34,575 nucleotides of DNA from Cecembia sp. GTDB lineage: Bacteria; Bacteroidota; Bacteroidia; Cytophagales; Cyclobacteriaceae. Of this stretch, positions 1-34,575 are shown piece after piece. Both the position numbers and the translations under genes were made by a program. Position 1 is the stretch's first letter. Each line of letters starts with the position of its first letter. The stretch is taken from positions 1 through 34,575 of the forward strand of contig NZ_SLAP01000159.1 of NCBI RefSeq assembly GCF_007126775.1, given 5' to 3'. The notes beneath the pieces are model-generated. The model was not told where the DNA came from. It saw only the letters and a list, made by a program, of their open reading frames with translations, and ran no database searches.

Positions 1-45
1 GGGAAAAAAAATAAAACGAATGAAAGACTTCATCTTAAATCTCAT
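1..45 (-). CDS. N-terminus of a gene leaving the window (partial)
   Basis: A minus-strand reading frame starts at ATG 45-43, with a second in-frame ATG at 33-31, and runs open to the window edge. It reads MRFKMKSFIRFIFFP. The basic start followed by hydrophobic residues resembles the beginning of a signal peptide. Support comes from context: about 48 bases upstream lies a 20-base segment (93-112) identical to the leader just upstream of the minus-strand dehydrogenase gene that starts at 8382. Only 15 codons are visible, so no function can be given and chance is possible. Confidence 0.35.
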   Translation of the reverse strand, partial: MRFKMKSFIRFIFFP

Positions 46-92
46 CACAGATCGTATAATCAAGCGCCAGCTTTAACTCGTTATAATTATTA

Positions 93-112
93 TTTCTAAT
101 TTAATGCATAAT
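93..112 (-). promoter_or_regulatory. Leader segment shared with 8404-8423
   Basis: The plus-strand sequence TTTCTAATTTAATGCATAAT occurs exactly here and at 8404-8423. In both places it lies between a minus-strand gene start on the left and a plus-strand ncRNA on the right. Read on the minus strand it follows a TATTTA or TATTTTG -7-like box, so it probably covers the transcription start and 5' leader of the minus-strand gene. The rest of 113-323 holds no gene that I can support. Confidence 0.45.
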
Positions 113-323
113 TGATAAATACGAAAGCCATCTTTTCGTGTAAATAAGTGTAATTCCTGCCCGAAGCAGCCGGACGTGGACCATTTTTTTTTCACCTTAT
201 TGGCCTCTTACTAAAAGTTAGCTATTTAACGTTACTTTTAAAGTGTCTTCGGATTCGGGTTAAACTTTTAAAGGATATGAATGTTAATATTTTGTGTATA
301 AATCGATAATTTCGGTGGAAAAA

Positions 324-352
324 TTGTGTATAAATAAATTGGTAAAATATTG
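324..352 (+). promoter_or_regulatory. Promoter of ncRNA copy 1
   Basis: TTG (324-326), 16 bases, then TAAAATATTG (343-352). The same arrangement with the same 16-base spacing precedes the other two ncRNA copies. It fits the Bacteroidota -33 TTG / -7 TAnnTTTG pattern. A second -7-like box, TATTTTG, lies upstream at 288-294. Confidence 0.6.
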
Positions 353-359
353 GTTTTCA

Positions 360-683
360 GGTTTTTGTTAACCAATTTGGATAACATCAGGTGAGAGATA
401 AAAGAGTGAAGGTAAAACTTCAGATTACTTTGACAAGCTGAATTAGATAAAGAAGTAGTATGGTGTAAAATCCAGACTATAACAGGTAGTGCTGAAATTC
501 TGAGATCTTGATATGCATGAAAATGTATTGCGGCCATCCAATGGACCGTTATATCAGCAGAAGTATTTTCAAATTGGGCAACTGAAATGACTCATAATAA
601 CTGTAGCTTGGCATAGTTTGGCAGACTACGGTCTACCAGGTTATGAAGCGGGAAGTATTCGAAAGAAAACTTCCCGCTTTTGT
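360..683 (+). ncRNA. Structured ncRNA family, copy 1
   Basis: This is about 325 nt from the inferred start to the terminator. It shares with copies 2 and 3 the 5' block GTGAGAGATAAAAG (391-404), the 18-base block CATAATAACTGTAGCTTG (593-610) and the end architecture. The 5' hairpin TGAAG/CTTCA (407-411/418-422) and the 3' hairpin TGGCAGAC-TACG-GTCTACCA (619-638, one mismatch) have stem sequences different from the other copies yet still pair. The terminator is GCGGGAAGT/ACTTCCCGC. The central part (about 430-560) is unrelated to copies 2 and 3 apart from short matches such as TCTTGATAT and TTGGGCAACTG. No reading frame in it is conserved among copies. Function is unknown; the family is not one I recognise. 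Confidence 0.7.
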
Positions 684-688
684 TTTTT
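648..688 (+). terminator. Intrinsic terminator of ncRNA copy 1
   Basis: GCGGGAAGT (648-656) pairs with ACTTCCCGC (669-677) around the loop ATTCGAAAGAAA, followed by a T-rich run on the plus strand. Confidence 0.85.
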
Positions 689-734
689 ATCTCCTCTGAA
701 CAGGAGAAAGTAGATTTGATTTACTCAGACTTCT

Positions 735-1604
735 TCAAAAGCAAGAGGTGTTCGGTAAAAACCCCTTTGTTTTGGTTTGGATTACAAACACATCCCCACT
801 CAAAGGAAATTCACTCAACTGATCCGCATTTAAATTTTCTCTGGCCGTTGTCACCAATAAGCTATCCAAGTTTTCTCCGCCAAAAGCACAGGAAGTCACA
901 TGCGGAACAGGTAAAGAGACTTTTTCCATCAATTTTCCGGTAAGCGGATCCCATCGGTAGACTCCCGAACCTCCATAATGGGCAATCCACAGTTTTCCTT
1001 CTACGTCGATACACATCCCGTCAGGCGTTCCTAAGGAATTGGGAATATCAATGGCGATTCGGTCAAATTGAATGGTGCCACTTTCCAAATCAAAATGATA
1101 GGCATTGACCTTTTGTGTGGGGCTGTCAATATAGTAGAGCATTTTGTCGTCATGGGTCCAGGCCATTCCATTAGAGATGGTGATCTGGTCTAAATGCTTT
1201 TGAATTTTTAAATCTTCATCCAGGCTGTAGAATGCTCCTGCACCTTTGTCGAAATTTTTGCTCATAGAACCCACCCACAATCTTCCCTTAGCATCACATT
1301 TCCCGTCGTTCAAGCGGTTGCCCGTTATGTCCTCTATTAAAGCAATCCATTCTAGGTTTTCGGTTTTGAGGTTAAAGCGTGCGATTTTTTGGTCCAATGC
1401 CAAAATCAGGTGATCGGCTTTTCCTTCCAACACCAAAGTGATGCGCTGTTGAAATTTCCAGGTGTTAACTTTTCCGCTGTCCATGGGATATTCAAACAAC
1501 TTCCTATTTTCTATATCCACCCAGAAAAAACTGTTTCTTATTACATGCCAATAAGGCCCTTCTCCCAAAAAGCATTGCGATGCGTACAATTGAACTGCTT
1601 CCAT
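735..1604 (-). CDS. SMP-30/gluconolactonase family sugar lactonase
   Basis: This 289-residue protein of the SMP-30/LRE beta-propeller family probably hydrolyses an aldonolactone to the sugar acid. Visible family signatures are GEGP near the N-terminus (metal-binding Glu), RLNDGKCDAKGRLWVGS (metal- and substrate-binding Asn region), SNGMAW and PDGMCIDVEGKLWIA (catalytic Asp region). I chose the ATG at 1604, because the longer frame needs a TTG start and would overlap the upstream gene, whose stop is at 1616. It is the last gene of the operon and ends head-on to ncRNA copy 1. As a lactonase it would act after a dehydrogenase or oxidase of the same operon makes a lactone. The exact substrate cannot be told from sequence. 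Confidence 0.9.
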   Translation of the reverse strand: MEAVQLYASQCFLGEGPYWHVIRNSFFWVDIENRKLFEYPMDSGKVNTWKFQQRITLVLEGKADHLILALDQKIARFNLKTENLEWIALIEDITGNRLNDGKCDAKGRLWVGSMSKNFDKGAGAFYSLDEDLKIQKHLDQITISNGMAWTHDDKMLYYIDSPTQKVNAYHFDLESGTIQFDRIAIDIPNSLGTPDGMCIDVEGKLWIAHYGGSGVYRWDPLTGKLMEKVSLPVPHVTSCAFGGENLDSLLVTTARENLNADQLSEFPLSGDVFVIQTKTKGFLPNTSCF

Positions 1605-1615
1605 ATTAGTCGATT

Positions 1616-2503
1616 TTAACCAGGCCAATATTGGGCCAATTTATTTCTTAAAAATGCCACACTTCTTTCCAGTTGGTCCATGCCTTCTACGCCATCCTCA
1701 ATGCTGATCCAACTGTCAAAACCCACCCGCTTCAATTCAGTAAATATGGCATCATAGTCATTCAAGCCTTTTCCGATTTCTCCATGGCTTAACCTTTTGG
1801 CATAGCCAAGGGCGCCGTCTTCTTCATTTCTCAAATCTTCAATGGTGCCAAACTTCAGGTACCTGTCACTGGCATGCATGGTGACCACGCGTTGGGAAAC
1901 TTTTTTAAGTAATTCCAAAGGATCTTCTCCTGCCAAAAAAGCGTTACTGGGATCGTAATTTACCCCAAAATTGGGATGGTCTATGCTGTCCACCAATTGG
2001 GTGAATACGTCCATTTTTTGGGCAAACTCCGGATATTCCCAAAAATCATCCTTGTAATGGTTTTCCAAAATCAGAGTAATGTTGCGCTCCTCGGCATAAG
2101 GAAGACAGCTTTGGATACAATCTGCCGCCAGTTTTACACCTTCCTGGATGGTCAGTTCAGGTCGTCTTTGACCGGATAGCACCCGGCAACAAGAACCTCC
2201 AAGCGTATGGGTCATGTCTATCCAGTATTTTTGTTTGTCGATTTCTTTTTGCCTGAAAGTTTTGCTGGGATGGGTGAAATCAGGGGAGCAGCACATCATG
2301 GGAATGACTTTCCCTTTGTCTTCCACCATTTTTCTAAAAAGCTTCCAATTATGGGTATCCTGCATTTCCAAAAAACCGGCATACCATTCCAGTCCCTCAA
2401 TATCCAATTGGGAGGCAAGTTCGATCCAGGTAGCCAATTTCATGCTGCCATCTTTGCAGAGGGCATGCATAAAGGCTTTTGGGAAAGCAGCTAATTTGGG
2501 CAT
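1616..2503 (-). CDS. Sugar phosphate isomerase/epimerase, xylose-isomerase-like TIM barrel
   Basis: This 295-residue protein of the AP-endonuclease-2/xylose-isomerase-like TIM-barrel family starts MPKLAAFPKAFMHALCKDG. The four usual metal ligands are recognisable in order: Glu in ENHYKD, Asp in VNYDPSN, His in TMHASD and Glu in SIEDGVEG. It has no signal peptide, so it should be cytoplasmic. A frame open to 2554 exists, but the start at 2503 lies just after the upstream SDR stop (2514) and gives the N-terminus I would expect of this subfamily. It is followed after 11 bases by the lactonase. It is probably a ketose isomerase or epimerase, or a keto-sugar hydratase-like enzyme; the substrate is unknown. 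Confidence 0.88.
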   Translation of the reverse strand: MPKLAAFPKAFMHALCKDGSMKLATWIELASQLDIEGLEWYAGFLEMQDTHNWKLFRKMVEDKGKVIPMMCCSPDFTHPSKTFRQKEIDKQKYWIDMTHTLGGSCCRVLSGQRRPELTIQEGVKLAADCIQSCLPYAEERNITLILENHYKDDFWEYPEFAQKMDVFTQLVDSIDHPNFGVNYDPSNAFLAGEDPLELLKKVSQRVVTMHASDRYLKFGTIEDLRNEEDGALGYAKRLSHGEIGKGLNDYDAIFTELKRVGFDSWISIEDGVEGMDQLERSVAFLRNKLAQYWPG

Positions 2504-2513
2504 AATTCTTAGA

Positions 2514-3314
2514 TTAAGGTTTTCCATGAATAGTAGTAGGATCCTTGGGTGCATTCCTGCCCATCAGTGGATGTTGTTCAAGGTCTACGACCTGCCCGCT
2601 GATAGGTCCGCTTTCGTCAGCCAGCCAGTAAATTGCTGCTGCAGCGATTTCCGAAGGCCAAAGTATCCTTCCTGAAGGGGCATACATGGCAGGGATTTCT
2701 TCATGCCAGTTTTCTGATAAACCATCTTGTTTTTTGTGCTGCCGCTCTCTTTCGGTGAGTACCCAACCCGGGTTGATTTGATTGACCCTGACACCATGGG
2801 TTCTGGGTAATACATCTCCCAAGTTTCGGGTCATTGTCATTAATGCCCCTTTGGACATACTATAAGCCAATAAATTGGGTTCGCCGCTCCAGGCGTTGAC
2901 TGAACCAATGTTCAGCACTACACCCTTCGAGGCTGATAAATAAGGAAGGGCTGATTTGATCAATATAAATGGGGCAATACTGTTTACCTCCAGTACTTTT
3001 CCCAAAAATGCAATGTCAGTGGAGTCAATGTCTGAATTGACAACCCATGCAGCATTATTGACTATGGCGTCTAATTTTCCCCAGGTTTTAATGGCTAGTT
3101 CCACCAACTTTTCTGGACAACCCGCTGTACTTATGTCCTCTATATGCAAGACAGTATTGTCTTCACCAAATTCTTGGATGGCTTGTAAGCCCAAGTCCTC
3201 TTCCAATCCATGGACTAGGACTTTAGCTCCTTCTGAAATGGCCGCTTTGGCAATGGCTTTTCCTATGCCTGTTGTGCTTCCGGTGACGATGATTACTTTG
3301 TCCTTCAATCGCAT
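2514..3314 (-). CDS. Short-chain dehydrogenase/reductase (SDR)
   Basis: This 266-residue classical SDR binds NAD(P) through TGSTTGIG (residues 11-18) and has NNAAW (86-90) where most SDRs have NNAG. The catalytic set is visible: Asn111, Ser138 in LNIGS, Tyr151 and Lys155 in YSMSK. The C-terminus departs from the common VDGG ending and reads VDLEQHPLMGRN, so it belongs to a less common subgroup. Its start abuts the stop of the zinc dehydrogenase at 3316, indicating tight operon packing. It probably oxidises or reduces a hydroxyl of a sugar or sugar acid in the same pathway. Confidence 0.9.
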   Translation of the reverse strand: MRLKDKVIIVTGSTTGIGKAIAKAAISEGAKVLVHGLEEDLGLQAIQEFGEDNTVLHIEDISTAGCPEKLVELAIKTWGKLDAIVNNAAWVVNSDIDSTDIAFLGKVLEVNSIAPFILIKSALPYLSASKGVVLNIGSVNAWSGEPNLLAYSMSKGALMTMTRNLGDVLPRTHGVRVNQINPGWVLTERERQHKKQDGLSENWHEEIPAMYAPSGRILWPSEIAAAAIYWLADESGPISGQVVDLEQHPLMGRNAPKDPTTIHGKP

Positions 3315-3315
3315 T

Positions 3316-4350
3316 CTATACCGGCTTTAAAACACTTTTCACCACTTTGCCTTCATGCATCAGTTCAAATGCCTTTTTCCATTCTGTGATAGGCCAGACG
3401 CCTCCGATGATGGGTTTGACATCCAATTTTCCACTGGACATCAGGCTGATCACTTTTTCCCATATTGGCCAGTTGTGACTGAAACTTCCCTGCAAACGCA
3501 CATTTTTCTGAACCAAGGGATCAAGGGAGAAATTGCAGGGCTGGGGACCCCAACCTACTTTCGTGATCTGCCCATTGGGCCGTACCAGGTCCATGGCAAT
3601 TTTAAGGGTGGCTGAAACACCTGCAGCATCCACTATCAGATCTGCACCCAAGCCATCGGCTTTTTTTGCCCAATCTTTTGCTGCCTCTCCAATCAAAGCA
3701 TCGCAACCATAATTTTTTGCAACTTCCAACCTTCCTCTATCTGCTTCCAGGCCCACAATGCCCACTTCTGCCCCACATAAGCTGGCGACCGCCGCACAAA
3801 GGATCCCAATTGTCCCAGGGCCGATTACCAATACCTTGTCCCCAGGTTTGATCCTTGAATTCCCAACTACTGCATTGTAGGCTACAGAGCAAGGTTCCGT
3901 AAGACAGGCCTCCTCAAAAGCCAATTGATCAGGCACATGGTGGAGACACCTGGCAGGTACCTTTACAAATCTCGTCATGGCCCCGTTTACCCCATATCCG
4001 AAGCCTTTTCTGGTTGGATCAAGATTATAGAGTCCTGTTCTGCTCATAGGGTTTTGGGCATCAATCACCGCTGCGGTTTCACTTACCACCCTGTCACCGA
4101 CCGACCAATCCTTTACCCGGCTTCCAAGTGCGGCGATTTTTCCACCGAACTCATGCCCCAACACTACAGGGTAATTCACCGGCCAGCTATGGTCAGAGGT
4201 CCATTGATGGAGGTCACTGCCACAGACGCCTACATTTGCTACTTCCAATAAAATATCATCTTCCCCGATTTCAGGCATGGAAATTTCTCTGATTTCCACA
4301 GAGCCTTTAGCTTCTGAGTAATTGACTACTGCTGCTGATTTGCTGGACAT
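3316..4350 (-). CDS. Zinc-dependent medium-chain alcohol/polyol dehydrogenase (paralogue 1)
   Basis: This 344-residue MDR-family dehydrogenase resembles L-iditol and threonine dehydrogenases. Catalytic zinc residues are Cys43 (CGSD), His66-Glu67 (GHE) and probably Glu152 (TEPCS). The Rossmann motif is GPGTIG (177-182). The loop at about 91-125, which in most relatives holds four cysteines for a structural zinc, contains no cysteine, so this zinc is probably absent. It resembles the product of 7348-8382 closely along its whole length (roughly three quarters identical by eye), so the operon carries two related dehydrogenases. Likely role is NAD-dependent oxidation of a polyol or sugar-acid hydroxyl. 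Confidence 0.92.
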   Translation of the reverse strand: MSSKSAAVVNYSEAKGSVEIREISMPEIGEDDILLEVANVGVCGSDLHQWTSDHSWPVNYPVVLGHEFGGKIAALGSRVKDWSVGDRVVSETAAVIDAQNPMSRTGLYNLDPTRKGFGYGVNGAMTRFVKVPARCLHHVPDQLAFEEACLTEPCSVAYNAVVGNSRIKPGDKVLVIGPGTIGILCAAVASLCGAEVGIVGLEADRGRLEVAKNYGCDALIGEAAKDWAKKADGLGADLIVDAAGVSATLKIAMDLVRPNGQITKVGWGPQPCNFSLDPLVQKNVRLQGSFSHNWPIWEKVISLMSSGKLDVKPIIGGVWPITEWKKAFELMHEGKVVKSVLKPV

Positions 4351-4368
4351 GGTTGTTATTTTGATTGA

Positions 4369-5052
4369 TTACTGGTCATGAATGGCTGCACATATTTTTC
4401 TTAAAGATGCTTCCAAATCCCCATCTGCGGTTTTGAAGGCATCTGCGTCTATGGTAAGTGGAGCTCCTAATACGACAAGAGGTGCACCCAATTTCGGGCA
4501 TCGAATGGCCTGTTCCAGACTAAGCCCGCCTACCGCCTGTACAGGTATTTTGACTGCAGCCACTACCTCTTTCAATTGGTCTAAGGGGCTTGGCATTGGG
4601 CGTCCTGCAGCTGCAATTCCTCTCCTTTCGTCGTAACCTATGTGATGGATTACATAATCACAGCCCAGGTCTTCAAGAAATTTGGCCCCTGCGACCATAT
4701 CTGGGCAACCCAAGTTATCTCCCATTACCCCAATGCCGTAATCTTTTCCTGCCTTTACCACGCATTTGATGGTTTCTTCATGTGCCCTTGCCATGACGAC
4801 CACATGGGTGGCACCTGCTTTGGCCATCATTTCAGCTTCCAGGTAACCGCCGTCCATGGTTTTTAGATCAGCTACAATGGGTGTATCAGGGAAGGCTTCT
4901 CTTAATTTTCTGACTCCATGGAGGCCTTCGGCTAAAATTAAAGGCGTGCCGGCTTCTAGCCAGTCTACACCTGCCCGAAGGGCCATGGCGGCCGTTTCCA
5001 ATGCCTCATCGATATTGGTCAGGTCCAAAGAAATTTGAACAATGGGTTTCAT
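4369..5052 (-). CDS. OMP-decarboxylase superfamily lyase (HPS/KGPDC-like)
   Basis: This 227-residue TIM barrel belongs to the hexulose-6-phosphate synthase / 3-keto-L-gulonate-6-phosphate decarboxylase group. Asp10, Glu33 (LEAGTPL), and the D-x-K-x-x-D signature Asp62, Lys64, Asp67 (ADLKTMDGG) sit at the positions I recall for E. coli UlaD. The later motif, HHIGYDER (136-143), looks more like the HPS version (H-x-G-x-D-x-Q) with Arg in place of Gln, so neither named activity is assured. Family chemistry stabilises an enediolate on a 5- or 6-phosphorylated ketose. No sugar kinase and no hexulose-phosphate isomerase (SIS) partner is seen nearby. About 170 bases separate it from the upstream NagB-like gene. 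Confidence 0.85.
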   Translation of the reverse strand: MKPIVQISLDLTNIDEALETAAMALRAGVDWLEAGTPLILAEGLHGVRKLREAFPDTPIVADLKTMDGGYLEAEMMAKAGATHVVVMARAHEETIKCVVKAGKDYGIGVMGDNLGCPDMVAGAKFLEDLGCDYVIHHIGYDERRGIAAAGRPMPSPLDQLKEVVAAVKIPVQAVGGLSLEQAIRCPKLGAPLVVLGAPLTIDADAFKTADGDLEASLRKICAAIHDQ

Positions 5053-5179
5053 AGGCTATTTGGGTCAAATAGGGTTCTATTAAAGATAGGGCTTTGATTC
5101 TTTTTTGGCAAAAAATGAAAGTATTCTTAATTACTATGACTTCGCATAACCTGGAAACTACCCTTTATCAGGCCATGAA

Positions 5180-5214
5180 ATGGGAAGTATTCGAAAGAAC
5201 ACTTCCCGTTTTTA
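5180..5214 (+). terminator. Orphan intrinsic terminator, remnant of the ncRNA family
   Basis: GGGAAGT (5182-5188) pairs with ACTTCCC (5201-5207), followed by GTTTTT on the plus strand. Stem and loop are nearly identical to the terminator of ncRNA copy 1, and the preceding CCATGAAA matches the region before the other copies' terminators. The body of the ncRNA is not recognisable in 5053-5180. It faces against the minus-strand operon in which it is embedded, so it does not end that transcript in the usual way. Confidence 0.6.
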
Positions 5215-5220
5215 CATTTT

Positions 5221-5925
5221 TTATTGGCCTAGGCTACTCATATCAATCAGACAATCCACATTGGGGTGCATCCAAAGGAAAGTAGCCGGGCAATAAGTAG
5301 TAATTCTTCTTTCCAGAATTTGCTGAATGGCTTCCTGTTTTCCTTTTCCTGTGATGAGGAAAATAACCTTTTTGGATTGCATGATGCCCTGCATACCTAT
5401 GCAAAGTCCATAAGCCGGTTCTGACCCTTTAGCAAGATTGGGATCATGCTGAATGGTAGCGGGTTCCAGGAGGTTTTTATGGAATCCTGTTTCCAGAAAT
5501 TCCCCAGGCTCATTGAAAGCAATGTGTCCGTTTTTTCCCAAACCTAAAATAATGACATCCATAGGACCCTGTTCCTGTATATAATTTTCCATCCTGTCAC
5601 ATTCTTGGTCCACCTTCTCGGAAGCTGTATCAAAAGTGATGTACCTTGCTTCCGGAATATGTAAAGGACCTAAAATATGGGTTTGAATATAGGTTTCGCA
5701 GGAGTCCGGATGCTCCAGAGGAATGATTCCCCATTCGTCCATTTTAACAATTGTCATATTGCCAAAAACACTGGGCTTTTTGGCCATTTCGGCGTACATG
5801 CCGGTAGGGGAGTTGCCGGTAGCTGCACAAAAAAGTAAATTACTTTTTTTGCTTGCTTCTTGTTCTACTATGTCCGCAGCCTGTTTGCTAAGGGATTCAT
5901 AGTCATTTAAATAATGGATATTCAT
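5221..5925 (-). CDS. NagB-family glucosamine/galactosamine-6-phosphate deaminase-like protein
   Basis: This 234-residue cytoplasmic enzyme is of the NagB/6-phosphogluconolactonase (RpiA-like) fold. Residues fitting the deaminase active site are Asp63-Glu64 (MDEW), Asn132-Gly-His134 in LGLGKNGHIAFNEPG, and Glu139; phosphate binding is by the ATGNSPTG loop (35-42). This favours an amino-sugar-phosphate deaminase/isomerase over a lactonase. Its setting is unusual: instead of nagA or a GlcNAc transporter it sits with polyol dehydrogenases, an alditol oxidase homologue and an HPS/KGPDC-like lyase, so it may act as an aldose-ketose isomerase on a different phosphosugar. It is separated from the upstream oxidase gene by 37 bases. 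Confidence 0.85.
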   Translation of the reverse strand: MNIHYLNDYESLSKQAADIVEQEASKKSNLLFCAATGNSPTGMYAEMAKKPSVFGNMTIVKMDEWGIIPLEHPDSCETYIQTHILGPLHIPEARYITFDTASEKVDQECDRMENYIQEQGPMDVIILGLGKNGHIAFNEPGEFLETGFHKNLLEPATIQHDPNLAKGSEPAYGLCIGMQGIMQSKKVIFLITGKGKQEAIQQILERRITTYCPATFLWMHPNVDCLIDMSSLGQ

Positions 5926-5962
5926 AAAGATTTTTGGTCAATTTCTTAAAATATTATTCGCC

Positions 5963-7327
5963 TCAGGCATTTCCAAAAATATTTTTTTCAATAAAGACAT
6001 TTCGAAATTTTCCTTCAGGGTCATGTTGCTGCATAAGTTTTTTAAAGTCTTTAAATTTGGGATACCTATTTTCCAGTTCAGAAGGAGGTACAGTAAATAG
6101 TTTTGCCCAATGTGGCCTGGCCCCAAATTCTGAAAGTTTTTCCTCCATTTTGGGTAACAATGCCATGACTTCAGGGATCTCTTGCTTCCAGGTGGTGTGG
6201 AAGGCAATGGCATTTCTTTCAAAGCATGGGCTTAGCCATAAATCATCTGCCTGTATTCCCCGGATTTCCGAAATGAAAAGGTGCGGACCGATTTCTTTTG
6301 CCATTTCCTGTACTGCTATGAATGCAGGGTAGGCATTTTCAAGCGGCACAAAAAATTCGGATTGTAATTCTTCACCCGCACTGGGTTGGAATTCCATTTT
6401 AAAATGTGGCAGCCTTTCATACCAGGGGCCGAGAATTCCCATCTGATCTGTACAGCTTTCCGCCGACATGCTTTCCACGGGGTGGAGATTGCCAGCAGCA
6501 GGGACTGCACCAAAAAAGTTTTCGGGAAAATCTATTGCGCCGCTTGTATCGACTTTTTTCTTTATCCAAACCTGATTGATTTGATCTTTGCTCCAATCGG
6601 TAAACAAACTTACGCTGTATCCTGCGGACATGATGGTCTCAAAATTTTCCATTAAAGCTGAAGTTGGGAGGTTTTGGTACACCATCTGTGCCATTTGAAA
6701 AGTCGGTTGCACATCTAACGTTATCTTGGTAATCAGTCCAAGAGCTCCCAAAGCTACCACAGCTCCATTAAACTCAGGGTCTTTATCTCTCTGAAAGTGG
6801 ATTATTTCTCCTTTTCCGTTGATCATTTCAATGGCTGAAACGGCAGTAGATAAATTGCCATTTCCAAGACCAGAACCATGTGTGCCGGTACTGATTGATC
6901 CAGCAATGGAAATATGGGGCAATGAAGCAAGGTTGTGTAGGGCGTATCCTGCTTTATCCAATAGGAGGCAAAGGTCTCCATATTTCATTCCTGCTTCTAC
7001 GGTTACTGTCATTTGTGTTGTGTCCAAATCAACCAAGCGATTTAGGTTCTGGGTAGAAATCAGGTTTTTATCGCTGTCAGCTATGCGGTTGAAGGAATGG
7101 GCGGATCCAAGTGGTCTTAGTTTAGTTAGTTTTTTGACCAAACTAATGGCCTCATCCATGGTATCAGGAGTATGGATCTCTTGCGTGCTGAAGGTCAGGT
7201 TTCCGGCCCAATTTTTAAACGCTGTTGTTGCCATTTCCGGTTTTTTAGGTGTGCAATTTAGGATCGGGCTGAAAACTGCCGCTCCCACCAAAGTGGAAGC
7301 AGTTTTTAGAAAACTTCTTTTGTTCAT
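5963..7327 (-). CDS. Exported alditol oxidase-like FAD enzyme (AldO/xylitol oxidase family)
   Basis: This 454-residue VAO-type flavoprotein follows the Streptomyces alditol oxidase AldO along its length as I remember that sequence: NWAGN (39-43), LGSAHSFNRIAD with His77 at the covalent FAD site, LPHISIAGS and TGTHGSG (about 136-153), YSVSLFTDW, GPWYERLPHF and the C-terminal RPHWAK. AldO-type enzymes oxidise C1 of xylitol, sorbitol and similar alditols to the aldose with H2O2 release. The N-terminus NKRSFLKTASTLVGAAVF resembles a Tat signal with Lys-Arg instead of twin Arg, and LNC at 23-25 could be a lipobox, so export to the periplasm is likely. The neighbouring polyol dehydrogenases suit an alditol substrate. 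Confidence 0.85.
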   Translation of the reverse strand: MNKRSFLKTASTLVGAAVFSPILNCTPKKPEMATTAFKNWAGNLTFSTQEIHTPDTMDEAISLVKKLTKLRPLGSAHSFNRIADSDKNLISTQNLNRLVDLDTTQMTVTVEAGMKYGDLCLLLDKAGYALHNLASLPHISIAGSISTGTHGSGLGNGNLSTAVSAIEMINGKGEIIHFQRDKDPEFNGAVVALGALGLITKITLDVQPTFQMAQMVYQNLPTSALMENFETIMSAGYSVSLFTDWSKDQINQVWIKKKVDTSGAIDFPENFFGAVPAAGNLHPVESMSAESCTDQMGILGPWYERLPHFKMEFQPSAGEELQSEFFVPLENAYPAFIAVQEMAKEIGPHLFISEIRGIQADDLWLSPCFERNAIAFHTTWKQEIPEVMALLPKMEEKLSEFGARPHWAKLFTVPPSELENRYPKFKDFKKLMQQHDPEGKFRNVFIEKNIFGNA

Positions 7328-7347
7328 AGGTTTTGTGCTTTCGTTTT

Positions 7348-8382
7348 TCAGATTGGTTTTAAGACGCTTTTGATTACCCGGCCATCCTTCATTTCCTCAA
7401 AAGCCCTCCTCCAATCTGTAATTGGCCAGACGCCTCCAATAATGGGTTTAACGTTCAGGTTACCTTTTGCTAGCAGGTCAATGACCTTTTCCCAAATAGG
7501 CCAATTGTGGCTGAAACTTCCCTGAAGCCGGATGTTTTTATGAACTATAGGATCCAGGGAGAAATTGCAAGGCTGTGGACCCCAGCCTACCTTGGTGATC
7601 TGTCCATTTGGCCGGACCATTTCCATTGCAGTCTTCAAAGTAGCACTGTTCCCGGCAGCATCTATCACCAAGTCTACTCCCAGTCCATCTGTTTTTTTGC
7701 ACCAGCCTTCAGCATTACCGTACAAAGGATGGATGCAGTAAGCTTTTGCCGCTATGTCCAATCTGGACCTGTCAGTTTCCAGACCCAGCAAGGCAACCTC
7801 TGCACCGCAGATTTTGGCAATTGCTGCGCATAAGATACCAATGGTGCCTGGACCTGTAACCAATACACGGTCCCCTGGGCGTATTTGGCTGTTGCCCACC
7901 ACCGCATTATAAGCCACACTACAGGGTTCTGTAAGGCAAGCTTCTTCAAAACTCAAGTTGTCGGGAATACCATGAAGGCATCTCTGGGGCACTTTAACAT
8001 AATGGGTCATGGCTCCATCCACACCATAGCCAAATCCTTTTCTTTCCGGATCTAAATTATAAAGTCCTGTTTTTGTGAGGGGACTATTGTGATTGATTAC
8101 AGCGGCCGTTTCACTGACCACCCGATCTCCGACTTTCCAATTCTTTACGGATTTTCCGGTAACAGCAATATTGCCACTGAATTCATGGCCTAGGACTACC
8201 GGATAATTTACCGGCCAGCTCTGTGTTGCCATCCATTGGTGCAGGTCACTTCCGCATACACCTACATTTTGAACCTGTAAAAGCACATCTTCATCTCCGA
8301 TTTCAGGAAGTGGAACTTCCCTTATTTCTACAGAACCTTTGGATTTTGAATAATTGACCACAGCAGTTTGCATGGGATTCAT
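7348..8382 (-). CDS. Zinc-dependent medium-chain alcohol/polyol dehydrogenase (paralogue 2)
   Basis: This 344-residue MDR dehydrogenase is the first gene of the catabolic operon. Numbering matches its paralogue at 3316-4350: Cys43 in CGSD, His66-Glu67 in GHE, TEPCS for the fourth ligand, and GPGTIG. The structural-zinc cysteines are again missing. Differences are spread across the chain, mostly in the Rossmann half (for example the stretch after GLETDRSRLD), which suggests an old duplication with different cofactor or substrate preference rather than a recent copy. An in-frame ATG at 8373 is an alternative start. A TTATTTTGG box about 50 bases upstream on the minus strand may be the operon's -7 element; no clear -33 TTG goes with it. 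Confidence 0.92.
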   Translation of the reverse strand: MNPMQTAVVNYSKSKGSVEIREVPLPEIGDEDVLLQVQNVGVCGSDLHQWMATQSWPVNYPVVLGHEFSGNIAVTGKSVKNWKVGDRVVSETAAVINHNSPLTKTGLYNLDPERKGFGYGVDGAMTHYVKVPQRCLHGIPDNLSFEEACLTEPCSVAYNAVVGNSQIRPGDRVLVTGPGTIGILCAAIAKICGAEVALLGLETDRSRLDIAAKAYCIHPLYGNAEGWCKKTDGLGVDLVIDAAGNSATLKTAMEMVRPNGQITKVGWGPQPCNFSLDPIVHKNIRLQGSFSHNWPIWEKVIDLLAKGNLNVKPIIGGVWPITDWRRAFEEMKDGRVIKSVLKPI

Positions 8383-8403
8383 AGGACTTTTTTGGCAGAT
8401 AAT

Positions 8404-8423
8404 TTTCTAATTTAATGCATAAT
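8404..8423 (-). promoter_or_regulatory. Leader segment of the catabolic operon, shared with 93-112
   Basis: This is an exact 20-base copy of the segment at 93-112, here 21 bases before the ATG of the first operon gene. On the minus strand it directly follows TATTTTG, a fitting -7 element, so it is likely the initially transcribed leader. Confidence 0.45.
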
Positions 8424-8506
8424 CCAAAATAAGAAAGAAAAAATTGATGAATGGGTTTTTTAATGTTGATAAATTTGTTGATAAACCAATAAAACATGTT
8501 GAAATT

Positions 8507-8535
8507 TTGTTCATAAATAAATATATAAAATATTG
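8507..8535 (+). promoter_or_regulatory. Promoter of ncRNA copy 2
   Basis: TTG (8507-8509), 16 bases, then TAAAATATTG (8526-8535). Both elements and the spacing match the promoter of copy 1. The upstream stretch repeats GTTGATAAA twice (8465-8485 region), a motif also present before copy 3. Confidence 0.6.
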
Positions 8536-8542
8536 TTTCCTA

Positions 8543-8860
8543 TCATTAATTTCAAGTACTTTGACAACATCAAGTGAGAGATAAAAGGCGGAAAGTAAAA
8601 TTTCCGACTGGCTTTGAAGACAGAAAGGATAGATTGCGAAGGGGCTTTAATTGAGAGATTAAAGTCTGAAAAGGGAAACCGCAGAAGCATTGATTCATTG
8701 CCTTGATATCTTAGGATGTTTAGGTGGATTCAAGGGTCAGTTTTTAAACTTGGGCAACTGGGTCTGAAGTCATAATAACTGTAGCTTGACATGTTTTGGT
8801 GACTATGGTTATCAAAAAATGAGACGGGAAGTTGATTCGCAAGAATTGCTTCCCGTTTTT
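8543..8860 (+). ncRNA. Structured ncRNA family, copy 2
   Basis: About 318 nt. It has the shared 5' block GTGAGAGATAAAAG (8574-8587), the 5' hairpin CGGAAA/TTTCCG (8589-8594/8601-8606), a hairpin CTTTAAT-TGAGAG-ATTAAAG in the central block, the 18-base block CATAATAACTGTAGCTTG (8771-8788), the 3' hairpin TTTTGGTGAC-TATG-GTTATCAAAA (8794-8817, two G-U pairs) and the terminator. Its central block (8628-8720) matches copy 3 with one mismatch in 93 positions, while the flanking stems have changed in paired fashion. It is divergent from the catabolic operon (start 8382). Function unknown. Confidence 0.75.
8824..8860 (+). terminator. Intrinsic terminator of ncRNA copy 2
   Basis: ACGGGAAG (8824-8831) pairs with CTTCCCGT (8849-8856). 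The stem is continued inside by GATTC/GAATT and followed by TTTTT. Confidence 0.85.
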
Positions 8861-8951
8861 GCGTTTATATTGAAAAATATTAACATCCATTTTATTATTC
8901 CCGTATGAAATACCGAAAGGAAATGCTAACTTCCTTTAAATTTAAAGTCCC

Positions 8952-9065
8952 ATGTCTAAGGAAAAAACAGTAAAAAAGGCTGAGAAGAAAAAGCCGGAGA
9001 AAAATCTCAAAGAAAAGCGGGCCGATAAGAAGGCCAAGAAAGACAGCAAAAGGCGGGATGGATAA
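8952..9065 (+). CDS. Small lysine-rich basic protein, 37 residues
   Basis: ATG 8952 to TAA 9063-9065 encodes MSKEKTVKKAEKKKPEKNL followed by KEKRADKKAKKDSKRRDG. More than a third of the residues are Lys, the rest mainly Glu, Asp, Arg and Ala, giving a strongly basic, probably disordered or helical peptide without a signal. An intrinsic terminator follows at 9134-9160, so it would form its own transcription unit between ncRNA copies 2 and 3. Similar short Lys/Glu-rich peptides occur in Bacteroidota as I recall, with no known function; nucleic-acid binding would be a guess. It is short enough to be missed by most gene finders. Confidence 0.5.
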   Translation: MSKEKTVKKAEKKKPEKNLKEKRADKKAKKDSKRRDG

Positions 9066-9133
9066 CAAATGATGTTTATTCATTATATGGTATTCAAGCC
9101 AATGGGTATTTCAGAATGTATGGAGTCACAAAA

Positions 9134-9160
9134 AACCCTTCCCGGAATGGAAGGGTTTTT
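9134..9160 (+). terminator. Intrinsic terminator
   Basis: AACCCTTCC pairs with GGAAGGGTT around CGGAAT, followed by T residues on the plus strand. A-rich sequence on the other side could also let it work on the minus strand. It probably ends the small lysine-rich gene. Confidence 0.8.
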
Positions 9161-9341
9161 CTTTATGCCATTTTATCGGATGGATTTAAAACCGAATGAA
9201 ATAGAAATTAAGGTTTTATCAAAAAATTAAATTCCCGATTGATTTATCCTGTACAAGGTTTCATATTTTAATTAATAATGGAAGAAAACTGTGCTGTCTG
9301 TTAATAAGTTTGTTGATAAATCAAAAATCCATGTTAATATT

Positions 9342-9370
9342 TTGTTAGTAAGTAAATGTATAAAATTTTG
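9342..9370 (+). promoter_or_regulatory. Promoter of ncRNA copy 3
   Basis: TTG (9342-9344), 16 bases, then TAAAATTTTG (9361-9370); same layout as copies 1 and 2. A further GTTGATAAA and TAATATTTTG lie just upstream, as in the other copies. The rest of 9161-9341 shows nothing else I can name. Confidence 0.6.
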
Positions 9371-9377
9371 TTTTTTG

Positions 9378-9695
9378 AAGTTAAATTAACGTACTTTGAT
9401 TTCATCAAGTGAGAGATAAAAGATCGGAAGTACAATTCCGGACTGGCCTTGAAAACATAAAAGATAGATTGCGAAGGGGCTTTAATTGAGAGATTAAAGT
9501 CTGAAAAGGGAAACCGCAGAAGCATTGATTCTTTGCCTTGATATCTTAGGATGTTATGGAAATTTCGGGGTTTGGTTTTTAGACTTGGGTAACTGAGTTT
9601 ATCGTCATAATAACTGTAGCTTGGCATGTTTTGATAACCAAGGTTGTCAAGTCATGAAACGGGAAGTCAATTCGTAAGAATTGCTTCCCGTTTTT
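9378..9695 (+). ncRNA. Structured ncRNA family, copy 3
   Basis: About 318 nt, the same length as copy 2. It has the 5' block GTGAGAGATAAAAG (9409-9422), the 5' hairpin CGGAA/TTCCG (9425-9429/9436-9440), the central block 9463-9555 almost identical to copy 2, CATAATAACTGTAGCTTG (9606-9623), the 3' hairpin TTGATAAC-CAAG-GTTGTCAA (9631-9650) and the terminator. Comparing the three copies, both hairpins and the terminator keep pairing despite changed sequence, which is direct evidence for selection on RNA structure. It lies upstream of, and in the same direction as, the GntP permease gene but ends in its own terminator. Confidence 0.75.
9659..9695 (+). terminator. Intrinsic terminator of ncRNA copy 3
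   Basis: ACGGGAAG (9659-9666) pairs with CTTCCCGT (9684-9691), extended by internal CAATTC/GAATTG, then TTTTT. The 9696-9923 stretch before the permease gene contains only a weak short reading frame. Confidence 0.85.
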
Positions 9696-9923
9696 GTTTT
9701 TTAGACTATGTATATTTTTTATACGCTGTTAAATTGTTCTATAACATTTGGTATTTTCCTTTATTCTTTTCCTTATTTATTCCATTGGTTGTCACAAAAC
9801 GAAAGTTTATATAAAATTCTGCCTCTTGGGATACTAAATTATGATGATAATTTCAACCCCTGTAAAACTTTGGGTATATTGAAAATCCTGTCAGTCCCAT
9901 AAACCTACTTAACCACTTCTAAA

Positions 9924-11255
9924 ATGATATTGATACTGACCATTCTGCTCGCCTTAGGGATTATATTGATCGCTATTGTAAAGTTTGACATCCACCCTTT
10001 TTTGGCGCTTTTTGTTACGGCTATTTTATATGGGTTGTTATCCGGAATGCCAGGTGATCTGATCATTAAATCTATTTCGGAAGGATTCGGAGGTGTTTTG
10101 GGCAGTATTGGGTTATTGATTTTGCTGGGGGTCTTTTTAGGGACCTTTCTGGAAAAAACCGGTGGGGCACTGGTCATTGCCGAGAAAATATTACAATGGA
10201 TCGGTCAAAAGGCTGTTACGAAAGCCATGTTGCTCTGTGGTTATATCCTATCTATTCCGGTCTTTGGGGATAGTACTTTCATCATGTTGAACCCTATTAG
10301 CAAATCTTTATCTCTCAAAAGCAAGGTTCCTTATGCGGCCACAACCATTGCTGTGGCTTTGGGGGCCACAGCATCCCATTCTTTGGTGCCACCCACTCCA
10401 GGTCCCATTGCCACAGCAGGGATATTGGACGCTGACTTGGGCATGGTCATCTTTTGGGGGTTGATCATCAGTTTGATTACGCTTATTCCCTCTTACTACT
10501 TTATCAAGAAGGTAGCCTATAATATTCATTTGGAGCCCCAGCTAGCCGAAATTGATCCTGAAAAGATTGAAAAGAAATACCCATCAGCTACCAAATCATT
10601 TTTGCCAGTAGTGCTTCCACTCTTATTGATTGTCTTGGCTTCTATTGCCAAATACCCTTCACAGCCTTTTGGAGATGGGATTTTCACCACCATAATTACA
10701 TTTGTTGGTAGCCCCGTTATCGCCTTGTTGCTAGGGGTATTCCTTTCTTTCTCTCTGCCAAGTAAATTTGACTACAAATTGCTTTCTTCCTCGGGGTGGA
10801 TAGGGGAGGCTATTTTGATCGCAGCTCCGGTCATTTTGATTACCGGTGCAGGAGGTGTATTCGGGAAAATGTTACAAAATTCAGGAATTGCGGATTTGGT
10901 AGGAGAAGGTTTGGCAAATGCCAGTTGGGGGATTTTTCTGCCATTCTTAATTGCTTTTTCCTTAAAAACTGCCCAAGGGTCATCTACTGTGGCCATGATT
11001 ACCACAGCGTCCATCATTGCCCCGCTTTTGGGAGCGCTGGGTATGGATTCAGAATCTATGCGAGTATTTGCCGTTCTGGCAACCGGGGCCGGTGCCATTG
11101 CCATTTCCCATGCCAATGACAGTTTCTTCTGGGCTGTTACCCAACTGTCCGGCATGAAAATTTCTCAGGGCAATAAGACCCATAGCCTTGGTACCATCAT
11201 CATGTCCTTTACGGCCATAGGTCTTATTTTTCTGATTACAAAAATATTTTATTGA
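9924..11255 (+). CDS. GntP-family gluconate/sugar-acid:H+ symporter
   Basis: This 443-residue integral inner-membrane permease of the GntP (gluconate:proton symporter) family has about a dozen hydrophobic segments and runs the full family length. Family-like stretches are IPVFGDSTF (around 112-120), ASHSLVPPTPGP (around 150-161) and AQGSSTVAMITTASI (around 350-365). It should import gluconate or a related hydroxy acid. Placed after ncRNA copy 3 and beside the sugar-oxidising operons, it may supply or recover the acids that the lactonase and dehydrogenases handle. Its stop codon (11253-11255) touches the stop of the convergent SDR gene, with no room for a terminator. Confidence 0.93.
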   Translation: MILILTILLALGIILIAIVKFDIHPFLALFVTAILYGLLSGMPGDLIIKSISEGFGGVLGSIGLLILLGVFLGTFLEKTGGALVIAEKILQWIGQKAVTKAMLLCGYILSIPVFGDSTFIMLNPISKSLSLKSKVPYAATTIAVALGATASHSLVPPTPGPIATAGILDADLGMVIFWGLIISLITLIPSYYFIKKVAYNIHLEPQLAEIDPEKIEKKYPSATKSFLPVVLPLLLIVLASIAKYPSQPFGDGIFTTIITFVGSPVIALLLGVFLSFSLPSKFDYKLLSSSGWIGEAILIAAPVILITGAGGVFGKMLQNSGIADLVGEGLANASWGIFLPFLIAFSLKTAQGSSTVAMITTASIIAPLLGALGMDSESMRVFAVLATGAGAIAISHANDSFFWAVTQLSGMKISQGNKTHSLGTIIMSFTAIGLIFLITKIFY

Positions 11256-12035
11256 TCAGCGGGCTGTCCACCCTCCGTCCACCGTCACCATAGAGCCCAC
11301 CATATAGCTTCCTGCATCGCTTGCCAGGAAAAGGGCGGCACCTTGAATTTCTTTCAGTTCACCCCATCTGCCCAATGCCGTGGCTCCGACCACAAATTTC
11401 TTGCCCTCCTCTGTATCTGCTATTGGCAGGTTCATTTCGGTAAGAAAGGGACCGGGACAAATGGCATTGACTGTGATATTGAAAGGCGCCAGCTCCAAAG
11501 CCAAAGCTCGGGTCATCTGTACCACAGCTCCTTTGCTTGATGTATAAGGGGTTCTGTTGGACAGACCGACAATTCCCAGCGTACTGGCCAGGTTGATGAT
11601 ACTGCCTTTGTTAGCAGCTTTCATATATGGGGTTACGGCCCTGTTGCTCAGCCAAGTGCCTGTGACATTGATATCCATAACTTTTTGGAAATCTTCAAGG
11701 CTTAGCTCATCGATGGCTCCCCGAATATTGATCCCGGCACTGTTAATTAAAATGTCAATCCGTCCAAATTCCTCCATCGCATTTTTAGCCATGGCTTCAG
11801 TTTGCTCCTTACTGGACACATCTGCACTGAAATAAATGACTTTTACTGGGTACTTTTCTGCAAGCTCTTTTGCTGCTGCCTTACCTTCTTCCTTATTCCG
11901 GCTCACCAACATGATATTGGCTCCAGCAGAAGCCAGTCCGGCGGCCATGGCCAAACCTAAGCCCTTGGAACCTCCGGTAATGATCGCCGATCTTCCACTT
12001 AAATCAAAAAGTTTTATTCCAGGTAAATTTTCCAT
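11256..12035 (-). CDS. SDR oxidoreductase, gluconate 5-dehydrogenase-like
   Basis: This 259-residue classical SDR has a cofactor loop TGGSKGLG (20-27), NSAG (98-101) and catalytic Ser151, Tyr164 and Lys168 (YTSSK), and ends in the usual MVTVDGGWTAR. The overall pattern, including the LFDLSGRSAIITGG opening, resembles gluconate 5-dehydrogenase/IdnO-type enzymes that interconvert 5-keto-D-gluconate and gluconate. It is the last gene of the minus-strand operon with the TIM-barrel isomerase and the haem dehydrogenase, and it faces a gluconate-type permease, which fits a role in ketoaldonate metabolism. Substrate assignment is inference. Confidence 0.9.
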   Translation of the reverse strand: MENLPGIKLFDLSGRSAIITGGSKGLGLAMAAGLASAGANIMLVSRNKEEGKAAAKELAEKYPVKVIYFSADVSSKEQTEAMAKNAMEEFGRIDILINSAGINIRGAIDELSLEDFQKVMDINVTGTWLSNRAVTPYMKAANKGSIINLASTLGIVGLSNRTPYTSSKGAVVQMTRALALELAPFNITVNAICPGPFLTEMNLPIADTEEGKKFVVGATALGRWGELKEIQGAALFLASDAGSYMVGSMVTVDGGWTAR

Positions 12036-12081
12036 AATGCTGTTTTTTTTAAAGTTGTAGGATTTAATAAGGTTGAATGGA

Positions 12082-13188
12082 TTATTTCAGATTTAATTCG
12101 TTTTGACTGTATTGCATACAGCTGATGATATTGTCTTCTTCTGTGGCCAATTGTTCTTCTGGTTTCAAATGACTGATAATGGGTAGGGACCCGGAATGAC
12201 TTTTGTCCCGCACCAAGCTTAAAGTCCTGGCCAAATCTTTAGCTGGTAATTCGCCGAAGGTAGGCCAATAAGCAGGATCCAGGCAGGGGATTTTTAATGG
12301 ATCCCTGGTAATCATTTCCAAGTTAAAATTAATGTCTGGATTGTATTTCTGGCAAATCTCTACTGCCTTTTTGAGGTCCACTACCCCGGTACCCAAGGGT
12401 ATTTCAGATAGTAAAAACCCGTAATCATATGCTTGAAGGCCCATGTCCTTGATATGGGTAGAAAATGCATAAGGCGCCAAAATTTCAATGACTTCGTCAG
12501 GATCTTCCAAAAGGGAAATGTTATTTCCGAAATCCAAGGTTACACCGGCCCATTTATTGTCTATCCATTTTATGATTTCCACCAGTTCTTTTGCTCTCCA
12601 GTCCTTATGGTTTTCAATTGCCAATCTGACCTGATGCTTTTCGGCTATTTTGGCTGCAATTTTCAATGCATTTAAAGATTCTTCTTTAAAGCGGTCAAAT
12701 TCCAACCGGCTTTTAAAGGTTTCGTAGCGCCTACCGCCAAGACAAACAGTCCTGAAAATACTCACCCCTGCTGATTTGGCGATTTCTATTTGCTTTTCAA
12801 ATGTAGCCGAATCTTTTTCCAATCTTGGAAGCCCTATGCTCCCTTCAATAAACATCCCAAGCGCTTGGCTTTCTTGCCGAAGTTGTGATGCAAAATCTCT
12901 GTTCCAATTTTGCACACCAACCTGTATGCCCCCAGCTCCAAGGGTATGGCAATGTCCCAATAATTGAAGGGCATTCTGAAAACCTGGAAAGTTTTGGCTA
13001 CTTACCGTGGAATTCCAACGCAGCCCATATGAATGAACCACGATTCCCATTTTACGTTTTGCCTCAGTTTTCCCCAAAATCTCCCCAGGGAAATTCATTG
13101 CCATAGAAAAAAGCCCTGCTTTAAGGATAAAATCCCTACGGCTTTGATCAAAAGGTTCAATGGATAGAGCTTTGGTTTTCATGGTCAT
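12082..13188 (-). CDS. Tat-exported sugar isomerase/epimerase-like TIM barrel
   Basis: This 368-residue xylose-isomerase-like TIM barrel carries a Tat signal, SRRDFILKAGLFSMAM (16-31), so it acts outside the cytoplasm. Candidate metal ligands are Glu in AIENHKDW, Asp in TLDFGNN, His in STHIKDM and Glu in NLEMI. The start ATG (13188-13186) overlaps the stop of the preceding haem dehydrogenase gene as ATGA, so the two are translationally coupled. A second ATG two codons later (13182) is possible. Periplasmic members next to PVC-type dehydrogenases are common in Bacteroidota and Planctomycetes and are thought to act on oxidised (keto) sugars. The precise reaction is unknown. Confidence 0.88.
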   Translation of the reverse strand: MTMKTKALSIEPFDQSRRDFILKAGLFSMAMNFPGEILGKTEAKRKMGIVVHSYGLRWNSTVSSQNFPGFQNALQLLGHCHTLGAGGIQVGVQNWNRDFASQLRQESQALGMFIEGSIGLPRLEKDSATFEKQIEIAKSAGVSIFRTVCLGGRRYETFKSRLEFDRFKEESLNALKIAAKIAEKHQVRLAIENHKDWRAKELVEIIKWIDNKWAGVTLDFGNNISLLEDPDEVIEILAPYAFSTHIKDMGLQAYDYGFLLSEIPLGTGVVDLKKAVEICQKYNPDINFNLEMITRDPLKIPCLDPAYWPTFGELPAKDLARTLSLVRDKSHSGSLPIISHLKPEEQLATEEDNIISCMQYSQNELNLK

Positions 13189-15734
13189 TGGGGCGCTGGG
13201 TTTTCGATTCGCTTGATATGTTCATTCAGTTCTCCTGCTGTCCAGGGATATACCCGTCCTTGATTGGTATGGCGGGTAGTGCCCACCAACCTGCCGCTGA
13301 CCGGGCCGGCCTGATTGCCCCATTCATTACGGATATAGGTGAGAATCGCTGCAATATTGCCATCGTCCATGGTGGAGTGGGAAGGCATGACAGGTAGAAT
13401 TTCAGGGGCATCATATGTTTTACCGGCAATTTCCAAAGGCCCTTCCATACCGTGTAGGATGATCAGTGCCAAGCGGGTTTCATTATCAGTTACCCATTCT
13501 GAACCTGCCAAAGGAGGGCCCATGCGGTTCACTCCTTTACCATCTGAGCCATGACAGCCTGCGCAGCTCGCAAGGTATTTCTGTCTGCCCTGGGCAAACT
13601 GTTTCAAGGCGATCTCATCCAGGCTGACCGATGAAGCCATTAAGTTTGTCGGAGAATATCCTGGCCATTGAAACATCCGTTTAAGCATTTCTGCCTTATT
13701 ATCACTTAAATTTTTTTCGGCGAGGTCAATGATCAAAGGTTTCCGCGGGTATTCCAACAAACCCAGATTTTGATTCTCTACTGCTTGAATGGCCAGGCTA
13801 TTCAGTGCAATATTTACCTTCCAATCTTCATTGTCCTTGCTTTTTTCTACCCATTGGACCAATTCTCTGATTTCCTGTATATTTTTCTTTCTTATAACAG
13901 CGGAAAGGAGCATCTCTAATAAAATTTCTTTTTCTGGACTACCTTTTTCCCAGTTATCATTATTCCATAATTCCCTTGCCATGGAGAATTCCCTATCTTG
14001 AAGACCGCTCATCAGGGCATCTCTGATCAAAAGCTCCTCGCCATATTTTTCAAACAGGATTTCGGTTAAGGTTATTTGGCTGGCTTCGGGAAGTATGGAA
14101 GCACTCAAGGCCAACTGGAGTGCGCGTTTACGGGAAGCCTTAGGCGCTTCGTTCATGAGGAATACATGGAAGTTTTCCAAGATTTCTGGTTCTTCTAGGA
14201 TTTTTAATTCTACCAATCGCAATGCATGATTTGCCAAAAGGGTGGAAGGGTCTGACATCAACCAAAGCAATAAATCGCTGGATAGCATTTCCATACCCTC
14301 TAAAGTCCACAGGGCATGCAATCTTCCCAATTCATTGGTCCCATCTTTGACCATAATCTCCAATGCTGGCACAAGGGATCGGTCTTGCCTTTCCACCAGC
14401 AGCCTTTGGGCCATGTCCCTATGCCATCCTATTGGATGTTGTAGCCTTTGAACCAAGTCTTCACTGCTTTCTTGAGAAAGTTGCGGAAAGGCGGATGGTT
14501 TCCATTTTTTGGGTACTATTCTCCAAATTCTTCCCATGTGTATGGGCAGAACCAGGTCTTTCTTCAAGGTTTGCTCCCTCAGGTAAGGAGTTACATAGGA
14601 GCCATGTTGGATCAATCCACGGTACATATCGGCCACGTAAAGCGCCCCATCAGGACCTACTGCCATATGAACCGGACGAAAGCGTTCATCTTTGGAGGCT
14701 AAAAACTCCCTTCCTGGATTAGGATCAAATGCTTCCAGGATTATCCCTGCTTCTTTTACTACATTCCTTTTCACCAAGTTACCCGCCGGCTCACAGACAA
14801 AAACATTTCCATAGTATTCCTCTGGGAACAAGTTGCTTCTAAATACGGTGGGGGAGCAGGCGGCTGTGAATTCCAGCAAGCGGCCTTCTTCATCCAGCGT
14901 GCCCGGGATGTAGCCCCTGTTCACAGCAAGGGTTGGCCTTATTGGATAAATTCTTCTATCAATTGTCAATCCATGGTCAATGCCAGAGGAGGATGTATGA
15001 TTGGGATTTCTTCCCAGATAATTTGGAGGTACCAAATCCCCATGGAGCTGGGACCAGTTGTAGTTATAAATTAACCTTCCCTGGTCATCCTGGCTGATGC
15101 CGTATTGCCCTCTGGCTTCTGTGCTGTCCCTGATCCATTCTCCCTTTACCTGGCGGTAACGCAATTTGGATTTGGCACTGTAGTACCAGTTGTCAATATT
15201 CCTGAGCAACCCATTGTCTGAATGTTCAGGGATGCCATTGGCAGCATAAGTGGAGTCGAAAAGTTCTTTACGGTCAGCAATCAGATCCCCATTATCATCA
15301 TAAGTGATCCACAAGGCATTGTTCTCAGCCACCAGAGCACCTCCCTTGATCAGCCCAAGGGCTCTTGGCATTATGAGGCTATCCAGATAGATAGTGCTTT
15401 TGTCCATTTGTCCATTCCCATTGGTATCTTCCAAAACATTGATTCTTCCCAGAGGTAATTTTTCTCCCTCCCCGTCAATATCCGGCATGAAGCTCCTCAT
15501 TTCTATGACCCAAAGCCTGCCATCTTCATCAAAAGTGATAAAAATTGGATCCTGCACCAGGGGTTCGGAGACTACCAATTGTATTTCAAATCCCTGTTCA
15601 ATTTGGAAAGTCTTCAATGCTTCTTGAGGACTTTTGGGAGGAGAAGGGGTATTTCCGTCAATGGGGCTTTCTGCTGTACAGGCGAAAAGCCATACAAGGG
15701 CTAGAAAGGGAAACAAAGACCTGGGTAGGTTCAT
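13185..15734 (-). CDS. PVC-type haem-binding membrane-bound dehydrogenase, lipoprotein
   Basis: This 849-residue lipoprotein is built of a signal peptide with lipobox LFAC, an N-terminal beta-propeller-like domain of the membrane-bound dehydrogenase type (for example EDGRLWVIEMR, VADMYRGLIQHG), a central helical HEAT-like region, and a C-terminal cytochrome c domain with CAGCH at about 724-728 and a downstream MP motif as candidate axial Met. It probably oxidises a sugar or alcohol in the periplasm and passes electrons to the respiratory chain. I chose the ATG at 15734, because the frame extending to 15788 adds 18 residues before a clear lipoprotein signal. It is first in an operon with the TIM barrel and SDR. 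Confidence 0.9.
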   Translation of the reverse strand: MNLPRSLFPFLALVWLFACTAESPIDGNTPSPPKSPQEALKTFQIEQGFEIQLVVSEPLVQDPIFITFDEDGRLWVIEMRSFMPDIDGEGEKLPLGRINVLEDTNGNGQMDKSTIYLDSLIMPRALGLIKGGALVAENNALWITYDDNGDLIADRKELFDSTYAANGIPEHSDNGLLRNIDNWYYSAKSKLRYRQVKGEWIRDSTEARGQYGISQDDQGRLIYNYNWSQLHGDLVPPNYLGRNPNHTSSSGIDHGLTIDRRIYPIRPTLAVNRGYIPGTLDEEGRLLEFTAACSPTVFRSNLFPEEYYGNVFVCEPAGNLVKRNVVKEAGIILEAFDPNPGREFLASKDERFRPVHMAVGPDGALYVADMYRGLIQHGSYVTPYLREQTLKKDLVLPIHMGRIWRIVPKKWKPSAFPQLSQESSEDLVQRLQHPIGWHRDMAQRLLVERQDRSLVPALEIMVKDGTNELGRLHALWTLEGMEMLSSDLLLWLMSDPSTLLANHALRLVELKILEEPEILENFHVFLMNEAPKASRKRALQLALSASILPEASQITLTEILFEKYGEELLIRDALMSGLQDREFSMARELWNNDNWEKGSPEKEILLEMLLSAVIRKKNIQEIRELVQWVEKSKDNEDWKVNIALNSLAIQAVENQNLGLLEYPRKPLIIDLAEKNLSDNKAEMLKRMFQWPGYSPTNLMASSVSLDEIALKQFAQGRQKYLASCAGCHGSDGKGVNRMGPPLAGSEWVTDNETRLALIILHGMEGPLEIAGKTYDAPEILPVMPSHSTMDDGNIAAILTYIRNEWGNQAGPVSGRLVGTTRHTNQGRVYPWTAGELNEHIKRIENPAPQ

Positions 15735-15962
15735 CTTGGGCTTAAAGTAATAGGTTATAATGGGTAATATTTGCCGTGAATGAAGCATTTCATTTACAGT
15801 TGTCTATAAGTTGGCATTATTTATTTAAAAGCACAAAAAAGAATTACAGAAACGGCTAAATAATTGATTGACAAAAAAATATAGATAGGCTTTGAGAAAA
15901 GGGTAGGTGAAGCCAATGCATTATTCAACACTCATTATGTTATTTTTACAATAAGAAAACGC

Positions 15963-16002
15963 CTTTTGTGTAATCCTTAATGGATTGCTATTAAAAAGGT
16001 GT
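15963..16002. promoter_or_regulatory. Nested inverted repeat in a divergent promoter region
   Basis: The 318-base gap between the haem dehydrogenase (leftward) and the carboxylesterase (rightward) contains CCTTTT...AAAAGG enclosing a perfect AATCC/GGATT hairpin. It could be an operator or leader hairpin for the carboxylesterase. A possible plus-strand promoter is TTG at 15868 with CTTTG ending at 15894. Nothing else in the gap is recognisable. Confidence 0.3.
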
Positions 16003-16052
16003 CTTTTTGTTTAGATTGAATAAGTTTTTTTTAAAAAATAAACCTAATAGCC

Positions 16053-17723
16053 ATGGCAACAAACAGAAGAGAGTTTTTACAAAAAGTGGGACTTGGAGGG
16101 GCTGGCTTGGGTATGGCCGCAGCGATACCTTTGAAAGGTATCACCAATCCCGATAAGCATATAAATTCTTTTGATGAAGCTGATCAGTTTCTTCGAATAG
16201 GAGATGACATAGCCAATGCGGAGACTATTTATGGAAAAATCAGAGGTTATGAGCTAAATGGGATATACACCTTTCTTGGTGTTTCTTATGGGGCTGATAC
16301 CACTGGGAAAAATAGATTTATGCCACCCCAAAGGCCAGAACCCTGGTCTGATGTAAAACATACGATTTGGTGGGGTAATTCTGCCCCTCAGATTATGGAT
16401 AACCGTTATGCTAATGTCCATTATTCCTTTGCTGATCATTGGAACTATGATGATGTCAGCGAAGATTGCCTTAAACTCAATGTTTGGACTCCTGGAATAG
16501 CTGATGGTAAAAAGCGCCCAGTTTTGGTATGGCTCCATGGTGGAGGATTCACGAATGGCAATGCCATTGAACAGGATGGTTACCATGGGGAGAACCTGAG
16601 TAAGCAAGGGGATATTGTATTCGTATCCATCAATCACCGCTTGGGCCCGATGGGATTCACGGATCTATCAGGAGTAGGTGGTGAAAAATATAAAGCTTCA
16701 GGAAATGTGGGCATGTTGGATATTGTGGCTGCTTTGGACTGGGTGAAGGAAAATATTTCCAACTTTGGCGGAGATCCCGATAATCTGACCATCATCGGAC
16801 AATCTGGAGGCGGCTCAAAAGTAACCGCTACCCTGGCTATGCCCATTGCTAAAGGCAAAGTACAGAAAGCTGTTGCCTTAAGCGGTTCCATGCTGAAAGG
16901 GATTGATCCCAATTATTCAAAGAAATTGGGCGAATATGTGATGAAGGAAGCAGGTCTTACTCCTGCGACTTTGGATAAATTGCAGGAAGTACCTTGGAGA
17001 ACATACCTGGATATCTCCTACCGTGCTTTGGAAAAAATGAGGGAGGAAAGTACGGGCAGCTCCAGAACTGGATTTGCGCCAGTTGCCGATGGGGCTTATC
17101 TTCCATCTGGGGAATTTTTCTCAGGTCCGGACAGCGATGGATCCGATATTCCATTGATGATTTGTACCACTTTTCATGAATGGAACCCTACCAGGGCAAA
17201 CCCTGAATTGGAGGCCATCAATTTTCAGGGTGTTATAGAGCAGATCAAGCCAAGATTCGGCAACCAATCTGAAAGTATAGTAAATGCATATCAAGCTAAT
17301 TTTCCGGAGAAAAAACCTGCTGAAATCTGGTCTATGATTTTATCCAATAGGTTATCTGCTGTAAATACAGCCACCTTCAAATCCAAACAGAATGCACCGG
17401 TTTATATGGCCTGGTTTGGCTGGGAACCTAATTTATACAGTGGTAGGATGCGGGCCTTTCATTGCATAGATATCTGTTTTTGGTTTGCCAATACAGACAG
17501 AATGTACACCCATACGGGGGGAGGTAGTAGGCCAAGAAAACTTTCTGAAAAGATGTCAGATGCCTTGCTCGCCTTTATGCGTACTGGAAATCCCAATAAT
17601 CCTCAGCTTCCTGATTGGCCAGCTTTTACGGTTGAAAATGGAGAAACCATGGTGTTGAATGATCGCTGCGGTGTGGAAAATGATCCAGATAGATCAGCCC
17701 GGCTGTCCCTCTCCTCCATCTGA
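16053..17723 (+). CDS. Tat-exported type-B carboxylesterase
   Basis: This 556-residue alpha/beta hydrolase of the carboxylesterase type-B family has a Tat signal, NRREFLQKVG (4-13), with a hydrophobic stretch to about residue 26. The oxyanion-hole sequence WLHGGGF, the nucleophile Ser251 in GQSGGG and the catalytic His470 in AFHCIDICFWFAN are visible; the acidic member lies in between and is not certain. It should hydrolyse carboxylic esters in the periplasm, possibly acyl groups on plant-derived sugars. It is transcribed alone, divergent from the haem dehydrogenase operon. Its last 30 bases overlap the end of the convergent dipeptidase gene. Confidence 0.92.
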   Translation: MATNRREFLQKVGLGGAGLGMAAAIPLKGITNPDKHINSFDEADQFLRIGDDIANAETIYGKIRGYELNGIYTFLGVSYGADTTGKNRFMPPQRPEPWSDVKHTIWWGNSAPQIMDNRYANVHYSFADHWNYDDVSEDCLKLNVWTPGIADGKKRPVLVWLHGGGFTNGNAIEQDGYHGENLSKQGDIVFVSINHRLGPMGFTDLSGVGGEKYKASGNVGMLDIVAALDWVKENISNFGGDPDNLTIIGQSGGGSKVTATLAMPIAKGKVQKAVALSGSMLKGIDPNYSKKLGEYVMKEAGLTPATLDKLQEVPWRTYLDISYRALEKMREESTGSSRTGFAPVADGAYLPSGEFFSGPDSDGSDIPLMICTTFHEWNPTRANPELEAINFQGVIEQIKPRFGNQSESIVNAYQANFPEKKPAEIWSMILSNRLSAVNTATFKSKQNAPVYMAWFGWEPNLYSGRMRAFHCIDICFWFANTDRMYTHTGGGSRPRKLSEKMSDALLAFMRTGNPNNPQLPDWPAFTVENGETMVLNDRCGVENDPDRSARLSLSSI

Positions 17724-18791
17724 TTTCCAGGCTTTGCGGAGGAAGCGTAGCCAATTGCCAAACATGACCTTTTCAATGTCTTTAGCGGAGTAACCTCGCT
17801 TGGATAGCAGGGAAGGAATCTTTTGAAGATCTGCGATGGTGTCCAGATCATGGGGGCATTGCTCTTTTCCAAAAGCACCATCCAAATCTGAACCGATCCC
17901 AATATGATCTGCGTTGCCTGCAAGCTGACAGATATGGTCAAGGTGGTCAATCAGTTTTTCCAGGTTGCAGCCCATTTCCTTGGGTTGGGATTTGCCTCTT
18001 ACCCAGTTTGGCACCATCATCCAGGCATCCATCGCTCCTCCAATTACTGCACCTCTTTCGATCAGCACTTTGAGCTGCTCATCGGAAAATTGGCGGTTGT
18101 GGTTGACCAAAGCCCTGCAATTGTTATGGCTGGCCCAAACATATCCATGAAAATGATCCATAGCCTGCCAGAAGGCATCATCGCATAGATGGGTGGCATC
18201 CAGGATGATATTGAGGCGCTCCATTTCCTTAAGCAACTCCAGACCCTTAGGCCCCATTTTTCCTGTGGCATCTGTGCCATTGGCATATCTTCCCGGGCCA
18301 TAATGTGCAGGACCTAGAGCCCTAAGTCCATTTTCATGAGCCTTTTCCAGGTAATTGATATGAACAATAGAGTCAGCTCCTTCAAGCGACAAAATATAAC
18401 CAATGGGTTTGGGGCCAAAAGGCAGTTCATTTAACCAGAGATGTAGGTGCTTTTCCAAGCTTTCGAGATCCTTGATCTGAACCATCTCCCCTGCATCTTC
18501 CATGGCCTTGTACCAGGCCAACTGCCCTTGGGTCTGTGCCCATGCCTGCTCCGGGGAATGCCAGCCCGGAAGTGGATTGTCTTTGTCAACAAAGCGGGCA
18601 ATTTGTGTAGCCACCACCAGCCCTATATTTCCTTTTCTGAGTTCAGGCAAGGAAACAGTAGCCTTTCCCCTGTCGGGTTTGTCAACTAATCCCTTTTCCC
18701 GAAGATTGATCTCAGCAACAGGTTTTCTCAAGTCCCTGTTCCATTCCAGGGCATTCATACTCAGGTCTAAATGGGCGTCTATGGTGAACAT
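17694..18791 (-). CDS. Membrane dipeptidase-like metallopeptidase, family M19
   Basis: This 365-residue protein of the renal-dipeptidase (M19) family contains zinc-site motifs DAHLDL (His7, Asp9), LSLEGADS (bridging Glu), DATHLCD and WASHNNCR (the two later His), and GSDLDGAF near the C-terminus. No signal peptide is seen, so the enzyme is probably cytoplasmic. M19 enzymes cleave dipeptides, often with a D-residue at the C-terminal side. It lies in the same orientation downstream of a RidA/GntP pair, separated from it by decayed genes. A RidA protein next to a dipeptidase would suit amino-acid or D-amino-acid breakdown; this link is inference. Confidence 0.92.
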   Translation of the reverse strand: MFTIDAHLDLSMNALEWNRDLRKPVAEINLREKGLVDKPDRGKATVSLPELRKGNIGLVVATQIARFVDKDNPLPGWHSPEQAWAQTQGQLAWYKAMEDAGEMVQIKDLESLEKHLHLWLNELPFGPKPIGYILSLEGADSIVHINYLEKAHENGLRALGPAHYGPGRYANGTDATGKMGPKGLELLKEMERLNIILDATHLCDDAFWQAMDHFHGYVWASHNNCRALVNHNRQFSDEQLKVLIERGAVIGGAMDAWMMVPNWVRGKSQPKEMGCNLEKLIDHLDHICQLAGNADHIGIGSDLDGAFGKEQCPHDLDTIADLQKIPSLLSKRGYSAKDIEKVMFGNWLRFLRKAWKSDGGEGQPG

Positions 18792-18870
18792 TTTTTTTTC
18801 TTAAAACTAATGAAAATTTTTAATCATGGCTATTGAAAGGTTTTTAACCCCACCTTATCGGACTGGTAGG

Positions 18871-18955
18871 AACTTCGAAGTTATGGTGGGCATTTAGCTC
18901 ATTTTCAATCCATCATCATTCATTTTCCCGACTCTACCTTCCAACTTCCGAAGTT
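18871..18955. repeat. Pair of AACTTC/GAAGTT palindromes
   Basis: AACTTCGAAGTT (18871-18882) is a perfect 12-base palindrome, and AACTTCCGAAGTT (18943-18955) is the same with one extra central base, about 60 bases apart. The second directly follows the stop of the short protein at 18957. They may be operator sites, or the join left by loss of the 3' part of that gene. The 18792-18956 gap holds nothing else I recognise. Confidence 0.4.
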
Positions 18956-18956
18956 A

Positions 18957-19232
18957 TTAGCTTACCATTTGATTCTGTACAGGGACTTCAGACCTATAAA
19001 GATGATGCCAGCCGGACCTTAGCATCAACTTCCCACGCTGTCCTGTTCCCAAATAAGCCTTAAATGGTATGGCTATCTGAAGAGGAAAGCCCATACTTTG
19101 CCAGTTGAGACTTGGACCGGCTTCAACCCCGAGTGATAAGTGACTATTACCTTTTTGCGCAAATGCGTTTAAAGCAAAACCAAGGAATAAGACCAATAAA
19201 ACAGTTATATTTTTAATTTTCTCGATATCCAT
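18957..19232 (-). CDS. Short secreted protein, probably a truncated outer-membrane protein
   Basis: This 91-residue protein has a clear signal peptide (NITVLLVLFLGFALNAFAQ, cleavage after AFAQ), then alternating segments such as HLSLGVEAGPSLNW, FPLQIAIPFKAYLG and GKLMLRSGWHHLY that look like the first beta strands of a porin-like barrel. Barrels of this kind normally need about 180 residues or more, so this is likely the remaining 5' part of a longer gene. Its start overlaps the end of the preceding (broken) gene by 20 bases, indicating one operon. No specific family is recognised. Confidence 0.55.
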   Translation of the reverse strand: MDIEKIKNITVLLVLFLGFALNAFAQKGNSHLSLGVEAGPSLNWQSMGFPLQIAIPFKAYLGTGQRGKLMLRSGWHHLYRSEVPVQNQMVS

Positions 19233-20022
19233 AACTATAGAAACCGGAATGGTTCTTTAAATTTTCACCTAACCTGTACCGCATACTTAAGAAATGATTC
19301 AGCGAAGTACCTCTTTGTACAACCTTAAAGTCATGAATAATATCTGGTGCATTACTGACTGTATAACTGCCTTCATTTGTTACCATATCCCTGGTTCCAA
19401 GCATTCCTGAGAATCTGTAAGCTAGATGAAACCTTGATGTCAATTGATAACGTACTTCTACACCCAGCTCGGGTACTAAGGAGAAGCGGTTTATAACCCT
19501 ACTTTCAAATTGCATTCCTATATTCGGGGCTGGCTGGGGGAAAACAGGAGTACCCGAGCCAAAATATCCAGTCCAATCCCTGCTATCAAATTGATAGAAG
19601 GAAATAATTCCTCCTGTAAGATGAAGGCTAAATCTTTAGTATGCTAATCCAGTATGATAAATGGCCCGAAGTGGGACTTGTAAAGTAGCAAATCCTCCAC
19701 CTCCATTATCTCCATATCTGGAGAAAGACATAAAGCCGGGTTCATTGTAGAAAGCACTTACGGTGGTATTGAATGTGGTTCTGTACATTGCCAGTTCAAA
19801 ATCCCATCTTTCACTATGATCATAAGTCAGTCCCAATCCTAAAGTGCCAGAGGGATGGAGATTTCGGAATAAATACCCTTGGGGATCCGTAAAATCGGCT
19901 TTTTCGTTTCTTACCCCGGCGTCAATGCCCAGGGAAAATTTTCCCTGGGCATGGGTTTTACAGAAAGCCGAAAAACCCATTATTATTATAGTATTGATAA
20001 TGTTTTTCACTAGGTGGCTCAT
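19213..20022 (-). pseudogene. Outer-membrane beta-barrel-like gene interrupted by an in-frame TAA
   Basis: The frame from ATG 20022 to the stop at 19213 spans 270 codons in one unbroken register except for TAA at 19638-19636 (codon 129). Before it are a signal peptide (NIINTIIIMGFSAFCKTHAQ) and barrel-like strands (TLGLGLTYDHSERWDFELAMYR). After it the same register continues with RFSLHLTGG, FYQFDSRDWTGYFG and VEVRYQLTSRFHLAYRFSG, clearly the rest of the same protein. So it is a nonsense mutation, a sequencing error or readthrough. The start overlaps the upstream stop as ATGA. It resembles small Bacteroidota outer-membrane barrel proteins; no named family. Confidence 0.75.
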
Positions 20023-20638
20023 ACCCTCTTAGGTGTTTTTAATTCCATATCAACTTCATCTTCTCCGTTTTCCGGGTTTCCAAATAAAAAAATCCCTGGT
20101 TCTAACTCATAAAAGGGGTCTTCTTCAAAATCATGGCTGGCATAGATGGCATCTATTTCCTCCGGGGTGGTGGATAATAAAAATTGTTCGACCCTATCCG
20201 TAAAGTAATCATGGTAAACCCAGGTACCAAATTCTGTATATCTGACTACTTTACCATCTATGATTACCTCTCTCTTTTCATTGACAATAGATGCCGTAAA
20301 GTCATCAGCGATGATTGGGTCTTCTTCAACGTCATCATCCTCCAATCTTAGCGGGAAGGGTTGGTTTTGGCCAATTCCTCGTTTTTTTGTCTTAGCGATA
20401 CAAATTGACATTCAAACAACTGCAATTCTTCCGCTGGTTTTTCTATATTTTTTTCAACGAAATCAGAAAAACTGGCCAGGTTTTTAAAAGCAATTCTTCC
20501 CGTAGCATCCAGTTCCGGACTGAAGATTTTAGACTTCCAATCATCATCAACACCTATCATGTCAGGATTTTCAGCAAATTCCTGACGTGAAAACAATAAA
20601 ATTGTTAGCAAAAACTTTATTTGTAAATTTTCCATCAT
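20019..20638 (-). pseudogene. Secreted hypothetical protein split by a -1 frameshift at A AAA AAC
   Basis: The first frame (20638-20348) gives a possible signal peptide (MMENLQIKFLLTILLFSRQ) and about 75 further residues ending in LRQKNEELAK. The second frame (to 20019) continues with RGIGQNQPFPLRLEDDDVEED, then REVIIDGKVVRYTEFGTWVYHD and an acidic C-terminus. A -1 shift joins them into about 206 residues. The frames meet at CAAAAAAAC, in which A AAA AAC is in the zero frame, the classic slippery heptamer. Just after it, GGAATTGG can pair with CCAA and TTCC. Either programmed frameshifting or loss of one A from the run explains it; the decayed neighbours favour mutation. Function unknown. Confidence 0.65.
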
Positions 20639-20728
20639 TTTAAAAGTTTAAATGGTTGAAAATGTGACAAATAAAATCTACTAGTAATTTCGGAAACAAT
20701 TTTTAGATTTTCAATAGTTGGCTTGAAA

Positions 20729-21196
20729 TTATACGGATAACTCAAACATCGCCTCAATCTCCACGGGAATATTATCCGGAAGAGAACCCATGCCCACGGC
20801 ACTTCTCACCCCAATGCCATTTTCCTCTCCCCAAACGGCAGCAAAGAGTTCACTGCAACCGTTGATCACATAGGGATGTCTTTCGAAATCTGCTGTTGCG
20901 TTGACCATGCCCAAGACCTTGATGACCCTTTTGACTTTATTGAGGGAGCCTATGTTGGCTTTTATTGTTGACAGCATGGCAAGCCCAACCTGCCTCGCAG
21001 CTAATTTTCCGGACTCGATATCCATATCTACTCCAATCCGTCCAATGATCAAAGTACCGTCTTCTTTTACGGTACCGTGACCGGAAAGGTAAAGGTATTT
21101 CCCATCTACCAAACAGGGTTTGTATACCCCAAGTGGTTTGGGAGCAGGTGGAAGGGTAAGGCCTAAGGCTTCGAAATTTTCTTCAGCTGTTTTCAT
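20729..21196 (-). CDS. RidA/YjgF-family protein
   Basis: This 155-residue member of the RidA (YjgF/YER057c/UK114) superfamily belongs to the longer subgroup that begins ENFEALGLTLPPAPKPLGVYKP. Characteristic parts are YLSGHGTV, the KRVIKVLGMVNA segment and the active-site region IGVRSAVGMGSLPDNIPVEIEA, with the Arg and Glu used for imine or enamine binding in deaminating members. RidA proteins hydrolyse reactive 2-aminoacrylate-type enamines formed by PLP enzymes. It is 10 bases downstream of the second GntP permease, so the two are surely co-transcribed. This suggests handling of an imported amino or hydroxy acid. Confidence 0.93.
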   Translation of the reverse strand: MKTAEENFEALGLTLPPAPKPLGVYKPCLVDGKYLYLSGHGTVKEDGTLIIGRIGVDMDIESGKLAARQVGLAMLSTIKANIGSLNKVKRVIKVLGMVNATADFERHPYVINGCSELFAAVWGEENGIGVRSAVGMGSLPDNIPVEIEAMFELSV

Positions 21197-21206
21197 ATTT
21201 TTTTAT

Positions 21207-22520
21207 TTAAATAAATATATCCAATACCAATACTCCCAGCAAGCCCACCACCGCGACAATGGTTTCCATCAAGGACCAGGATTTGAGGGTATCTTTTACG
21301 GAAAGGTTGAAATATTCTTTATATAACCAAAACCCTCCATCATTAAAATGGGAGAACATCAGGCTCCCCGCACCGATGGAGAGCACCAGGAGATTGGGAT
21401 CTACCTGCCCCATGCCCACCATGGGCGCGATGATGCCGGCCGTGGTCAGTCCGGCAACTGTGGCAGAACCAACTGCTACCCGTATAATGGCAGTAATGGT
21501 CCATGCCAGGATAAGGGGGTGGACATCCCAGCCCTGCAGGGCATCGGCAATTTCTATACTTACTCCTGAGGCCATCAGCACTTCTTTCAGTGCCCCAGCT
21601 CCGGCAATAATGAGCAGGATCATGGCGATGTCTTTGGTAGCAATGACATAGATGTCCATAAGTTGTTCCGTTTTGAATTTCATCTGTATACCAAGGGTGT
21701 AAGAAGCCAATAAAAGGGAGATAAGCATCACCATTCCTGGATCACCTATGAATTGGATATAAGGATAAAAGACATGCTCTTCAGCTAGCTGGAAGTTGAG
21801 GATCGTCGTGCCAATCAGTAGAAAAACTGGGAAAAGTGCCGAAAAAAAGCTATTTAAGGCACCGGGAAGTTCACTTTCTTCCTTTGGTTTCGCCTGAAAA
21901 GTGGCCAAAGGTTTGGCATCGATTTTTTTCAGAAATTTAGCAAAAAAGGGTCCTGCAATAATAATGGTCGGAACTGCGATAAATAATCCGTAAACCAAGG
22001 TTAATCCCATATTAGCATCAAACTGGGCAACCAATGCCGCAGGGGAAGGATGGGGAGGAAGGAATCCATGTGTTACCGAAAGTGCAGCCAAAAGTGGCAT
22101 GCCCACATAGACGGCGGGTAGTTTGTACCTATAAGAAACCGTGAATACCAAAGGGACCAAGAGTACAAAGCCTACATTGTAAAAAAGGGGAATACCCACC
22201 ACTAAGCCTGTCAGCATCATGGCCCAGGTTACGTTTTTTACACCAAAAATACCCATTAGGACATCGGATATCCTTTGTGCTGCCCCACTTTCAGCGACCA
22301 ATTTTCCCAACATGGCGCCCATTACAATAATGATGACAAGGTCACCCAATAAGGAGCCTATGCCTTTTTGGATAGAGCCAGCCAGTTGCCCTATTGGAAT
22401 ACCCAATAAAATTCCTGCAAGGATGGAAGCAATTAAAAAAGCAATGAACGGATTGAATTTCAGCCAGGTGATCAGCAGGATCAAAACCGCTATACTGATC
22501 AAAAGAAACAGAAAGGTCAT
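21207..22520 (-). CDS. GntP-family permease (second copy)
   Basis: This 437-residue inner-membrane permease of the GntP family has about 12 hydrophobic segments. It carries VVGIPLFYNVGFVLLVPLVF and VTHGFLPPHPSPAA, close to the gluconate permeases of E. coli as I recall, and VGSATVAGLTTAGIIAPMV in the second half. It differs considerably from the permease at 9924-11255, so the two represent separate GntP subfamilies and probably separate substrates. Co-transcription with RidA hints at an amino-acid-related substrate such as D-serine (DsdX is a GntP member), but gluconate is equally possible. Confidence 0.93.
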   Translation of the reverse strand: MTFLFLLISIAVLILLITWLKFNPFIAFLIASILAGILLGIPIGQLAGSIQKGIGSLLGDLVIIIVMGAMLGKLVAESGAAQRISDVLMGIFGVKNVTWAMMLTGLVVGIPLFYNVGFVLLVPLVFTVSYRYKLPAVYVGMPLLAALSVTHGFLPPHPSPAALVAQFDANMGLTLVYGLFIAVPTIIIAGPFFAKFLKKIDAKPLATFQAKPKEESELPGALNSFFSALFPVFLLIGTTILNFQLAEEHVFYPYIQFIGDPGMVMLISLLLASYTLGIQMKFKTEQLMDIYVIATKDIAMILLIIAGAGALKEVLMASGVSIEIADALQGWDVHPLILAWTITAIIRVAVGSATVAGLTTAGIIAPMVGMGQVDPNLLVLSIGAGSLMFSHFNDGGFWLYKEYFNLSVKDTLKSWSLMETIVAVVGLLGVLVLDIFI

Positions 22521-22609
22521 AGGTCAGGTTTGGGTTGAAATGACAATTTAAAAAAGATATTGGAAAGCTTTTGGCATGTACGCAATTCAATTTGACAAAC
22601 GGGTGATAT

Positions 22610-24910
22610 TTACCGCTTGATCAAAAGTTTTTCGGTAACCGAGCGGCTTCCATCACTGAATTGCAGGAGATATACACCATCCGGGAGTTTTTCTATATTT
22701 TCTTCAAGTAGGGAAAGAGGGATCGTGCTGATGATATTTCCTTTTGCTGATAATAAAGTTACCATTGTTTGCATGGAATTCCAGTCTGAAGGAAATTGGA
22801 TTTGTAGGCCTCCTCCCTGATAAGGGTTAGGCCAAATCTTCAAGTCCCTGGAAAGTGGGAGCTCCCAGCCCTTCAACCTGAATACCCTACCATGACTGCG
22901 GTTTCCGCTTTGATCCACCTGTTCTATCTGAAAGTAAACGAATTCTACCGTAAATTTTTCACTGTATTCAAAATGGTATTGTTGTACCTCTTGACTTTCT
23001 CCTTTTGAATCGACCTCAGCAATTACTTCAAAGTCAAAAATATTCCCCTTGGAACGGAGGATTCGGAATTTTTGGTTTTTCTTTTCAGCAGCTGTACTCC
23101 AGGTTATTCTAACTGTTCCATTTTCCCATTGGGCCTCCTCTTCCAGCCAGGTTACTGGCAATACGGAGAGTACTCGGTAACTGCCCACGGTAAAAGTATT
23201 GCCATCTAATTCTGAAAACTCCAAGTTTCTCCTTGCCCATAACCATCCAGGGTCAAGCCCAAGAAGATGCGTACCAGGTGCCGGGACTCCATTCCCTACA
23301 ATCCTGATATCATCCACCTGATCTACAATCAGGTTTTCAGCAGAAATGCGCATTTCTAAAGGGGAGGGCGAAGAATTACTGCTGAAAATTTCGAAATAGC
23401 TATTCAGCTGATAAAGTATAGGCGTTCCATCAAGATCGTTGAAATCAGGATCCCAATCCGCACCTGGTACCTCAAAAAAACGAACTTGCAAATTTCCTCC
23501 CGGACTGTTTCCCAAGAGCTGCAGCATCCGGATACCTCCTTGGAAGAAATCCTCAAACGGCAAACTTGCATTGGAAGGATTCAAAACCAAGGGCAGGTTT
23601 AAATAGTGAAAACTTTCCAAATTCAGCCAAGATCCTCCCTCGTAGATTAATTCACCGGTGCCAGTACTGTTGATGATAAGGTCGTAACCATTAAAGTTAA
23701 GCTGACCGGAGCGCATGAGCATGGAGCCCCCGATGGAAAAATCACTATCCAGGAGGATGCTTCCAGAAGCTTTGTTGATTTCCACTTCCCTAACTGTGGT
23801 TGTCCAACCCAATATTTGCTGAATGCCTGTACCATTAAAGGTCAATTTTGTAGGAGCATCCCAAATGATCCCTGAAGCTTCCTGAACCAGGTTTCCGGTA
23901 ATACGGATTTCATCCTGCAGATTTTTCTCAGAGGCTCCCCTGAAGGCAAGGTGGTGGTAGTCAGTCGGTATCTGAGATCCTGGAAATGTGGTTTCTATCA
24001 TATTTTGAGTTCCTGCAGCTGCCTGATAACTGACCGTTCCCTCTAAAATTACAATAGCAGCATCCATCAGGGGAGCGTTTCCTCTTAATATCAAGTTTCC
24101 CCCTCCCTTTAAATGAAAAAGCTGGGCTGGGATGGTATTGGATCTCCTAAGGATGGGCTCGAGTGGGGCAGTACAATCAGAAATCAGGGTTGCACCAGGT
24201 TCTACGAGCAATTGCCCATATGGGCCTACTCCATTAAAAACAGCTTTGTTATTAAAGGAAAAGGTAGAGCAGGCCGGTATACCCATGGTATTGACTGTTT
24301 GGATCACTGTGCCGGATTGAATGATAAAAGAGTTGGCTTTAAAAGCAGAGTTGACCGTGAGGGTTTCCCCCGGTAGTGGATCAAAAACCACCGTATAGCG
24401 GCTATTGGTGGTATTGGCACTCCAAGAGGCTCGGTCTACTACCGTCCTTGATGATCCTTTAAATACAATTTTCCCAGTTTCCGGGTATATCCAATCTCCC
24501 AGGGCACTGCTTACATTGTTGAGAAAAAATAACCCTCCTTCTTTTCTCATAGCCCTCAAGGAACCATATACCTGAAGTTCGAAATTTTGTAGATTCAGCT
24601 TTGGGCCAGGGTCGGCAGCACTAAAAAGATAAAGGTGGTTTACTTCTTCGTCACCGGTTAGCCTAAGCTCATTTCCCTGATCAATAAAGACATTGTTGCT
24701 TGCATCTGGTTTTTGCACTGCTGCAAGCCAAAATGTTCCGTTCCAAACTTCCCAATTGGCAGGATCCTCAAAATCCCCAGAGGCAATACTCCTGTAATCT
24801 CCGGCCTCTAAAGGGATCTGTCCAAGGCATAGGAAAGAGAATATTCTTGCATTCCAGTAAAAAAATGCAAGAATCCAGTAAATTCGTGCCGATCGAAGTA
24901 TACCTGACAT
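22610..24910 (-). CDS. Large secreted protein with T9SS type A sorting domain
   Basis: This 766-residue secreted protein starts with a hydrophobic signal (IYWILAFFYW...FSFLCLGQ) and then GDYRSIASGDFEDPANWEVWNGTFW, a pattern typical of Bacteroidota surface proteins. It continues with long repeats of beta-helix-like strands (GNLILRGNAPL, NFELQVYGSL). Near residue 600 a fibronectin-like segment (VLPVTWLEEEAQWENGTVRITWSTAAE) precedes the C-terminal T9SS type A domain: LKIWPNPYQGG, then DGVYLLQFSDGSRSVTEKLLIKR. It is probably exported across the outer membrane by the Por secretion system and anchored or released. No catalytic residues are recognised. It stands alone between the GntP gene and a divergent DUF4105 gene. 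Confidence 0.88.
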   Translation of the reverse strand: MSGILRSARIYWILAFFYWNARIFSFLCLGQIPLEAGDYRSIASGDFEDPANWEVWNGTFWLAAVQKPDASNNVFIDQGNELRLTGDEEVNHLYLFSAADPGPKLNLQNFELQVYGSLRAMRKEGGLFFLNNVSSALGDWIYPETGKIVFKGSSRTVVDRASWSANTTNSRYTVVFDPLPGETLTVNSAFKANSFIIQSGTVIQTVNTMGIPACSTFSFNNKAVFNGVGPYGQLLVEPGATLISDCTAPLEPILRRSNTIPAQLFHLKGGGNLILRGNAPLMDAAIVILEGTVSYQAAAGTQNMIETTFPGSQIPTDYHHLAFRGASEKNLQDEIRITGNLVQEASGIIWDAPTKLTFNGTGIQQILGWTTTVREVEINKASGSILLDSDFSIGGSMLMRSGQLNFNGYDLIINSTGTGELIYEGGSWLNLESFHYLNLPLVLNPSNASLPFEDFFQGGIRMLQLLGNSPGGNLQVRFFEVPGADWDPDFNDLDGTPILYQLNSYFEIFSSNSSPSPLEMRISAENLIVDQVDDIRIVGNGVPAPGTHLLGLDPGWLWARRNLEFSELDGNTFTVGSYRVLSVLPVTWLEEEAQWENGTVRITWSTAAEKKNQKFRILRSKGNIFDFEVIAEVDSKGESQEVQQYHFEYSEKFTVEFVYFQIEQVDQSGNRSHGRVFRLKGWELPLSRDLKIWPNPYQGGGLQIQFPSDWNSMQTMVTLLSAKGNIISTIPLSLLEENIEKLPDGVYLLQFSDGSRSVTEKLLIKR

Positions 24911-24971
24911 TCCTTTTTCGTTTTAAAAATTGATCCAAGAAAAAGTTGCTTAGCTTAATAAAATTAATCTT

Positions 24972-26165
24972 ATGCGCTCCCTTTTGAAAAAATTGCTCCT
25001 CATTTATCCGTTTATTTATCCGGTTATTTTTATGTCTTATGCTCAGGACTATCAGATCAGCTTACTGACCTGTGATCCCGGTGAAGAATTGTATTCCGCT
25101 TTTGGGCACAGTGCCATCCGGGTTTTGGATAAAGAGAGCAATGAGGATTTGGTGTTCAACTACGGTACTTTTGATTTCAATACGCCATTTTTTTATGTAA
25201 AATTTACCCAAAGGACATTGGATTATATGCTATCAGTAAGCAGTTATGAAAGGTTTTTATATGAATACAATTACTACGAGCGCGGGATAAGGGAACAGGT
25301 TTTGGATCTGAATCAGGAGCAGGCGCAAAAAGTAGTAACATTTTTGAAAATCAATTACCTGCCTGAAAACAGATTTTACAGGTATGATTTTTTTTATGAC
25401 AACTGTGCAACACGTATCCGGGATGTGTTTGAATCAGTTTTGGGCAGGCAATTGGATTGGAATGAGGAGTCCGATCCTCCGCGTAAAACTTTCAGGAACC
25501 TAATTGATGAATATGTATACCCATTGCCTTGGGCAGATTTTGGTATAGATTTGGCACTGGGCTCAGTGATTGATGTTTATGCCTCTGAGCGGGAGAAACA
25601 GTTTTTGCCAGATTATATGGAAGCGGCTTTTGCAAGGGCAAAAATAGTGGGTGATGGCCCTACTAGACCCTTGGTGAAGTCGGATCATGTGGTATTGCAG
25701 TTTGAAGAAAGGGATGCTGGTATGGATTTTTTCAACCCCTACATTGTTTGGTGGCTCCTAGCCATAGGTGCGATGGTTTTGACCTATGTGGGATCCAAAA
25801 AAGCAAGACTGTTCAAGGGTTTTGATATCGTATTCTTCAGTGTTTTGGGGTTATTGGGGCTGTTGATCCTTGGACTTTGGTTTTTCACTTTTCACTCCCA
25901 GACCAAGTACAATTGGAATATCATTTGGGCTTTTCCAGGACATTTGCTAATGGCTATTGCCATGCTGAGAAATATCATGCGGCCTTGGTTGAAGAAGTAT
26001 TACCTCTTTGCACTGATCATGGCCAATCTTGCTTTGGTATTCTGGCTATTTGGAGTTCAATCTTTCCATCCAAGCATCATTCCGATTTTATTGGTTGTGA
26101 TTTTACGTACCAATTTTCTTTATTACAATTGGGAGAAATACCAGGCCACGCACAGGCTTAATTGA
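24972..26165 (+). CDS. DUF4105 (Lnb N-terminal domain-like) membrane protein
   Basis: This 397-residue protein has a signal peptide (to about residue 24), a DUF4105 periplasmic domain, and at least four transmembrane helices in the C-terminal half (about 255-390). The papain-like dyad is visible: His46 in AFGHSAIRV and Cys145 in FFYDNCATRIRD. The domain is named after Lnb, a lipoprotein N-acyltransferase system, so a role in lipoprotein acylation at the inner membrane is plausible but unproven here. It lies 58 bases upstream of uvrB in the same direction and may share a transcript, without an obvious functional tie. Confidence 0.88.
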   Translation: MRSLLKKLLLIYPFIYPVIFMSYAQDYQISLLTCDPGEELYSAFGHSAIRVLDKESNEDLVFNYGTFDFNTPFFYVKFTQRTLDYMLSVSSYERFLYEYNYYERGIREQVLDLNQEQAQKVVTFLKINYLPENRFYRYDFFYDNCATRIRDVFESVLGRQLDWNEESDPPRKTFRNLIDEYVYPLPWADFGIDLALGSVIDVYASEREKQFLPDYMEAAFARAKIVGDGPTRPLVKSDHVVLQFEERDAGMDFFNPYIVWWLLAIGAMVLTYVGSKKARLFKGFDIVFFSVLGLLGLLILGLWFFTFHSQTKYNWNIIWAFPGHLLMAIAMLRNIMRPWLKKYYLFALIMANLALVFWLFGVQSFHPSIIPILLVVILRTNFLYYNWEKYQATHRLN

Positions 26166-26223
26166 GGGAGGTAAAACTATTTGCCCCCATTAACTTGTTA
26201 TGTTTAGCTAAGAGAGGCACAGT

Positions 26224-28263
26224 ATGGATTTTAAACTTGTATCAGAATATCAGCCCACGGGGGATCAACCCCAGGCCATTTCCCAATTGGTTGAAGGGGT
26301 AAACGCAGGAGATCCCAGCCAGGTTTTGTTGGGGGTAACCGGATCTGGAAAGACTTTTACCATAGCCAATGTAATCCAGCAAGTACAAAAACCCACTTTG
26401 GTATTGAGTCATAACAAGACTCTTGCTGCCCAGCTATATGGGGAATTCAAGCAGTTTTTCCCGGAAAATGCGGTGGAATATTTCATTTCTTACTATGATT
26501 ATTACCAACCTGAAGCCTTTATTCCTACCTCAGGAACCTACATAGAAAAAGATCTTTCCATAAATGATGAAATCGAGAAGCTTCGACTGAGTGCAACCTC
26601 TGCTCTCTTGTCAGGAAGAAGGGATGTAATTGTGGTGGCTTCGGTATCCTGTATTTATGGTATTGGTAATCCGGAGGAATTTGGTAAAAATGTGATCCGG
26701 CTACAGGAGGGAGACAGGATTCCCAGGAATCAGTTGTTGTTCAAATTGGTCGATATCTTATACAGCAGGACCAATAATGACCTTTCTCACGGGACATTCC
26801 GGGTGAAAGGGGATACAGTTGATATATTTGTTGCTTATGCTGATTTTGCTTTTAGGATTTATTTTTGGGGGGATGAAATAGAAGCCATTCAAAGAATAGA
26901 TCCGGGCACGGGGAAAAAGATTTCCGATGAGAGGATCATTTCCATTTTTCCCGCAAATTTATTTGTTACCGGTAGAGATGTTATTGACACGGCCATTCAT
27001 GAAATCCAGGATGACCTGATGGCCCAGGTTTCTTTTTTTGAAAAGGACATGAAGCTTATAGAAGCCAAACGCCTTAGAGAGCGCACTGAATTTGACCTGG
27101 AAATGATCAGGGAGTTGGGTTACTGCTCAGGGGTGGAAAATTATTCCCGATATTTTGATAGGAGGAATCCGGGGACCCGGCCTTTCTGTTTGCTGGATTA
27201 TTTTCCGGATGATTATTTGATGGTCATTGATGAAAGCCACGTCACCTTGCCACAGGTTCGCGGTATGTGGGGAGGGGACAGGGCCAGGAAGGTGAATTTA
27301 GTGGATTATGGTTTCCGCTTGCCTTCTGCTTTGGACAACAGGCCTTTGAATTTTGATGAATTCGAAAGCCTGATCAACCAGGTAGTATATGTGAGTGCAA
27401 CACCGGCAGATTATGAACTGAACAAGACAGAAGGGGTGGTTGTAGAGCAGATTATCCGGCCAACAGGCTTGTTGGATCCTTTGATAGAGGTACGGCCAAG
27501 TGCCAATCAGATTGATGATCTTCTCGAGGAAATCGATGAGACGGTTAAATCCGGAGATCGCGTATTGGTGACTACACTGACCAAAAGAATGGCAGAGGAG
27601 CTTCAGAAGTACCTGGAGAGGGCAGGGGTAAAAAGTCGTTATATTCATTCTGAGGTAAAACCATTGGATCGGGTAGAAATATTGAGAGAGCTGAGACTAG
27701 GAGTATTTGATGTTTTGGTTGGAGTAAACCTGTTGCGGGAGGGTTTGGATTTACCTGAGGTTTCCTTGGTAGCGATTCTGGATGCCGATAAGGAAGGATT
27801 CCTGAGAAATGAGCGCAGTTTGGTCCAAACCATTGGCCGTGCAGCCAGGAATGAAAATGGGAGGGTTATTATGTATGCTGACAAGGTTACAGCATCCATG
27901 CATATGGCCATTGATGAGACCAAAAGGAGAAGAGGGATTCAGATGGCATACAATGAGGCTAATGGCATTGTTCCAACTACCGTGCGGAAATCCATGGAAA
28001 AAATTCTGGGTCAGACAAAAGTGGCGGACTCCAAGAAGAATGCCAAGGTATATCAAGAGGCTTATGAGAATGCCGAAACAACCATAGCTGCGGATCCTGT
28101 TGTACAGTATTTGAGTAAGGATAAATTGGAAAAATTGATTGTCCAGACGCAAAAGCAAATGGAGAAGGCCGCAAAAGAACTGAATTTTATGGAAGCTGCA
28201 AGGCTTAGGGATGAATGGCAAGGATTGAAGAACAGATTGGCGGAACTCAGTAGACTTTCTTAA
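26224..28263 (+). CDS. uvrB: Excinuclease ABC subunit B
   Basis: This 679-residue UvrB is full length for the family. It shows Walker A GVTGSGKT (37-44), the beta-hairpin region [29 protein letters not shown] as the Walker B neighbourhood, helicase motifs [20 protein letters not shown] and [15 protein letters not shown], motif [11 protein letters not shown], and a C-terminal UVR domain ([19 protein letters not shown]) that contacts UvrC. With UvrA it verifies damage in nucleotide excision repair in the cytoplasm. It is followed after 9 bases by an AlbA_2-domain gene, so the two probably share an mRNA. Confidence 0.98.
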
Positions 28264-28272
28264 TAGAAAATC

Positions 28273-28911
28273 ATGACACTCCATGAAATACATAAAATAG
28301 CCCAACAAGGAGAGGGTCTGAACACAGAGTTCAAAAAAAAGGCCGCTTTTCCTGAAAAGATAGTCAGGGAAATTATCGCCTTGGCCAATACCAATGGGGG
28401 TTATTTATTGATTGGGGTAGATGATGACGGTTCTGTAAGTGGACAGCGGTTTATTGAAGAGGAAGTTTTTGTCATGGAGCGGGCCATTGAGAGATTGATT
28501 TTACCCAAACTCGCTTATGAAGTAGAGGTTGTCAAACTCAATCCCAAAAAAGGAGTGGCTGCTTTCCATATTCCCCATTCTTCAGAAAGACCCCATTACG
28601 TATTCGAAAATAACAGGAAAAAGGCTTTTGTGAGGGTTGCTGATAGATCCATTCAGGCCAGTAGGGAAGTCTGGGAGGTTTTAAAAAGAGGAAAGTATTC
28701 AAAGGATGTAGGCTTTACTTATGGCGATAAGGAAAATGTACTGATGAAGGCCCTAGCGGAGAAGGATCGGATTACCTTAAAGGAATTCCAGCAAATGGCC
28801 AAATTACCAAGATTTTTGGCCAGCAAAACTTTGGTACGTTTGGTTTTGGCCAATGTAATCCAGATCATTCCTCAGGAAAAAGAGGATTTTTACCAGGCTA
28901 AAGAGTCATAA
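28273..28911 (+). CDS. AlbA_2 (Schlafen-like) domain protein
   Basis: This 212-residue protein has an AlbA_2/divergent-AAA domain at the N-terminus: LNTEFKKKAAFPEKIVREIIALANTNGG (16-43) followed by LLIGVDDDGSVSGQ (45-58), and YVFENNRKKAFVRVADRS further on. The rest (about 140-212) looks helical and may be a winged-helix segment (ALAEKDRITLKEFQQMA). Such proteins are often annotated as putative ATP-binding or transcriptional regulators; the true activity is unknown. It is directly downstream of uvrB, and its stop overlaps that of the convergent PLP enzyme gene by 6 bases (28906-28911). Confidence 0.88.
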   Translation: MTLHEIHKIAQQGEGLNTEFKKKAAFPEKIVREIIALANTNGGYLLIGVDDDGSVSGQRFIEEEVFVMERAIERLILPKLAYEVEVVKLNPKKGVAAFHIPHSSERPHYVFENNRKKAFVRVADRSIQASREVWEVLKRGKYSKDVGFTYGDKENVLMKALAEKDRITLKEFQQMAKLPRFLASKTLVRLVLANVIQIIPQEKEDFYQAKES

Positions 28912-29820
28912 AGGCAGGGATAAGCCAAACCTTTCATTGAACCCGGCAACACCCTGTATACCGCCGGTATGCAGGAGCAGGATTTTGGATCCTTTTGGGA
29001 AATATTTTTTTTGGACAAGCTTCAGCACGCCATAGGCCATTTTTCCAGTATATATGGGTTCCAAAGGAATTTGAAAAGTAAGGTAAAACCAGCGTATAAA
29101 ATCCAAAAGTTCTGCTGTGTGTTTACCATAACCTCCAAAATGATAATTGTTTAGGATTTTGGTTTTACCATGGGTTTCAATTTGAAATTTTTTCAGCTGC
29201 CCGTCGATTTCCTGATGGATGAAGCTGCCTTTAAGTGCTGAAAATCCCAGTAATTCCTGATGGTGAAGGAGGCTGTTGGCCAATCCGAGAAAAGTACCCC
29301 CAGTGCCTAAAGGGGTACATATATGGGAGAAATCCTTATCTTCATTACTTAGGATTTCTGAGGTACCTTTGATAGCCAAATAGTTGGTCCCACCTTCAGG
29401 GATGAGGTAAAAATTGCCATAAATTTCCCGAAGTTCATCGATGAATTTAGGGCTTTCTTTGTCTCTATAGGCACTTCGGCTGATATAATGAAGACTCATT
29501 CCTTTTTCTTTTGCTGCATTAAGCGTGGGATTGATGGGAAAGGTCTCTTCGCCTCTGATCACGCCAACCGTTTGAAATCCTTCTTGTTCAGCAGCAGCTG
29601 CCGTGGCATAAATATGGTTAGAATAGGCCCCTCCAAATGTCAACAGCTTGTTTTTTCCTTCCTTTTTTGCCTGTTCAAGGTTGTACTTGAGTTTGAAAAA
29701 TTTATTACCGGAAGCAAGCGGGTGAATCTGATCCAGGCGTTTGATGGCAAGCTGCACTCCCTGAATTTCCCATAATTCATAAGAGAGCTTTTCCACGGAT
29801 ATCTGATTGGGGATGAGCAT
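28906..29820 (-). CDS. PLP-dependent ACC deaminase/D-cysteine desulfhydrase-like enzyme
   Basis: This 304-residue tryptophan-synthase-beta-type PLP enzyme has the substrate and cofactor loop PLASGNKFFKLKYNL (34-48), with Lys43 as the likely Schiff-base residue by analogy to ACC deaminase, then LLTFGGAYSNHIYATAAAA for carboxylate binding. THICTPLGTGGTF is the phosphate-binding region. Members cleave ACC or D-cysteine, producing ammonia and a keto acid. The sequence cannot separate the two activities; the D-cysteine desulfhydrase type is the more general guess. It is monocistronic and divergent from the RluA-family gene. Confidence 0.9.
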   Translation of the reverse strand: MLIPNQISVEKLSYELWEIQGVQLAIKRLDQIHPLASGNKFFKLKYNLEQAKKEGKNKLLTFGGAYSNHIYATAAAAEQEGFQTVGVIRGEETFPINPTLNAAKEKGMSLHYISRSAYRDKESPKFIDELREIYGNFYLIPEGGTNYLAIKGTSEILSNEDKDFSHICTPLGTGGTFLGLANSLLHHQELLGFSALKGSFIHQEIDGQLKKFQIETHGKTKILNNYHFGGYGKHTAELLDFIRWFYLTFQIPLEPIYTGKMAYGVLKLVQKKYFPKGSKILLLHTGGIQGVAGFNERFGLSLPL

Positions 29821-29881
29821 ATATTCCTTCTATTGTTATACAAATATCAAAAACTTTGGCAAATGCCCTTATTTTTGTGTT

Positions 29882-30925
29882 ATGGTATCAGATTTGGAAA
29901 ATGGCAATTTTGAAGAAGAGGAAGAAATAGAGCTTTTCGAACATTTTAGCTTTACAGTAGATAAAGGGCAGACATTGACAAGGATCGATAAGTTCCTGAC
30001 CGATAAAGTAGCCAATGCTACCCGAAATAAAGTCCAGCAAAGTATAGATTCGGGGAATGTACTGGTCAATGGTAAACCCACCAAATCAAACTATAAGATC
30101 AAGCCCTTTGATGAAATCAAGATATTTCTAGAAAAGCCTGTCAGAAATACAGAAGTATTGGCTGAACCCATTCCTTTGGATATTGTCTATGAAGATGATT
30201 ACCTCATGGTTTTGAATAAGCCAGCCGGGATGGTAGTTCATCCCGCCCATGGCAACTGGACCGGAACATTGGTAAATGGACTGGTGTATTATTTCAATCA
30301 GTTGCCCACCTTACCAGGAAATTCAGGAAGGCCTGGGCTGGTCCATCGCATTGATAAGGATACCTCTGGTTTGTTGGTGGTAGCCAAATCGGAGATAGCC
30401 ATGACTGATCTTGCTAACCAATTTTTTCACCATCAAATAGAGCGCACCTATATTGCCATGGTATGGGGAGAGCCATCCGAGGATAAAGGGACCATTGTGG
30501 CTCATGTGGGAAGGAGTGCCAAAGACCGAAAGGTAATGGATGCTTTTCCTGATGGTTCCTACGGGAAGCATGCTGTTACCCATTGGAAAGTTCTCAAAAG
30601 GTTGCGCTACGTCAGTTTGTTACAATGTAACCTCGAAACAGGAAGGACCCATCAGATAAGGGCACACATGAAATTCATGGGACATCCCCTGTTCAACGAT
30701 GCCATGTATGGTGGAGATAAAATCCGCAAGGGAACCCAATTTGCAAAATATAAAACCTTTGTTCACAATTGTTTTCAAATCATGCCCAGGCAGGCTTTGC
30801 ATGCCATGTCCTTGGGTTTTATTCATCCAATCAGTAAAGAAAAGATTTTCTTTGAAACGCCATTACCCGAAGATTTTGCATCTGTCCTTGAAAAATGGGA
30901 GAATTATGTCAACTTCGAAAAGTGA
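29882..30925 (+). CDS. RluA-family pseudouridine synthase (RluD-like)
   Basis: This 347-residue enzyme has an N-terminal S4 RNA-binding domain (about residues 33-95, RIDKFLTDKVANATRNKVQQ) and a catalytic domain with HRIDKDTSGLLVVAK (155-169), where Asp158 is the catalytic residue, and GRTHQIRAHM further on. It isomerises uridines in 23S rRNA; by domain order and length it is closest to RluD. I chose the ATG at 29882, because the frame extending to 29807 adds 25 unrelated residues overlapping the divergent gene. An acidic run EEEEEIELFE follows the start, as in other Bacteroidota homologues. Confidence 0.93.
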   Translation: MVSDLENGNFEEEEEIELFEHFSFTVDKGQTLTRIDKFLTDKVANATRNKVQQSIDSGNVLVNGKPTKSNYKIKPFDEIKIFLEKPVRNTEVLAEPIPLDIVYEDDYLMVLNKPAGMVVHPAHGNWTGTLVNGLVYYFNQLPTLPGNSGRPGLVHRIDKDTSGLLVVAKSEIAMTDLANQFFHHQIERTYIAMVWGEPSEDKGTIVAHVGRSAKDRKVMDAFPDGSYGKHAVTHWKVLKRLRYVSLLQCNLETGRTHQIRAHMKFMGHPLFNDAMYGGDKIRKGTQFAKYKTFVHNCFQIMPRQALHAMSLGFIHPISKEKIFFETPLPEDFASVLEKWENYVNFEK

Positions 30926-31162
30926 AATCATTAAAAAAGGATATCTTTTGCTGTAAAAAATCAATTTATAGCAGGGCAAAAATTGCATTTTTCTCATAAA
31001 ATAAGGCGGAAACCAAAAAACCATTATCAAGTTTTCAAAACAGGACTTTCCGCAATCGATTTTGATTTTCGATAATTGAATTATTTCTTCTAAAATTAAA
31101 AATACTGTAAAAAATACACTTAAATTTTATAAAGTTTTTAAAATCTGACTTTTAGGTTTAAA

Positions 31163-31195
31163 TTTGAACAATTAATAACAAAAGATTGTATATAG
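31163..31195 (+). promoter_or_regulatory. Promoter of the short tRNA-like unit
   Basis: TTTG (31163-31166) and TATATAG (31189-31195) are separated by 22 bases. Transcription would begin close to 31200, the first base of the acceptor stem. Confidence 0.4.
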
Positions 31196-31199
31196 GTAG

Positions 31200-31256
31200 T
31201 GTAGGATTAAAAATCAGGAAAGCTAAGCTATGAAGGTTCGAATCCTTCTCCTACAA
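31200..31256 (+). ncRNA. Miniature tRNA-like RNA lacking D and anticodon arms
   Basis: TGTAGGA (31200-31206) pairs fully with TCCTACA (31249-31255). GAAGG-TTCGAAT-CCTTC (31232-31248) makes a perfect 5-bp T arm with a canonical T loop, and A31256 stands in the discriminator position. Only 25 unpaired bases replace the D, anticodon and variable arms; CCA is not encoded. Acceptor stem and T arm match the longer unit at 31585-31708 almost base for base, with one T-stem change that keeps pairing. A promoter and a strong terminator (31288-31319) flank it. It could be an internally deleted pseudogene or a short non-translating RNA. Confidence 0.5.
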
Positions 31257-31287
31257 CTGGTTATTTTGGGTTTATTGTTAATTGACT

Positions 31288-31319
31288 AAGCTGTGAAATT
31301 TTGTTTCACAGCTTTTTTT
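31288..31319 (+). terminator. Intrinsic terminator after the short tRNA-like unit
   Basis: AAGCTGTGAAA (31288-31298) pairs with TTTCACAGCTT (31304-31314) in a perfect 11-bp stem with a 5-base loop, followed by a T run. Confidence 0.9.
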
Positions 31320-31545
31320 ATGTCCAGTGCTATCCTGTATCATAGGGATTGAATCAATAAATCTGAAATGGTAAGTGAAAAATTTGTTCATCAAAACTAA
31401 GAAAAATCGATTGCGAAATTTTTAATGATAACCTAAAAATCTGGACATCTATTTTTTAAAATACAATTAAAATAGTATTTTTATAAAAAATATGTAAAAA
31501 AAATACCAATTGTTTAAAAAAATTTTAAAAAATGAATCCCTTTAT

Positions 31546-31553
31546 TAATTTTG
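31546..31553 (+). promoter_or_regulatory. -7-like element upstream of the long tRNA-like unit
   Basis: TAATTTTG matches the TAnnTTTG consensus exactly. Transcription from here would add about 25 bases of 5' leader before the acceptor stem. No well-spaced -33 TTG is seen. Confidence 0.35.
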
Positions 31554-31584
31554 ACCTGTCTTAAACGCAAGGCGCATGACATAA

Positions 31585-31708
31585 TGTAGGATGTTGAAAC
31601 TGGCAGACAAGCCCTCCTGTCTCGGGGGTGGAGATCCGGGGATAAAGCGCACCAAGAGCTCTGGTGTTGCCTAACTGCTCCGTGGAGGTTCGAATCCTTC
31701 TCCTACAG
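31585..31708 (+). tRNA. Aberrant Leu-type tRNA with GUC anticodon and enlarged variable arm
   Basis: The 124 bases fold as a tRNA. The acceptor is TGTAGGA/TCCTACA; the D arm TTG-AAACTGGCAGA-CAA has a Leu-type loop. The anticodon stem CCCTC/GGGGG encloses CTGTCTC, so T33 is followed by GTC (Asp) with T at 37. The T arm is GGAGG-TTCGAAT-CCTTC and the discriminator is G; CCA is not encoded. The variable region runs from about 31635 to 31683 and is closed by GGAG/CTCC. It contains a further hairpin CACCA/TGGTG, far larger than the normal 10-20 bases. Leu-like D loop, Asp anticodon and G discriminator conflict, so ordinary decoding is unlikely. Its own terminator follows. Confidence 0.55.
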
Positions 31709-31738
31709 CAAATAATTGGCTTAAAATTAGTCAAAAAG

Positions 31739-31784
31739 GCAAATTGTTACGTTCAATACAGGGATGTTACAGTTTGCTTTTTTT
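31739..31784 (+). terminator. Intrinsic terminator after the long tRNA-like unit
   Basis: GCAAATTGTTAC (31739-31750) pairs with GTTACAGTTTGC (31766-31777) with one mismatch and one G-U pair, followed by seven T residues. Confidence 0.75.
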
Positions 31785-31864
31785 GTTATGATCAAATTCA
31801 AGTTCAGGATTTAGGTTTTTTCCATGTCATTTGTATTACTTTTACTTACTGTATAGTTAACTTG

Positions 31865-34575
31865 ATGGAAGAAAATAAGAAGGAGCTAGCCCAAATCAAA
31901 TGGCATCAGAAACGAATTATTAGGTTTCTGGGAGGGATTTTATTGCTCTTACTTTTTTTCCAGGCGGTTTTTTATTTTGGATCGGACCTTTTGCTAAGAA
32001 ATTATTTGAAGGAAAAAGTAAGGGTAGCCTCGGAGGATAAATATGAAATAGATTTTGACAGAGTACGGATTTTATTTCTCCAGAGGGGTTTTTCTTTTCA
32101 GGGTCTTAGTATCAGACCTCTGGATGAAACCATTGCCTCCCTGGATAATATTGCCTATTACAGCATTGAAGTTCCCTATATCTCTATCACAGGGATCAAT
32201 TATCTGTTTTTGAAAAAAGAGATTTTGCTAGGTAAGGTTAAGCTTTCCTCTCCTTCCATAGATTTCCGGTTAAAATATGAGGATGAGGAATTGGAGGATA
32301 TAGAAGGTGATTCTCCTTTAGAAATTCTTCAGGATGAAATCAAAAAGTCTTTTCTGCAATCGCAGATCAGTGAAATAAGGATCAATGAACTTGATATTGA
32401 CAATGCAGATTTATTGATCAAGAATTTCATTGCCCAAAGGAGCATTAAGGCAGAAAACTCCAGTCTCAAAGTAAGGGATATTCAGCTTCTTAATGACAGG
32501 GATCCTGCTACCCCTTTCAATGCGGAGGGATTTTATTTTGAAATTGAAAATTTTGAACTGCTTCTTGCGGACAGTGTTCACCTTATCCGGGCGGGAGAGT
32601 TGCAGGTTTCTTCACTAGAACAATACATTAGGGCCCAAAATCTTTCAATTGAACCTGATTTCTCCAAGTTATCGGAAACATATTTTCAGGCGAGCCTAGA
32701 GAATTTGCTGCTCAGTGATGCGGACATCAACAAGGTTTTTTATACTTCTGAAGTGGAAGTGGGCAAGCTTATGCTCCAAAAGCCTAAATTTGAACTTTTT
32801 GTAGGGAAGGGGAGGATTAAAGAGATTGATGAAGAAGATGTTGGAACTTTTGATTTCTACGACCTTATCGATGGGATATTGGCATCAATTCAAATTGATC
32901 AATTCGATATTGAAGGGGGAGAATTTGTGCAAAGGAATGTGGCAGAACCGGATCAGTTTAGGATCAGGGCAGAGAGAATTGATTTCAACATGTCTGATTT
33001 TTATGTAGGACCTGATGTTTCCAAAAGGGCAAACAGATTTTTCTACGCCGATCAGGCCAAAGTCGAGCTTTATACAGTGGACTTATTTCTTGCAGATAGC
33101 CTTCATCAGATCAGAGGAGAATTTGTGAGTTTATCCTCCTTGGAGGATAAAATTAGAATTGAAGGATTTAAGCTATCCCCCATAACAGAGACAGATACGT
33201 TACGTGGGGTCACTTTGGTAGAGATTGATGTGCCCCAATTGAGTATTACGGAGGCAAATCTGAAAAAAATCTACAATGAGGGCGTAATAGATGTGAGCGA
33301 AATCAAAGTAGAAAATCCTGAGATTCTCCTAAAAGATGTACAGGGTAAAAGCGGTGAAGATCCTGGCTTTGATTTCCCTGCTTTTTATGCGGAATACCTT
33401 GATGGGATTTACGTTAAAAAATTTGAGATTGAAGAAGGATCTTTGACCGTGGATAACCGCCTACGTATCCGTCAGGACAGCTTGTCTTTTGGAAAAGTCA
33501 ACTTGATCCTTGAGAATTTTGCGATTGATAGACAGACGGAAACTTCGGATACAAAAAGTTTTTTCTGGGCTGAAAATCTGCAGCTTGATCTTCAGGAATA
33601 TGCATTGAAGTTATCAGATAACCTTCATGTTTTCAAAGCAGACCGGGTTTACCTGAATACCAAGACCTCAGAGGTAAGTATTGATGGCTTCACCATCAAA
33701 CCCTTTAATCCTGGTCAGATCCAAAGTATTCTGGACCGCTATGGGCGCACCACCACGCTGGATATTTTTGTCCCGAGGTTTACTGCAAGAGGAGTGGATA
33801 TCAAACAGGCTTATTTTGATGAAAAGCTCAAGGTTTCAAGTATCAGTGTTCCTTCACCCAAAATAAACATTATAAGGCATAAGGCCGCAACAACGGATGA
33901 TACGGAAGAAAGCACTGATCAAAGAGAAATATTGGATCTTTTAACCAGTTACTTTAAAGAAGTTCAGATTGGCTCATTGAACCTTCAAAAGGGTACTTTA
34001 AATTATGAAAACTATGTTAGGGAAAGGTTGCGTACTTTTTCTGAGGATAATGTTTCCATTGCAGTCAAAAACTTTTATATCAGTGCGGATACGGATCCTG
34101 AAAACTTAAAATTTTTATTTTCCGAAGAAGTAGACCTTAACCTAAACAACTATGTATTCAACATAGCTGATGGTAAATACAATATCCTGGCAGATCGCAT
34201 CAACTTCAATACTGCAAGAGAGGAAATATTGGCAACAAATGTGAGGTTAAATCCAAGACTTGACTTTCAGGATAAAACCAGTGTTACTGCCATCATACCA
34301 GAGATGTCTTTCCGAGGAGTGGACCTTGAAGCGTTTTTGTTTGACAACACCCTGACTTTGGAAAAGGTAAGGCTTTCAGAGTCTTCGGTGCAGGTACTTA
34401 TCAATAAGGACATAGCGCCGCAAGACAGGGAGTCGGTAAGACAAAGCAGGGATAGAAATTTACCCAAAACCATAGATATAGTGAATATCGACACCATTCA
34501 AGCAGACAAGGCACAATTCACCCTTTCATTTAAAGAAGAGGGCCAGGAAATGGAGCTGATAAATACTGGTGTGGA
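31865..34575 (+). CDS. Large AsmA-like / inter-membrane transport-type protein (partial, 3' end outside window)
   Basis: From ATG 31865 the frame stays open to the window end (about 903 codons). A short basic cytoplasmic tail (MEENKKELAQIKWHQKR) leads into one N-terminal membrane helix (FLGGILLLLLFFQAVFYFG, about 22-40). A very long periplasmic region of repeated beta-rich segments follows, with recurring forms such as INELDIDNADLLI, IDQFDIEGGEF and VKKFEIEEGSLTVDN. This architecture (single N-terminal helix, repetitive beta-groove) is that of AsmA-like/DUF748-type proteins, several of which carry phospholipids between membranes. Family choice is from architecture only. TTTG and TATAGTT-like boxes just upstream could be its promoter. 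Confidence 0.8.
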   Translation, partial: MEENKKELAQIKWHQKRIIRFLGGILLLLLFFQAVFYFGSDLLLRNYLKEKVRVASEDKYEIDFDRVRILFLQRGFSFQGLSIRPLDETIASLDNIAYYSIEVPYISITGINYLFLKKEILLGKVKLSSPSIDFRLKYEDEELEDIEGDSPLEILQDEIKKSFLQSQISEIRINELDIDNADLLIKNFIAQRSIKAENSSLKVRDIQLLNDRDPATPFNAEGFYFEIENFELLLADSVHLIRAGELQVSSLEQYIRAQNLSIEPDFSKLSETYFQASLENLLLSDADINKVFYTSEVEVGKLMLQKPKFELFVGKGRIKEIDEEDVGTFDFYDLIDGILASIQIDQFDIEGGEFVQRNVAEPDQFRIRAERIDFNMSDFYVGPDVSKRANRFFYADQAKVELYTVDLFLADSLHQIRGEFVSLSSLEDKIRIEGFKLSPITETDTLRGVTLVEIDVPQLSITEANLKKIYNEGVIDVSEIKVENPEILLKDVQGKSGEDPGFDFPAFYAEYLDGIYVKKFEIEEGSLTVDNRLRIRQDSLSFGKVNLILENFAIDRQTETSDTKSFFWAENLQLDLQEYALKLSDNLHVFKADRVYLNTKTSEVSIDGFTIKPFNPGQIQSILDRYGRTTTLDIFVPRFTARGVDIKQAYFDEKLKVSSISVPSPKINIIRHKAATTDDTEESTDQREILDLLTSYFKEVQIGSLNLQKGTLNYENYVRERLRTFSEDNVSIAVKNFYISADTDPENLKFLFSEEVDLNLNNYVFNIADGKYNILADRINFNTAREEILATNVRLNPRLDFQDKTSVTAIIPEMSFRGVDLEAFLFDNTLTLEKVRLSESSVQVLINKDIAPQDRESVRQSRDRNLPKTIDIVNIDTIQADKAQFTLSFKEEGQEMELINTGV

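Follow-up and report, generated by a model that had tools for sequence, protein, structure and literature searches.

A tRNA-Leu-like RNA family of Bacteroidota with aspartate and GatCAB determinants, a candidate carrier for asparagine synthesis

What is the role of an RNA that combines the body of a tRNA-Leu with the anticodon of a tRNA-Asp? Such an RNA is encoded at positions 31585-31708 of Cecembia sp. contig NZ_SLAP01000159.1, the whole 34,575 nucleotides of which were analysed and are referred to here as the window. Its flanking genes are a pseudouridine synthase gene (29807-30925) and, on the other side, a large open reading frame whose relative has no Pfam match. A sequence-only reading of this locus had described a cloverleaf with a Leu-like D arm, a GUC anticodon, U at position 37, a G discriminator and a CACCA/TGGTG hairpin, and our re-reading of 31585-31708(+) bears that description out. 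The acceptor stem has 7 bp, the variable domain is of type II and the elbow is normal, with GG in the D loop and UUCGA in the T loop. The features of the locus are as follows.

31200-31256, + strand: mini copy with the same acceptor and T arm as the full copy, without D and anticodon arms, discriminator A
31288-31321, + strand: terminator of the mini copy
31546-31553, + strand: TAATTTTG, a consensus match to the Bacteroidota -7 box TAnnTTTG
31585-31708, + strand: full-copy tRNA-like RNA, from the acceptor 5' strand to discriminator G73 (sequence, homologues, covariation)
31585-31591, + strand: acceptor stem 5' strand UGUAGGA (U1, G2), pairing with 31701-31707
31594-31610, + strand: D arm with stem UUG/CAA and Leu-like loop AAACUGGCAGA; the stem covaries (A-U/U-A/G-C)
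31612-31628, + strand: anticodon arm CCCUC-CUGUCUC-GGGGG; the stem covaries
31619-31621, + strand: anticodon GUC, followed by U at 37 and by C38 at 31623
31630-31681, + strand: enlarged variable domain; outer and inner stems covary
31630-31633 and 31678-31681, + strand: outer stem of the variable domain, GGAG/CUCC
31640-31646 and 31671-31675, + strand: internal loop of the variable domain, GGAUAAA/CUAAC, a motif conserved in the family
31650-31654 and 31662-31666, + strand: hairpin CACCA/UGGUG of the variable domain, with the inner stem GC/GC
31684-31700, + strand: T arm GGAGG-UUCGAAU-CCUUC; covariation
31701-31708, + strand: acceptor stem 3' strand UCCUACA and discriminator G73 (G73 in 177/177 members)
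31733-31783, + strand: intrinsic-terminator-like hairpin and T run (MFE -21 kcal/mol, z = -6.0)

ARAGORN reported no tRNA and no tmRNA in the window, Rfam 15 gave no family match at the gathering score for either short or long forms of the RNA, and only chance matches appeared in Rfam at E<=10. Since the annotation tools used here missed it, the RNA is probably unannotated wherever it is present. Its single-sequence fold was no better than those of shuffled sequences (z = 0.13) and is thus uninformative, so that the case for the RNA rests on comparison.

Homologues were found by blastn in 44 of 59 related genomes, with 1-6 matches each and often in tandem. The Cecembia sp. genome itself carries three full copies, two of them 90% identical and in tandem on another contig, besides a large ordinary tRNA set that includes two tRNA-Asp(GUC) and four tRNA-Leu genes. 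An alignment of 24 members, the basis of our covariance model, had 96.7% standard pair cells and 61 double changes, compared with 24.5 in shuffles. Among 51 distinct divergent homologues, some of them from another class of the phylum, 96.1% of cells pair and there are 213 double changes (63.7 when shuffled); covariation extends to every stem (acceptor, D, anticodon, outer variable, inner variable and T). Homologues with conserved pairing in the variable domain, one of the checks suggested for this locus, were thus found. The same reading had considered a diverging pseudogene; compensatory changes and invariant functional positions across the phylum refute this.

A strict-pattern scan of 84,980 species genomes yielded at least 80 loci. 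Among the matches listed, all are titled Bacteroidota, and the record titles comprise Cyclobacteriaceae, genera of Spirosomaceae, Flammeovirgaceae, Saprospiraceae and Chitinophagaceae. In a survey of 392 Bacteroidota genomes, members scored at least 72 bits with lengths of 107-185 nt, while ordinary tRNA-Leu scored at most 61 bits at about 84 nt. The RNA is thus a structured family that is widespread across several orders of Bacteroidota. No published description of the family was found in the literature searched, in which subscription journals were covered incompletely, and an earlier description is possible. The variable domain ranges from about 35 to 110 nt and consists of the outer stem, the conserved internal loop and an inner stem whose length differs widely; an extra motif, GGGUUGACCACYAA, is present in many members.

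The conserved positions of the family indicate what the RNA is kept for. Among the 177 distinct members, G2-C71, U35, C36, C38 and G73 are invariant, U1-A72 occurs in 176 and G34 in 171, the other six having C, A or U at position 34. G73, G34, U35, C36 and C38 are the five strong determinants of aspartate identity (PMC9976931), so that 171-177 of the 177 members carry each element of the set expected for a pathway of AspRS and GatCAB. The U1-A72 pair confers GatCAB amidation of Asp-tRNA, whereas G1-C72 and U20a act against it (PMC9976931); all members but one have the former pair. E. coli AspRS is, however, helped by G1-C72 (PMC9976931), and charging of the RNA by AspRS could be weak because this pair is replaced by U1-A72 and G10 is replaced in most members. 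Position 33, by contrast with these determinants, is T in 139 members, G in 27, A in 7 and C in 4, while position 37 is T in 164, C in 9 and G in 4, and never A. The family accordingly lacks the conserved U33 and purine 37 of elongator tRNAs, and the presence of all four bases at 33, together with the lack of A at 37, indicates that decoding is not under selection: determinants for aspartate and GatCAB are kept in the family and decoding features are not. The suggestion that the RNA serves a non-translational purpose is well supported by its conservation as a family, by the loss of U33 and purine 37 and by its own terminator, which had also been claimed and corresponds to the hairpin at 31733-31783 (z = -6.0).

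The scaffold sequence is nearest to tRNA-Leu, and tRNA-Leu(GAG) gave the top score among the canonical tRNAs compared. Bacterial leucine identity nevertheless requires A73 (PMC9976931), whereas every member has G73 and nearly all have the complete strong aspartate set, which leaves the earlier view of a Leu-charged RNA unsupported. Serine identity calls for G73, C72, C11-G24 and a long variable arm; the family has A72 throughout, and its 11-24 pair is U-A or C-G depending on lineage. Leucylation and serylation of the RNA were both set aside on these identity rules.

We propose that the RNA is probably a dedicated, non-decoding carrier, derived from a tRNA of the Leu type, on which AspRS and GatCAB make asparagine and so replace asparagine synthetase. 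In the course of charging, amidation, asparagine release and regulation that we infer, the RNA would have a promoter of its own, in many cases controlled by an Lrp/AsnC regulator encoded divergently, and its transcript would be trimmed like a tRNA. Ordinary AspRS would attach aspartate by reading G34, U35, C36, C38 and G73; an aspartate anticodon on a dedicated carrier would mean that the normal enzyme could perform this first step. GatCAB would then recognise U1-A72 and amidate Asp-RNA to Asn-RNA, which would be kept off the ribosome and remain unused at Asp codons because U33 and purine 37 are not maintained. Hydrolysis would finally release asparagine for AsnRS and metabolism.

The gene neighbourhood has one recurrent element. 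A divergent Lrp/AsnC regulator gene (about 154 aa) is the nearest upstream gene in 38 of 80 named loci among the matches listed, usually 110-245 nt away, and an Lrp/AsnC gene stands beside the RNA in 25/38 loci from other family groups, including another class. Genes beyond the regulator and downstream of the RNA vary by lineage. The link to the regulator is absent in about half of the named loci, for example in Algoriphagus, Saprospiraceae and the Cecembia window, and no transferase gene was a constant neighbour of the RNA in the loci examined. In E. coli, asnC and asnA are divergent genes, and AsnC, cited as a local regulator, activates asnA (PMC8707732); there too an Lrp/AsnC regulator diverges from an asparagine-making gene, but in the loci described here the partner is an RNA and not an enzyme. 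A TAnnTTTG box lies no more than 70 nt upstream of the RNA in 73 of 156 members, as against 4% of shuffles. Between this box and the RNA, a conserved 5' leader with a small, apparently covarying hairpin (AAGAC-AAAAG-GTCTT) can also be seen, e.g., in L115, L080 and L073.

We searched a panel of 80 genomes for GatB, GlnRS, AsnRS, AsnA, TIGR01536 and the E. coli-type AsnB protein (NF006949), with GatCAB presence scored by GatB alone. GatB is present in all RNA-positive genomes of the panel. Among same-class genomes with both GlnRS and AsnRS, it was found in 36/36 RNA-positive and 0/21 RNA-negative genomes (Fisher 5e-16), and E. coli-type AsnB was found in 0/41 RNA-positive compared with 16/22 RNA-negative genomes of the class (Fisher 2e-10), both values overstating independence since the panel genomes are related. 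Genomes with GlnRS and AsnRS have no translational need for GatCAB. The only same-class genome with GatB but without the RNA (G099) has no GlnRS and therefore needs GatCAB anyway. In families f22 (G060, G179, G401) and f23 (G075, G172) the RNA and GatB are jointly absent from the genomes named, while the other panel members of both families have the two together. The Cecembia sp. assembly, which is 92% complete, was counted as RNA-positive but stands outside the 36, with neither AsnRS nor GlnRS detectable; its congener G001 has both.

Other asparagine synthetases gave a less simple picture. TIGR01536 alone was dropped as a means of separating the genomes, since it is matched by long AsnB-like proteins throughout; the separation appears with the E. 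coli-type protein. These longer AsnB-like proteins, present in most RNA-positive genomes, are of unproven function, and some could make asparagine. The Cecembia sp. protein above the TIGR01536 cut-off adjoins a polysaccharide-type glycosyltransferase; its score for asparagine synthase B is 192, where the cut-off is 499. In six RNA-positive genomes (G372, G206, G433, G304, G046, G324) neither AsnA nor TIGR01536 matched above the cut-off, and AsnA also occurs in three (G328, G222, G218). The last observation would suit a role as an aminoacyl donor, in which the Asp-charged and perhaps amidated RNA passes its amino acid to a lipid, peptide or cell-wall precursor, like the non-proteogenic tRNA-Gly of Staphylococcus, and no free asparagine is formed, since it implies that the RNA need not always supply free asparagine; the identity pattern and the loss of decoding would be the same. 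We consider such a donor unlikely, as the recurrent neighbour is an Lrp/AsnC regulator instead of a transferase, and the absence of E. coli-type AsnB from RNA-positive genomes would be left unexplained.

A regulatory RNA seems rather improbable, whether it would bind AspRS and/or GatCAB or be charged just to sense aspartate and asparagine supply, with the divergent Lrp/AsnC protein as its partner. The divergent gene and the long structured variable domain with its conserved internal loop would fit this role, and tRNA-like structures in mRNAs that bind AspRS or ThrRS are known (PMC9976931). In same-class genomes where GatCAB has no other tRNA substrate, however, it is kept only alongside the RNA, and sensing alone would not explain the retention of a catalytic amidotransferase.

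We give a similarly low chance to the possibility that the substrate of GatCAB is ordinary tRNA-Asn, charged by a non-discriminating AspRS as in Bdellovibrio, and that the RNA has an unrelated role. This route would leave the matched gain and loss of the RNA and GatCAB unexplained, and the RNA has the exact determinants for AspRS and GatCAB. The N-terminal anticodon-binding region of AspRS, with the RDLGG site that we take to be a marker of discrimination, is also alike in RNA-positive and RNA-negative genomes of one family (RDLGG in G137, G316 and G060), a weak lead in the same direction. In its favour, tRNA-Asn here likewise begins with U1, and this route has been given as an explanation or prediction for 18 genera, Bdellovibrio among them, in which AsnRS, GlnRS and GatCAB occur without asparagine synthetase (PMC4206432). 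Four genomes of other classes (G071, G072, G088, G150) contain GlnRS, AsnRS and GatB but no RNA detectable even with a second model, and might rely on a non-discriminating AspRS. A broader model, R2, found only matches of ordinary tRNA-Leu size in 40 RNA-negative genomes, plus an aberrant 76-nt copy in G048. This relative (L281 / L218) has the loop CUAUCUC, no long variable arm and no Lrp gene nearby; its genome has AsnA.

A cloverleaf with a GUC anticodon and a normal elbow could also belong to a further decoding tRNA, of Asp or Leu/Ser isotype, or to a tRNA gene in decay, but both are very improbable given all four bases at 33, a pyrimidine or G at 37, two ordinary tRNA-Asp genes already present, the need of leucine identity for A73 and, unlike in decay, pairing kept by compensatory change.

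The dedicated carrier that we favour has partial parallels in known systems. Asparagine is known to be made on ordinary tRNA-Asn (PMC4206432), and in Deinococcus, Thermus and Bdellovibrio this pathway places aspartate, as proposed here, on an RNA with U1-A72 and G73 for amidation by GatCAB. It occurs in organisms that have AsnRS, sometimes GlnRS, and no AsnA/AsnB. Their carrier, however, is the decoding tRNA-Asn (GUU), which requires a non-discriminating AspRS, whereas the RNA described here is separate and non-decoding, has the anticodon GUC and does not keep U33 or purine 37. What sets the proposed pathway apart is a dedicated non-decoding carrier with an aspartate anticodon. With tRNA-Leu and other type II tRNAs the RNA shares the D arm, elbow and long-variable-arm architecture, but differs from tRNA-Leu in G73, U1-A72, the aspartate anticodon, the conserved internal loop of the variable domain and the lack of a conserved U33 or A37. 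The non-proteogenic tRNA-Gly of Staphylococcus is aminoacylated and kept out of translation as a peptidoglycan donor; it similarly carries an amino acid outside translation, but is of normal tRNA size and has no amidation step, while the RNA here is enlarged and amidation is proposed. tRNA mimicry outside decoding is also found in the tRNA-like structures of aaRS mRNAs, bacterial Y RNAs (YrlA) and tmRNA, from all of which the RNA differs as a stand-alone gene with a full cloverleaf, no mRNA context and no Rfam match. We identified no tag reading frame of the tmRNA type, and in place of a permuted tRNA domain there are full D and anticodon arms.

The 18 genera in which Alperstein et al. noted AsnRS, GlnRS and GatCAB without any asparagine synthetase include some Bacteroidetes (PMC4206432). 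For the Bacteroidota among these, the RNA offers a concrete and testable answer. If it is correct, an RNA would serve intermediary metabolism instead of translation, as an "RNA coenzyme", relic-like or invented anew, in a metabolism that handles amino acids on tRNA, and predictions of asparagine auxotrophy would be altered for many environmental genomes. We lean, if only slightly, towards the wider view that a stand-alone RNA evolved here into a reusable carrier for a free amino acid, such that AspRS, GatCAB and a non-decoding tRNA mimic replace a protein synthetase under AsnC-type regulation, and that large phages carry their own copy.

The RNA core was found on 53 viral contigs of up to 326 kb (IMG/VR, L224-L276). 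Some of the phage copies (e.g., L238, L244) belong to arrays with as many as 25 tRNAs, tRNA-Asp and tRNA-Asn among them, and one array also has a tmRNA; the same stretches contain phage genes such as RNA ligase/tail fibre attachment, DNA ligase and endolysin-like genes. No Lrp gene was seen beside the RNA in the stretches of viral contigs examined. Directly after the GACCAC motif, phage copies carry perfect palindromes of 8-10 nt, of many different sequences (8.9 compared with 4.3 +- 0.46 when shuffled), which suggests that these copies may pair with themselves. Dimerisation through variable-arm palindromes as a property of the whole family was rejected, given that the palindromes stand out clearly in phage copies alone, with a weak signal in short bacterial forms and none in long ones.

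Two further observations concern variants of the RNA. In the Spirosomaceae members L067, L077, L078, L104, L110 and L143, pair 51-63 of the T stem is mismatched (U.C or C.C), in a region relevant to EF-Tu binding. Mini copies like that at 31200-31256, with acceptor and T arm only, U1-A72 and discriminator A or U, also occur in L007, L008, L086 and L112; in several genomes of the Cyclobacteriaceae type they precede a full copy by a few hundred nt.
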